From: Mytilinidion resinicola
Lineage: Eukaryota > Ascomycota > Dothideomycetes > Mytilinidiales > Mytilinidiaceae
Length of the DNA: 64,000 nt
Direction: 5' to 3'
NCBI RefSeq assembly: GCF_010093595.1
Contig: NW_022985445.1
Coordinates: forward strand, 1,337,787 to 1,401,786
The position numbers and the translations under genes were made by a program. Positions 1 through 64,000 of the stretch are shown in pieces. Positions within the stretch are counted from its first letter, which is position 1; every line of letters starts with the position of its first letter. The notes beneath the pieces were generated by a model. The model made no database searches. It was given only the letters and a program-made list of their open reading frames with translations, and was not told where the DNA came from.

Positions 1-1728
1 TTCGATTGACTCTCTATACCCTTTTCCTTTTCTTGGCTTCTCTGCCACTTGCATTCTCAGACAGGCTTGATGGGGGCCGGACGGGCGGCTTATCAGCGTG
101 GACGGGATTGTCACGGACGAAGCGATAGATACCTAATACCCCTCTCTTAATCAATTCATGATATTCACGGACTGCATTTTTCTTGACTTGTTTGATTTCA
201 AATGGCTAGCATGAAACTGTTAGCACGTGACTGTTAGAAAGCTTTCTGTTCCGAAGCTCGAGGCCTCCAGCTACCCCTCGCGCCTGTCTCTCACTCACAC
301 TCTTGGCCCATAACGCTTCATCCACACGGCCTCTCTCCATCTTCGTGTGATGGGACCATCGTCTTAATACCTACAAGCTGACGTCGAACGAATCGCCAAT
401 CTCAATCGAACACTCACCTCACAGCGTCGTCCATCTAGCGCTCTAGATCTAAACCCGCCGCTCTTCTTTCAACATTCAAAGAAGAATCCCATTCCCCACA
501 CCCTCCCTAATCCCGCCTCACCGCCGCAGACCCAACAAATGGAACACCAAGTACTTTCCAGCGTCTTCCAGGCCTCGTTGAGATCCGAAAAAACTTCCCT
601 CACAACAGCGCCGCCAACCAACCCCGCCCAGCGTCAGAAAGAAAACATCCCAGACCTCCGCCTTTCGTGGATACGCCATTCGCTGGGCAGGCAGGATTTG
701 CGGGGGAGGTGTCTGGCGAGCACGGGATTTGATCCAGGACGCGCGAACGCTGCTGCGCTAGTACTGTAGCTTGCTTTCTCAATTTCCCGGGAGAGTCGTT
801 GTTTTTCCTTTCTTAGAGAAAAGGGAGAAGAACAAGGCGCAGTGCCCATAAACCCGACCACCTTCTTGCTTCTTCCTCCCCCTTCCCGTGTTCTACCTAG
901 TGTCCTCCCCTGGCATTTCAGCGGGCCCTAGTCCCCGGGTCCCCCTTAAGCCATCGACCTCCCTGCCTCCCGAGTGCCAACTCGCTCAGCATGTGTCGTC
1001 CCACGTGCCCCACCCCTCTTGGCATATAAACGCGCAGCTCATGGGATTCTTTTTCGAAGCAGACGTGCGCTGGTGTTGGCGCGGCTGGGCGACTTGAAGT
1101 GTTTTGCAGATATCGTGGTTGCGGTGGCTTGAGTGTAAACCTTGAAAGCTCTGGCTGGAGATGGAGTGGTGGCGGTGGGAGGAGGGGGACCAGCACGACG
1201 TAGATAGAACCCAGATAGTGGAGAGAGGCGGGCGGTGACTCAACAACCGTCAAAGGCACTATGCAATGGGTGGTGGTGGGGTGGAAGGGGATCAAACCCA
1301 GCAAATTTCTCCATGCGCAACTTGTGGCAGGTTCCACAGCGTACGACACTCACCCCTCCTCTCTTTTCGAACATGATCACGGCTTTAGTCGAAAGAAAAA
1401 GCCCCTCTAGAGTCGGTAAACGGACTAGAGCAGGATCCAAGTTCCAAGACGAAAAGATTAGAGATACGATAGGGTATATTACTCACTTTCTTTCCGAACG
1501 CCAAGGTCCGCAGAAAGGCAAGACAACTAACGAGATCAATGCGAACCAGCCAGCCCCTTTCCCAGATCCGATCCGAATCTCTCCCAAAAAAGAGTACCCT
1601 CCCAGTAGACCTACACAAACTCCGCCCTTAGTCAACACCAATGCACCCAACACATGAGGTATATACATAAAATTCCAGAATCATTACCAGCGGTCTTTTC
1701 TCTCCTGCTACCAGAACTACAATGAGGT
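1..1728. other. Non-coding or unresolved left flank
   Basis: No protein family is recognisable here. A pyrimidine-rich leader followed by an ATG in a favourable context (A at -3) occurs at 539, but the frame (76 codons, 539-769) has low-complexity composition and no conserved look. A longer frame at 1235-1657 is rich in polar residues and equally unconvincing. The stretch 1100-1728 probably holds the 3' flank of the minus-strand MARVEL gene that ends at 1729. A transcript with introns cannot be excluded. Confidence 0.4.
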
Positions 1729-2769
1729 TCAGTGCCGCCCTTGCTCAGCACTCACCTCCGAGAACCCCTGCGGCGGCGCCTGATACCCTGTCTGCATCAT
1801 CTGGGCGGGCTGCGGCGCCGGCGAGGGGATCGGCGAGGGCTGGTACGGGGCTTCGTGGGCTTGGGTCTGGTAGCCATACTGCTGCTGTGGGGGCGGGGAC
1901 TGCGATGGATGCGGGTACGCGGACGCGGGGCTTTGGTAGGCCGTCTGCTGCTGGAACTGTTGTTGTTGCGGCGCCGCGTATTGCTGATATTGCTGCTGCT
2001 GGTAGTTTGGCGCGTATTCCTGCTCCTGCTGGGGAGCCAGTTGCTGCAGCTGTTGGTTGGTGACAGGGTTGTAGGTCACGCCGTTCATGACGTGCGACTC
2101 GCCCTTCTCGACGGCGTGCGGCGACATGGGCGCGCCGGCTGCGCGGTGCTTCTTGAGGCCGATGGCGTGGATGGCGAGGGTGAGGATGAAGAGGAGCCTG
2201 GGTGGGTTTGTCAGGTTTGTGTGCGTGCGTGGAAGGGAGATTATGTGGGGAAGACTGACATGTTCAAGGCGGAGAGACCAGCGCAAGCGCTCATCATGTC
2301 GAGATAGCCATATGTAGCCACAGCGCGCTTTTCGAGGTCGCGCTTCCGGTAGCAGATTCCGCCGTAGCCGTAGTTCACGCATCCGTTTATCGTGGTCGGG
2401 TACTTGAAGGATGTCCTAGTGGCTGCGAGATCGGCCATGGAGGCGAGCCAGAAGATAGCGGCGAGGATGTCGAGCGCGAGGACGGCCCAGTAGTTGTAGG
2501 CAGAGTGGAGGGATGCGATTCTCGACGTAGCGACCGAGTATCCTACGATGATGAATGTTCCCAGACTCTATCAAGACGGTATTCAGTTAATGCGCATTGA
2601 GAGACGTTTGTAGAGCTCTTACAGTGATAAGAGACAGGATAAACGCTCCGAACGCAACCCAGTAGATTCCATATGCCGACATGCCCAAGATCGCAACAGC
2701 TAAGACGACCTGGAGGCCTCGGACAATGATCGTCCATTTGGGAGAGTCCACCACGTGGGAGGCAGTCAT
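1729..2769 (-). CDS. MARVEL-domain membrane protein with Gln/Pro-rich tail
   Basis: Spliced model: exons 2623-2769, 2260-2567 and 1729-2197 (307 residues). Introns 2568-2622 and 2198-2259 have GTAAGA/GTCAGT donors and a CTGAC branch in the second. The first 170 residues hold four hydrophobic segments, in the order expected of a MARVEL fold: about 14-35, 40-60 (continuing across intron 1), a pair around 70-100, and a last one just after intron 2 (starting LLFILTLAIHAIG). A Cys-containing loop (NGCVNYGYGGICY) sits between helices 3 and 4. The last 120 residues are Gln, Pro, Tyr and Ala rich and probably cytosolic. MARVEL proteins sit in membrane-apposition domains such as eisosomes or secretory vesicles; this specific role is inferred from the family only. 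The start at 2769 is the first ATG of the hydrophobic frame. Confidence 0.85.
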
Positions 2770-4640
2770 GGTGGGATTGGGTATCGGGATTTCAACGAAG
2801 GAGGAGTATATTATGGAACAGAATAGAGGACGAAGACAACTAGGTATAGAGACTGGGAAACGTATATGTACTGTACGATACGAATGAACCTACCGGGAGA
2901 CGTCGGACGTCGCAAAAGCTTTATACAGGCGCCCGATTCAGCCCCTAGAAATGCGGGAACGCCATGTATGAACCTTTGTGCGCCGGCGCAACGCCCAGAA
3001 CACGAACACGGCCAGCGCTACACCGGCAGAAGTTGGCGATGCTTGGCACAGCGGAGCTATCGATGCAAGGAGCGGCAGAAGTACCCAATAGAAGGCGCCT
3101 CGTGAGGCTGCTGCAGTCGCACAGCCTCAACTCCTGTGGCCGAAGCCCGGTTCCAGGGGGTACGGCTGAGCCCGTCGACGCCCAAAGCGGCAAAGACAGC
3201 AGAGGGCATGGCCAAGCGAGCCCGAAAGCGTTTAAGCATGCACCGAACTTGCTTGGAGAAGAGGCTGAGGCATAGGGCGCGCTTAATTACTTTCGATTGA
3301 CCGGTCGTCGGGCTCGGCTGTGGCTGCATGCTTTGAGCGCATGTGTCTCTGCGGTGCACTCATCGTCGGACAGCGAACGCTATTGCTGTAGCACTATTTG
3401 GAGGCCCACTCGGCGTGGGGAGGTTGATGATGTGTTCGAGGAACCCTGAAAAGTCCTTGAAGAAGACAGGGGCATTGCTTGGGGTGGTTTGGATCTGGCC
3501 CGAACTGGAGCCGTCTCGAAAGCTGTCAATATAACGTAGTGGCTGGGCAGCGTTTGAGTTGAGAAGCCTTCAGCCTTTTCCTCGTCTTCCTTGTCTGGGA
3601 CGTGCTTGGGGCTTCAGTACCGCTCCCCCGAGTGGTTGAAGCTTTCACCAAGCATATCCAGAGTCCGCAGTGGCATCGAGTGACGTCCCCTGTCCCTGCG
3701 TCAAAAGCGTCTCTAGCGCCGGGAGCCTCGCTTGCCCCTGAACTGCTCGAAGGATTGACGCATCTGGTTGTTGGCTGAGCACGAAGTCGGCCTGCCGGAA
3801 ACGACCTCGGGAGAGTTCAGGGCTTCGGAGAGCATGGCGCGGTGAGCGGAGACGCCGAAAATGCAGCACTGTAATGATGAATACTATGAGAACAAGACGC
3901 AGATGCCCATTTCTTTAAGTGTGCGTTTGTTCGGGGCAATTCGGCCTGGAGTGTAAGTGGAGATCCCCCGCATTTCCTCCCTTTCGCAGCGACGAGTTCT
4001 CCAGACATCCAACATCTCTCGAGGAAGGACCGCTTATCAATTTGTACGTAACAAAGGGATCTAATCTCTTGGCCTGCTCGAACTAGGTCCACACAAGCTG
4101 CTTAGCCTCGCGAAAAACACAGGCGGTACAAAGGTATGGTGGCAGTGCAGATAGTTCATGGCTCCACTATGACGGCAAGTCTTGAAATGCATTCTTTTAA
4201 GCCAACCTTTTTCTTGTGGCTATCTGGTATGCTCAGAATCATCTTTCGATTGCTCGCAAAGCTATGTACATTTACGTATGCTTGAGACGTCTACAATGAC
4301 CGATCAATTACACAGCTATTAACCAGACACGGAAGGAGATCTAAGGAGGTTAGAGAATGCGAGGAACTTTTGAACGAGGAAATCTTGAAGCTGAACTATC
4401 TCCTATAGTAAAAGCAGCACAAGATGAAGAAGAACCCATCGGAAGAGAAAAAAATATTTGGGAGCGAGCCCAGCGAGTTTAGGTACGTACTCCCTACCAT
4501 CCCAAAATGATGCATGCAATCCTGTTACTCATTCAAGTCTCTAATGCGTCTATGTTATTGAAACCCACCCATGCAAAACCCCCGATGCAGCCTTACAATG
4601 CCCGTCATCCAATGCGTCAGCCAAAATCATGCAGCCAGCC
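2770..4640. other. Intergenic region, no gene recognised
   Basis: This 1.9-kb stretch separates two minus-strand genes. Frames on both strands at 2964-3359 and 3645-4092 overlap each other antisense, are Arg/Ser/Leu rich and match no family I know. The right part (3 of 4 hundred bases before 4640) should contain the 3' untranslated region of the Izh3-like gene; the left part should contain the promoter of the MARVEL gene. I see no tRNA, repeat or mobile element. Confidence 0.5.
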
Positions 4641-6204
4641 CTAATAAGCCGAACAAAATACGTTCGCTCTTTCGAAAGCCTGCGTAAAAAGGGTCTGCAT
4701 AGCCGCATAATGAAACAGAATGCCGCCCAGTACTGCACAATGCCATATGTTGTGGCTACCGCCCACATAATCAAACATTCCTGGGAACCAGCACTCGGGA
4801 ATCTTGCTGGCGTATAGGATTGCGCCGGTCAAGTAGACGACAATACTCTTGCTGACGGGTGCGTAGAAGGCGAGAGCGACTCCGAGCCCGCGGGACAGGG
4901 CGAGCTGGAAGATAGGGATGAAGCCGGTCGTGGCGAGGGTAACATAGAAGAGCACGCGGGCCCATGCCATGTCTTGGCGATTGAAAGTGGGATGCCAGGG
5001 GAGAATGACACCGCCGATTCCCAAGGCGGCAGTGGTGAGCATGTAAATCCAGCGTGAGACAGGTTCGCAGTAGAAAGCTGTATACTCAGTCGTCATGATG
5101 GATGCGGCCACGAGGAGGGAGATGCCCGTGTAATCAACACAGGCGAAACGCTCGAGGAGAGTTTGATGAGATATGGAGTTCATGGTGTGCCAGATGGTCG
5201 AGCAGACCAGGCATTTAGCTGCGGCGAAGAAAAAGACGGCGGCAATAAAGACGTCGGCGTTGGTGGAGTGGGAGAAGTTCACGCTGGTGGGATAGAAGTA
5301 GAATGCAATGGAGAGGATGATGACCAGGCCGATTGCATGCGACCAGATGTTGAAGAGTTCGTTGTGTAAGCTGAGGGCGGAGCGTACGCAGTCGAGCTTG
5401 CCCTCGTGGAAGCGATAGCCTTTGAGGATGTGTGGGTTTATCCGCCACGGATCGGGGAGGTCTTCGTACTTGATGAGGCCGTGTTCTCTTGCTCGGTCTA
5501 GTGCCCGTTCAACGGCATGTTCAATAGTCTCTCTTGCGTGGCGTGCTTTAGTCAGGCCCTCGTCTACGACTCCCTTCGCCTTGCCGAGCCCTGAGTCGAC
5601 CCGCCTCCAGCCTTCGTCAATGAAGTTGTTGGCAACGGAGCCAATTCCGGCATCACGCATGGCGTACGCTCGTGTCTCAAATTCTCCCAAGAAGGATTCC
5701 ATTAGCCGTACGCCCTCTTGCACTCTCTGCTCTAGCGTCTCTTTCTTCGTCAGCGCTTCCTTGTAACGCTCTTCCAGCGTATCCACCAGCACATTCGCCC
5801 TCCGCCTCCCCGCGTCAATGACACCATCGGATATTTTGGAACACGATTCGCGGACAGCCAGGAGAGTCGAGTATGCGCGTTCAATACCAGCGTCGATATT
5901 CAGCTGTCCGTAGGGCTCTAGGAAGTCTAGCCGGCGGCCGAGTTCTGCGAGGAAGCGATCGACCTGAATACGACAATTAGCGACCGCGCAACGCCAATTG
6001 ACGCATAGGAGCACGTACAATCACCTGCATGTCGTCAGGGTCGACTGTCCATGGGTGTGCATGATCAGTATGGTATGAGGAGTGGCGCCGCTGTTTGTCA
6101 GTCTCGCGAGAGAAGGTGCCGTAGTTGGAGCGGTTGGAGCGGTCGGAACGCAAAACGGGCTCCTCGTAGGACTCGGTCATGACTGCGGTAGAATAGCACG
6201 CCAT
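4641..6204 (-). CDS. IZH3: Izh3-like PAQR/haemolysin-III family membrane protein
   Basis: Exons 6025-6204 and 4641-5963 give 500 residues; the intron 5964-6024 starts GTGATT and ends CAG. The N-terminal half (about 1-230) is hydrophilic and helical, a long extension typical of fungal Izh3 rather than the short Izh1/2/4. The C-terminal half carries the PAQR core: a KGYR-type entry motif, HNELFNIWSHAIG, then seven hydrophobic segments with the conserved zinc-ligand positions (SHQT region histidine S-x3-H, and HNIWHCAVLGGILFH near the end, HxxxH). Yeast Izh proteins affect zinc and sterol homeostasis and are ER or plasma membrane proteins related to adiponectin receptors. Two in-frame ATGs lie at 6204 and 6180; the second begins MTESYEEP and could be the true start. 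The N-terminal exon is Ser/Arg rich. Confidence 0.92.
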
Positions 6205-6615
6205 GACCGCGATATAAGCAGGGCGTTGGAGACAGATAGCCAGGCACGCGTGACTTATACGTCGTGAGGGGTGTCCGCGTGCGGTGTTCTGCTAATTGAG
6301 GCGGCTGCTGAGAGGGAGTGGGTTCGCCGGAAGCGGTGATTGGGCGCAAGCCGCTGCAAGAGGAAGATATGTACAGCGCGACTAAAACGAAAGCGACGTT
6401 GGAGCGATAACCGTAAGGACCGGAAGGGAATTCGTAGAGGGAGAGAATGCACACGTGTGTATGAGGGTGAGGTGAGTGGAGGTGAAGAGTGGGACTTGTT
6501 GGGCCATGTTCGCCTTCGACAAACGCGGCGGAAGACCGATCGAGACCCTTGCAGACCCTTGCAGACCCTGATGACGACGATCTTGTGCCACTCACGTGAA
6601 AGAGCTTTAGAGTGT
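6205..6615. promoter_or_regulatory. Upstream region of the Izh3-like gene
   Basis: About 410 bases between the Izh3-like start and a transposon insertion. The stretch 6539-6570 contains a short direct repeat of the unit cagacccttg (about three copies). No coding frame here looks real; frames on both strands overlap antisense. Confidence 0.4.
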
Positions 6616-6624
6616 TAGAAAATA
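6616..6624. repeat. Target-site duplication, left copy
   Basis: Sequence tagaaaata directly next to the left terminal inverted repeat; an identical copy lies at 7178-7186 next to the right end. Confidence 0.85.
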
Positions 6625-7177
6625 GATAAGCCTACTCATCACCCCCCATTTTGCTGCATATCACCCCCCTAGAATTAGCCTAGCTCCGGCTCGTAATAAC
6701 TTTGTTCCACTAATTAGGCTGTTGCTTAGGCGATAATATTGTTTAATAACGGGGTTTAATTCACCAAAACAGCACCCGATCTCTCCCCCAGATAAGCCGG
6801 CACCCTAATAGTAACTAAGGGCTCTATTTCCTTAGTCTCCAACAGTCAACCAGCCCTTAAGGATGGCCCTCTGTCTACTCCTAAGGAGGAGGCTGTTTGT
6901 AGTAAAGGAGCCGGTGCAGCATGAGGATATTCGAGTGTGAAACCTTGGTATAATGGTGTATACGACGTTCCTTTCAATCAGCAATTAAGAGGTGGCTATT
7001 TAGGCGCTTTCCGCTTCTAGGAGTTATGTAATTCTTTGCATAATCTGCAAATAAGTAAGCATAATTGGTGGAACAATATTAATACGGGCCAGAGCTAGGC
7101 TAAATCTAGGGGGGGTGATATGCAGCAAAATGGGGGGTGATACGTAGCAAAAAGGGGGGTGATGAGTATGCTTATCC
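6625..7177. mobile_element. Non-autonomous TIR DNA transposon (MITE-like), 553 bp
   Basis: The two ends are inverted copies: the left begins gataagcctactcatcacc and the right, read on the minus strand, begins ggataagcatactcatcacc. Similarity continues inward for about 100 bases through blocks such as tagcctagct and ttgttccac. A 22-bp sub-unit built on CACCCCCC plus TTTTGCT is present twice at the left end and three times at the right end. The interior has no coding capacity. Both flanks carry the direct repeat tagaaaata (6616-6624 and 7178-7186), a 9-bp target-site duplication. A 9-bp duplication with long inverted repeats fits Mutator-like elements; an 8-bp hAT-type duplication cannot be excluded because the shared flank could include a chance base. 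Confidence 0.88.
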
Positions 7178-7186
7178 TAGAAAATA
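7178..7186. repeat. Target-site duplication, right copy
   Basis: Sequence tagaaaata next to the right terminal inverted repeat, identical to 6616-6624. Both copies are still identical, which suggests a fairly recent insertion. Confidence 0.85.
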
Positions 7187-7592
7187 TATAGAGGCACGTC
7201 AAACAGTCGCAAAGCGTTGTGCACCGTGCCTGTATCTAGACTCGACTAGCGCTTGCGTATCGTTTCAACCAGATTTCTAGAAATATACAAACGTGCTTCA
7301 AGCGGCATTAAACGAGTGTACACAGGTAGACATATCCAGATTTTCTAAAGCACGTCGGAGCACCTCGAGCGGCGTCAAACCCCTGTACATAGATAAGCCC
7401 ATGTCCAGATTTCACAAGACGAAGACCTGTTGAGGCGCCTCAAGCAATGATAGACAAGTATAGAAACACTTTTGATTTCATCCTATCCCTGGAAAGATTT
7501 GGGTATCTTTGTTGCAAGTTGTCACAGTAATGTGGCCGTGAAGATCGAATATCTATCAACGCCTGTTTTTGATCCATTTGCCCCATCATCGC
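7187..7592. other. 3' flank of RSA4, no gene seen
   Basis: About 400 bases after the transposon and before the minus-strand RSA4 stop codon. The stretch 7200-7450 contains three diverged short repeats of the kind gcgtcaaac...gtaga/acatag...catatccagat (around 7300-7345 and 7370-7415), perhaps remnants of an older element. No coding frame. Confidence 0.35.
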
Positions 7593-9253
7593 TCAGTTCC
7601 TCCATATCCTGACCTGCTTGTCGCGACCCCCGCTACCCACCTTTTCGCCATCAGGGCTCCAGTCAACAGCATAGACTTCGTCCTTATGTCCGGGTAGGTC
7701 TTGCTTAAGCTTGCCGGTTCGTACGTCCCAAGCTTTGAGCGTCGTGTCTTTGCTTGCTGAGACAAGCAGTCGCGAGTCTGCGGAGAAACAGCATTGATAT
7801 ACTGCAAAAAATGTTAGCAAGCGTAGCAGCTCTTGTTCTTCATGTGAGTATTACCTGATGCCACGTGCCCGCGGAGTGAGAAGAGGAACTTTCCGTCTCG
7901 AGCAGACCATAACTTGACGTGATTGTCAAAACCAGCCGAGGCAACGTAGAAGCCGTCGGGGCTAAATGTGACATGATTGACCTGCTTCTGGTGGCCCGTA
8001 AGCCGGGCAATCGGTTTCCTCGAAGTTAGCGGAGACCAAAGGAAAACTGTAGTATCATCAGACGCAGTGGCCAGACGCTCGACAATCTCCCCCCCTACTG
8101 TGACGGCCTTTTCGAAGCGTTCTTTAGCTTTTGCGACTTTTTCTACCTCATTTCCCGGGACTTTGCCAGTGTGATCGTGGTACCCAGTGCGTAGGGCAAA
8201 TTCTGATGACAAGGCCATATGGTTGATCCAATGAGCGTGGCCAGTCAGAGTGAACTTGAGGGTTTGAGTGGACGCTTCCCATACTTTGACCGTCTTATCA
8301 TGCGAAGTGGTATAGATCAAGCCTGTTCCGCCCCATTTAACACACGTAACGGAGTCCTTGTGGCCAGTAAGGGCAAAATCGATCTTTCTTCCAACAACAT
8401 CCCATATTCGGACTGTTGAGTCTTTTGAGGATGATGCGACTCGAGGGCGCCCCGTTGCTTGTAGGTGGTAGGGCTCCCAGCTCAACGAGTTGACCCATTT
8501 GGTGTGACCTTTCAATGCTGTCCCCAAAGCCTGGCCCGAAGAGGGATCCCACAACCGCACGGTGTTATCCATCGAACCTGTCGCAAGAATGTTGCCTTCT
8601 GGTGACCAAGCTACGGCAAGGACCCATGAGGTGTGGCCTTTGAGGGTATGGACTGGAGTGCCGGTTTCGCAGTCGAATATCTAGGAAAGTCTTAGCAAAG
8701 CGTCTCAAAGTGCGACAAGAATCGTTCTTACTCTTGCAGTATTATCTCCCGCTCCAGTAGCTAATCTCTGTGAATTTGCCGGGGAGAACTGAGCGGTAAG
8801 TATGTTCTCTCCGTGTCCTGATATTGCCGCTGCGCACCGAGAAACTGCTTGTACTCGAAAAACGGCCTGTGGGGCATATTGCAGTGTAACCTCGCTTTCT
8901 GCAGATATCTTGCCGGGTTTGACTAAGGCATTGTAGAGGTCTGAACGGTCACCTAGTGCCTCCCCTCCGCCATCATATGGGGGTCCTCCAGAGGTGTAGA
9001 AGAATCGGTATGGGATGCGGTCATCACCGCGCTCCTGCAGCTCGTTGAGCAGCAATTCGAGGTTCTTGGTGGTCGCATTTGCCAGAGCTATTGATATCAC
9101 AGGCAGGCTGCCAGCTTCACCTGTCGCTTGATCTACGAATCGGACGCGAATTGCGCCTTCGGGCATGTCTTCTGTGACATCGGCCTGTGTCTGAGCAAGG
9201 GCTGCAGCAGCGGTTTTCTGCCGTTTACTGGGGGGCGGGGGGACCGTCGCCAT
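7593..9253 (-). CDS. RSA4: Ribosome assembly protein Rsa4 (Notchless/NLE1 WD40 protein)
   Basis: Exons 8732-9253, 7855-8680 and 7593-7801 give 518 residues, the usual length for this family. Residues 1-25 are basic (KRQK). Residues 30-125 match the NLE/ubiquitin-like domain that the AAA+ ATPase Rea1/Midasin grips during pre-60S maturation. The remainder is a WD40 propeller: repeats such as HGENILTAQFSP, GHTSWVLAVAWSPEG, GHTKWVNSLSWEP, GHKDSVTCVKWGG, GHAHWINHMAL, GHQKQVNHVTFSPDG and GHKDEVYAVDWSPDG, ending VRIWRN. The introns 8681-8731 and 7802-7854 keep frame. The protein acts in the nucleolus and nucleoplasm to release assembly factors from the large ribosomal subunit. It is transcribed divergently from MSH4. 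Confidence 0.96.
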
Positions 9254-9573
9254 GGTAGTTACAGTCGCAAGACTTCAGCGTGTTTGGTGAGATGTGCGAC
9301 GTGGAGGAGTGTGAGAAATTGAATCCTGGAAAAGGTTCAGCCCTACGAGCCAAGATTTCGGGACAGTGGACCGTTTAGCCAGGCCCAAGTGACTAAACTG
9401 GGCCTGACTAAACGGGCCACAGCGCACGGCCGTTTTGCTCTCACGTTGACGGTGTCTGGGGTCCTCCCGTCTGGCATCCACACTCTCAGCCGAATGTCTC
9501 GGATGAGAGGCCAATTTGAACCCCTCGGAAGAGGCCACTGATTTACACTCACAAAACAGGCACACTAATAAAC
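9254..9573. promoter_or_regulatory. Bidirectional promoter between RSA4 and MSH4
   Basis: A 320-bp divergent intergenic region. It contains a strong palindrome at 9366-9420 (listed separately), placed roughly midway between the two start codons. No TATA box is obvious on either side. Confidence 0.6.
9366..9420. repeat. Imperfect inverted repeat (22-bp arms, 11-bp spacer)
   Basis: The left arm core is CCGTTTAGCCAGGCCCA (9371-9387) and the right arm core is TGGGCCTGACTAAACGG (9399-9415): complementary over 17 bases with one mismatch. The arms extend outward by GTGG/CCAC with one further mismatch. The spacer repeats the ACTAAAC element once more. It could be an operator-like site or the footprint of a small element. 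Confidence 0.85.
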
Positions 9574-12500
9574 GTGATGGCCTCACGAAGCTCGCGTGGG
9601 CGCCCCTCGACATCACTCACATCAGCTTCAACCTCGTATCCCTCCTATCTGTACGCTGACAATACAGGCACGACTTCTCGTCCGAGGACTAGTCGCAGGA
9701 GCAATGGTCGACCCGGAACTGGACGCCCAAGAACTGGCGCCTCAACTATTGCTAGAGTCGAGGCCCAGCAAGTTGTTTGTGCTGTGAGCGAGTCTCGTGG
9801 CATCTCCCCGACGGTTGGCCTTGCATTCGTCAATCTCGACACCGGAGAGGCAGTATTGTGCCAAATTTGCGACAGTCAAACTTACGTGAGAACGATCCAC
9901 AAGCTGAGAGTCTACGGCCCTTCTGAGATATTGATTGTGACTACGGCGGCTAGTCCCAAGTCAAAGCTCTTCTCAATCATCGAGGAGAATCTGGAAGTCC
10001 TCGACAGCAAGATAACTCTTCTGGATCGTCGGTACTGGGCTGAATCAACTGGCTTGGAGTACATTCAGCAGCTTGCTTTCAAGGAAGATGTTGAGGCTAT
10101 CAAGATTTCCGTCGGAGGCAACTATTTCGCAGTTTGCTGTACTGCAGCCGTGAGTCGCACGAGACCTCAATTAGACTCTTTCTTACTGAGTCTTCATTTC
10201 CAGGTTCTCAAGTACATCGAGCTTGGACTCACGAAGACATTTCCCTATCACTCTCTCAGAATCAAGTATGAACCCTCAGAAGGTTCCATGATGATCGACG
10301 TATCCACCATATATGCTCTTGAACTAATTCAAAATCTTCAAACGCCGAAATCTCGAGACTGCCTCTTCGGCCTGCTTAACGAGACATTGACGCCGATGGG
10401 ATCGAGGCTCCTCCGCAGCAACATCCTCCAACCACTAACGGACCCAGAGACACTCAACACTCGCTATGATGCATTGGAAGAGCTGACAACGAAAGAGGAG
10501 ATGTTCTACTCTACGAAAGCTGGTGTGGATAGTTCTATGATGCCCTTCTTACAATGACTAACCTGTTCACAGCACTGAAATCGTTCCTCGATGCTGACAA
10601 GATATTGACTGCCGTAACGACGCCTCCACTGCTCGTAGGGAGCCAATATTGATATCGTGTCTAGCTTATCATCATCCCGAAAGAACCGAATCTACAGCAT
10701 ACTGAGCAATCGGTCAACAATATCATCATGCTCAAGCAGTTCGTCAACTCGGTCAATCCCATCTACGAGGCCTTGACTGGAGCCAGGTGCACTATGCTGG
10801 TCAACATACGCGAGGTATGAAACGTTGAAATGAGTTCTTCACAGCTCTGACATTCAGAAAAGCTCTGTGCTCCCGAAAATGTTCTTCAGGTTCAGCGCCT
10901 CGTTGATGCCGTAATCAACGAAAATACGACATATGCAGGTCAGCCACTCGAGCTAAGGAATCAACGCACGTACGCTGTTAAGGTATGAGCCTTTAAAGAT
11001 TGTGTCAGGATTTTGGAGCTGATCCTGCGCTAGTCGGGCGTTAATGGACTTCTCGATGTTGCCCGAACTACATACAAGGAAGCCATGGAAGACGCTTACC
11101 AGCACTCTACAGAGTTGAGCGGTACGTCTGGCTTTTGAGACTGTTCGATTCTTCACGGTCGCTTACCATAGTCACAGAGGAGTACGATCTCCCCCTTGAA
11201 CTCAAATACGACAACGCTCGCCAATTTTACATCCGGATCGCAGCTTCTGAGCTCGAGCAGCGCCCTTTGCCGCCAGTGTTCACCAACGTCTTTCGCAAGA
11301 AGAACATGTTTGAATGTCAGACCCTGGAGCTGATGAAACGCAATCAAAAGGCAGGGCAAACTAATCCGTATGGCACCTTCACGCACTAATAAATCGATAG
11401 ATTACCACTTCTCACCAAGAAGTGCTTCTAATGAGTATGGTCTGTGACTGTCATCCTCTACTATCGCTAAACCTCACTAGGCGACGAAGCTGTTCAAGAT
11501 CTAATAACGGCGGTTCGAGAGCAGATGTCAATCCTCTTCAAAATATGTGAGAGTATTGCAATGCTGGATATGGTAGTCGACTCTTCTGTGTTGCAAGACG
11601 TGTCATTGATGACAATGACAGGTTTCGTCCTTTGCTCACACAGCTACAAGCCAAGACTATGGTAAGTGCTTGTCTGGTCATGCAAAGTATTTGGCTAACA
11701 CATCACAGTTCGTCCTCAGATTACTGACACGTTGGCAATCAAATCTGGTCGCCATCCAATTCGGGAAAAACTTCAACATACCAAATTCATCCCTAACGAC
11801 GTCTATGCTACTCAGCAGACAAGATTTCAGGTTATTACAGGTACGTAGTCTTGCTCCGTAGATCGTATGCCACTGGCTAACTCTCCTCTTTCTCCATAGG
11901 CTGCAATATGAGTGGTGAGTTTGGTTTCTATTACCGGTGGGTAGTATTGATCTTAATGGTTTAGGGAAGAGCACCTACATTCGATCGATCGCTCTCATGG
12001 CCGTCATGGCACAAATAGGAAGCTTGTAGGTGTCTGAGGCTTTTTGGAGAAGACTGTCTTAATCTGCAACTAGTGTTCCGGCACAATACGCTTCATTCCC
12101 GATCCTGCATCAGCTTTTCGCTCGAGTCTCCATGGACGACAGCATCGAAGCCAATGTGTCCACATTTGCTGCTGAGATGAGAGAGACTGCTTTCATTCTA
12201 CGCAACATTGATCGCCGAAGCATGTGCGTTCGCATCACATCGCCGAAACTCAGATCTCCTGACATTTGACATAGGGCTATCATCGATGAACTTGGTCGAG
12301 GCACTAGTACGAGAGACGGCATCGCTATTGCTCTAGCTATTGCAGAGGCTCTTGTTGAGAGCAGAGTTCGTGCACCGGGTGTTGTTTACGCGCCCTTGTA
12401 CTGACTGACTTGTAGGCATTGGTATGGTTTGCGACACACTTTCGCGATCTAGCTACGATCATGGCAGAGCGGAACGGAGTCATAAGCCTGCACCTTGCCG

Positions 12501-13035
12501 TTGAGGTTCGAAAGCCCGACAAGAACATTAGACCTGTCACTAACTCCAGAAGATTACCGAGAACGATGCAATGACAATGCTCTACAAAATAGCCGAAGGT
12601 GCTGTCCAAGAATCCCACTACGGCCTTGCTCTCGCTCGCGTCGTACCTCTTCCACTGGGAGTCCTCGAACACGCCGAAGTCGTCGCGCAGAAGCTCGAGA
12701 ATAACATCCTCAGGCGCAAGAAAACCTCCGCCGCTGTCATCCGCGAGCGACGCCGTAAGCTGATCCTTAACCTTAAGGAGCATCTCGTCCAGGCTCAGAA
12801 CGGAACTATGCAAGGCGATGTTCTGGCGGCGTGGTTGAAGGAACTCCAGAGGGAATTTGTAGTCAGGATGACGGCGATTGATGAGCAGGCGGCACAGGCC
12901 GAGACAGAAGAGGACAGCGAGGATGAGGGACGGCCTGGTAGTCACGATGGGGAGAGCGCTCAGAGGGAACGGTCGGTCATCACGGTGGAAGAGGAAAGTG
13001 AGACGGTGTCCACGGGCGAAACGATGTCGGAGTGA
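9574..13035 (+). CDS. MSH4: MutS homologue MSH4 (meiotic crossover factor)
   Basis: I resolved 17 exons giving 887 residues: 9574-10149, 10204-10522, 10573-10613, 10665-10814, 10863-10982, 11034-11121, 11172-11350, 11401-11434, 11481-11572, 11622-11661, 11709-11840, 11900-11914, 11965-12025, 12074-12223, 12275-12365, 12416-12505, 12550-13035. The core holds MutS domains II-III, the clamp and the ATPase: Walker A reads TGCNMSGKST as in yeast Msh4 (Cys where other MutS proteins have Pro), Walker B is [12 protein letters not shown], and FATHFRD follows. It lacks the N-terminal mismatch-recognition domain, as expected for MSH4. MSH4 pairs with MSH5 to stabilise Holliday junctions for crossovers. 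Unusual points: intron 11351-11400 has a GC donor; exon 11900-11914 is only 15 nt; intron 10815-10862 uses an AAAAG acceptor. The acidic C-terminal tail is long. Confidence 0.95.
11351..11400 (+). other. GC-AG intron in MSH4
   Basis: The exon ends CAAAAG and the intron starts GCAGGG, ending ATCGATAG, with an ACTAAT branch. The reading frame across this junction restores the conserved MSH4 stretch LELMKRNQKITTSHQEVLLM. No GT donor nearby preserves the frame. Confidence 0.8.
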
Positions 13036-13728
13036 ACTACGCTATTGAAGATGGTGGCTGTTCGGGCCCGTCTCAGCGCTTTGGGGAGTATTCTTCTTTG
13101 GAGGCCCGCCACGAGAGGTTCTGCAGTTATTGTCGATTGACTGATTTCGTTTCGCATGACCCCTCTTCGAGGCGTGGCGTGTTGTTGCTGTGGGTAAGGG
13201 GTGCTGATGCTGACGATCCAGGCGTCGAGGATTTGTCTTTTTGCTTTCTCAAATCCTATCTGGTATGGTACTATATTACAGTAATTTAAGCCCAGAATCT
13301 AAAATCTCAACACTTATCCGCTGAGTTCATGAGTTGAGCTAGCCATTTAGGAGGCGGTGGTTTGCAAGATCTCTTGTAGGGCCTTATGAGTTTAATGGTT
13401 GATGCTGAGACAAGACCATGGATGATGACCTTAACGTGAAGACTGTGATAGGGACAATTCCAATATCCACTGTGAACTAGACATGCTTTGCAGCTTATTG
13501 CGGTGCAGTAACTATGCATTGATACCGCGTAGTGAATATCAACTAACATCTGGCACCTACAATGCTGAACTAACGTGGAGGCGTAGTGCTAAATTCGCTG
13601 ATGTGGAGAGAAGACTGAAAGTGGGAACAAATTTCATGCCCCGGTCGCTTAGCTTGACAGATTTCTATCCACCCCTCATTTTTTAAGGATATATAGTTAG
13701 AATTATTTTTTGCCGGGAACCCAAAAAC
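13036..13728. other. Intergenic region between MSH4 and the tRNA gene
   Basis: Contains the MSH4 3' flank. Small frames at 13307-13549 (-) and 13483-13686 (+) overlap antisense and look random. An AT-rich block (13680-13712) directly precedes the tRNA, which is common upstream of Pol III genes. Confidence 0.5.
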
Positions 13729-13764
13729 GGCCACGTGGCCCAATGGCAAGGCGCTTGACTACGA

Positions 13765-13773
13765 TCAGTCGAA
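13765..13773 (+). other. Canonical tRNA intron (position 37/38)
   Basis: Nine bases directly 3' of the base after the ACG anticodon. Removing them restores a 7-nt anticodon loop and the CTTGA/TCAAG stem. The boundary could shift by one base because flanking A residues are equivalent. Confidence 0.75.
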
Positions 13774-13791
13774 ATCAAGAGATTCCAGGTT

Positions 13792-13847
13792 GTAAGTAGC
13801 ATCTTCTGTGTGCGTCAAAGATTATATCACTAACAGCTTCGTCGTAG
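13792..13847 (+). other. Spliceosomal-type intron inside the tRNA T loop
   Basis: The 56-nt insert starts with GTAAGT, contains the branch-type sequence TCACTAAC 14 bases before its end, and stops with GTCGTAG. These are the same signals, and the same length, as the mRNA introns of neighbouring genes. Precise removal joins GGTT to CGACC and restores the universal T loop and B box. Confidence 0.8.
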
Positions 13848-13877
13848 CGACCCCTGGCGTGGTCATATCTCATTTTC

Positions 13878-13893
13878 TTTTTGTCCTTTTTTT
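13878..13893 (+). terminator. Pol III terminator (T runs)
   Basis: Runs of five and seven T residues follow the tRNA within 30 bases, as expected for Pol III termination. Confidence 0.6.
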
Positions 13894-14718
13894 ATCCCTT
13901 TTTGCACCAGGGTACATTCTTCCATCGAGAGAAACTAGCTGGTGATTATCAGACACCACGAATAGCGTCACGCTCCGATTTTTGATTCCCCGGCTCACTG
14001 CTGATGCAGGCAACCTTAAACCGTGACATTGTCATCTGGAGTCCTTCGAGATGCCTCGTGGCCAGAACCTACCGATGGACTTGACATACAAGCGCAGTCA
14101 AGAGTCGCCACTCTTCTATTTGGCTCGAGCAATCAACTCTGCTCGAACCACCCGACCGTCTAACGCGATATTGGTGTTTACCATCTCAAGTTCCTCGCAT
14201 GTTCCTTACAATTCCTGCTATCGTTGGCTATGCTCTCATTGCGCCACGCAAGCGACTCAGGTCTAGCAATCATTCTGGTATCGCTTCACCTCACACTTAC
14301 TCAAGTTTGATTGTGATACAGCTCGGAGATAGGCGCACAAGCAAGCAGCCGCATGTCACATACCGAACTCGAAATCGTGTTTGCTCTGAACCATACCACT
14401 CCTGATTCTAAAGTAAAGTCTTTCCACCGCTCCTCAACCACGAATGCTGCTGCAAAGGCGTCTTCAGATCTCACCGCCACCATTTGTTTGTCTGTATGCA
14501 ATCCAGTTCAGCAGTCACCGTGCGGTGCCAGTGGTTAAACATACAGCAGCAAATAAATATCTCCCAGCCCTCAGTTCATGGACGCATCTAGTTTTTCAAG
14601 TGCCTGGTGTCCTTCAAACTCGGTGACGGTTCGACGTCTTGCAGCCAAACCTTGAGTAAACACTATACAGCTCAGACTCCCTTCATTTCTCGTTTCTTTC
14701 TTTCTTTCTTTCTTGACA
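13894..14718. other. Intergenic region with a TTTC microsatellite
   Basis: No recognisable gene. A (TTTC)n tract of about six units lies at 14693-14715, immediately before the ATG of the small gene at 14719. Short frames at 14051-14266 and 14353-14538 overlap antisense frames and show no family features. Confidence 0.45.
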
Positions 14719-15208
14719 ATGCCTTCTTGTGGGCTACCTGGCTGCCCGTGCCCAAACCATCATCACAACCTCTTTCCATTTATCGGACATCACGTTCCAC
14801 ACCATGCTTTATTAGCTCCTCCTGGATGGAGACATAGGTGCGAATGGTGTGACCTCTGGCGAGAATACTATCCTGAAATCGTATGTATTCCTGATTTTCA
14901 GATTATCTGGCTTAAAACAGTTCCGATATTGAGCGCTATCGCAGAGATTTGATCCTTGCAAGGAAGTCGTGCGTGCATACAATCAAATTCATCAGTGGTT
15001 CAGGGGCAGGTCACCTTGGAGCGAACACACGGTATCAGTCAAGGTCGACCATTTGGCTGATCTCATCTTGAGCCTCTACAATATGAGCCCAATGACGATG
15101 CCATGGAGGATTGACATCTACAACCCTTTGAGGGCTATCGCGTCAGAGGTGATGATTGGACCTCAGCAGCCGTTTTTCAACAACACGCCGGCTCTTCTCC
15201 CATTTTGA
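14719..15208 (+). CDS. Small Cys/His-containing hypothetical protein
   Basis: The model joins 14719-14880 and 14945-15208 across a 64-nt intron (GTATGT donor, CGCAG acceptor), giving 141 residues. I do not recognise a family. The N-terminus is Cys/His/Pro rich (MPSCGLPGCPCPNHHHN, then HHVPHH and CEWCD), which could bind a metal; the second exon is ordinary amphipathic sequence (EVVRAYNQIHQWF, LADLILSLYNMSP). There is no signal peptide or membrane segment. The continuity of plausible protein over the junction and the strong splice signals are the only support. An alternative acceptor at 14920 would soon reach a stop. Confidence 0.5.
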
Positions 15209-15542
15209 GGTCTTTCCTATCCGTGGAAATGGCATGTGCTTCTCAGGGGGTGCGTCTATCTGGGATCCTTTCGAGCTATTTTTGGGCATCCGAGGCGTTG
15301 AGACAGGACAGTAAACTGAATACAAGAGCTTCGTGACTATAGCTTAGATAGGTGTCGAGTCTTACAGTAATAGATGAGAACTGTCTCTAATACCCTTTGT
15401 ATGATTTTCAAAGTGTCTCGCAGGATGTAGTCATGTGACCTGGTGACGCGCTGCGCTTTAAGATTCGCGTCGTCTTCCCAGAACATCAACCGGCGAACTT
15501 CCCCGTGCCGCAGTTACCACCCAACGCCAGCGGTTCGCAAAG
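15209..15542. other. Spacer before MSH3
   Basis: 334 bases with the 3' flank of the small gene and the MSH3 promoter. No TATA box or other element is evident. Confidence 0.5.
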
Positions 15543-18500
15543 ATGGCCCCACCGAAAAGCTCATCGCAGCCTACATCGTCTCAGTCAAAGAAACAGCAAT
15601 CAATATCGAGCTTCTTCACCCCCAAAGCTTCTGCGACGCCCAAACCTACCACCGCCCCAAAGCCATCGACCGTCTCTCCGCCGCCCGCCAACGAGTCGAG
15701 AAACGACGCGTCGACTGTGAGCTCCGACGAAGATGATGTTGTAATACCACAAAAGATCCCATCTCGAAGGAAGCGGATACCAAACGAGGAAGATGAGGAG
15801 GATCTGTCTCCTGCACCTAAGAAATCACGACAGACTGTCAGTGAAAGAAACAAGATCAACGCAAGAAACGGGATCGTAGCCGATGAATCTACGGGTGACC
15901 GGAATTCGCTAGGCCAAACGTCCGCCGCGGGTCTTAATGCAGCGAAACGACCTGAAGCCTTAGCTAGGACCTCCAAATACATATTTTCTAGCTCTCCAGT
16001 TCAAGATGAGAATGAGGAAGAAGATACCCTGGAAGATCGGAAGCATAAAGAAAAGCTACATGAACGATTTGTCAAGCGATTGGGCAGGCCGGACAGCATT
16101 GCGGAAATCAAGCGGCGGAACAACTTCATATCAGAGGAGACAGAGGAGCGAGGGCAGGGGCCAGAGGGCGAAGACGATGAGGAAGAAGAGGCGCCTCCGA
16201 AGCCTACGAAGGGAAAGAAGGGTGCTGCCGCAAAGAAGGCTGGCTCAAAGTTGACACCAATGGAGACACAATATCTAGAAATAAAAAACAAGCATCTGGA
16301 TGCTATCATTGTCATGGAGGTTGGATACAAGTTTAAATTCTTTGGAGAAGATGCAAGAATTGCCTCGAAGGAACTAGGCATTGTCTGCATTCCTGGAAAA
16401 TTCAGATATGATGAACGTACGTTTCAATTCCTATTTTCGCTCATGAATTCAATGATAGTCGTACTAATCTGAGTCAGATCCGTCCGAAGCTCATATCAAC
16501 CGGTTTGCCTCTGCGAGTTTTCCCGTGCATCGACTCCAGGTTCATGTCAAACGACTTGTCAAGGCCAATCACAAAGTTGGCGTTGTTCGTCAGATCGAAA
16601 CAGCAGCGCTGAAAGCAGCCGGAGATAATCGAAATGCCCCATTTGTGCGCAAACTCACGAATCTCTATACGAAAGGCACGTACGTTGATGACGTAGAAAC
16701 TCTGGAAGGACCCGATACGGCAGCCGGTGCTGCAGCACCCACCACTGGATACTTGCTATGTCTCACGGAGAGTAATGCCAAAGGATGGGGTACTGACGAA
16801 AAGGTCCAAGTGGGCATCATTGCTGTTCAGCCTGCTACCGGCGATATCATTTACGATGACTTCGAAGATGGCTTTATGAGGAGTGAGATTGAGACTCGAC
16901 TCCTTCACATTGCTCCGTGTGAGTTCTTGATTGTAGGAGATCTATCAAAAGCCACGAACAAGCTCATCCAACACCTTGCTGCAAGTAAGACGAACGTCTT
17001 CGGGGATAGAGCCAGAGTCGAACGAGTTGAGAAACCGAAGACGATGGCTGCGCAGTCTTACAGTCACATTACCAATTTCTACGCTGGTAAAGTGAGAGAA
17101 GGCGTTGACGCCAGTTCTGATAGCAAAAGGGCCATTCTCGACCAGTCCCATCAGCTCTCCGAGCATGTAACTATATGCCTCTCCGCAATGATCACTCACA
17201 TGAGTGAGTATGGACTGGAGCACGTTTTTGATCTCACAAAATACTTCCAGCCGTTCAGCGCACGATCACACATGCTCCTTAACGGAAACACTCTGTCGAG
17301 TCTAGAGATCTATCAAAATCAGACAGACCACACAGAGAAGGGTAGCTTATTCTGGACCATGGACAGGACGAGAACTCGATTCGGACGCCGACTGCTCAGG
17401 AACTGGGTAGGCCGGCCACTGCTCGACAAAACCCGACTAGAACAGCGGATCGAGGCCGTTGAAGAGCTGAAGGATGGTGAAAACACCGTTCGCGTTGATA
17501 AGTTGAAACATCTCTTCAGAAATATCAAAGCCGATCTTGAGAAAGTTCTGATCCGCATCTATTACAAAAAGTGCACCCGATCCGAGCTTCTTGGGACGCT
17601 TCAGATACTTCAACGAATCGCCAATGAGTACGCGCATGTGGACACTCCTGACAAGGCTGGATTCTCATCCGCTTTGATCAATGATGCCATTGCAAATCTA
17701 CCGAAGATATCTGATGACGTTGTCAGCTTTCTAGAGAAGATCAACCCGCAAGCAGCAAAGGATGACGACAAGTACTCTTTCTTCCGCGAGGAACACGAAA
17801 CAGATGACATAATGGAACGTAAAATGGGAATTGCAGCCGTCGAGCACGAGCTTAACGAGCACCGCTCGGTAGCGGCCCCAAAGATCAAGAAGGGAAAAGT
17901 TGACTATGTTACAGTATCCGGCATTGAATATCTCATCGAGGTCAAAAACAACGAGATTAAGAACGTCCCTGCATCGTGGGCTAAGATCAGTGGAACTAAG
18001 GCAGTGTCTCGATTTCACACTCCGGAAGTTGTCAAAATGATACGGGAGCGTGACCAACACAAGGAGGCCCTCGCTGCCGCCTGCGATGCCGCCTTCCTCT
18101 CTCTCCTCGACGAGATCGCAGCAAAGTACCAGACTCTCCGCGACTGCGTCCATGCCCTCGCGACCCTGGACGCACTCCTCTCTCTCGCAGCACTTGCCTC
18201 GCAACCTGGCTACGTCAAGCCATCCTTCACTTCCGAAATTGAGCTTGACATCGTCGGCGGACGGCATCCAATGGTAGAGCAACTCCTCCTAGACTCCTAT
18301 GTGCCGAATCCGCTCTCTCTCCGTAACGACGGCACGCGCGCCCTGCTCATCACGGGGCCTAACATGGGTGGAAAGTCCTCCTACGTCCGCTCTGGCGCCC
18401 TCATCGCCATCATGGGCCAGATCGGCAGCTACGTCCCCGCCGAATCTGCCAAGCTTGGCATGCTCGATGCCGTCTTCACGCGCATGGGCGCCTTCGATAA

Positions 18501-19091
18501 CATGCTCAAGGGCGAGAGCACCTTCATGGTCGAGCTGTCTGAGACAGCGGATATCCTTAAGTCCGCCACCAAGCGTTCGCTCGTCATTCTTGACGAGCTT
18601 GGACGTGGCACAAGCACGTTCGACGGCGTAGCTATCGCGGAGGCGGTCCTGGACTATGTTGTTAGAGACATCCAGGCGTTGACGCTTTTCATTACACATT
18701 ATCAAAATATGAGCAGGATCGAAGAACGCTTTGCGGGGGAGCTGAAGAATGTGCATGTTAAGTTTGAGGAGAGTGGAGAAGGCGGGAAGGAAGTCGTGTT
18801 TCTGTACGAGGTCGGCGAGGGTGTCGCGCATCGGAGTTACGGGCTGAATGTTGCGAGGCTGGCGAAGGTCCCAGAGGGAGTCTTGGAGGTCGCAGGGGTC
18901 AAGAGTCGGGAGCTGGAGGCTCGGATGGGGGCTGAGAAGGTGGGAAATATGTGAGTTCAACCTTCTCTTTGTTGCGATGGTATATAACACGTTACTAACT
19001 GATTGTTAGGTCGCAGATTGTTCAAGGTTTTATGCAAAATGGCGGAGAGGAGAGTCTGGAGAGACTTGTCAAGGGAATTGAGCAGCTGTAA
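15543..19091 (+). CDS. MSH3: DNA mismatch repair protein MSH3
   Basis: Exons 15543-16416, 16478-18950 and 19010-19091 encode 1142 residues. Residues 17-24 (QQSISSFF) are a PCNA-binding PIP box, normal for MSH3 and MSH6. A charged linker of about 210 residues follows. The mismatch-binding domain I begins [18 protein letters not shown] and continues [22 protein letters not shown]3 has YK where MSH6 has its Phe-x-Glu wedge, which supports MSH3. The ATPase carries [12 protein letters not shown] (Walker A), [15 protein letters not shown] (Walker B) and FITHYQNM. The short last exon ends the helix-turn-helix ([13 protein letters not shown]), the MSH2 contact region. MutSbeta (MSH2-MSH3) repairs insertion-deletion loops in the nucleus. 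The gene converges on MSM1 with only 114 bases between stop codons. Confidence 0.96.
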
Positions 19092-19205
19092 CGGGCGTCT
19101 TACCACTGCAAAGGGTGTTCGGCATTGGGTGTTTGAAAAGGCATCTCAGGATTTTGTGTTATACGTGTTTGTAGGACTATGTTACAGAGTATAGTACATA
19201 TGGTA

Positions 19206-21287
19206 TTAGAGATCGCTATCGAGAGGCGGAAAGAGTGTGCCCTCCGCACCCTTTCCTAGTGGTACTTTGCTTACGCCGTAACTGGCATCTTTTCCCGGTT
19301 CTGCGTAATCGAAGGACCGATGTGCCTCGTCGACACCGAGCATATCGAGGAGCAGAGCAGATTTATTGGGCATGACTGGCTGTAGTAAGATGCCAGCAAC
19401 GCGTAAGCTTTCCGAGGATAGATAGATGATCGTATCCAACTCGAGTTCTACTTCTCCTTCCAACTTTTTGGCCAGAGTCCACGGACTCGAGTTCGAGAAG
19501 TACGCGTTTGTCTATACAAGATCAGTATCATATTCAGTTCGTCGAAAGAGAACCACTCACAGTTTGTATCAGTTGCACGATAGCCTGCACTGCGCCGCGA
19601 GCATCCAGCTGGTCCATGCGTTCTTGAACGGCCAGTTGTGTATTCTTGATGGCAACGTAATGGGTCCGTGCAGCGCTGTCTTCAAACTCGTTCTCGTCCG
19701 TGGCTGCGGCCCATCGCTTTACAGCACGGCCAATGTCCCAGCCTTTCCCTCTTGTCACACGGCTGGCTAGGTTTCCCAGGCTTCCATTCAATGCGTGCTT
19801 GTACCGGTCAATGATGTGGTAGTTGCTGTAATCAGCATCATCGACTACACCGCCATCGTGAGCGAGGTAGAACCGCATGACGTCTATACCGAAGCGATCG
19901 ATGGCGAAGAAGGGGTTTACGACGTTGCCGGTGGACTTTGCCATTTTTTCCTTGCCTAGTGTCCAATGCGCGTGGGTGAGGATGTGCTTTGGGAGCGGAA
20001 GGCCAAGAGCCATGAGGAAAGCCGGCCAGTAGATGCAGTGAAAACGAACAATATCCTTTCCAATGACCTGACAGTCGGCTGGCCAGCCTCCAGCCTGCTC
20101 CTCCCCAGGCGGCCACGGGTAGCCGGCTTTTGTGACATAGTTCATCAGCGCGTCGAGCCAGACGTATATGGTCTGGCTTTCATCTTCTGGAACCGGAATG
20201 CCCCAAGTGAGGCGGTCGGAGGGGCGCGAGATGGAAAGGTCGTCGAGTCCAGACTCGACGGCTTGGACGACCTCTTTCATGCGGTGCTCGGGAACTATCC
20301 ACTTGGGATTCTGCTTGTAGAAGTCGAGTAGTTGCTCCCTAAATGCCGACAGTTTGAAGTGGTAGTTTATCTCCGATGTCCACTCCACTTCTTTCCCGGT
20401 TTCAATTGAGATCTAGCCGAGTGTTAGCCAGTCCAGAGTGCAATTCCCGTGTCTCCGCCCACCATGATCTTCCGACCCGTTGCAGGCTCTAGATAGAGCT
20501 GTACCGCAGATTGAGGGTAGAATGTCTCATCGCTGACAGAGTACCAGCCCTCGTGCTTGGCTGTGTATATGTATCCGGCCTCCTGAAGCAGAAACCAGGC
20601 GTATTCCACAGCTTCTCGATGCTCTTTATCGGTCGTCCGGACGAAATGGTCGTTCAAGATCTCGGCTCTCAGCGCAAGGCTCTAGAAAGGGATCAGAAAA
20701 AGAAGTGTTGGGATAAATAGTCTTTGCTGCCTACTTTGAAGACTTCTGCGCCTTTGTCGCAGAACGGTTTTGGCTCCACGCCGGCTTTTGCGGAGGCTTG
20801 TTGTATCTACTACCAGATACGGAATCAGCATTGCTTTCTCATGCGGCTACTGTGAGTGAGCTAGGTCACCTTCATGCCATGTTCGTCTGTCCCGGTACAC
20901 AGTATTGCCCTTTTCCCCTGCAGAAGCTGCCATCGTTTATGGATGTCCGTGAGGACCATTGTGTAGAGGTGGCCGACATGCGGAGCTTACAACATCAGCA
21001 AGAGATCAACAGCTTTCCACAGGGGGCCTCATACCTGCATTGACATAGAAGATTGGAGTGGTAATGTAGTAAGGCTTCTCAGCGACCGGTGTCCGCATAG
21101 AGTACGGTCGAGCTGTAGTAGCACGAATTTTGCAGGACGCGCATGTCCATGGGGGCAATCGAGATGGATTCACTAGACTCTTCAATGGGGATGCGCTGTT
21201 CGAATTGAGGACTCGTAGACGCATCGTCACGTCGTTTGCTCGAAGCTTGTTGCTTGTCGTCCAAACACGCCATCGACTACCATACAA
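19206..21287 (-). CDS. MSM1: Mitochondrial methionyl-tRNA synthetase
   Basis: Exons 21035-21287, 20870-20985, 20735-20806, 20463-20681, 19561-20412 and 19206-19511 give 605 residues. The first 65 residues are Arg/Ser/Ala rich without acidic clusters, a likely mitochondrial presequence (start MYGSRWRVWTTSNKLRAN). The class I signature appears as APHVGHLYT (HIGH), the KMSKS loop as KEKMAKSTG, and the anticodon-binding helical domain follows. There is no C-terminal EMAP or GST-like extension, so this is the organellar rather than the cytosolic enzyme. It charges mitochondrial initiator and elongator tRNA-Met. All five introns preserve phase. No zinc-knuckle cysteines are seen in the connective peptide, as in the one-knuckle-lost mitochondrial type. 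Confidence 0.95.
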
Positions 21288-22350
21288 TATAATATCTTGG
21301 CGTCAACTTTTGGTGGCCCGTGCGGGAGCTTCCACCTCACCCGCTCTTTTCATGATCGCGCTCGTCAACTCTTCACGCTCCAATCCTGGCACTAGCATAC
21401 CTCATTCTTCCACAAGACTCAGCATGGCGAGTAGCTGCGACGTGTATCTTCTAAATCAATGCAAATACAGTATTCGCGTCGTTTCATCGCTCATTCATCC
21501 GTTGTGCCACGCGCCATTTCTTCACCACCTGCATCTCCTCTTTTCGTTAATCGCGCAAAATTCATATATCCAAATTAAGGCTTCGAGATTGCAACGGCTT
21601 GTTCATTCTAATTCCTTCGTGACACTGATCCTTTTCAAACCGAGCCACGCCTGTAGCACGGTAATTGCTTCACTGACCGAGCACACTGTAGCGCACGCCT
21701 CCACGGCAGCCAATGTGCTTTCATACCTTGAGTTCGGCGGCATTAAACACGTGGTACGATGTTCCAGAAGCATGGAATTGTTTGATTTCTCCCTAAATCG
21801 AAATTTGAGTCCTGTCTGCCACGTGGACTGAACATCCCCACGCGCTCATCGGCACTTGCTCGCACTCTGCACAGCACAAGACCACTTGCGGTGCTAAAAC
21901 CGAGGCCTTCTCCGATGCCCTTTGACTTAAATGGCTCGAACGACGCTTCTGGGTGGCGTTGCGATGTTGGGGATGCCAAGACCTCGAGATTCTTATTGAA
22001 ACCCAAATGCGGTAATGCATCAATTTGCCTTCACCACCGACAACAAGCCCATTCCTACCGTATTCCTTTATCCTGTTTGTATCTTTCATTATCCTCTATC
22101 CCCTTCGAAGCTTTTCTTGTCCAAAGTCTCCAAGAATTCGGTCCAGGAGGCGCTGATCCGTTCATTCATCGAGTACTTCCTCTCATCAACTAGCAAGCAC
22201 TAGCCTCACACCACCTGCTTCAGACTCCGTGATTGGTTACCTGGGGGTCTCTTGGGTGTAGGAACAAGATACCCCACCGCGGGTCTAGAGCAGTTTCGTC
22301 CGCGTGGTCAGCAGCATCTGCCTAAGAGACGTTTGAGTACCGCATAGCCC
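21288..22350. other. Intergenic region upstream of the pheromone locus
   Basis: About 1 kb without a convincing gene. Frames on both strands (21130-21831 +, 21743-22089 -) are Ser/His/Leu rich and overlap antisense. The left end holds the MSM1 promoter. Confidence 0.5.
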
Positions 22351-22365
22351 GCAGACCCGCCAGCT

Positions 22366-22525
22366 TATTGGCCTATTCATTGTCACTATTGATCCTTATT
22401 GAGAGTCGGCCCAGACCTCAACCTTCCTATTGGCCCGGTACCTCTCGCCCCTGGGATCCTCTACCCTATTCAGGTCTTTATTCAGAACCTTCCACGCTTA
22501 TTCGGCTTTATCTTCCACTATTGAG
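22366..22525 (+). promoter_or_regulatory. Array of CTATTGAG-like motifs upstream of pheromone gene
   Basis: In 160 bases I count one exact CTATTGAG (22518-22525) and several near copies: CTATTGAT (22386-22393), TTATTGAG (22396-22403), CTATTGGC (22427-22434), CTATTCAG (22466-22473), TTATTCAG (22478-22485), plus related TTATTGGC and CTATTCAT near 22366-22379. From memory, CTATTGAG is the binding motif reported for the alpha-domain mating-type factor MAT1-1-1 in Penicillium. Such a site is expected to drive alpha-pheromone genes in MAT1-1 cells. Binding here is inferred. Confidence 0.65.
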
Positions 22526-22546
22526 GTTGACAAGGACGTTTCTTCC

Positions 22547-22555
22547 ATATAAATC
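22547..22555 (+). promoter_or_regulatory. Probable TATA box of the pheromone gene
   Basis: The sequence catataaat lies 150 bases before the start codon and 22 bases after the last CTATTGAG motif, followed by a pyrimidine-rich leader. Confidence 0.5.
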
Positions 22556-22696
22556 CTTTCTACGCTGCTCCTCGACTTCTGCTTGACCCAAATCATTCAA
22601 GTCCTTCTCTTCCGACAGACACCACTCATTACAGGAAGACGAACTCTTCATCGCTCACTTTTTACAACACAATCCCTCGATACCAATCCAATTAAC

Positions 22697-23386
22697 ATGA
22701 AGTTCACCGCCGTCATCGCTGCCGCCATCCTGGCTGCCAGTGCCCACGCTCTCGCAATCCCCAACCCGGATACTTACTGCCATCTTCCGAGACAGTCGTG
22801 CTCCAAGGAGCGACGTGAGGCTCTTCCGGAGCCCGTCGCTGTGGCAGGTAAGAAGACTTATGGTTGTCATCTCCCCGGCCAGTCTTGCAGCAAGGATAAG
22901 CGCGAGGCTGAGCCTATGCCCATTCCTGAGCCCGAGCCCGAACCCCTTCCCATTGCAGAACCTGAGCCTGAGGCCAGAAAGACTTGGGGCTGCCACCTCC
23001 CGGGTCAGTCTTGCAGCAAGAACAAGCGTGAGGCCGAACCGGTTGCGGAACCTGAGCCAGAGGCCAGAAAGACTTGGGGCTGCCATCTACCAGGACAATC
23101 TTGCAGCAAGGACAAGCGCGAGGCTGAGCCCGTGGCAGAGCCTGAGCCAAGAAAGACTTGGGGCTGCCATCTTCCGGGACAGTCTTGTAGCAAGGACAAG
23201 CGCGAGGCTGAACCTGTTCCGGAGCCTGAGCCTGAGGCCAGAAAGACTTGGGGTTGCCATCTTCCGGGCCAGTCTTGCAGCAAGGACAAGCGCGAGGCTG
23301 AATCTATCCCTGAGCCTGCCCCCAGAAGAAAAACCTACGGATGTCATCTTCCTGGTCAATCTTGCAGCAGGAAGGAAAGACGTTAA
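22697..23386 (+). CDS. ppgA: Alpha-type mating pheromone precursor, first repeat block
   Basis: Opens with a signal peptide (MKFTAVIAAAILAASAHALA). Then come seven copies of a nonapeptide core: one diverged CHLPRQSC and six CHLPGQSC, each closed by SKDKR, SKNKR or a variant and followed by EA-EP-VA-type dipeptides. The core resembles Eurotiomycete alpha pheromones such as the Aspergillus WCHLPGQGC type. KR is the Kex2 site; the X-Ala/X-Pro dipeptides suit Ste13-type aminopeptidase trimming; the dibasic RK or KK before TWG/TYG offers a second cut, so the copies here are of TWGCHLPGQSC or TYGCHLPGQSC type. The frame stops at 23384-23386, where the other copies have the Glu codon after KR. A second seven-copy block follows in another frame. 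The ATG at 22697 is chosen over 22583 because it starts the signal peptide. Confidence 0.9.
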   Translation: MKFTAVIAAAILAASAHALAIPNPDTYCHLPRQSCSKERREALPEPVAVAGKKTYGCHLPGQSCSKDKREAEPMPIPEPEPEPLPIAEPEPEARKTWGCHLPGQSCSKNKREAEPVAEPEPEARKTWGCHLPGQSCSKDKREAEPVAEPEPRKTWGCHLPGQSCSKDKREAEPVPEPEPEARKTWGCHLPGQSCSKDKREAESIPEPAPRRKTYGCHLPGQSCSRKERR

Positions 23387-24015
23387 GCTGATCCAATCTA
23401 GATCCTCTCCCGGCCCCGGAACCAGAAGCAGGTAAGAAAGCTTAGGTTGCCAATATGTCATCTTCCCGCAAGTCGTAACCCAATGTTCAATCAGATCCGT
23501 ACTGCCATCTGCCCGGCCAGTCTTGCAGCAAGGACAAACGCGAAGCTGAGCCTGAACCTGTTCCCGAACCCGACCCATACTGCCATCTCCCCGGCCAGTC
23601 TTGCAGCAAGGACAAACGCGAAGCTGAGCCTGAACCTGTTCCCGAGCCCGACCCATACTGCCATCTCCCCGGCCAATCCTGCAGCAAAGACAAGCGCGAG
23701 GCTGAACCTAAACCTGTTCCCGAGCCCGACCCATACTGCCATCTCCCTGGCCAGTCTTGTAACAAAGACAAACGCGAAGCTAAGCCTGAACCTGTTCCCG
23801 AGCCCGACCCATACTGCCATCTCCCCGGCCAATCTTGCAGCAAAGATAAACGCGAGGCTGAGCCTGTTCCCGAGCCCGAACCTGAACCTTACTGCCATCG
23901 CCCTGGTCAATCTTGCAGCAAGGAGAAGCGCGAGCCCGAGCCAGTTCCCGAGCCAGTTCCTGAGCCTTACTGCCATCTTCCTGGTCAATCTTGCAGCAAG
24001 GACAAGCGCGAGGAG
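22772..24015 (+). repeat. Coding tandem repeat array (14 pheromone units)
   Basis: Fourteen units of about 72-126 bases, most strongly conserved over the bases encoding CHLPGQSCSKDKR. Units of the second block are more alike at DNA level than those of the first, suggesting recent amplification or conversion. Confidence 0.85.
23387..23493 (+). other. Decayed repeat unit or intron between pheromone blocks
   Basis: This segment still resembles one repeat: it contains a stretch like CCGGAACCAGAAGCAGGTAAG followed by bases similar to the coding ...GGTTGCCA-TGTCATCTTCCCG of intact copies, but with stop codons and frame changes. It also contains possible splice signals (GTAAGA at 23434 and CAATCAG ending at 23494). 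Splicing at those signals alone would not bypass the stop at 23384. A weak donor just before that stop (GTTAAG, 23382) joined to 23494 would keep frame. The data do not decide between intron, decay and sequencing error. Confidence 0.55.
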
Positions 24016-24021
24016 AAGTAA
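23494..24021 (+). CDS. ppgA: Alpha-type pheromone precursor, second repeat block (no own start)
   Basis: An open frame with seven further copies, YCHLPGQSC six times and YCHRPGQSC once, each followed by SKDKR, NKDKR or SKEKR. The spacers are exact multiples of X-Ala/X-Pro dipeptides (for example EA-EP-EP-VP-EP-DP), so trimming would stop precisely at Tyr-Cys, giving a different N-terminus from block one. The period is 78 bases (26 codons) in the first copies, which are almost identical. The block ends REEK-stop at 24019-24021. There is no ATG or signal peptide in this frame, so it needs splicing from the first block, or it is a stranded remnant after a nonsense change. I list it separately for that reason. 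Confidence 0.7.
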   Translation, partial: DPYCHLPGQSCSKDKREAEPEPVPEPDPYCHLPGQSCSKDKREAEPEPVPEPDPYCHLPGQSCSKDKREAEPKPVPEPDPYCHLPGQSCNKDKREAKPEPVPEPDPYCHLPGQSCSKDKREAEPVPEPEPEPYCHRPGQSCSKEKREPEPVPEPVPEPYCHLPGQSCSKDKREEK

Positions 24022-25227
24022 ACCTCGTCACAAGGGCCTAGGCACAGGCATATAGCTGCCATCTGGTGCTTCATTCTTTTCTTCTACTATCCCCGGCACA
24101 TCACCGTACACCGACTCTTCCTTTCACATCAATACTTTTCCGACATCAGGCTCGAACATAGTCGACATGGGGACACATCCATTGTTTCTTGTTTGAGCGG
24201 GGCTGGCGTTTCTACCTCTGGATCTACTTGCGGAGTTTGGAGACTTTGAAATAGGCTAGCCTTTTTGTAGCATACCACTGGCCGGGGATACCTTTACTCG
24301 TGGAGATAACTGCGATTATTAACTTATATGTTCATCACTGTGCTATGCACTGCTTGACTTTTCTTGGAGCGTGATGGTTTGTGTAGTGTTCTGGCTTCGT
24401 TCAAGCTTTCGTGACTTCGCGTTGTGTGATTGATGACTTCGAATTGAATGTAGTTTCAAGTGACGTGAATTGTTGGTCTTTCTTGCTTTGCGAATCTGCC
24501 GTACAAAGCGCCACGGGGCTATTCAGATGTTGAACTTGGAATTTCGAAGGTGCTGCATCTACATGCGCGGTCCCTTCCTATGAATAAAGCGTCCGTGTGC
24601 GTGACACAGCAGAGACGCTAAACACAATACCTTATAGAATATCCGGCTCTTCCCTCCAAAGCAACATCGTGTCCTCTCCTTCTAAATCACGGAATATCAT
24701 CCACCTTTCTTGTCGTCTCGCCTGCAGCTGAGTGGCGTCACTGTCGGTCGTTTCCAATGTTAGATAAACTTGTGCGCAGCCGGTAACGTGACTAACTTCT
24801 TCGCATCTCAAACCCCTTCGCTTTCAACTATGCTCTAGAAACCCTTTAACATGTTTTTCAGTTGCTTTCTCTTGAATTTTCACCGCTCCCGCCTTAACAC
24901 ATCGAAGGGGTAAAGGGAAGCCCGACATGGTGGGTGCGTAGTTACGCTATGCTGCACGATCCAATAATGATTGCTCGATAAGCTACCGCAGGCTCCCGAC
25001 GGCGGGCATGAAGCTTGGTCTCCATTACGCCTAGCATCTCTCGACAGACCTTGGAACATGAGCCTGGCCTGGCCCGTGGCTATTTGCTGGTGACGTTGGG
25101 CGTGGTCCGGACCCACTTCGATTCCCTGTAGCTTCCCACGTTCGCTTTGTCGCAGGTATTACGACGCTTAAGTTTGCGCTCCCTTCTATCTCTTCATCTC
25201 TACCTTCAATCTGCCGCTGGGTTAAGC
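24022..25227. other. Intergenic region, no gene seen
   Basis: 1.2 kb holding the pheromone 3' flank and the DUF3405 gene promoter. A minus-strand frame at 24880-25116 is unconvincing. No repeats stand out. Confidence 0.5.
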
Positions 25228-26959
25228 ATGTTCACGCGGCGGTATGCTTCGGTTATTGTGTTCCTAGCGATATTGCTAGCCCTCTATTATCTGCCAGCAT
25301 CTCGAGATACGCTGGGACAGCGGCCCTGGGCCAATAAAGCCATCCACGAGCCAACCGCATGTTATGGGCCGCGAGGGGGCCTTTTGTCCAACAACTCTGA
25401 TGATCAGGTCACTCCAATTGACCTTGACATTCGTAAGAACTTGGAACTTTCACTCTGGTGGACGCTGACTTTTTGAAGCCTATCCTATTGCTCCTTTCGG
25501 CTCTCATGACGAACTCTCACTTTCCCGGACATGGATGACTGCGGACATCAAATACGGACCCTATGGCTATGGAGACGAGCGCGAGGGCTACAATAGGAAG
25601 AAGGTGAACTGGGAGCACGTCAATTGGGGAAGACTGCAAGACGCCTGTGCTGCACGAAATCAAGCCCGTTTCGGGGCGATTGCGAATGTTTCCTCACGAG
25701 GGCGAATGGTCCCACCAAATCCGGTAGCACCCCGCTCTGCTTGGTCAAGAACCGAAAAGGTAACCGGGCGGACAGCCATTGTTCTGAGAGGCTATGACAC
25801 ATACAACTACGCCCCGGAAGACTTATTGAACATCCGATCTCTTATTGTTGAAGCCGGCTTGAGCACTGGTGGAAACTATGCTGTCTACCTCCTCGTCGAC
25901 ATACGCGAAAAGGAGCACGAGATTTATATGTCGGAGGCCAACTACACCGCAGCGCTCGAGAAGTTCGTTCCCGTCGAGCTACACAGCATTGCTGTACTCT
26001 TCGATGAGACCTTGCTGGAGAACTGGTACCCCAAAACCGCGACACATCACCCCAATTTCCAAATATATCAACTGCTGCAACTTTTCGCACACTATTACCC
26101 CGAGTATGACCACTTCTGGCAGTTAGAGCTCGACGTGCGATTCTCAGGACACACAGCCCACTATTTAGATGCACTGGATGCTTTTGCGCGGAAGCAACCT
26201 CGGAAGCAGAGCCTAGAGCGGTCTTCATACCTCTACATACCGTCAATCCATGGTACTTATGCTAATTTCACATCCCTAATAGACGCCACTCTGGATGGTG
26301 GCGGGGTATGGGGCCCTGTCGAAATCCCAGATGTCAAGCCCGCTGGCCCAAAACCAAGCGTCTCTTCCCAAGAAGACGAATTCTCCTGGGGCGTTGGCGA
26401 AGACGCAGATCTCATCGCTACAAACCCGTGCTCCAACGTCACCTGGACGGAGGACTGGGTGTATAGAGACTGGATACACAATTTCCAGAATGGCGTCGAT
26501 ACACCACGTATATTCTGCGCACCAGCCATCACGCGCTCTTCGCGTCGTCTTCTGGCCGCCGTACATGATGCGCAGGCTGAGAAGGGCCTCACGATACCCT
26601 CGGAAGCGACGGTGTCGTCCTTTGCACTCTGGCACGGACTCAAAATCGTCTTTCCCCCGCAGCCAATGTACCAGAATCCCCCGCGAGATCTCAAGGAGAT
26701 GGATGTATTTTTCAATGGCGGCCCGCCTAATGCTAGCCGCGGTGCTATGGCTAAAGGTGATGGATTCTACAATGCGAGACCGCACTACGATATTACGAAC
26801 ACGGCTACGTGGTGGTGGAGCTCACCCTTCCCTGGGTACATTTTCCGGAACTGGCTGGACCAGAAGGAGAATGAAGAGCTGCCCTTCTTGTTGCATAAGG
26901 ATGCGGAGGGGAGAGTCTGGGCTCCGAATCTAGCGCTCCATCCCGTCAAGACCAACTGA
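25228..26959 (+). CDS. DUF3405 family type II membrane protein
   Basis: Exons 25228-25432 and 25479-26959 give 561 residues. Residues 5-22 (RYASVIVFLAILLALYYL) form a signal anchor after a short basic cytosolic tail, so the bulk should be lumenal. The large domain matches the fungal DUF3405 family: RTAIVLRGYDTYNY, then YLLVDIREKEHEIY, YQLLQLFAHYYPEYDHFWQLELDVRFSGH (an Asp-x-Asp-like acidic motif as in Golgi glycosyltransferases), NVTWTEDWVYRDWIH, and a final WWWSSPFPGYIFRNWLDQ. The family is of unknown function with a glycosyltransferase-like look; a Golgi sugar-transfer role is an inference. The ATG at 25228 is the first in frame and starts the anchor; the intron has a GTAAGA donor and GAAG acceptor. 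Confidence 0.88.
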
Positions 26960-29728
26960 GCGCCCTGAGCATAGTTCATGGTGAGAAAGTCACCGTGTCC
27001 GCTACTTCGATGGCAGCCCAAAAAATAGTTCATACTAGGTGTCTGGCCACTGGTCCACGCCCCTTGGGACTAGATATGATGTACAAACAACCGTGGAAGA
27101 GGCTCTAATAGGAAGCCGACAGTTGTGGAATCAAAACCTGCGCGATAGGGTATACTAAGCAACGTTGCTTAATCGTGTGGATGATATCAAAGTTGCAAGA
27201 AGGACCGTTTGCGCTATCCAACATGGCTAGTCAGATTAGACATCCGGAGTATTCCATCTTCAGATTCTGGAGCTCTCAGATCGGCAGGACTTTTCGGACG
27301 TCTGGAAGGTAAGCTGCGAGACCGAAGCACCTCTGGCTCGGTCACGAGCTTCTACGATGATGGATAGAACAACAGGCCTAATTCACGGGCTGTGGGCAAC
27401 ATACCGTAAATCGTACTTGATTTCATATCGTTCTGTAAACCGGCTTGTCAGTGATCTGATTCACAGCTCTTAGTCTATAGAAAGCCAAATCGGCTCAAAT
27501 CAAATACAGGTATACAACATGTCGACGTATTCTACTTTGAACACTTTCTTGACTGCCGAGACTTACTCGATCAGGAAAGCATAGTCACATGTGTGTGTGG
27601 CGCCTCATCTATGTTTTCCCTCAGCAGCTTAGTCTCCTCCCCACTCTCCTCCGTACACTTCAGTCGGTCCTCCATAGCGCGCTCCTTCCAGATCATCGCA
27701 AGCGGTGTGCCCTCGCCAACGCGCATGCAGCTACCATGAAACCACTCGCATCCCCCCAGCCTCACCACCAACACAGAAACACAGTCACACTTCGAACTTG
27801 ACTCAACACTCAGACCCCACCGCACTGACTTCCCAAAAACATATCACCAACCGTGCCCACACATGCCTCCTCCAAGTCTCCCGTTTCAACCTCCTGCCAC
27901 CCCTGCCAGGCCCATGTGATGAAACGGGACGCCCTCATGCAGCACATGAGCCAGAAAATCTCCTAGGCTGTAGCTGCAGACCCACTTACCTGCATGCAGT
28001 CAGGCAGGACGGACTGGGGAGGTAGTGAGGTTAATTTATCAAGCTCATCACGCGGCCGGCCAAGACGGCCGTGGAGTTGTATTGCCTGAGGTGCTTTGCT
28101 TCCTCGGAACGTTGCACCACGGCGATGATGGCAGCCCACCACCAAAACGGCGGCAGGACAAAAAATAATCGGGGCTTTGGAAACCCTCTCCCAGTCCCTA
28201 CAATACAACAGAGCCCACTACCACCCCACCCCCGTCGCAATCCCTGGCATGCACAACTCAACACCAACACCACCACCAACCCCAACACCACCGAATCGCA
28301 TTCAAAAGCTACTTGGGCTCGCCTCCCTCTCGACCTCCGCTCCACCAACACCCCAGAATAACCCACACCACCAACACCCCCCCAGCGCCCTCCAATCAGC
28401 ACCTCTCCACTCCAGCGGGCGCTTAGTAGCGCGCACCCAGCCGCTTGGGCCCAAGCTGCGGCAACCCATGCCCCTGGGCACCGCTTGGCCCCCCGCCCGC
28501 GCTCGCCCAATCACGCCCCGTGTCGCAGCACCGGTGCGCTGTAACCTGTCCCCCTGGTCGCGCACAGAATGGCGGACTTGTCGCGTTTCATTGGCCAGGG
28601 GGGCCGGTCGGTGTGATGGGCTTTCTGCGGGAAGGGGGGGGAGTGAGTGGGTGGGGAGCGTTATTGTGTGATGGCGCCGGGGTGGGATGAGGGAGGGGGG
28701 ACGGGTGGATGTCACGTTTGGGGGGGATGGGGGTGGCGAGGGAGACCTTTGCGGTTTGCGGTGAGTTCGATGGGGTTGGACTAGGGTCAGGATTGATTGA
28801 TGATTGATGGATTGATGTGGGTTACGGGTCCTATTGACAGCTTTCTCTCTCAATCCACGGCATATAAATGCAACAAAGCTAACCACAACCATCATGAAGC
28901 TCGAGGAGGAGAGAAAAAGATGATGGAAGAAAACATGTAGGTATATACCCAATTCCCCCATTGAAAGCGCCAGAAACGCACTCAGCGCCAGAACCACAGT
29001 AGCAAGCTTTCTCCCGCCAACAACATGGGTTTCACTCCTTCAACTCCTTCGCGAGTGGTGCGCAAGACATGAAGTAATAGTTTCCAAAAACACAGTAGAT
29101 TTTCCTCCCATAACAGCAAACGAGTTAATTCGTCAAAAGGGGGGGCTTTAGATAACAGCAGCGGCAAAAGCAAGCATACGTGATTCCCATCGTAGCGTAG
29201 CCGTCCCTTCTTTCTACTAAACTAGGTGGACAAAAGGAAAATTGAGGGTGAGGGAGGACAGACAGGGCCGCCCTGTCTAACGCTTTCGTGGATGAACGAT
29301 GCGGTGATATGGGTATGTAGATTGGAATGAGATTGGAGACACGTGGTATGTGATGGGATGGTTTAGAAAAGGAGCCAGATATTCGTGGATCGGCTTTGGT
29401 GACAGCGAGGGGTGCTCAGTCACCAGGACGTGAGCGCTTTGGTTCGTCGTTTTTTGTAATTACGCAAGTCGTAGATTTTCTTAATGTGGTGTCTTAGGTC
29501 TTGTAGATGGAAGGTAAGTTGATGGTCGTGAATATCAGAAGGTTTAGGGTCAGGTAGGTAGATAGATAGGTCGAAAGGAGGATAAACTCCGAAGCGGCGA
29601 GTGCTGCGTAAACAACGCACACGCGCCGGGAGTATGCAAGCCAGCGGCGCAGCACCACAACATCACATTTACACGCCGTAATCGACAGCGGCTGCTGCAA
29701 TGCTGGACACCCCGATGGCCGCCACCAA
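26960..29728. other. Long intergenic region, low-complexity, no supported gene
   Basis: 2.8 kb. The part 27700-28700 is C-rich on the plus strand (repeated CCACCAACACC and CCCC runs), so long frames exist on both strands (28177-28671 +, 28302-28997 -), but their proteins are Pro/Thr/His or Arg/Pro rich and look compositional. An inverted pair GCCGGCCAAGACGGCC occurs at about 28054-28071. The right end should hold the 3' flank of the gene at 29729. Confidence 0.5.
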
Positions 29729-30526
29729 TTATTCGATCCTCCTCCTCTTTCCCTTAGGCGCTGGATCCAGGGGCGGGAACGCAGGCGCAGTCATTTCGAC
29801 TGGAGTGCGGCCGTAAGTGACGGTTCTTGTGACAACTTCGCGCACGCTGACTCGGCGCGAGGTGGTGTTGCCCTTCTTCTCGAGGTCCCACGTTCGGGGC
29901 GACATGGTGGCCGAATACGGCGAGCGCACTGAGTGGGCGCTCATTGGCGATTGTGCGACAATTCCTGCGGAGTAGGGCGATTGCGGAATGAAGAGGCGCG
30001 GAGTGCGAGCAGACATGGGCCGTACAAAGGGTGATGGTGGGGGTATGACAATGTTCATGTCGGCCTTCTCCGTCTTGACCGGTGCGGGGGACGTTGAGGC
30101 TGGAGGAGAGGCGGGGCCGCAGTTGGAGCAGCTGCTGGATCGTGACGAGACTGACGAGGTTGGCGAGGGCCGGTCCAAGGGAAAAGATCCAGAGGTAGAT
30201 GTCAACGAAGAAGTAATAGACGCAGTGGAGGCCAGTGATGTGATTGAAGACGTGGACCTGGGACGTGTCTCGGGCAGGCTCGGACGGTCCCCAAAAGTGA
30301 ACCTGGAGCTGGAGCCGGTGGGCAGAGGGCTCATGAGGGCGGGCGACAGCGTCTTGAGGAAGTCGAGATAGGCGGCCGGGGGGGTGATGGGAGTCTGCTG
30401 GCCATCCTCGCGCTTGATGGCGGTGGGGGTTGCGACCATGGGGCTTCGCACTTCGGACGGGTAGGTGGCAGAGAGAGGCGTCTTGAGAGCAGAGAGAGCG
30501 GGCTTCGCAGAGGTAGTGGTGGCCAT
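29729..30526 (-). CDS. Conserved Ser/Pro-rich protein of unknown function
   Basis: A single exon of 265 residues. The N-terminal part has a conserved-looking module (TPITPPAAYLDFLKTLSPAL followed by a SRFTFGD stretch). The middle is Ser/Thr/Pro rich with many SP and TP sites (FVRPMSARTPRLFIPQSPYS), and the end carries REVVTRTVTYGRTP and a basic nuclear-type signal PKGKRRRIE at the terminus. Similar proteins are widespread in Pezizomycotina as far as I recall, but I know no function. The many SP/TP sites suggest proline-directed phosphorylation. Antisense frames over the same bases are shadows. The ATG at 30526 has A at -3 on the minus strand region GCCACCATGG-like context. Confidence 0.75.
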   Translation of the reverse strand: MATTTSAKPALSALKTPLSATYPSEVRSPMVATPTAIKREDGQQTPITPPAAYLDFLKTLSPALMSPLPTGSSSRFTFGDRPSLPETRPRSTSSITSLASTASITSSLTSTSGSFPLDRPSPTSSVSSRSSSCSNCGPASPPASTSPAPVKTEKADMNIVIPPPSPFVRPMSARTPRLFIPQSPYSAGIVAQSPMSAHSVRSPYSATMSPRTWDLEKKGNTTSRRVSVREVVTRTVTYGRTPVEMTAPAFPPLDPAPKGKRRRIE

Positions 30527-31957
30527 GGTGGGAGCTCAAACGAATGACTCTGGGGGGGTAGCTGGCAACGAAGGTGAGGTCTCTGGGGTCTCTGGGGACG
30601 AGCCTTTTGCACCGCGGTGGAGGAGAGGGCGGACGACGGCGGTACCTGGGAGCGAAGGGCGGCGGCGTGTTGTTATTTGGCGTCGAGGGCGGGCCTGGCA
30701 CGCGCGGTGCGTGGCCGGCTGCGGTTTGGAGAGGAGTCTATTTTTGAGGCGGGCGCTTCGAGAGAGGCTGCTGCAGGTGCAACACCACGCCAGCAGAGCG
30801 TCAAGGCCTGCCCCGTGCGCGCCCCAAACAGCCGCCGACCTGTCTCGCGAGCCGGCCAGTCGCAGCCCGGCGCGACAGTGCACTCCCTGCAGCGCTTCAA
30901 CGACCACGGGCCGCCACTGGACGGGCGCTGGCTGGGCGCGTGGTTGGCTGCGAGCCCAGCGACCGCCGGCCTGCTGCTGAGATGAGGCAGGCGATCGAAA
31001 CGGCCGTGTGATTCGACTGGCGCCCTTGCAGCTGCCCGCGACCGGCTTCGAGCGCTGCTTCGAAACGCTGGCCTGGTTGGCCGTGAGAGCCTGGCAGCCG
31101 TCTGAGCGAGCGGGAGGCGGCGATGGAAACACGGCCAAGCGGCGGCCGCGAGATCAAACCGCGGAGAGCAACGTGGCCGCGAGAGGCGATTGACTTCTGC
31201 GACGGGGATGCCGAGCGCTGACTGACTTGAGACAGAGGCTCGTTTGGTTTGCGTGAGACGGGGGACGCGGTGCGATGTGGTGGCCCTGCCAGAGAGCGCG
31301 AGCTGAACGAGGCTTGATTGATGGTGCAGATTGATAACAGATATCTCGTGAACCCTTCTGCATCGGCACGCCGCCTCTTTATGTCGACTCGGGCCTATGC
31401 AACCGCTCTAGTACATCCAGCATAGCCAGCATGGCCAGCCCGCTCCAGCGCGCGCTTCCATCTCAAGACGGTTTTGAGGGAGCCTTTCCCCCAAGACCGC
31501 TGCTGTTGGACGTCGTAGCCACCATTCTGTGGTTCGTCGACGAGGGCGCGCGCCTCACCACACTAGCGCTTGGCCATGCCAGTGTCGCTGTGGCAGGACG
31601 ACCAAGAGACGGCCCTCCACTGGCCCAAAACGGAGTGCCAGAATGCTTCGCCATACCCGAAATACCAGCGCTTACCGCCACCACCTCCCGTCCACTCTGT
31701 ACCCGTGAAGCCGCATCCGGACAAGACGTCTCAGTGCCTCATCTACCCAACACGCTCACTGGCCTCATGCCCTTAGCCCAAAATATCCCCACAGCCGCTT
31801 CAAAGACCTCTCAAACCACCACTCGCTGCCCGTCATCGAAGCCACCCGGAGACTTTTGGAGTAGCGTCAAGCACCAGAATGCTGAATAGAAGACGCCAAA
31901 TATAGCCGTCGCTACGTAGAACACACCAAGACATGAAACTGAAATGCATAGACGCTA
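30527..31957. other. GC-rich divergent/upstream region
   Basis: 1.4 kb. 30527-31150 is very GC rich with overlapping frames on both strands (Arg, Ala, Pro rich), most likely the leader and promoter of the gene at 29729-30526. A plus-strand frame at 31431-31889 (152 codons) has an ATG but resembles no family. The last 60 bases are the 3' flank of the sulfurase gene. Confidence 0.45.
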
Positions 31958-34537
31958 TTAGCAATTGACTGCGGCTCGAAGAACCTCGTCTTCGTTCATG
32001 TCTTCGTCCCCATACGGACGGACAGCGTCGCCCACTGATATCGTCGGATTCTGGGCCGCCGGGGAAGAAGCATCCCCAAGCGCCAGGTGGCAGGTGTGCT
32101 GCCCGAAGAACACTTTGCCGTCGAACCGACGCGTCTTGGACAGCGTCACGAACGGCTCTTCATTCTTCTCTGCCGTGTGCTGGTCCACGCAGACCATCTG
32201 ACACCTGCGGCACGACCCCAGCATCTGGAAGTATTGTCTGCCAATCTGCATGCATCGCCAATGATCTTCTGCATAGGGCTGCTCCGATCCGGGAGCGGAT
32301 GCCAGGTCCTCGGCCACAACGATATTAGCACGAAACACCTCTACTTGCGCCGCCTTGCCGCCCTCTGCTTTGATTAGCTCGTTGAGCCGGTTGAGGCTGG
32401 ACCTGGAAATGGTCAAGATCGGGCTCTCATTCGACAGCAGTATTGGCTTCCTGGCGCCCACTGCATCTGGGGCAGGCACCTCATCTGGAAAGGCGCCGGG
32501 AACTTGCATTCTGGGGGGTACGTGATGTCGCTGGAGGTGGGCTTTGGCGTGCCTCAATGACGATGTCGAATCCATCCCGCTCCCGGCAGCCGGGAAACGA
32601 GCAAGATGACAAGCCACCCCTAGCGCCTGGCTAAAGAAGCTCGAGAGTTCTTTTGACTTGTACGTCTTTGCAGAGATAGAGTCTCCACAAACTCTAGTTG
32701 GTTTTTGTTCGAACAGCGACCCGTTGGAGAAGAAGGCAGGGTTACCTGAAAGCGGCACGGTGACTTCTGAAGGTAATGTTGGTGATTGAGAGGCGCCGGC
32801 GAATCGTATACGAAGCAGGCCCTCGTCCAGGTCGAGACTCGGTCGAATCAGAGCCATCTTGGGGTAGCGCTTCTGGCTCAGTGCGACACTTGTGCCTTGG
32901 TGCACCAAGCACCACTCACGGTCCCAGGCCAGGCCCTCTCGGCGCACTTCCCACGCTTTTCCGGCTGGTACTCTCCATCCCGCGCAGCTCTTGACCGGGT
33001 AGATAGTCAAGCTCTCCACGTGAAATGGGCTCGATGTTGGTGGCTTTCCGTCTAGAGACATCACTGGCGAGTATGAAGGCAATTGTGACTCCGGCTGCAC
33101 GAAGAACTCGCGGACAAAGTCGACAAAAGCATTCACATCGCCGACTGTGCTCATAGCTCCGAGGCTGACACGAATCATACCTGTCGGTTTAGATCTCATG
33201 ATGTCGTTGTCATCATTTCCACACCGTTGACCAGCTGAAAAGTTCTCCTTCATCTCCCAAGGGGCTAGTCCGAGGGACGAGGCAATCCCTCCTGGGTTGC
33301 AGAGTCCACCCGTCCTGATCTGAAGATTCTTCACCGTTGATAGCTTTTCGACCTCGCCATTGCTCACCCAGCCGCCAGAGCTATTTCGTATATTGAAAGC
33401 CACGGTGGGCCCTTGTGTCTTCACATCGCCGTAGGTTGCCGATGGATCTTTGTAGATCTCACAAACCGTCAGACCATTCCCATGCCTCAATTTAGCCAAC
33501 CCATCATACAGCCTCTTCGCTAGGAACGCTGTATGCCTCGAGGTTTGCTCTAGGCTTCCAAAGAGCTCATGGTGCACGCTCAACGCAGAGTCAAGCGCCA
33601 TGATGCTGTGAATCGGCAGAGTTCCATCCTCGAGACGGTCGTGTAAGGTTTCGGATTTCTTCGCGTGCCATTGTTCCTTCATAGAAACTACCATGTCGAC
33701 AGTTCCACCGCCAAAGTAGCGTCGTTTGTTGAAAACGTGTTCGGACGCTTTACGAACAATCAAAGCTCCAAGATCTGGGAAACCAAATATCTTGTACAAA
33801 CTCAAGACGGTGAAATCGGGAGCGGTATTACCGTCACTCAGATCCAAAGGCGACGTTGATACAAGAGCAGCGGCATCCAGTAGAGTGTAGACCCGATGAT
33901 TATCCTGCTTGATGTTTGTCCGGACCCGGTGAGACCAATTCAATGGGAGGCGGCGGCCGTTCATGTTAGACTGAGCTGGGTACGCAAACAATCCAATGTC
34001 TTGCGAAATTGTTGTCTCGTTCGACAACCACTGCTCCACTTCGATGTCCGAGGCAAAGCATCTGTGCTGGTTTGCAGCTTCTCGTAGGCCAACCAGACTC
34101 GTATGAGAGTCCCTGTGACATCCGTACCAAAATCCATGCTCCTGGTCCCTGAAAGCCTCTAGAACGAGCTTGATGCCAGCAGTCGCATTAGCAACAAAAA
34201 CAACATCAAACTCAGCCGGATCCGCTTTGAAGAAACTGAGGAGTCGCAATCTTATATCTTCGATACGTCTCGTGGATAATTGGGAGGAAGCGGAACCTGA
34301 GTGTGGGTTGCCGTATAGGTTCGAGATCATGTCCGCCGAAAACCGCTCGATTAAGGACTTTGCGTATAGTGTAGTTCCGGCATGATCGAGATATGTAGTA
34401 TCTGTTGTCGTGTTACTGAAAGCCCGGGCAAGCTAACCAAGTGGTGAATGCTGACCTTTGAGCATGGGATATTCCCGTTGTCGCATAGCCTCGATAAACG
34501 CATTGTATGTGCCGTCAGCCTGTTCCTCCATGTTCAT
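31958..34537 (-). CDS. hxB: Molybdenum cofactor sulfurase
   Basis: Exons 34456-34537 and 31958-34401 give 841 residues, close to Aspergillus hxB. The start MNMEEQ lies directly after an in-frame stop, so 34537 is the first possible start. The N-terminal 470 residues are a NifS/class V aminotransferase-like domain: TTYLDHAGTT at the junction, YGNPHSGSAS, FVANATAGIK, the PLP lysine in SLYKIFGFPDLGALI, and the persulfide cysteine in RTGGLCNPGG. The C-terminal part is the MOSC domain (ESLTIYPVKSCAGWRVP, then FRANIVV, CRRCQMVCVDQ). It adds the terminal sulfur to Moco of xanthine dehydrogenase and related hydroxylases in the cytosol. Confidence 0.96.
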
Positions 34538-35439
34538 GTTCTTTTCCAATGACAATGCTCCAATCCATCAAAGTGTCCCTCTCATGTGTGCTCCCTCTAT
34601 CCACAGTCCCGCAGCGTGTGTAGACGTATCCTCGGCAGTCCCATCTGAAGGCAATATGTTTGTTTGCGAGTGTGGAGAAGTAGTAGGTGGCGGTGACCGG
34701 GGAGCTCCGCGAGCCGCAGCGTTGGTGCTCCGGATCTCACGGGAGGTCCAGAAGTCTGACAGATATGTCCCAATGGGAGAGAGTCTACAGGGAATAGTGA
34801 TTTCGGGTGCGTTTTCTTTGCGAAAGTGGGGGAAGTGGTGGTCGTGGGCTTGAATAGTGGTGGCGGGCTTATAAGTGGCGGTTGAAGACGGTTGAAGATG
34901 CGGGTCCCGCGCGATAAAGAGTTTCAACAGCCACATCTCGAAGTATATGTTGATAATATAGAAATTCATGAAAAGAACTCTTCAACTTGGTATGAAAAGC
35001 AAGGTTCTAGAATTGAGTTCATAGGTATGTTTCTCAATAAAGTATAATATGCCAAGATATATTTGATCACGTGCGCAGCGATCTAGCTCCTCGATCGTTG
35101 GCGCCTCCTTTCCGCCTCCCTCTTTTTTACTAACTTACTAAGAACGTTCGTCAAATCCCTCAGGCTTTTGACCCAGAAACCAGGTCTCCGGCTCTAGTTG
35201 TGTCGTTAGTCTTCCATATTGCCGACGACGTAACGTGTCCAAGTTAATTACTCTCCCTCGCCGCAATAATGCATTCTTCTCCCAGGCTTCCATTATGGTC
35301 GCTCCCCAATGACTACGAGCGCGCTTCGATGAACTACAAATAGATACGATTCTCTAATTATTGACTTCTAAACTTCATATAACCTTTCTCTATCACATTA
35401 ACAGGTATGGAAACTTTCACTTCGCCTCAGGATTTTGAG
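34538..35439. other. Upstream region of hxB, no gene seen
   Basis: 900 bases. 34538-34900 holds the promoter of the sulfurase gene; a minus-strand frame (34568-34969) is Pro/Thr/Ser rich and probably chance. 34950-35440 is AT-rich without a recognisable feature. Confidence 0.45.
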
Positions 35440-36454
35440 TGAATGTTAAAAATAGCCTCGTGGTCCTGTCTCAGACGAGCCACGTACATACATCGAGGCA
35501 TGCCGGAGAATAGTTATTCTTACAGTGATGTTACTAACAAGCGAGCACGATCGCAATGCCAGAACTTCCACGGACGACTAGCAGGTTGCGTTCAAAGCGG
35601 AGAAGATAGAAGTTGCCAGCTATTTACTCCATCACGGAACGATCATCGACCAATTCTACCCAACTTGGCACTCGATCCAAGCAGGGATTTGAGGCGTTGT
35701 TAGATCATGGACGGGATGCAAACCAACCTATGCTCACACATCTGGTGAAACCATCTTGTTATGTATCATTTCTTCTCTCGTTTGAAATCTACTGTAATGA
35801 TATCCGTTCACTGTTAATCATCGTACAGTCACACAATACCTCGAAACGAAACGTTCTTCATCAGCTGGAGACTTATCCACGGGGCGAATCCTAATCTCGG
35901 GCCTAAATGTTACGCCCGTATAGTAATTCTATCTGCTATCAGGTTCCAGGCGCATCATTAGAGGTAGTAATGATGTTTTATGATCTACCGTATGCACTTG
36001 AAATCGTCAAAATGCTCATAGACTATGGAGCCAAAGCACAGAACAGCTGCGGGCTTCACCGAGCCGTAGGTTGAAGCGGCTCATATGGAGGGCGTAATCC
36101 CTTGGTGACATATTTCATGTGTCTTGCCGTTGATGTCAACGCACTGGGGGTTTCCCGCATCTATCTCACAAAGGTACTCCGCTACACTGTGCTGCCATGT
36201 ATTGCAGGATCTCTGAGGCGCATACCCTTCTATTCAGGACGTCGGGCTTACAGCAAGCTATCGCAGCTAAAAGAGAGGCTACCCAAATATTACCAATACT
36301 TACCTTGCTGACCAGTGCGTTGTGTGACCGGTGCGGAACAGTATTTCTGACGAAAAGAGTAGCCTACTGGATGAAGCTCGGAGACTTGGCCGAGAGAGTC
36401 CTGCGAAGCTCAGACTCGGAGACAGATGGCAAGATTGACCTTGACGCGCGGTAA
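35440..36454 (+). pseudogene. Decayed ankyrin-repeat gene
   Basis: Ankyrin-like pieces occur in order but in different frames: EVASYLLHHGTIIDQF near 35608, GANPNLG near 35880, YALEIVKMLIDYGAKAQN near 35989, VTYFMCLAVDVNALG near 36101 and AIAAKREAT near 36257. Frames break at several points, for example after LHRAVG near 36067. The final 85-codon piece (36197-36454) is still open. These fit a fungal ankyrin-repeat protein of the large, rapidly turning over families, broken by small indels and stops. I cannot see a start codon or the missing parts, so the original length is unknown. Confidence 0.65.
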
Positions 36455-36981
36455 TCCCCAAAGAGCAGTAAGAGCACTTGAAGGAAGAGCATTTTTAGGT
36501 AGATTTCGGAGCATTTTAGATTATTTGGAACGTAGTTGGGTATGTTTAAAAACTTTGCGCGCAAGCACCATAACACAGGGCTAAACAGAGCTCAAATGGC
36601 TTACTTGAAGGTGACAGAGTACTTCATCAAGACCTGTTCTATCTTACTCTATAGTAATGAGATGGGGCGTGAGTACCAGCATGCGAAGACGCGTTGGTCG
36701 AGTTGCTGTTTCCCCTTCGTCATTCCTGCGCTTTTCGTCTAGGCTTCCATCATCTCCTCAACAGTCCCGCCATCCATCTTTTCTTCCACCTCCATCCCCT
36801 TCGTCGCTGTCCCGCCAGCTTCTCCCCCGCCCCAAGGAGTGAGGACGTACTCGGTTTCATTGACCAATCCCAAGGTGAGACCAGCTTCCATCTCATACCT
36901 GACACGATGCCCGACGGGCGATGATTACTCTATGCGTGGAAACTGTACGATGGTTTCGACCTATGACGATCAACTGCATCA
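36455..36981. other. Spacer upstream of the F-box-like gene
   Basis: 527 bases with a pyrimidine-rich tract (36700-36840) probably acting as leader or promoter for the next gene. No feature of its own. Confidence 0.45.
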
Positions 36982-38868
36982 ATGAGCCCTCACCTGGCAC
37001 CCATTCCATTCTCACTTGCTCTTGGACAACAGTTGCTGACCTGGGTAAAGCCGTACGTTACGTCTCCCGCGGCGATGGCTTCGCCAGCTCGAAGCTCCAG
37101 GGCGGCATCTTCACGGCGTCGCGCCAAAACTCATTCCTCAGTCCTCGGCTCCACCATTTCAGCCAATACGATGACTGATGCTCGGGCTTCGTCTACCTCC
37201 CTCGGTTCTGAGTTTGCATTGCGTGATGCTCGACTTTCCTCCCTTAATTCCCTCGTTGCGTCTTGGGAATCTCGGCTCGCCTCCCAGGATTCTCAGCTAT
37301 CATCCTTCGCTTCCAAGATCTCGGCCCTTCAATCTCACATGGAATACAATGATGCACGAATCTCAGCCATGGAGTCTCAGCTCCGGTTTCTGAATCCTCG
37401 AGCTCCCATCTTAGACACCGGAATGGGGAGACTCTGCGCTACGACGGGCGAAGACCAATTTGGGAGACTGCCAGTGGAGATACGATTAATGATCTACAAA
37501 GACCTTCTCATTGCCCCTATACCGATATTCAGAGGCGTTGAATCGTTCGGTAGGTTGCGAAAGGCAGAGTACGAGCCAAAGTCCAAGATGATCTTGTCTA
37601 CCGGAATCCTGTCAACTTGCCGCCGATACTACTATGAAGCCGTGAGCATCTTGTACTCCCGAAACCGGATGATCTTTTGCACCGGGTTCGGTGGCTCCTC
37701 CGGATGGTTCGAGCGTTTCCCAATCAGCCGTAAATACATGCCTTTTCTCAAGGATATCGGTGTCTACTTTCGAGTCACCGACGCGGACGCTACTGCATCC
37801 TCTCGCGTGGGACATTTCCTCCGGGCTCTGGGACGACGAGCGCCGAACTTACATCATCTCGTAATTTGCGCAGCCTCAGATCGATACTACGAAGCCGTAT
37901 GCCCTATAGACATCATGTTCTATAGCCCACAGCATCCCGTCGTCTCCGCAATTCTCAGCATTGTTGCTCGAAAAAACGTTCAGCATCTCAAGTTACGCGT
38001 ACATGATGATGCAGGCTATGCTCCGTATGTTCTTGAGCGGATCAATTCCGTTTTCGAAAAACATCATCCCAAGCCAGGTGCGACGCTCACCTTTTCGCGA
38101 TCGTGTTCCTCTCCGGAAAACTGTTCGTTTCACGCTCAAGAGGGCTGTCAAGTCTGTGGTAAACCACGTGCAAATAACAACATTGAGGACTGGCCTGTGG
38201 ATGACACTGCCCTCTACTACGACTGGTGTGAGCCCGACGCAGAGCGGCTGATGGAGCTGGTGGATGTACTCGAGGAGCAGGAACGCCGCCACAATAACGA
38301 TGAGGACGACGATGAGGACGACGATCAGGACTATGATTACTGCTCCAACTGCGATTGTGTTGAAGACTCTTTTCAGGAGCGACGAGACAAGTTTGACGCG
38401 ATATATTACGGACATATGCCACACTTGGGGAAAGTCAAGTCGTTTTCAAAAGCCTTTACCTCCAGCAGTATGGACGGCCTACACTGCTTCAACTGCGAAC
38501 CTATCCTCTTTGAGAGACAGTCTCGTATTACTGATATGTTTGGTTACCACGATATGAAGCCTAAGCGGTGCATCTGGTGCGGAGATCTTTCTTGGGAAGA
38601 GGCGAAGAAACGCTATCGCGGCGAGATCACTCAACCGGCTGCCTGGCGAATGCGACAGTTAAAGATCACGAAGTTCTTCAAGATCATTGCTTACGAGGAG
38701 TACTTCAAGGAACTCTTCCCGTCATCCCAAAACACCATTCCCTTTGAATCATCTCATGGTGTTGGGCACCTCAAGAATCCACTTGACGTTATGCCGCTCA
38801 TTACTGAGCAAGAACGCGAATGGGACACGGACACCTTTGTGAAAGCCAGCGACGGAACAATGTTTTGA
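36982..38868 (+). CDS. F-box-like / coiled-coil protein of unknown function
   Basis: A single-exon frame of 628 residues; a second in-frame ATG at 37075 (MASPARSSRAASSRRR) may be the real start. Residues 75-135 form heptad-like repeats (LSSLNSLVASWESRL, QLSSFASKISALQSH, ISAMESQLRFL), likely a coiled coil. Then comes FGRLPVEIRLMIYKDLLIAP, the pattern of the short F-box-like or 2EXR motif in fungal proteins. The middle shows Cys clusters (CQVCGKP; YDYCSNCDC; CFNCEP; CIWCGDLSW) that could bind zinc, around an acidic run DEDDDEDDD. Such proteins are abundant lineage-specific paralogues in ascomycetes; substrate-receptor activity for an SCF ligase is only a family-level guess. Confidence 0.7.
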   Translation: MSPHLAPIPFSLALGQQLLTWVKPYVTSPAAMASPARSSRAASSRRRAKTHSSVLGSTISANTMTDARASSTSLGSEFALRDARLSSLNSLVASWESRLASQDSQLSSFASKISALQSHMEYNDARISAMESQLRFLNPRAPILDTGMGRLCATTGEDQFGRLPVEIRLMIYKDLLIAPIPIFRGVESFGRLRKAEYEPKSKMILSTGILSTCRRYYYEAVSILYSRNRMIFCTGFGGSSGWFERFPISRKYMPFLKDIGVYFRVTDADATASSRVGHFLRALGRRAPNLHHLVICAASDRYYEAVCPIDIMFYSPQHPVVSAILSIVARKNVQHLKLRVHDDAGYAPYVLERINSVFEKHHPKPGATLTFSRSCSSPENCSFHAQEGCQVCGKPRANNNIEDWPVDDTALYYDWCEPDAERLMELVDVLEEQERRHNNDEDDDEDDDQDYDYCSNCDCVEDSFQERRDKFDAIYYGHMPHLGKVKSFSKAFTSSSMDGLHCFNCEPILFERQSRITDMFGYHDMKPKRCIWCGDLSWEEAKKRYRGEITQPAAWRMRQLKITKFFKIIAYEEYFKELFPSSQNTIPFESSHGVGHLKNPLDVMPLITEQEREWDTDTFVKASDGTMF

Positions 38869-39559
38869 GACCCACGCTCGAGTTAATGCAATCCTAAGTT
38901 TCGGGGGTGCGAAGGGTGTGCACCGCAGAGTATGATACCTCGAGCATACCTCATTTGTTTCAATCGTCTGTTTTGCATCTTACCTCGGATTTCAGGAACC
39001 TTTTCTTCTCGCATAATCAATCTTCACCTCGGAACGTAATGCCCCAATATCTCGTTATGGTCAAGCGCCGATGTAACTCCGACAACTGTTATGGACACGA
39101 TCAGTGTCAACTTTCTCCTAGCAACTGTAATTCATTCACGAAGGATGTAGTGTTTCAGCTTTTTGATAGACTAGTCAGATAGGAAAACCCTCCAAAAAAA
39201 ATAGACAGTATATTTAATATCTTTCGTTCTACGACTTGTGATATGAGTGCCCTGGGACCGTAATCGTGCGTCGTCAAATAATTCGCTGGTCAATCTACTC
39301 AACTTTCATATATCTTACTTTCGAACAGTCTCCGTGTCTCATATGGAATAGTGACCTAAAGCCAGACCCAGCACATCTGCCACTATCTAAGATGGACATC
39401 TGGTGAATGAGACATACAGAAATTGACACTCGATTCCGAAGCAAGACTCTCCTGGCAAGTCGAAGGCGAAGACACAACTTCCAAAGAGCCCCAGAGCCCC
39501 AGCTCATGAAGTTCGAAGGTTTATATCTGATTGAAGAGTTGCTCAAGCACACATAGGCG
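38869..39559. other. Intergenic region, no gene seen
   Basis: 690 bases. A short plus-strand frame near 39040-39180 with several Cys residues (RRCNSDNCYGHDQC) has no recognisable family. The right half may contain the badly decayed C-terminal half of the P450 pseudogene that follows on the minus strand, but no P450 motif is legible. Confidence 0.4.
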
Positions 39560-40330
39560 CCAGCTTCGCGCGGACGTGTTCGCCGTAGTAGTGCGGGACG
39601 AAGGCCCCGTTGATAGCGTCGATGGAATGTCCGAAACAGAGATACGTAAAGATGTTCATAATTGATCAACAAACCGCCACTTAGCCTGCTTAATCGCTCT
39701 CTGCGAGAAAGATCGATTCATAACACCTAGTTCCCTAATAGGTGATGAATCGAAAAGAGGAGCAATCTTCGTGGAAGCTGTGGCAGAGACGCTATTCGTT
39801 GTCCCGCCTATTCTTGTAGTTGTAGATATCCTGGTAGGCTTGCGGGTTGGTCAAGTGAAGCTAAGTGCTTTACATCAATGTAGATTCCAGATGACTTGGG
39901 AGAACGTCGGTAAGGAAGCGAGGAACATATGACAGTCTACGGACTTCTGCATCGCGCAAGCGGACCTCATTCAGACCCACGCGGACAACGCCGCCTTCTT
40001 GGGAGACACGAGTCAGTTCAGCGCTCAGAATGATTGATTTCGTCGCACATATCCATAGTGAACATATCCGGTTTTAGCATACCCATGTTTGTAGCCATCG
40101 CTCATCGCATCTTCCAGCACATGGCAGAACGACGCATCCCTGACAGCCTCCACATACGCCTTCCACAGATCTGTCGCTGCCGCCAGCCGCGGACCCGGAA
40201 ACCCAGATAGCGGTGTTGCCGATATTCTGGAAGGATTCGAAACCTGCCACGAGGAGATACGCAAGCGTAGTAGCCCTGCTGACCGCCATAAGCAGGCTAG
40301 GGCAATGCCACAAGGCGGTGAAAGCGGGCA
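39560..40330 (-). pseudogene. Decayed cytochrome P450 gene (N-terminal half)
   Basis: On the minus strand, P450 landmarks appear in the right order but in shifting frames. First a hydrophobic anchor (ATTLAYLLVAGF), then LSGFPGPRLAAATDLWKAY near 40200-40150. VVRVGLNEVRLRDAE follows at about 40005-39960, NPQAYQDIYNYKNRRDNE then a stop codon near 39850-39800, FHEDCSS and RSFSQRAIKQAKW near 39700, and TYLCFGHSIDAIN near 39650. These correspond to the proline hinge, the B-region NEV motif, the helix C region and the F-G region of fungal P450s. The ExxR and heme-Cys motifs are not found. It is a truncated and mutated copy, next to the intact P450 cluster. Confidence 0.8.
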
Positions 40331-41414
40331 TTGAAACGCGGTAATAGATTCCTATCGAGACTGTCGAACGCTAACTAAGTGAAATGGGGGGGAAATCGGT
40401 CTATCTCGAGGTCTGCTGTCATGGTGTTGCTATTCTCGGAACTGCGTGTGGTGTCCCCGGTATCGTACATACTCGGCATCATCTGCGTCGCAGTCACAAG
40501 GATTTGCTCCTCGGTTGTTAATCCTACCAATAGCGCGTGAGGCACAGAACTTAAGTGGTGTCTCTCTTCATGCATGCCCATCCTCGACCTGCACACCGAG
40601 GTGCATCTGCAAGGCCCATCTGCAAGGCCCATCTTGGCTTGTTTCTGCTCGCCGAAGTACGAGTGATGCTGCCAGTCAGAAAGGAGTTCAACCGGGCTCA
40701 CATACCCTTGTATGACGGTGAAGAAATTTGGAAGCAATCACCGATCAATACCCATGGCAGATCTTTTTAGACCCCCTGAAAAGTTACCGGTGGATGGGTC
40801 GGAATCCTTCATCGACTGGTTGAAAATCGGTGCTATGACTTCGAATGCAAGAAGGCAGATGTTCGTGTTCTTTGAAGCCACCTATAGAAGACCTACGATA
40901 TATGAAGTAAGTAGAGAAACAATACTGCAAGCATCGACGAAAGTCGATCTCGTTTGGCGTCTGGTGTTGTCCTAGCTGTGCCGCAGCGCTCCGAGCAACT
41001 CCACGATTCATGACCAACTGCCACGTTCCTGCGGGCTCTACCCCTTAGCGTCGGCGCTACACAATATTGAAGAAGGATTTCAGTCACGTGATCCCAGTTG
41101 AACCAATCCATTGCAGAGCTGATCCATACTTTGTAAAACTATTAATGGTGGCTCAGATAGGACCAGCCGGAAGCGGTCCCTAAATCCCTGTACCCCAACG
41201 TCGTCTTCGCTACTTCATCATGTCCCGCCCCAAACTCAATTTCCAACTGTGGATGATCAGTTCAATGCTCAAGAACCCCGCGCAATCCTGGGAAAGTTTA
41301 AAGCGCCGCGTATGCCCCTGCTATCTAGGATGTTAAGCGTTCATGCCCCGGCTTTCTGTTAGACATCACCTGCGATTTGATTTCTTTCTTTAAACCTCCC
41401 TCCCAGTGGGGAAC
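40331..41414. other. Intergenic region before the methyltransferase
   Basis: 1.1 kb. A minus-strand frame (40375-40737) and plus-strand frame (40712-40975) lack recognisable motifs. A tandem duplication of GCAAGGCCCATCT occurs at 40609-40634. The right end is the promoter of the methyltransferase gene. Confidence 0.4.
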
Positions 41415-42857
41415 ATGTCGAATATTGGCGACGGTGTCACTTTAGCTAGTGACGACACCACCGTGGTGCGTTTGGGTCTTTCGAGCTCTTTGATGTATTT
41501 TAGGAGTGTCGATTCAGTCACTCACGGCTCTTAGGACAGTAATTCCGACGCCGACTCTAGCTATGGAGATGGTGATGGTGCCTCGTAAGTAGCTCCGAAG
41601 GAACCATGGAGTAGTCATTGTCTGACTGGCTTCGACAGCGAGACCACTTCTCTCAAATCGTCAATATACAATTACCAGTACCGAAATGGTCGACGCTACA
41701 ACGGATTCAGAGCAGGAGAATACTTGTACGGCAAGACAGCTTTGACGAACTTGATTAGCCTTTGCTCATCATAGATAGGTGGCCGAACGATGAACAGCAG
41801 TTGGATCAACTGGATATAATGTAGGGATACCGGGAAATACAGGCTGCGGCTCTAGAAGATAAATGCTGAGCGATACGGTAGGCATCATATATTTAACTTG
41901 ACGTTAGATGGCGAGTTATTCCTAGCACCAATTGGAAAGCACCCTCAGGCAAGGACAATGGTAACCCAAGACAGTGCTCTATAACTGACTAGGAATCAGC
42001 GTGTGTTAGACTTGGGAACAGGGACGGGTATATGGGCAATGTTAGTCATTTCAGCATCTCTACACTTTCCAGTATCCAACTAATACAACGCAGAGAGTTC
42101 GCAGATCGCTTTCCCTCCGCCTCGGTTATCGGGACAGATCTTTCTCCAATACAGCCATCAATGGTCCCTCCTAACCTCCAATTCGAGATCGACGACTGCT
42201 GCGAAGAGTGGCTCTATACAAAAGAGTCTTTCGACTTTATCCACATCCGTCTTATGAATGGTGCTGTGGCTGATTGGCCTGCCTTATACGCGGAGGCATT
42301 TGCACACCTTAAACCCGGGGGCTGGATTGAGTCCGTCGAAGGCAATGGAATAAGATCTGACGATGGTACTGTCTTGCCTGACTCTGTTTATAACCAGTGG
42401 AACTCGTTGACAATAGACGGGGGCAAAGCATGGGGAAAACTTATTATAAGATCGGGTGACGAAGTGAAGCAAGATCTAAGAGGTGCGGGATTTGTCGATA
42501 TCACCGAGCGCCGCTTCAAGTGGCCCATAGGAGGATGGTGCAAGAATGAGCGACTCAAGGAAATTGGAACTTGGAATCGGTTGAATTTTGAGCAAGGTAT
42601 GGAGGGGTGGTGCTGGTCTCTCTGCACAAATGTGCTGGGGTGGAAGCCCGAGAAGGTCCAGATGATGTTGGCTGAGATGAGACTCATGTTGAGGCAGAAA
42701 GGGGTGCATGCCTATAATGAAGTGTGAGTTGCGCTTCCTCGATGTCTCACTAGTCTTCCTGACGGCTACAACTAATGAAGCCGGAGATTATACTAACGTT
42801 CGTAGGGTTTTCGTATACGGGAGGAAACCGTCTGCAAAGATTTCGGCTGATGGGTAA
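41415..42857 (+). CDS. LaeA-like SAM-dependent methyltransferase
   Basis: Eight exons (41415-41465, 41535-41584, 41639-41725, 41779-41820, 41882-41948, 42000-42040, 42094-42723, 42806-42857) give 339 residues. After an acidic Ser/Asp-rich start comes the typical YNYQYRNGRRYNGFRAGEY...WPNDEQQLDQLDIMHH leader. The SAM site VLDLGTGTGIWAIEFADRFP (motif I) and VIGTDLSPIQP follow, then the acidic and IHIRLMNG motifs and HLKPGGWIE. LaeA is a global regulator of secondary metabolism in the velvet complex, but most genes of this type are LaeA-like paralogues with individual substrates, so O- or N-methylation of a small molecule or protein is equally possible. Intron 41949-41999 has a GC donor. It opens the accessory cluster. 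Confidence 0.88.
41949..41999 (+). other. GC-AG intron in the methyltransferase gene
   Basis: The exon ends CCTCAG and the intron starts GCAAGG and ends AATCAG, with a CTGACT branch. The junction gives APIGKHPQRVLDLGTGTG, exactly the family consensus. Confidence 0.8.
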
Positions 42858-43116
42858 TTAATTTGAACATTTTTTTGATTGGCGTCAGGAAAGGCTTGCT
42901 TGGAGCAGGGCAAACCTTGCTTTTGAGGTTTCACATAAGGGCGGCTGTCTGAGCGAAGTACTTTAATGGATAATTTAGATACCCAAGGCGGTGCAAGTCA
43001 GTAAAGAACACATTTTTGACATCATGAGATCGAACGTGTTGAGAGAAGTGAAGATACAAAATGAGTTTGTGTAAATCTATATTTACTGTGGGTATATTGA
43101 ATAGATCGCCTCTCGT

Positions 43117-44111
43117 CTATAGCTTGCCATGGCTTGCTGTGCTCCTCTTAGCTAAATTTCTCGAAGCACTCAATACGAGACACACATGGTGGCTGAGTTC
43201 TGTTAGTATGGCCGTACTTGCTATGATAATGGAATGGTAAATACCTCAAAGCCACGACATCCCCGGAGTCATCCATAATAATGACCTCTAGATCGAATCT
43301 GCCATTCTTGATTTGTTTCGCACGTACCCGGGCGAACAACCACTCGACACCTTCCTCAGGGAGCGCCTTCTTTATGTCCAAATTCAAAAGCAGCGTCGGG
43401 TACCAGTGTGTGCCGCCTTGATCCTTGCCCACGAAGGACTCGATGATTTGTGGAAAGCAGTCGGACACATATCCAATACTTGAGTTGGTAAATCGGCCAC
43501 CATCTGAAAAGCACAACCATTCATCCACGGAACTGTGTGCATGACCGGCTTTTGGGAAGAACCATTTGACCTTCGTGCTCGCTTTGCGGAACTCAGAATG
43601 TGGTACGGGTCCATATACCCAATTATCATCCTTTCCATCTCGGAGCTTATGTACGTTTACGGGGGCCGAGGGTGGGTGGAGGGTGTACCTGGTGTCAAAG
43701 GATAGGCCCTCTTCGGTGTGAATGTTAGAATTGGTGATATATCCTACGACTTCGTCGCGTCCGTCCTGCGACATGGTAACATGAACCACGGAGGTCTGTC
43801 GGCCTAGTTTCACATCTTTGACCTTGAATGTCGCTGGACCAGCCTCTGTGCGGCGTAGGAACTCTAGATGCAGAGTGATGGTATGGGGTTGTGTCTGGGC
43901 GGCGAGGGTGCTACAGAAGTGGGTTTCGACGACGCGAAGGAAACAGCCGGTTACAAAGCCGCCATGGGGCACTGTGTGGAGTTTAGCCAATTGAGAGAAC
44001 GAATTGGCGACGCGATGTACCTTTCCCAATGCACCAGTCTGAGTGGAGGAATGCAGAATAGGTGTGTGAGTCGACGGGTGTGATGGCGGTTGCTTCTGCC
44101 CAGGAAGGCAT
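43117..44111 (-). CDS. TesB-like acyl-CoA thioesterase family protein
   Basis: Exons 44021-44111, 43245-43971 and 43117-43192 give 297 residues. The start reads MPSWAEATAITPVDSHTYSA, then SDWCIGKVPHGGFVTGCFL, the hallmark of the fungal double hot-dog thioesterase family; HTITLHLEFLRRTEAGPATF and KLGRQTSVVHVTMSQ follow. After the last intron the conserved ALSHHVCLVLSASRNLA ends the protein. The long uninterrupted frame over this locus hides both introns: reading through them loses these conserved ends. The enzyme probably hydrolyses an acyl-CoA or releases a CoA-bound intermediate. It is transcribed away from the acyl-CoA ligase, with 628 bases in between, so the two may share control. Confidence 0.88.
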
Positions 44112-44739
44112 TGTGGCACGGATTTGAGTGGTTGATATCTACCAAGGGCAATTCGACGCCCTCGAGAACTGGGGACAAGACTACATGGATAAGGAGCTGT
44201 GGTGATACAAAGGTATGTATATGCCGTCTTGGGGGCTTGAAGCTGGTCAGTACCTCGGGCTATTCGAGGTGAAATTCGGCGACGGTTGGTCAGTGACGAG
44301 ACGTCAGCCTAGCTCTAGGGAACGCCGAGTGCAATAAAAGCCTCCCAGCCCCCCAATTTGTTTATATCCTTTCTAATGCAGCAGTGCTCACATAACCTGG
44401 AAAGAAACCTATGGTTAGCCTCATCGTGCCCTCTAGTCGTACTTCAACCCACTCTGTCCCCCATCCCGTCTCCCACTTATCATATACGAAGTACTAGACC
44501 TCAAAAGGCAAAAGCCTCGGTGTTTTTCCCCGCAACGCAGCCATCTTTCTTCACCAAAGCCGTTTCGAACCGGGCAGCTTGCCGCCCTGATGTTCTGGAG
44601 TACGCCTCTGACGAGGGGCCCTTGGGCGGACCTCCGTGAAAGATGAAGGATGCTGACTTTCCGCGCTTTCCGCCTTTTTCTCTCCAACAAAATCTTCCAA
44701 GTTGTAAAGCGTCTATTAGAGTGAATACTTACAGTCACA
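44112..44739. promoter_or_regulatory. Divergent promoter between thioesterase and acyl-CoA ligase
   Basis: 628 bases between divergent starts. It is pyrimidine rich towards the ligase gene. Small frames are not supported. I see no clear palindromic binding site. Confidence 0.45.
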
Positions 44740-46601
44740 ATGCCTACCGAATCTTTATATCCGCCGATCGAGATTCCTGACGTCGACATTTGGGCATTCT
44801 TATTCGAGCGCAACGACAAGCCGTATCCGGACGACAAAGGCAAGCTTTTTCTCACATGTTTCCCCAGAGTCACACTACTCCCTGTACTCAAAGCTAGTAA
44901 CATAACTAATCCCAACTAGCCATTTACATCGACCCTTTCACCTCTCGCACCTACACTTTCGCTGATGTCAAGAGCACTGCCATCGATTTTGGCAAGGGCC
45001 TCAAAGCGTTGTGGGACTGGCAGAAAGGCGACGTGCTAGGTCCATACATTACAAATACAGTCGTGGTTGAAACACCTGCTAATGACCATTTAGCACTCTT
45101 CACTCCGAATTGTATCGACACTCCCGCTATAACATGGGGGTGCCACTGGGCTGGTGGGATCCTATCCCCGGCGAATCCGGGATACACCGCAGAAGAGCTG
45201 GCATTCCAACTCAAGGACTCAGGCGCGAAGGCGCTGGTAACTCAGCTTGCCCTGATAGCTACGGCGAAGAAGGCCGCGTCAATTGCTGGGATTCCTCATG
45301 ACCGCATCATAGTCATGGGCGACGAGAGAGACAAAGAGGCGCGCGTGAAGCATTTCTCAAGCATCAGGAACACGTCCGGCACCTCGCGATATCGACGCAC
45401 GAAACTAGACCCAGCCGAGGACCTGGCCTTTTTGGTATACAGCTCTGGCACGACGGGACATCCAAAGGGCGTGATGCTGACCCATCGGAATATCGTTGCG
45501 AACGTGTTGCAAGGCATGAGCGGGGAGGCGAATCTGTTGAAGTGGGACAACGGACCAGATAAGAGCGGGGATCGAATCATAGCCTTTCTGCCCTTCTTCC
45601 ACATATATGGTTCGGACTCTCAGTATTATTGTTCAAGTGCATGTTTATACTAACACGAACCCGCAGGCCTCACGTGTCTAATACACCACTCTCTTCGCGC
45701 TGGCCTGGCCCTCTATGTTCTCCCCAAGTTCTCCCTGGATGCCTTCTGCGACATCATACAAACCTACCGCGTCACGTTCGCCTACGTAGTGCCCCCGGTC
45801 GTCCTCCTTCTCGCCAAGCACCCCGACGTCTCCAAGTACGACCTCAGCAGCATACGCATGCTCAACTCGGGCGCCGCACCCTTGACCAAAGACCTCGTAG
45901 AGACGCTGCACTCCCGCCTTAACCTCAAGGTCAAGCAAGGTTACGGGCTCAGCGAGACAAGCCCAACCACTCACATGCAGCCCTGGAGTGATTGGGACAA
46001 GACCATTGGTAGTGTTGGTCGTCTTCTGCCGAACTTGACCGCTAAGTATGTCTCTGAAGCGGGCGAAGAGCTTCCAGCGGGCCAGACAGGCGAGCTCTGG
46101 GTGAAGGGGCCGAACATCTTCAAGGGCTACCTCAACAATCCCGAGCGGACGGCAGACTCGTTAACTCCGGATGGCTACTTCAAGACTGGCGACGTCGGAT
46201 ACCAGGACGAGAATGGCAATTTCTACATCACGGACCGCGTGAAAGAGCTTATCAAGTACAAAGGGTTCCAAGTGCCGCCTGCAGAGCTTGAGGGCTTACT
46301 TGTGGGGCACCCCTTGGTCGACGACGTAGCGGTGATTGGAATATATGACGAGGGGCGGGCGACGGAGGTGCCGAGAGCGTATGTTGTCGCCTCAAAGGCG
46401 ACAGAGCCAGTTGGTGAAAAGCATTCTAATGAGATTGCTGAGTGGCTGGCTACAAAGGTGGCGGGCCATAAGCGGCTGAGGGGTGGTGTGCGGTTTGTGG
46501 AGGAAATTCCAAAAAGTGTCAGTGGCAAGATCTTAAGAAGGGTATTGAAGGCGAGGGCAGAAGAGGAGACAAGCGGTAAGACGGTCAAGGCGAAATTATA
46601 G
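44740..46601 (+). CDS. Acyl-CoA/4-coumarate-CoA ligase-like enzyme, peroxisomal
   Basis: Exons 44740-44839, 44920-45039, 45094-45609 and 45667-46601 give 556 residues. It carries the AMP-binding motifs FLVYSSGTTGHPKGVMLTHRN (A3), IIAFLPFFHIYG, MLNSGAAPLT, VKQGYGLSETSP (A5), YFKTGDVGYQDENG (A7), DRVKELIKYKGFQVPP (A8) and the C-terminal catalytic Lys in KSVSGKILRR. The protein ends AKL, a PTS1-like signal, so it probably works in peroxisomes. It adenylates a carboxylic acid (aromatic or fatty) and transfers it to CoA. Intron 44840-44919 has a GC donor. Intron 45040-45093 is 54 nt and open in frame: removing it restores GDVLALFTPNCID, the family consensus. Confidence 0.93.
44840..44919 (+). other. 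GC-AG intron in the acyl-CoA ligase gene
   Basis: The exon ends GACAAAG and the intron starts GCAAGC and ends CAACTAG, with CTAATC/ACATAAC near the branch. The junction gives PYPDDKAIYIDPFTSRTYTF, as in the family. The nearby GT (at 44823) would shift the frame. Confidence 0.8.
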
Positions 46602-47253
46602 GCAGTGAATGTAGACTTCCGAGCTAGATAAGAAATCTTGAGTATGGTGTATATATCTTGTGCCACGTGAGTCTAGACAAAGTGCTCGATAATAATTTGT
46701 AGTACTACTATAACGCTTGAAGTGCTTCAGGAAACTGTCAGAAATGTAAAGAAGATTACAATCTATGGTTTCAACAGACCTGAACCCTTTGCTGGGTTAC
46801 CTTCGGCGACAATAGAAAGATGTACATAGACTGGGCGTGTACCCAATTTTTATTAGTATGTTCGAACACCACAAGCGGTGTCAAAGAATTGTAAGAAATA
46901 TCCTCTCATAGTAATGAATGTAAATACTCTCAGGAAAGCGGGTTGCTAAAGATTGTAATACTCCTAAAGCGAGATTGAGATGCCCGAGTACCACTTATTG
47001 AACTATAGTATACAATGCCTCGCTTGGTGCTCAGGCAAAAGTTAGCCGGTCTTTCACGTCACGACTCCCTCAACGAGATGCTCATTAATAGCGTACATCA
47101 CGTTCCCATCTAGAATATTCTTTTCCTTTTTGTTATAGACTCACTCGTTCTTATCTGTCACTAGAATATTGGTAAAAGAGCGCTACTCTAGATCCGCTTT
47201 GTCAGAAATTTCTACCTCTTCACACATTGTTCAACTGTCAATAACTCCCACCC
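46602..47253. other. Intergenic region, no gene seen
   Basis: 652 AT-rich bases between two co-directional genes of the cluster. No supported frame. Confidence 0.5.
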
Positions 47254-48756
47254 ATGAAGCACCATAAGGATGTAGTTTGTCAAATTACCTCCAGCGTCTC
47301 TCAATACTTCAAGCGGCGGGAGCCGTTTCGGATTTTTCATGGCTCCACCAACAGCACGCGACCCGGGGGCCGCCAGAACACAGTTGACATCAGCGCACTC
47401 TCACGCGTCCTGCGCGTCGACACGAAGACTAAAATGGCGCTTGTTGAGCCTAATGTGCCTATGGACCGCTTGGTTGAGGCGACCATGCAATACGGTCTTG
47501 TTCCGCCGGTTGTGATGGAATTTCCCGGTATCACGGCAGGAGGAGGGTTTGCAGGGACAGGCGGCGAAAGCAGCTCTTTCAAATACGGATACTTCAATGA
47601 AACCGTCAATTCAATCGAAGTCGTCCTCGGTAACGGGGAGGTCGTAACGGCATCTGAAAAAGAAAACACGGACCTCTTCCATGGAGCCTCTGGAGCCGTA
47701 GGGACTCTAGGAATTACGACACTGCTCGAGCTGCAGCTCGTCCAAGCAAAGAAATACGTCGAAGCAACATACCACCCCGTCCGCTCAGTTGCCGAAGCCG
47801 TAGCAAAGGTCAAAGAGGAAACGCTCAACCCAGCCCACGATTACGTAGACGGGATCCTCTTCTCTAAAGATCATGGCGTCATCGTTACAGGCCGTATGAC
47901 GGACTCCCTCCCATCAGGATCTGCTATCCAGCACTTCAGCGCCCCTAGCGATCCTTGGTTCTACCTCCACGTCCACGACCGTACCCTCTCTGCCACTACA
48001 CCCATCACCGAGCATATACCACTCGCCGAATACCTCTTTCGCTATGACCGCGGCGGCTTCTGGGTCGGGCGCTCCGCCTTCTCCTACTTCAACTTCCCAT
48101 TCAACAAGCTCACGCGCTGGTTCCTCGACGACTTCCTGCACACCCGCATGCTGTACAAAGCGCTGCACGCCTCCGGCCAATCCAGGAATTACGTCGTCCA
48201 GGACCTCGCAATCCCCTACCCCACCGTCGAGAAATTCATAGACTACACCGTCTCCTCCTTCAACATCTGGCCCCTCTGGCTCTGCCCTTTGCGTCAATCT
48301 CGCCTCCCAACTCTGCACCCGCACACCTCTGCCACAGAAACCGATAAGAAGACCCTCGCGCCTCTTCTCAACGTCGGCTTGTGGGGGTTCGGGCCTCCTG
48401 ATCCCGCTGCCTTCGTTACTAAAAATCGCGAGCTCGAAGCTAAACTAAAAGAGCTAGGGGGTATGAAGTGGCTGTACGCGCACACCTACTACCCGGAGGG
48501 CGAGTTCTGGGAAATGTTCGACAAAGAGTGGTATGAGGGGCTGCGGAAAAAGTACCATGCGGAGCGATTGCCGAGCATGTGGCATAAGGTGCGGGTGGAC
48601 GAAGAGGCGCAGCGGCGGGCGGAGGAGGAAGGGGGCTGGGGCGCGTGGGCGTTGCGGAAGTGGCCGCTGGGGGGGCTGTGGGGGATTCGCAAGGCGATTC
48701 AGAGTCGGGAATATCTGGTTGCTAGGAGATCGTCGTGGAAGGATAAAGGAGAGTGA
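47254..48756 (+). CDS. FAD-binding oxidoreductase, DHCR24 (delta-24 sterol reductase)-like
   Basis: A single exon of 500 residues. The PCMH-type FAD domain occupies about 20-190: FRIFHGSTNSTRPGG (pyrophosphate loop), TVDISALSRVLRVDTKTKMALVEPNV, VVMEFPGITAGGGFAGTGGES and NSIEVVLGNGEVVTAS. The second half resembles DHCR24/diminuto: YLFRYDRGGFWVGR, NYVVQDLAIPYPTVEKFIDY and AHTYYPEGEFWEMFDKEWYEGLRKKY. There is no N-terminal membrane segment, unlike animal DHCR24. The order YHPVRSV after the FAD domain is also family-typical. In this cluster it more likely acts on a cluster intermediate (double-bond reduction or oxidation) than on membrane sterol, but that is inferred from position only. Confidence 0.88.
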   Translation: MKHHKDVVCQITSSVSQYFKRREPFRIFHGSTNSTRPGGRQNTVDISALSRVLRVDTKTKMALVEPNVPMDRLVEATMQYGLVPPVVMEFPGITAGGGFAGTGGESSSFKYGYFNETVNSIEVVLGNGEVVTASEKENTDLFHGASGAVGTLGITTLLELQLVQAKKYVEATYHPVRSVAEAVAKVKEETLNPAHDYVDGILFSKDHGVIVTGRMTDSLPSGSAIQHFSAPSDPWFYLHVHDRTLSATTPITEHIPLAEYLFRYDRGGFWVGRSAFSYFNFPFNKLTRWFLDDFLHTRMLYKALHASGQSRNYVVQDLAIPYPTVEKFIDYTVSSFNIWPLWLCPLRQSRLPTLHPHTSATETDKKTLAPLLNVGLWGFGPPDPAAFVTKNRELEAKLKELGGMKWLYAHTYYPEGEFWEMFDKEWYEGLRKKYHAERLPSMWHKVRVDEEAQRRAEEEGGWGAWALRKWPLGGLWGIRKAIQSREYLVARRSSWKDKGE

Positions 48757-49187
48757 TGGAATTATGTTTGGGCCGATTTTGTAAATCATGTACGACTATG
48801 GAGAATAGTGGGCTATTTCCGACTGCATCACTTTCAAAAAGGGCCTCCTTGTGGTGAAAATAGTATGCTCTGCTATGAACTGTCTCGTTTGGCGAGCCAA
48901 TATCTAACCCTCCTGGATCCCGACTCAATGGCTCCCGGAAACAGCCTGATGCTTGATGATCCGGAGAGGTTCGGGGCATAGTCTGGGGAAGGGTGAGGGG
49001 AAAAGGAAGATACCATGCTACATCTCTTTCGACCGGGGAACAACACATGCAGCTCCGACCGGACCAATCCTTTACTTTCTTGCATCATGGTCCCTGTAAA
49101 TTGGGGCGCAAGTTTCCTTGAATCAAAAATGCTTTCCATTTAGTTGCGAGTATCTGGATCACACACTATTCTCACAGCTTAACGAAC
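48757..49187. other. Spacer before the P450 gene
   Basis: 431 bases carrying the 3' flank of the FAD gene and the P450 promoter. No supported frame or repeat. Confidence 0.5.
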
Positions 49188-51269
49188 ATGCCGACTTCAG
49201 TCAACGCACCGTATCTAGCAATTGGAGTCGCGCTTGCGGTTGTGGCATTTGTTGTCCTGCGTAGGCTCTCGAGATATGGCATGCGGCCTGCTGATTACCC
49301 TCCCGGTACCTATTCCATGAGGAGGTCTTCAAGTTAATTCCACTGACAAAGAGCAGGCCCACCGACCCTTCCAATCATTGGCAACTTGCATCAGATGCCG
49401 ATGAAAGACTTGCATCTCAAGTTTGCAAAATGGGGGAAGCAATGTTCGAATCGCACTCGTATCCGTTCAGAGCTTCGCTGATGCCTCGCAGACGGACCCG
49501 TCTTCTCTCTGAAGCTCGGCGCGGACATGAACATTATCGTTCTTAACAAAGACCAGCCAGTGAAAGATCTGCTTGACAAGCAAAGCAGCATCTACTCTGT
49601 GCGCATGGACAGCTTGATTCGCGAATATGGAGATGGACTGATGATAACGAATAGAGAGTATGCAAAGGCCCCAGACAGAGGAGGCTTGCGAGATACTAAA
49701 GCAGTACATTTAGCAACGACGATATCTGGAGGCGGCAAAGGAAAGCATACCACCTGCTGCTGAACGGCAACGTTGCAAATAAGTATCTGCCGTACCAGTA
49801 CTTCGAGACTACGCAATTGCTACAAGATATCCTTCAGCGGCCTGACGATGTGTCGCTTCATTTGAAGCGGTATACGACGAGCTTGGGATCGACGATTGCA
49901 TACGCATGGAGGACTACTTCGATCGATCAGCCAGCCGTGAAGACGATGTATCACGTAAGTGTCGTTCCAATGGATGAATCTATTCCAGAGCTTATGCAAG
50001 TCAGTGGATCGAGAGATGGTCGGCTATTGGAACGCAGACGATGGTCACCGAATGGTGGAAGTTCCTTCGCCCAATATATCGCATCATGCCCACCTGGCTG
50101 AGCGCTGGCAAGAAAGAGATGTTCGAGTTGTTAGACATCGAGAAGAGGTTGTGGATGAGTCAATTGGTGAAGGCAAAAGAGAACATCGATCGGGGGAACA
50201 AGAAGCCCTGTACGTGATGGTATTTCCTCTTTCTCGAGGCTTTTTTCACTGGACTTGACTAATACAGCTTTTCGCAGGTTTCGCCGTCGATATGCTGCTC
50301 AATAACAAACAAGGCGACGCGAAGGACGCAATGACTGACTTGCAGACTGCGTTCAATGCGGGTCACGCTTGGGCAGGGGCTAGCGATACGACTCTGAATA
50401 CGCTTCTCGCCTTTGTGAAAGCCATGATCTTGTACCCAGACGTCCAAGCCAAGGCGCAGGAGGAAATAGACCGAGTGATAGGATCGGAGCGGATGCCAGA
50501 CTGGCATGATCGAGACAGCCTCCCATACGTGCGGAGCTGTGTCAAAGAGAGCCTGCGATGTCAGTACTTCTCTCAAACACCATCCTTCTAGATATTAACC
50601 TGACAATTCAGGGCTTCCTACTGCACTGACGGGGGTCCCCCACTCAGTGTCCCGCGACGATACATACATGGGCTTCAAGATTCCAGAGCGCGCTGTCATA
50701 TTCTTCAATGTCCGCGGCCCTCTTCTCTTCTCCGCCTCTTACATGAGCTCATTGATCACAGACCTGGGCGATAAACAATGACCCCAGCCGCGTCCTCAAC
50801 CCGCGTCGCTTCCTCCCCGAGCGACATCTTGACGACTCTACAACCTCCTACGAATCGGCCTCTCTCCCGGACTGCTCTAAACGCGACCATTTCACATTCG
50901 GTGCTGGCCGTCGTATCTGTCCCGGTATCCACATTGCAGATCGCTCGCTCTTTGTAGCTATATCGAGGCTTCTATGGGGCTTCAAGATCGAGCAGGGCAT
51001 GGATGCGGAGGGGAGGCCGATACCCCTGAACGCAGATGTGATGGGACCTGGTTTCGTAGCGGAGCCGGAGAAATACGCGTAGGTTGAAATCCATCTTTGC
51101 GAGATATATCCGGCACTGACCAGCACTGCCCAGGTCGCATTTCGTGCCGCGCACACCAGAGACCGAGAACAAGATAAAGTCAGAGTGGGCGAAAGCCGCA
51201 GTGCTGCTAGACAAAGACGGGAACTACTCGGACGTTTTTTACGACGTCTTTGGACGGGCGTACTTGTAA
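49188..51269 (+). CDS. Cytochrome P450 monooxygenase
   Basis: Nine exons (49188-49305, 49357-49443, 49492-49657, 49714-49954, 50005-50209, 50278-50559, 50612-50709, 50762-51078, 51134-51269) give 549 residues. An N-terminal anchor ([19 protein letters not shown]) is followed by the hinge [18 protein letters not shown]. The C helix reads [14 protein letters not shown], the I helix [16 protein letters not shown] (Ala/Gly-x-x-Thr oxygen site), the K helix VKESLR (ExxR), and the heme loop [16 protein letters not shown]. All introns keep frame, so the gene looks functional although no long frame shows it. It is an ER-bound monooxygenase of the broad fungal CYP group with the [14 protein letters not shown] hinge, and is a likely oxidative step of the cluster. 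Confidence 0.94.
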
Positions 51270-51301
51270 TCTTCAATATGAAATGGATGTGAGGCCTAGT
51301 C

Positions 51302-51798
51302 TTATATCACACCAAACTCTTCCCCCCACTCCACCCCCACAAAAACCTCCGCAACAACCCCAAGCACGATCTTCTTCCCCGTGAAGAAATGCTGCTCACC
51401 CGGCACAATCACGTCCGTGTAGAACGGGTCCTTCACCGCTTCCGCCCATGCCTCCAGGCTCGAGACCTGGAGCTGCACGATTCCGTCGTACTGCACTGCG
51501 CTTTCGGCTGGGAGGCCGAGGATTGAGGAGGTGGCCGGGTTGATGTGGATCTGAGACGTTAGCGCATCGTCATTATACTAGATGAACGGGGTGGGTATTT
51601 ATGTACCTGGCGGTAGTTGATGATCCCGTGCCTGGCGAGGAATGGCGCGACTAACGGCGCGTGTGTCTCCTTCCAGTACGCGCAGAATTCTTCGTGCGTC
51701 CAGGATGGTAGGCGGGTGATGAATGCTATGAGCCATACGCCGCCTTTGTGGCTGTCGCTGTTACTGAGCGTAGTGAGGGGAGCGGTGGGGGTAGTCAT
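51302..51798 (-). CDS. EthD-domain (dimeric alpha-beta barrel) protein
   Basis: Exons 51607-51798 and 51302-51550 give 146 residues. The intron (51551-51606) joins INYRQ to IHINPATSSI. The stretch VWLIAFITRLPSWTHEEFCAYWKETHAPLV followed by VPGEQHFFTGKK matches the EthD family. Members occur in fungal polyketide clusters (for example as decarboxylases or cyclases) and as ether-degradation accessory proteins in bacteria. Its stop lies only 32 bases from the P450 stop (convergent). Confidence 0.88.
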
Positions 51799-52958
51799 TG
51801 CCGGATGAAGAGCCGGCGGGAGGGCGAGTAGGAGTTGTTTGTCCTTAGAACTGAGGGGATGGAGGTGAGTAGTGAGATATGGGATGTAAGGTCTGACGTA
51901 CGATACAAGCTGTGGAGGTAAGGATTTTGTTGAAGATAATCAGTTGTGAGAGCCTCGGACAGGAGTAATCATTCCTGTTCTCTGTCCTCTAAGCTCTTAC
52001 AGTTGCTACGTATTGGAATCAGGGTATGGTTCACCCTGGTGATAAGCCAATGCCCGTTATTCGGATAATATTTCGCCTTCTCCGAAGCCGGGCGTGCAAC
52101 ACGCTTCCGGATCATGCACTAGGAGTTGACAAGTGTGCGTGTCCGCACCCATGGACAGGTCGTGCGGGGTAACGCACGAGGAACATATATGCGGGGTGAA
52201 TGCACAAATCGGATACCTTGAGGATGATGGTGTGAATAATGAACGTCATTTCTCCCTTCCAAAGTTCCAATGTTGTTAAGATACTGGGAAAGAAATCTGG
52301 AACAATGGACATGTATCGAGAGTGGATTTTATGAGATTTGAAAGTGATAACATGTTGATGACTAGAGAGCACTGAGAATTAGAAGATGGAATATAGAACA
52401 GTTTATGTAATGGAGCATCTGCAAGTTTCGGAGCCTCGCAACTTTCAATCCGGTCCCCGAAATCCAACTCGTATGGAGAAACAACATCGAACATGACTGG
52501 AATACTTAAGAAAGAACCGGATCTCTATGTGCTGTAGCCTGAGGTATCGTGGCAAAGACTAGGTGGCGGTTGTGAAAACCACCCCTTTCTACTTCGACCG
52601 GCAAAAGCAGCCACCCAGCGTCGTAGGAACATTGCGAAAGCGACATTTTTACCGGCTTAGCAACAAAAAAGTGAATCTGGCATGTGAGAGGGACTGGCCA
52701 GGCTCTGTTTTCAATCGTTGCGTTTCGTCGTTATGAGCTGTTTGCGGTTCGTGCCTGCTGGCAGAAGCGCCAAGCGCTCACTAGATAAATCGAATTGAAC
52801 TTGATTAAGCTTCTTACTAGCGCTCGCAACACTTCCTTCTATGGCGTCTAGCCGCTTGTAGCTGTCTTACTGGCGGAAGCTTACTGAGGCCCAGCAGTCA
52901 GTTCGGGGTCCGGGCGTAGCAGGCTCCGGCATTTACGCAGGCAATGGTGATAGAGACT
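51799..52958. other. Intergenic region, no gene seen
   Basis: 1.16 kb with the EthD gene promoter on its left. Minus-strand frames at 52112-52494 look random. A hairpin repeat begins at 52959. Confidence 0.5.
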
Positions 52959-53190
52959 CCTCGCAACGTCCGGTGGCCTAGCGTGTAAATCAAAGCCACG
53001 AAATTACTTAATGAGGTTAGCGTTCCGAGTGCCTGTAGGGGTGAATAGCAACTTTCTAGCCGATCTTTGACTGGCCCGGAAATTGATTGGCTAGAAAGTT
53101 GTTATTCAACCCTAAAGACGCTCGGAATGCTAACCTCATTAGGCAGATATGTGGTTTGATTTACACGCTAGGTCACCGGACGTTGCGAGG
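52959..53190. repeat. Long inverted repeat (hairpin), arms of about 107 bases
   Basis: The left arm (52959-53065) starts cctcgcaacgtccggtggcc and the right arm (53085-53190) is its reverse complement at about 85% identity by eye, with a 19-base loop. Conserved blocks include tagcgtgtaaatcaaa, taatgaggttagc and aactttctagcc. Outer flanks (agagact/agacc side) stay partly alike, so the element may extend to about 52945-53205. I found no clear target duplication. It resembles a foldback/MITE element. Confidence 0.85.
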
Positions 53191-53369
53191 TCTGTATGCA
53201 GATGATCGTGATGAGACCTTGGAAGGGACTGCTGTGTTTCCCCGTGGAACCACGTAGACCTATATAAGTAGAACATTATTCTACCGGAAGCTGCATTGAG
53301 CAAGATCACTCCGCGTTGAGCAACTATCAAATTCCCTAGTGCTCCCACTGGAACCCAGCCTCATTCATC
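53191..53369 (+). promoter_or_regulatory. Promoter of the short-chain dehydrogenase gene
   Basis: Between the hairpin and the ATG at 53370; the sequence ctatataag at 53260-53268 is a good TATA box about 100 bases upstream of the start. Confidence 0.55.
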
Positions 53370-54473
53370 ATGGTTGTAGGAGAGCTCCCGCTCGATGGAA
53401 AGATCGTAGTGATCACTGGAGCAGGATCAGGTGAGCCAAGCGTATATTTCATCGAGACAAACGGTGAGGGTTGGCTGACTAGCGAACGAAGGTATCAACC
53501 TTGAGTTCGCAAAACTCGCTCATGAAAGAAACGCCCACGTCGTCATTGGAGATGTCAGATTGACTCCCGAAGCGGAAGAGTGGATCGCAACTACAAAAGG
53601 CTCCACATCGAAGGTCGTGTACCAGCAGACGGACGTGACAAAATGGGACCAGCTGCACACATTGCTGGACGTATCAGAGAAGGAATTCGGAGACGTCCCT
53701 GATCTGTAAGCCTGAAGACTGTATGGTTTATTTGAGGAAGTCACTGAAGACCGTTGCACAGATACGTTGCTGGTGCTGGAGTGTTTGAGCCGGTGAGTAT
53801 CTCATACTGGAATGGTTCGACGAAGCTGTTTCTGACGCGCTCAAAGGACTGGTCAAACTTCTGGGAGGATCCGGAAGTTGATGGCTACAAATCGATCGAC
53901 ATCAACGTGGCGCATGCGATCAAGTTCACTCGGATTAGCATTCGGAAGCTTCTGTCGAAGAACAAGAAGGGCGTTATTCTCGTTGTCGGCTCGATTACTG
54001 GGCAGACGCCGAACTTCACTGGACCGCTCTACGTCGCCACTAAGCACGCTATATCGGGGTTTGTGAGAAGTTTGGCGATGTTGGATGAATATATGGATAT
54101 TAAGGTAGTGTGTAGTGCTCCGGGGTAAGGTCTGCTCAGACTCCAGGTTCATACCTTTACTAAAGTTAGAAACAGGATGGTGCTCACGAGGTTATGGACA
54201 GACAGGCCGGATATGTCTAAGAATTACAAAGGGATAGAGCAGATAGCTCTTGGTCCAAAAGATATCGCAGAGAGCATGGTGGTGCTGGCTGGATCATCGA
54301 AGTATGGGGGTGGTACAGTTCTGGAGGTAGCAAAAGGGCAGCCATGGAGGGAAGTACCAGCATACAACGCTCCTCCACCACTAGGTGTAGGAGCAACGCC
54401 GGAGCAATCTGCGGCAGATCTACGAATCTTGCAGATTTTAGAAAAGGAGCGGGGAGTCGCACTGAAGCCGTGA
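53370..54473 (+). CDS. Short-chain dehydrogenase/reductase
   Basis: Exons 53370-53430, 53492-53705, 53762-53792, 53847-54124 and 54176-54473 give 293 residues. The cofactor motif is KIVVITGAGSGINLEFAK (TGxxxGxG) and HVVIGDVR follows, where Asp favours NAD(H). YVAGAG replaces NNAG, VVGSITG holds the catalytic Ser and YVATKHAISG the YxxxK pair. It resembles fungal 15-hydroxyprostaglandin dehydrogenase-like SDRs. A 31-nt third exon (LYVAGAGVFEP region) is framed by two ordinary introns. It would oxidise an alcohol to a ketone or the reverse within this cluster. Confidence 0.9.
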
Positions 54474-54815
54474 TGGAAGAAACAGGCACTCACATAGTGT
54501 AGCGTCAGATAGAAGACGATTCCTTCGAAAGTAATCATCATAAACACTGAATCCGTTCGCGTAGAAAAGACTCTATTTCGCATTCCCGCTCTCGCGAGCG
54601 GCGCAAACGAGAACCTCGCATTTTTCATCTATATATAGCAGAAGCGAAAATGTACAAAAACACCCAGCCAGTATGCAGAAGACATATCAGGTCTTTTCTC
54701 CCTCCCCTAACTCACCCAATTGCCTCTTCTCAACTCCTGACAATGCACCCACCTGTATCTGCATGACTCCGTTAAGAATGCCATTGAAAGAAAAGGAGCT
54801 CCAAGCATAACCTCT
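54474..54815. other. Convergent 3' flanks
   Basis: 342 bases between the stop codons of the dehydrogenase and the Ca2+-ATPase genes; both terminate here. No other feature seen. Confidence 0.55.
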
Positions 54816-57800
54816 TTACTCAGCCTTCGGTCTCCCATTTGCAATCTTCTCCACCTTCTCCACCTCAACCGACGACGTGGTGTTGATGAAGAACTTCCGC
54901 TCGAAGAACTTGAGAACTTCATCAATGATGATGATTGGCGCACTTATCCCCATGACTGCCTGCCACTCCGCCGAATCCAGCGGCACGACACTGAACAAGC
55001 CCTGCAAGAACGGGACGTAAAGCAGCGCGAAATGCAGCGCCATGCTAAGGCAGATGGCGTAGACGAGCATCATGTTCTTCCACAAGGGGAGTGTGAGTAG
55101 GGATTCCGAAGACGAAAGTGCGTTCATGGCGTTAAGCATTTCGATGACGACGAGGATAGACAGGGAGATGGTGGAGGCGGTTTTGGCGGAGTCATTGGTG
55201 AAGATTTCGCAGCCGATTTCCGGGAAGGCGGCGCTGCAGCTGTGGAAGTGGGACTGGGTGTCATTAGTTTCATTGCCTTTTACAGAATTTGTTGAGGGAG
55301 GGAAGATGGATGAGCTTACCAGTTGCCAGAACGAAATCTGTGGTCCGGCGGCATTAAACATGAAGTACCACGCATATCCGAAAACAGTCGCGGCGCCGAC
55401 GTAGGTCCCGATGACCATGTATCTGAAGAACAACCAGCCACTGATGAGTGGCTCGTCTCGCTTCCGTGGTTGCCTCTTCATGATATCGTGGTCGGCTGGA
55501 TTGAAAGACAATGCCGTCGCAGGTAGGCCGTCCGTGACCAAGTTCACCCAGAGAAGCTGTACTGGAATCAAAGCCTCCGGCATCCCCGCGGCCGCGGTAA
55601 GGAAGATGGACACGACCTCGCCAATATTGGACGAGATGAGGTAGCGAATGAACTGTTGAGTGTTGTTGTAGATCGATCTTCCCTCCTCGACGGCACTTTC
55701 AATCGTGGCGAAGTTGTCATCTGCGAGAACCATGTCGGCTGCAAGCTTCGCTACGTCAGTTCCGGAACCCATAGCGACACCAATATCGGCCTTCTTCAAC
55801 GCTGGCGCGTCATTGACACCGTCGCCAGTCATGGCAACGACCTCGCCGGCTTGCTGAAGGAGATCAACAAGCTTGGACTTATGTGTTGGCTCTGTGCGTG
55901 AAAAGAGTGAAGCCCGTTTCGCGGCTTCCAGCTTCTCGGACTCGCCGAGGTCGTCAAATTGACGCCCAGTATAACTCTTCCCGGTGAGGTCTTCGTTCTC
56001 GCCAAAGACTCCGATTTGTCGACAGATCGTTTCGGCAGTGTTCTGGTTGTCACCAGTAATCACCACGACTCGGATACCGGCAGAGCGGCATTTGCGTATC
56101 GAATGAATCACCTCGGGGCGAGGAGGATCCAACATACCAACGAGACCGATGAGGGTCATGTTTTGTTCGAGCTTTGTGTAATCTTTCGTTGTCTTTGCGT
56201 TCTTGAAAAGACCGTTCGACCCTGCGTCTTCAACTGAAGCTAAGGCAATGACGCGAAGGCCACGGTTGCCATAGTCGATGATCTCCTTGTTGATGAGACT
56301 TGAGAGTTTGCTAGTAAGAGGAACCTTATGCCCCTGGCTGCCGACTAGGGTGTGGGTACACCTATCGAGGATTGACTCCGGAGCTCCCTTGATCAAAAGC
56401 CTTTGCGTATTTGGTCCCTCAACTAAAACAGACATGCTCTTCCTGTCTCTTGAGAACTCATAGGTAGCTAACCTAGGAAACTGGTCCTCGTAGTATTTGC
56501 TGAAATAATGGAGACGATCGTCAGCAGGGACGCTGGCCCTGGTCGAGTTAATCTTTGGGTGCGGAGTTCCGATTTTTTCAACCAAGACTCGCAGAGCTCC
56601 CTCGGTGGGCTCTCCAACGATGCTGTAAGTGCCGTTCTTCGCATCCAAAGCCAGCTTAGCGTCATTACACAGCGCCGCGACCTCGCTCATTTTCATGATA
56701 ATAGCGGACGACGCTGCAGGATGTTCTAGAGGCTTGCCCTTGAAGGTGATGCTACCTTCAGGGGCGAAGTTCGTGCCCTCGACGTCGATCTCCTCTAGTC
56801 CAGTCCCGGCCTCGTTGATGAAAACAATCTTGTTGACGCTCATTTGGTTCGTGGTCAATGTTCCTGTCTTGTCAGAGCAGATAACACTGCAGCTTCCCAA
56901 GGTCTCAACTGAAGGAAGGCTTCGAACGACGGCGTTTTTGGCTGCCATCTTGCGAGTACCCAGGGCTAAGCACGTCGTGATAACCACCGCGAGACCTTCT
57001 GGAATAGCTGCTACACCAAGGGAGACAGCGATCTAGTCATGTCAGCATGATATTGCAGTGTAATTCCTTTTTTGTACCCACCTTGAGATAGTAGATCGCA
57101 CCCTTGGTCCAGCCACCATGAGAAGGATCGCTGAAATTCCGGATGTTTATAAGCCAGACCAAAATGCAGATAGCCGTAATGACCTTCGCCAGCATATCCC
57201 CAAAATCATTCAACTTCTCTTTCAAAGGCGTGGGCTGAGAAATCTGCGAAGTAATGCTCTCATGAATATCACCAATGGCGGTCGAAGCTCCGGTCAAAAC
57301 TACGAGCGCCGTAGCATGTCCAGTGACAACGGTCGTTCCTGAGAACAGCATATTGATCTGGTCTTGCTTGACAGCCTCCGCATCCTTGATCGCCTTGGTG
57401 CCCTTCCCAACACTCTCGCTCTCGCCGGTGAGGATAGACTGGTCCACGCTGAAGTTGTTGCTTTGTACGGAAAGCAGCCTGCAGTCTGCCGGTATTCTGT
57501 CTCCAACCGCCACCGAGATCACATCCCCGGGTACCAGCTCCTCTGCCTTGATCCGCTTGACGGCTCCATCGCGAATAACTTTGGCTTCGTTGGCGGAGTA
57601 TTCTTGTAGAGCCGCAATGGCCTTTTCCGCGCTAGTTTCTTGCGAGACGCCGACGACGGCGTTTAATATGAGGATAGTAAGAATCTAAGATATCACAAAT
57701 GTTAGATAAAGTAACAAGAAGCACCGAAGTGGGATGAGGGCGTGACGTACCACGGCGGGGTCTACAAACGCAGTCCATCCGTCACCATCCTCAAACAATG

Positions 57801-58080
57801 CCAACAAAAACGACACTCCAGCCGATCCCAGAAGAATTATGACCAACTGATCTTTGAATTGTTCGAGTATGAGTTCCCAGATCGGTGTCGGAGGGTCTTC
57901 AGGCAAAGCTGCGCAGAATTGTTATTCATAGTTGCTTCCGGAAACCTAGGGTGGGGTGGTACCATTTCGTCCATACTTTGCCCGCAAGCTCTCCACGCGC
58001 TGCGCTGGCAGACCGGCCGCTTCTGAGACTTGGAAATTGGCTAAAGCGTCTTGAGTAGACCGTATATACGCGTTCTCCAT
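54816..58080 (-). CDS. SERCA-type P-type Ca2+-transporting ATPase
   Basis: Exons 57963-58080, 57751-57908, 57082-57684, 55320-57032 and 54816-55253 give 1009 residues. The motifs are in order: LTGESESV (actuator, after DQSI), [21 protein letters not shown] (M4 Ca2+ site), [11 protein letters not shown] with the phosphorylated Asp, [41 protein letters not shown] and the M6 stretch [20 protein letters not shown]. The length and the M4 PEGL identify the P2A SERCA branch (Neurospora nca-1 type), not the PMR1 Golgi pump. It pumps Ca2+ into the ER. Intron 55254-55319 is open and divisible by three, but excision restores FWQL-SHFHSC, the family order. An acidic/basic tail ([15 protein letters not shown]) follows M10. 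Confidence 0.95.
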
Positions 58081-59054
58081 GCTTGGGTATGAGGACTATC
58101 GTCGCTATGTAGCGCGGCGCAAAAGTGGCCGTGGTAGGTACTCCGCTGCTTGAGAAGTGGAGGCGCAAAAGATTGACGGCGTATTCGGGGTCCACGAGTG
58201 GAAAGAAGAGTCGAGGCAGTAGGAAGTCCTAAATGACAGACTGGGTCGGCATGGAAGAAAGTGTGGTGAAAGAAACGTCGTCCCCGCGGTCTCCAAGGCG
58301 AAATCTATAATCTGTCCTTTCTCGAAGACGCTTAGAGTTACCTAGTGAGGGTTATTATCGGCCAGGCACTCGGCCGCCACGCCACGTGCACGCACCCTTG
58401 CCTATAGAATATTCTTATATCCCGTCAGGCTCTCTTGATTAAAATGTGGCAGTCCACGAATCCGTGATTTTCATTTAAACCATTTATGCTCATCTAGCAC
58501 CGCTTGAAGTCCTCTGTGCTACCCAAAACTGTAAAACGCCGGTTTCGGCGAGCCTGATAACGGTCTGAGCCACCCCGGACTCCCACACCATGTTCAACGA
58601 AGCCTGCCTGTGCAGTGCGGCGGCGAGTCTCAAGATGATTAGGGACTCTAGCTTGCAGGATCACTCTAGGATGGCAAGAAAGCGAGTCAAACATAGTGTA
58701 GATATCCATTCACCTCTCCTAGTCTGTATAAAGCGCTCTGCACTTCCTAGTATCTGGATCACCTATATCCCATACCAAGTTCGGCGTTCATCAAATAATG
58801 TCCCGCCTACTATCAACGAGCCTCAAAAGCCCCTTTATAGCCAAATGCGCCGCTAATCCGCCCTCGCTATGCAACGTTCGACAGCCAAAGCCGGGCTGGA
58901 ATGCAAAACATGAAGAAGAAAAAAGAGAAAAGGGTATCAAGGGAACACCTGCACTTCGTGTAGCAAGAATCGCCCATGCTATGCTATCAGTGAGTCCCGC
59001 CAGACTCAGATTACTAGTCCATCTTTTGCCGTACGTAACGCCTGCGAAGAAATA
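58081..59054. other. Intergenic region, no gene seen
   Basis: 974 bases containing the Ca2+-ATPase promoter on the left and the 3' flank of the histidine kinase on the right. A plus-strand frame (58798-59328) runs antisense into the kinase C-terminus and is a shadow. Confidence 0.55.
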
Positions 59055-61881
59055 TTACACTGTGCTTTGCTGCGCAAATACCGACGATATGGCCGGAAGA
59101 GGCTTCTCTGCCGGGAGGTTTGATCCTGTGTCCATGTGCGGATACACTCGTCGATGTGCGCAGTATTTGGTAATCAGCTTCTCCAGATCGAGTATCATGA
59201 ACGGCTTCGACAAAGAGCCCTTCATCCCGACTTTTGCGGCCCGGTCGAGCGCGCTGTGTGTGGCATCCGCGGTCACTGCAAGAATAATTGGATGCTTGCC
59301 CATTCGGAATATCTCCTCCGCTGCCTGATATCCGTCCATTAAGGGCATCCACAAATCCATCAGAATGACATCGATTTCTTTGCCGTGTTGTCGTTCGATC
59401 TTCATTTGGTTGACGGCATCATGGCCATCATACGCCTGGGAGATGTCTTTGTATCCCAGCTTTTTGAGCATCGCAACAAGGAGGTTGCGGTTGATCCTAT
59501 TGTCTTCGACTACTAGGAAATTTAGAGGGTACTTGTCGCAAAGCTTCCTGTCGAAGGAGGTTGTCGACCTCGTTATCCCTTTGAACGCGGCAGGATGGCC
59601 GTTCATATTTCGCGAGCGAGGTGATTCCATTTGTAAGGGCGGCGATGGTATGTGGAGATGATGAAGCGGCCCGACAATCTTCGGAGTAGAGGGCGTGTTC
59701 ATCTTCTCGGGAATTATTGGGGGTGTTGGTGGACGAATCGAATTTCGTTCAGCCACGCCCAAATCCACAGACCTTCGCGACCGTGTCGTCGGCGAGCCGC
59801 TTGGCGTCCCTGGCCGACTGCAAATTTCGCCAGGTCGAAGGGGTACCCGCATTTCAAATTCGGAGCCTTTCGCTGGTCCCGAAACATCTGATCGGAGACA
59901 ATACAAGTCACCGCCAAGCTTACGAGCTAAGCCTTTAGCGACCATCAAACCTAGACCGAGTCCTTCAGTTTGTCGACTTAGAGAAACATCTTCACGGGAG
60001 AATGGTTTAAAAAGATACGGCAAGAATGCGGAAGGTATCCCGGGACCCGTGTCTTGCACAGTTATCACGATATATCGGGAGTTCTGGCTGAGTTTTGCTC
60101 TCAAAGTTATCGTTCCAACGTCAGTAAATTTGACTGCATTCAAAACAATGCAAGATATTGTTTTCGCCAGGTCTTTTTCATCAACTGCAATTGGATTAGT
60201 TCCGTTTCTCCCAATCATCATTGGACTGGAGCTTACTGAGGATAGTGTCTGGCACATCGCCGTCTACTAGCCATTCGATATTCTTCACGTTTTCCTGACC
60301 ACTTGGGCTTTTCGTTTTGACCTCAATGATAGCACCACCCTTTAATTCTTGGGAAGTCACAGATTCAGGACGCCCTCCAACTTTCAAAGAGTCGGTGATG
60401 ACATACTGGATTACCTCACGCAGGTCAGTATACCGTAGTCCGGGAATAACGGTATCTTCCGAGGCAAAAACGGGAGATTTTGGGAATTCCTCGCGGTCGA
60501 ATGAAGGAGCTGGCACAACCTGGGCAGTCGAAGCATCAGCGGAGGGATCAAATGAAAGGCCTTTCGAGTCTATCTTTCTATCAGGGGAGGTTCTCGATGT
60601 GGTCGATGTGGTCGCCTGGAATTTCGGTACGGAGCCAGCAGACCAAGCTGTCGACTCTCTCCTCCTCTTCATGTTTCGCAAAGGGCTCGGTAAGAGATAT
60701 CCCTTGGTCGTCAACAAGCTCTCCTGCATGCCGGCTGCGTGGTTCATGGCGTCCAACACCCGGGATGCCGGATCGTTGTCGAGCGCAGAAAGAGGAGTCT
60801 CGGGTATTCCCATGTTCATGTCGTACGCATGTACTACATTGTCCGCTGCTACTACGGCGCGCCGGGAACTGTCTGTTCACGATGTCAGCTGGTGGGTGAT
60901 TAGTCAGACGGCTCAGTTCGTACCTTGAACCGCTTCGATGTTCTCCTTCAGTTCCTCCAGCATCTGTCGTATCTGCTTCGTGTCGTCTAATGGACGGTCG
61001 GTAACAGTGGCATGCATAACGTCTAGCATACCCACAACGCCTTGCATTGGGGTCCTCAGTTCGTGGGATAGACTTCGGGCGTAGGGTTTGAGTGATTGGG
61101 CGATGGAGATGGCTTCGTGGGGCAAGACTCGCGGGGTAGGGATCTCGGCGGTTTCGCTCGGTGGTGACGGAGGAGGTCTGGCAAAACCGTCTCTTTGCAA
61201 CACCCGGTCCAGAATGATGTCCTCAAGGCTGTGGAAGAGCATCTCCAAGTAGCCCCAGCCTAGCGTTCGATTGGCAGCGCCTTCTGGAGACCACATGACA
61301 CCAAAATGGGCAAAGCACTTTCCATCAGCAAACAGTGGGATTCCCATATACGCCTCGCCAGCCACCTTAAGGTCGTTTGGGTTGTCGACAATGAACTCGT
61401 TTAGTCTCTCCGGGATGATGAAGACCTTGTCGTGTTTCATGTAGGCGCATGGGCACGAGTAGGCGTGGTACTTGAAGTCTTTCAGATGAGTTTTGAATCC
61501 GTGTCCGTCGTTGATATAAAATGCGGCACCCATCAGACAGGCGCCCGGCTCCCCTATGGGCGGCATCTCGACGGCGCTATGCATGTCGTCGACCAGAATG
61601 CGCTTCGAAACAAAGCCATACTGGGCGCTGGTGATATCGGTGAGGCCCTCGGTTAGTAGTGGCCAGAACTCGTCAGTCGTCGCTTTCCTGAGGTTGGTCT
61701 TGAACTGCACGAGCTGCTCCAAAGCGTTGCTCTCGGCGGGTGCGTAGAGGCGGCGCAGGCCTTCGGTGAAGCCATCCTGGTGGCTGTGCTTCACCATCCC
61801 GGGCTCTGCAAGAGAATAGCACAACGACGTTCGCTCGATGAAGTCCGGATGATCATTGCTGGCGTTGACCCTTCCCCTCAT
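59055..61881 (-). CDS. Hybrid histidine kinase with GAF domain and receiver domain
   Basis: Exons 60924-61881, 60237-60872 and 59055-60184 give 907 residues. Residues about 55-255 form a GAF-like domain (LTEGLTDITSAQYGFVSKR; CPCAYMKHDKVFII; GIPLFADGKCFAHFGVMW). The H box is SLSHELRTPMQGVVGML with the phospho-accepting His. A Ser/Thr-rich insert of about 200 residues (containing KRRRES) separates it from the ATPase domain: N box LNAVKFTD, G1 DTGPGIP, F box PFSRED and G2 EGLGLGLMV. The receiver domain is NFLVVEDNRINRNLL with the acceptor Asp in VILMDLWMPLMDG and the Lys in LSKPF. It would sense a ligand in the cytosol and relay phosphate through Ypd1. No membrane segments are seen. An upstream in-frame ATG at 62022 exists, but the conserved-looking start is MRGRVNASNDHPDFIERT at 61881. 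Confidence 0.93.
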
Positions 61882-64000
61882 CGTCGTCCTCCAGGGCTTG
61901 GGGATGATTAGAGGACTCCAGGATGGTGGGCTAGCGCGGTGGCCTGATGGTTGGTGGTGCGAGGACGAGGGAAGGCAGCACTGGAGATCACGGCCGAAAG
62001 CGGCGCGGCTGCCAGGTAGCACGCAGAACCAGACGTTGACAAAGCTTGGCCAGAGTGAGCGGAGCAGTCGGGGGTGGGCTGCAGCTTCGTGGTGTTGGGG
62101 GGACTGTGTGGATTCGGTATACGCAGATTCAGTGGTCGAGCAGCAACAGTGTCATCAGCAGTGCATGAGGTGGGGCCGGCAGAGGGGGCGCTCCAGCAAA
62201 GAATGAAAGTCGTGGCACGCTGCGACGGACAGGAGGCCCTCAGGGAGCCCGAGGACGACTGTGGTGAGTCTAGAAGGGCCGCTGGAGGCCACAAACTCAC
62301 AATCGGACCCGGCAGTCTGGGAACAAAATGCAAGCTCGCGACGCGCTCCGTCAGCCAGGAAGGCGTCGCGCTGGGGCTCAGGGCTCAGGCAGCGCGCAGA
62401 GGGCAAGAAGGAGGCTGCCTGCCGGAAGCAAGCAGGCGACGAGACGTGCGTGGGGACCATGGGGGCGCGGCGTGACTGACTGCGGCGTGACTGACTGCGG
62501 CGTGACTGCGCTGCTCCAGCTGGCTGCCGTCTGGCGGGGCGCAATCCGAAAAGGCTGAGGTTCTCAAACGCGATGTGCAAATCTCAAAGACGCAGGGATG
62601 GCGGGCGATGGGCGCGTCTGGCCTCGCGATGCAACCTGGTGGATGAGCGGCATCCATGCCTGAAGGAGCCCGAGGACAACGGCGCCCAGCCGGCAGCGTC
62701 ACGCTCGCGCGTGCAGCTGCATATGCTGCTGTTGCCGTCTCCGCGCTCTCGCTGGGGACACTGTTCGTCCTGGGTCCCAAGGGTTGCTGGCTTTGGTCTT
62801 GGGTGTGATCGGTCCCTTGGCCGTGATCTCGGTCGGCTTCCTCGCCAACGTGCTGCGAACCGTGGGACACGATTTGGCCCGGCGCTAGCGTCGGATCAGA
62901 TGCCAGACGCCTCCCGAGCCGTGGAGCGAAAAGAAGGGTCAGCGGGCGCGGCACAGTGGTGGGCTCGGAGGCGGTGACGCTATGGCGCTGCCGCGTAGCC
63001 GTCGCCGTCTTGGCCTACGTAGTGGCGGCCCGACCTGCAGCGCAGCTGTGCAGCGAGCATCCACGGCTCCCTCAGCATCGGTGAGAGGAGCGGGGGGCCC
63101 GTGCGCGATTCCTCCGCACGCCGCAGTCATGTCGCCAGGCCCGCCCTCGGGAAGCCGAGTACGTTGACCGAGAAGTGAGTGCTGCAGCACCCGGCCCCAC
63201 AGGCGACCTTCAGACTCGCTGCGGGCGGGAGCACAATTCGACTCAACGGCTCGTATCGCTGCACGGTGACGTCCTAGGCCTTCCCGGGGTCGCACAAGAT
63301 CTCGCAAGTGCCTCCGGTGTTAGGCTTTTGGCGGCATGTCATGTGTACGGCGCGTATTGCCGCCAATCGGGGTTAATCTGCGGAGGCATTTTATCTACAG
63401 TACACGCATACCGCAGACGGGCCGCTTTGTCTCATGATGTCCATGCGAGCGCACCTGCAGGCTAAAGAGCCGAAGGCATTCCAGATCCAAAACCTTCGAG
63501 CGCGCCATCAGCGTGTGACTCGATTGGCCGGCCAGCGTCCTCTTCACGAAGTAACGTTACAATATTGGGGCTGTGGCTGGCACGCTTGAGGTAGCGTATT
63601 GTAGCCAGCACTGATCGCATCACTCTTGCCTTGTTCCTGGCCGCTTCCCTGAGGCAGATCGATGATCAGTGCTCTTTGGAGCATTTCGTCAGTCCCATCC
63701 CGTCCATCTGATTATGGATGAGACATGTACAATGCCGATCGACATCTCTATCTTCACGTCTGCTTCCAAAATCGTACGATAGGTAGAATTTGAAGTTGCA
63801 ATAGAGGCGGCCCGCCTGTCTGTCAACCCCTTTGTGACAGCACCACAGAAAACCGCTGGCTGGGAGCGGTCCCATGGTTGGCAAGGCATCCATGTCCTTG
63901 GCAACCATAAATCCTCCCAAGCCGAAGCAGGCATCCACTTCGGTATGCCGACCATGGATCGGGTAATAACCCTTCACTGAATCCCGAAGGCCATCACGCC
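61882..64000. other. GC-rich right flank, no gene recognised
   Basis: 2.1 kb upstream of the histidine kinase. Sequence to about 63300 is GC-rich, with overlapping Arg/Ala/Gly-rich frames on both strands, probably promoter and leader. A 15-bp tandem repeat (unit gcggcgtgactgact, three copies) is at 62466-62508. The last 500 bases show no gene. Confidence 0.45.
62466..62508. repeat. 15-bp tandem repeat, three copies
   Basis: The unit gcggcgtgactgact is repeated about three times head to tail in the upstream region of the histidine kinase gene. Function unknown. Confidence 0.7.

Follow-up and report, generated by a model that had tools for sequence, protein, structure and literature searches.

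Candidate spliceosomal introns in the tRNA genes of a fungus, Mytilinidion resinicola, including one that splits the T loop of a tRNA-Arg(ACG) gene

Introduction

Pol III transcribes tRNA genes through their A and B boxes, and it is the tRNA endonuclease that cuts the canonical introns of these genes, at position 37/38. The usual substrates of the spliceosome are transcripts of Pol II. In textbooks, tRNA introns are left to an endonuclease and a ligase of their own, and GT-AG introns belong to the transcripts of Pol II. A tRNA-Arg(ACG) gene in a stretch of fungal DNA of 64,000 nucleotides (the window) raises the question of whether this division always holds. An earlier note had described in its T loop a 56-nt insert with the signals of an mRNA intron, next to a standard 9-nt intron at 37/38, and had proposed that the locus either needs both splicing machineries or was silenced by an intron gain. 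Here, we ask whether the insert is a spliceosomal intron, whether it stands alone in the genome, and what it would mean for the making of tRNAs in this fungus.

Materials and Methods

Candidate loci were collected by BLAST with the window locus and then by an Rfam tRNA search, in which 63 of 1387 first-look candidates were scored. Further loci came from a pattern combining a branch site, an AG, and a B box, and from two B-box-plus-terminator patterns. The latter returned 136 rows, a site being repeated for each T run, from which 59 places were taken; with one more elsewhere, they gave 60 loci, the rest of the rows being sites already in the set or judged by eye not to be tRNA-like. Out of 155 loci, 125 were parsed (L001-L065 and L096-L155), while L066-L095 were left out as repeats of other sites, except two that were parsed later and are not tRNAs. 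L002, L051, L052, and L059 repeat L028, L053, and L134.

A custom parser sought the best cloverleaf, allowing free introns of 38-110 nt anywhere and one intron at 37/38. Its first run, on 125 regions, ignored splice motifs save for a 0.01 GT/AG tie-break. The final catalogue was drawn from a second run with splice-signal bonuses and from hand placement by motifs, which supplied the second introns of L060, L096, and L147. The 42 uninterrupted rows represent 41 genes (L013 and L117 are the same gene), with L101 doubtful and the second tRNA of L012 outside the 42; together with 19 split genes, these 41 make up an inventory of 60.

Results

The window gene

The parser, nearly blind to splice motifs, placed the 56-nt insert exactly between T55 and C56 and the 9-nt intron at 37/38, confirming the earlier note on both counts (Table 1). 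The insert begins with GTAAGT (13792-13797) and ends with TAG (13845-13847), its last four nucleotides being GTAG. It fits in a single register; the exon bases on its flanks differ from the intron ends, and the ends cannot slide. When the exons were joined in silico, a cloverleaf formed with 20 of 21 stem pairs standard. To call the tRNA otherwise perfect, as the earlier note did, is slightly too strong: one pair is nonstandard, as is one in the second Arg-ACG gene of the genome. The gene scored 44.5 in the parser, compared with at most 30.5 for 125 reversed regions.

Standard tools did not report the gene: ARAGORN called no tRNA at the locus, and Rfam gave no match in the window at gathering scores, nor any at the locus when E values as high as 1 were admitted. 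A group I/II or other catalogued RNA element was considered for the insert and rejected, as no Rfam family matched. The fold of the whole pre-tRNA was not more stable than that of its shuffles (z -0.52). A TTTT begins 7 nt after the 3' end of the gene.

Table 1 Coordinates of the features, in the window unless a contig is given
Feature	Position	Strand	Basis
TATATA, 39 nt 5' of the tRNA start; possible TFIIIB/TBP site	13690..13695	+	
tRNA-Arg(ACG) 5' exon, positions 1-55, containing the 9-nt 37/38 intron	13729..13791	+	Sequence, tRNA parser
A box, TGGCCCAATGG	13736..13746	+	
Canonical-position (37/38) tRNA intron, 9 nt, TCAGTCGAA	13765..13773	+	tRNA parser
Split B box, first part, GGTT	13788..13791	+	
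Spliceosomal-type intron, 56 nt, between T55 and C56	13792..13847	+	Parser, controls, genome search
Branch-site-like CACTAAC in the 56-nt intron	13828..13834	+	
3' exon, C56 to discriminator base 73; starts with B box remainder CGACCCC (13848-13854)	13848..13865	+	
T runs, Pol III terminator-like: TTTT 13873-13876, TTTTT 13878-13882, TTTTTTT 13887-13893	13873..13893	+	
Two adjoining reading frames with repeats	22553-24055	+	
Second tRNA-Arg(ACG) gene (L028)	C16:258046-258168		BLAST
U5 snRNA gene (L140)	C23:114400-114733	-	Rfam RF00020
U5 snRNA gene (L151)	C23:260230-260561	-	Rfam RF00020

Elsewhere in the window, CHLPGQSC recurs many times in two adjoining reading frames, with KR and EA pairs between the repeats, and we take these frames to resemble fungal alpha-type pheromone precursors. 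Pfam gave no match in the first frame. The second matched Sel1 with 33.5 bits against a cut-off of 30.7, with no single stretch passing, and this score is probably an effect of the repeats.

Split tRNA genes in the genome

The window gene is one of at least 19 tRNA genes with 24 spliceosomal-type inserts in the 47.1-Mb, 44-contig genome (G000) that contains the window (Table 2). Five genes carry two such introns and the remaining ones carry one. The split genes account for 19 of the 60 tRNA genes found, about a third, in a search that was partly aimed at split genes. Their parser scores range from 35.8 to 51.3, above the maximum of 30.5 on reversed regions, and their stems contain 10 mispairs in 399 pairs (counted on the parser placements throughout, L060, L096, and L147 included), compared with 22 in 882 for the uninterrupted rows, in which one gene was counted twice. 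For L096, the parser read the anticodon as CGT and ARAGORN as Leu-CAA after hand placement; the latter reading was adopted. For the second intron of L147, the parser gives ends other than those placed by hand.

Table 2 Split tRNA genes and the positions of their inserts
tRNA	Insert position	Locus
Arg-ACG	55/56	Window gene
Arg-ACG	52/53	L028
Arg-TCT	53/54	L057
Arg-CCG	17/18	L058
Ala-TGC	10/11	L026
Gly-TCC	32/33	L048
Gly-GCC	28/29	L108
Ile-AAT	28/29	L062
Val-CAC	26/27	L154
Asp-GTC	Variable loop	L042 and L049
Ser-AGA	52/53	L053
Ser-GCT	52/53	L056
Ser-GCT	30/31 and variable arm	L060
Leu	18/19 and 34/35	L096
Leu-AAG	D loop and 30/31	L134
Leu-TAA	22/23	L142
Thr-TGT	24/25 and 51/52	L105
Lys-CTT (parser) or Ile-TAT (ARAGORN, hand placement)	14/15 and 26/27	L147

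Gene finders recovered this set incompletely. At the unspliced loci, ARAGORN found nothing in 12 of 19, Rfam detected 8 of the 19 split genes at gathering score, and a covariance model built from the genome's own tRNAs recovered them only in part. ARAGORN accepted 18 of the 19 genes once spliced, but it also passed 7 of the 19 without splicing and, when excisions were made at random, 115 of 380. For 6 of the 18 accepted spliced genes, L001 among them, its isotype or anticodon differs from that of the parser. Among the uninterrupted rows, the parser placed a 37/38 intron in 41 of 42, the longest being 72 nt; the second tRNA in L012 has one of 75 nt according to ARAGORN. A genome search for further inserts at 55/56 with the pattern CTAAY..YAG|CGANYCC returned 10 sites, namely the window gene and nine non-tRNAs. 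Two weak Rfam matches to viral families at L144, below gathering score, were set aside as a chance effect of a hairpin.

Splice signals

All 24 introns are 49-57 nt long (mean, 52.9), with GT-AG ends in 21, GC-AG in one (L134), and GA-AG in two (L053 and L056). In the nearly motif-blind parse, with the 19 genes trimmed to their limits, GT-AG ends were obtained at 14 of 22 inserts, the other 8 lacking them, and each of 25 decoy end pairs was obtained at 0-2 of 21-22 inserts. In 20 of the 24 introns, a script detected CTRAY placed so that the A lies 10-15 nt before the 3' end, and a 21st branch site, TACTAAT in L062, was recognized by eye, having been masked in the script by a second CTAAT. Two introns have TTAAC, a motif that occurs twice in L096, and no clear branch site was seen in the second intron of L105. 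Five loci (L042, L048, L049, L060, and L062) had been picked by a pattern of branch site plus AG; no locus was picked by its 5' end.

In size and spacing, the inserts resemble putative mRNA introns of the same genome. Seven putative mRNA introns in the window, predicted by joining reading frames (eight frame pairs, one dropped as dubious), are 46-61 nt long, against 49-57 nt for the inserts, and their branch A precedes the end by 10-14 nt; the script required GT, AG, and CTRAY, and only the agreement in length and spacing is informative.

In the Ser genes L053 and L056, the T-stem intron at 52/53 begins with GAAAGT and not with GTAAGT. GA-AG splicing at these two sites is possible from their sequences, and L053 (Ser-AGA) is apparently the sole gene of its kind.

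Isoacceptors found only as split genes

BLAST with the window locus identified a second tRNA-Arg(ACG) gene, L028, which has no 37/38 intron and an intact B box and is split at 52/53 by a 51-nt insert of the form GTAAGC...CACTAAT...CAG. A comparison of the two spliced Arg-ACG genes shows 7 differences over 72 sites, comprising three compensated pairs (3:70, 5:68, and 49:65) and one T-loop base. Counting the copies of this gene, which the earlier note had suggested, thus yielded one more, also split, at a different site.

Genome DNA searches with spliced queries (E<=10), which detect close copies only, returned no uninterrupted copy of Arg-ACG, of Ser-AGA, or of Arg-TCT. Since the Arg-TCT query missed an Arg-CCT gene (L027) despite a common 18-nt stretch, a diverged uninterrupted copy could escape such searches. 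In the inventory of 60 genes, eight isoacceptors are present only as split genes: Arg-ACG, Arg-CCG, Arg-TCT, Ser-AGA, Ser-GCT, Gly-TCC, Ala-TGC, and Val-CAC. The inventory is incomplete, with no Met, Pro-AGG, Pro-TGG, Val-AAC, or Ser-TGA gene among the 60, and the split-only status is therefore firm just for the three isoacceptors that were searched. All three, Arg-ACG, Arg-TCT, and Ser-AGA, are hard to replace under standard wobble rules. Of the two readings in the earlier note, a locus needing both machineries or an intron gain that silenced it, the former is much strengthened by these results, with both Arg-ACG genes split and 17 further split genes beside them.

Transcription signals

The A box of the window gene is contiguous, and its B box is split by the intron, as the earlier note had stated, into GGTT and CGACCCC separated by 56 nt. 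No B box matching 10 or 11 of 11 positions was found in 13500-14300. When an insert lies at 52/53 or 53/54, the intron-final AG and the exon leave GTTCGA, a usable B box; an insert at 55/56 does not, and the window copy is therefore the likeliest of the set to be weakly transcribed. A TTTT starts at most 33 nt downstream in all 19 split genes, a set partly chosen by its T runs, and 7 of the 19 have a TATA-like motif upstream.

Some other small RNA genes of this genome have their B box outside the transcript. Five uninterrupted U6 genes (L100, L102, L149, L150, and L152) carry TATATA 32-33 nt upstream of the conserved TTCGGGCATTTGG core. Behind the T run, 118-129 nt downstream of this core, lies a B box, via which the five genes were found. 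The same layout is seen in two U5 snRNA genes, L140 and L151 (60.1 and 62.2 bits, respectively), with TATATA 33 nt upstream, a 3' T run, and, roughly 20 nt past the RNA, a GGTTCGA B box. Judged by this layout, Pol III may make U5 in this fungus; both genes were found via the B-box-plus-T pattern, and the layout could be different at other U5 genes.

A dispersed family of at least 10 copies (L110, L111, L116, L118, L119, L122, L124, L126, L131, and L132) has a TATATA-like motif (by eye, in all but L116), then GTACTAACCAGCAGGAACCTTGCCCTAGTGGCGTCGGCCCC..., a T run, and an external B box. The six copies scanned (L110, L116, L118, L119, L122, and L131) gave no Rfam match, and the family is a candidate RNA of Pol III type.

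Origin of the introns

The earlier note had raised an introner-like insertion, which found no support for this intron: a genome DNA search with the 56-nt intron (E<=10) matched only the query itself. When the 24 introns were compared with one another, the homologous Asp pair reached 84% identity and the next best pair 67%. In the Asp pair, the introns are identical at 49 of 58 positions, the 5' exon stretch, which includes the variable 37/38 intron, at 57 of 65, and the 3' exon at 26 of 26; given these values, the pair was not used as proof of selection.

Paralogues with an empty site were found for Gly-GCC (L020), Ile-AAT (L016), and Asp-GTC (L097), with identities, 37/38 introns included, of 77 of 83 columns for Gly-GCC and 81 of 84 for Ile-AAT. 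By eye, a G precedes the intron in 14 of 24 cases and follows it in 11, with both in 7.

Discussion

On the sequence evidence, the 56-nt insert is likely a genuine spliceosomal intron (GT-AG, U2-type-like) of a tRNA gene transcribed by Pol III, and at least 23 more are present, with at least 19 genes affected in all. Pol III would transcribe the window gene, with the upstream TATA helping in this copy, and stop at the T run. The nuclear spliceosome would then remove the 56-nt intron through its mRNA-like 5' site, branch site, and 3' AG and thereby restore the T arm, after which the tRNA endonuclease would cut the 9-nt intron, followed by the usual joining. We place the T-arm intron first, in the nucleus, because end processing, export, and cutting by the endonuclease should all work poorly on a pre-tRNA without a T loop. 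A lone pseudogene or a chance insertion was rejected on the recurrence of the inserts and on the reversed-region and decoy controls.

Other readings of the split genes have to be weighed. The inserts might be ectopic bulge-helix-bulge introns, which the tRNA endonuclease would cut as it does in red algae and archaea, with GT-AG accidental; ectopic tRNA introns, some in the T arm, are known from Cyanidioschyzon (PMC9602550; PMC3978253). We consider this highly improbable, as it leaves the GT-AG enrichment and the branch sites unexplained. A strict 4-bp central helix was seen in none of the 24 inserts and, among the canonical introns that served as positive control, in just 1 of 39, so that this test does not discriminate. 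The split loci might instead all be pseudogenes with mRNA-like introns, unexpressed or spliced just within longer Pol II transcripts, and the usual coupling of spliceosomal introns to Pol II speaks for this. It is improbable in our view, given stems as intact as those of ordinary tRNAs, T runs right after the 3' ends, and three isoacceptors for which no uninterrupted close copy was found. An assembly error or chance could be invoked with a single genome at hand, and yet 19 loci on many contigs with consistent signals, together with reversed controls that never exceeded 30.5, make this next to inconceivable.

Two further alternatives concern the window copy and the origin of the introns. The window copy may be silenced or dying, its transcription having stopped when the intron split the B box, with L028 supplying the tRNA. 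Transcription of this copy is indeed doubtful, because it has no contiguous B box and none nearby, and the second gene exists with its B box intact. However, the splice signals and exons are intact, the TATA at -39 and the T runs are present, and the three double compensatory changes relative to L028 keep the stems paired, although they may predate the intron. The external B box of the five U6 genes, which were found via it, suggests that its position may be flexible in this fungus, though none was seen at the window gene. On balance, silencing is possible but rather unlikely, and the genome-wide phenomenon would stay true under it; we infer that the window copy itself is active. As to origin, a burst of introner-like transposable elements would account for many gains in one genome and for their narrow length range, and has little probability in our estimation, since the window intron, which the search covered, has no second copy at E<=10 and only the homologous Asp pair is alike among the 24. 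Single gains, for example by reverse splicing, would fit better than a transposing family.

The reading of the inserts as spliceosomal introns of Pol III genes has partial parallels. An mRNA-type intron has reportedly been described in the U2 gene of Rhodotorula. For fission yeast, the accessible part of one paper documents an mRNA-type intron in the U6 gene, a Pol III gene (PMC10484740). These cases are alike in that an mRNA-type intron, removed by the spliceosome, sits in a short noncoding RNA gene; their hosts, however, are parts of the spliceosome, with the U6 intron near the catalytic site, whereas the hosts here are many unrelated tRNA genes, sometimes with two introns and with internal promoter boxes split. 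Ectopic spliceosomal introns in a structural RNA made by a polymerase other than Pol II are also found in the nuclear rRNA of lichen-forming ascomycetes, in Pol I transcripts, and yeast also removes them, according to the available text of PMC8527467; those genes are repeated, whereas some of the tRNA genes here were found in one or two copies.

Among tRNA introns, canonical nuclear ones at 37/38 are matched by the 9-nt insert of the window gene, whereas the 56-nt insert sits at 55/56 instead. Compared with the canonical type, the 49-57-nt inserts mostly carry GT, CTRAY, and AG and occupy 10/11, 14/15, 17/18, 18/19, 22/23, 24/25, 26/27, 28/29, 30/31, 32/33, 34/35, the variable region, 51/52, 52/53, 53/54, and 55/56. 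The nearest tRNA case is that of the ectopic introns of red algae (Cyanidioschyzon merolae) and cryptomonad nucleomorphs, alike in their unusual positions and in the presence of several per gene; those introns are described as bulge-helix-bulge or, in the nucleomorph, as often lacking a defined motif (PMC3978253; PMC9602550), whereas mRNA-type spliceosomal signals are seen here. Intron insertion into tRNA, rRNA, and mRNA genes is discussed in PMC11782384, in whose available part the tRNA introns are archaeal-type or group I. The open-access matches listed include no earlier report of spliceosomal introns in tRNA genes; the subscription literature could hold one. Introner elements resemble the present introns as spliceosomal introns spreading through a genome. 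They are multi-copy and alike, whereas the search with the window intron yielded no second copy.

If a third or so of the tRNA genes found carry mRNA-type introns, the textbook division of the splicing machineries is broken. From what the genes look like, making some tRNAs probably requires the spliceosome in this fungus. That the spliceosome is obligatory for tRNA maturation, with Arg-ACG, Arg-TCT, Ser-AGA, and probably Ser-GCT present only as spliceosomally split genes, seems to us fairly likely; decoding of those codons would then depend on the splicing of Pol III transcripts, in some genes with endonuclease splicing of a second, canonical intron afterwards. Split genes escape tRNA finders such as ARAGORN and Rfam, so similar cases may hide in other genomes. 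Paralogues with and without an intron, side by side, offer a natural record of intron gain, and if the present reading is true, tiny Pol III RNAs can be processed by the spliceosome as well, and the decoding capacity of this fungus depends on splicing.
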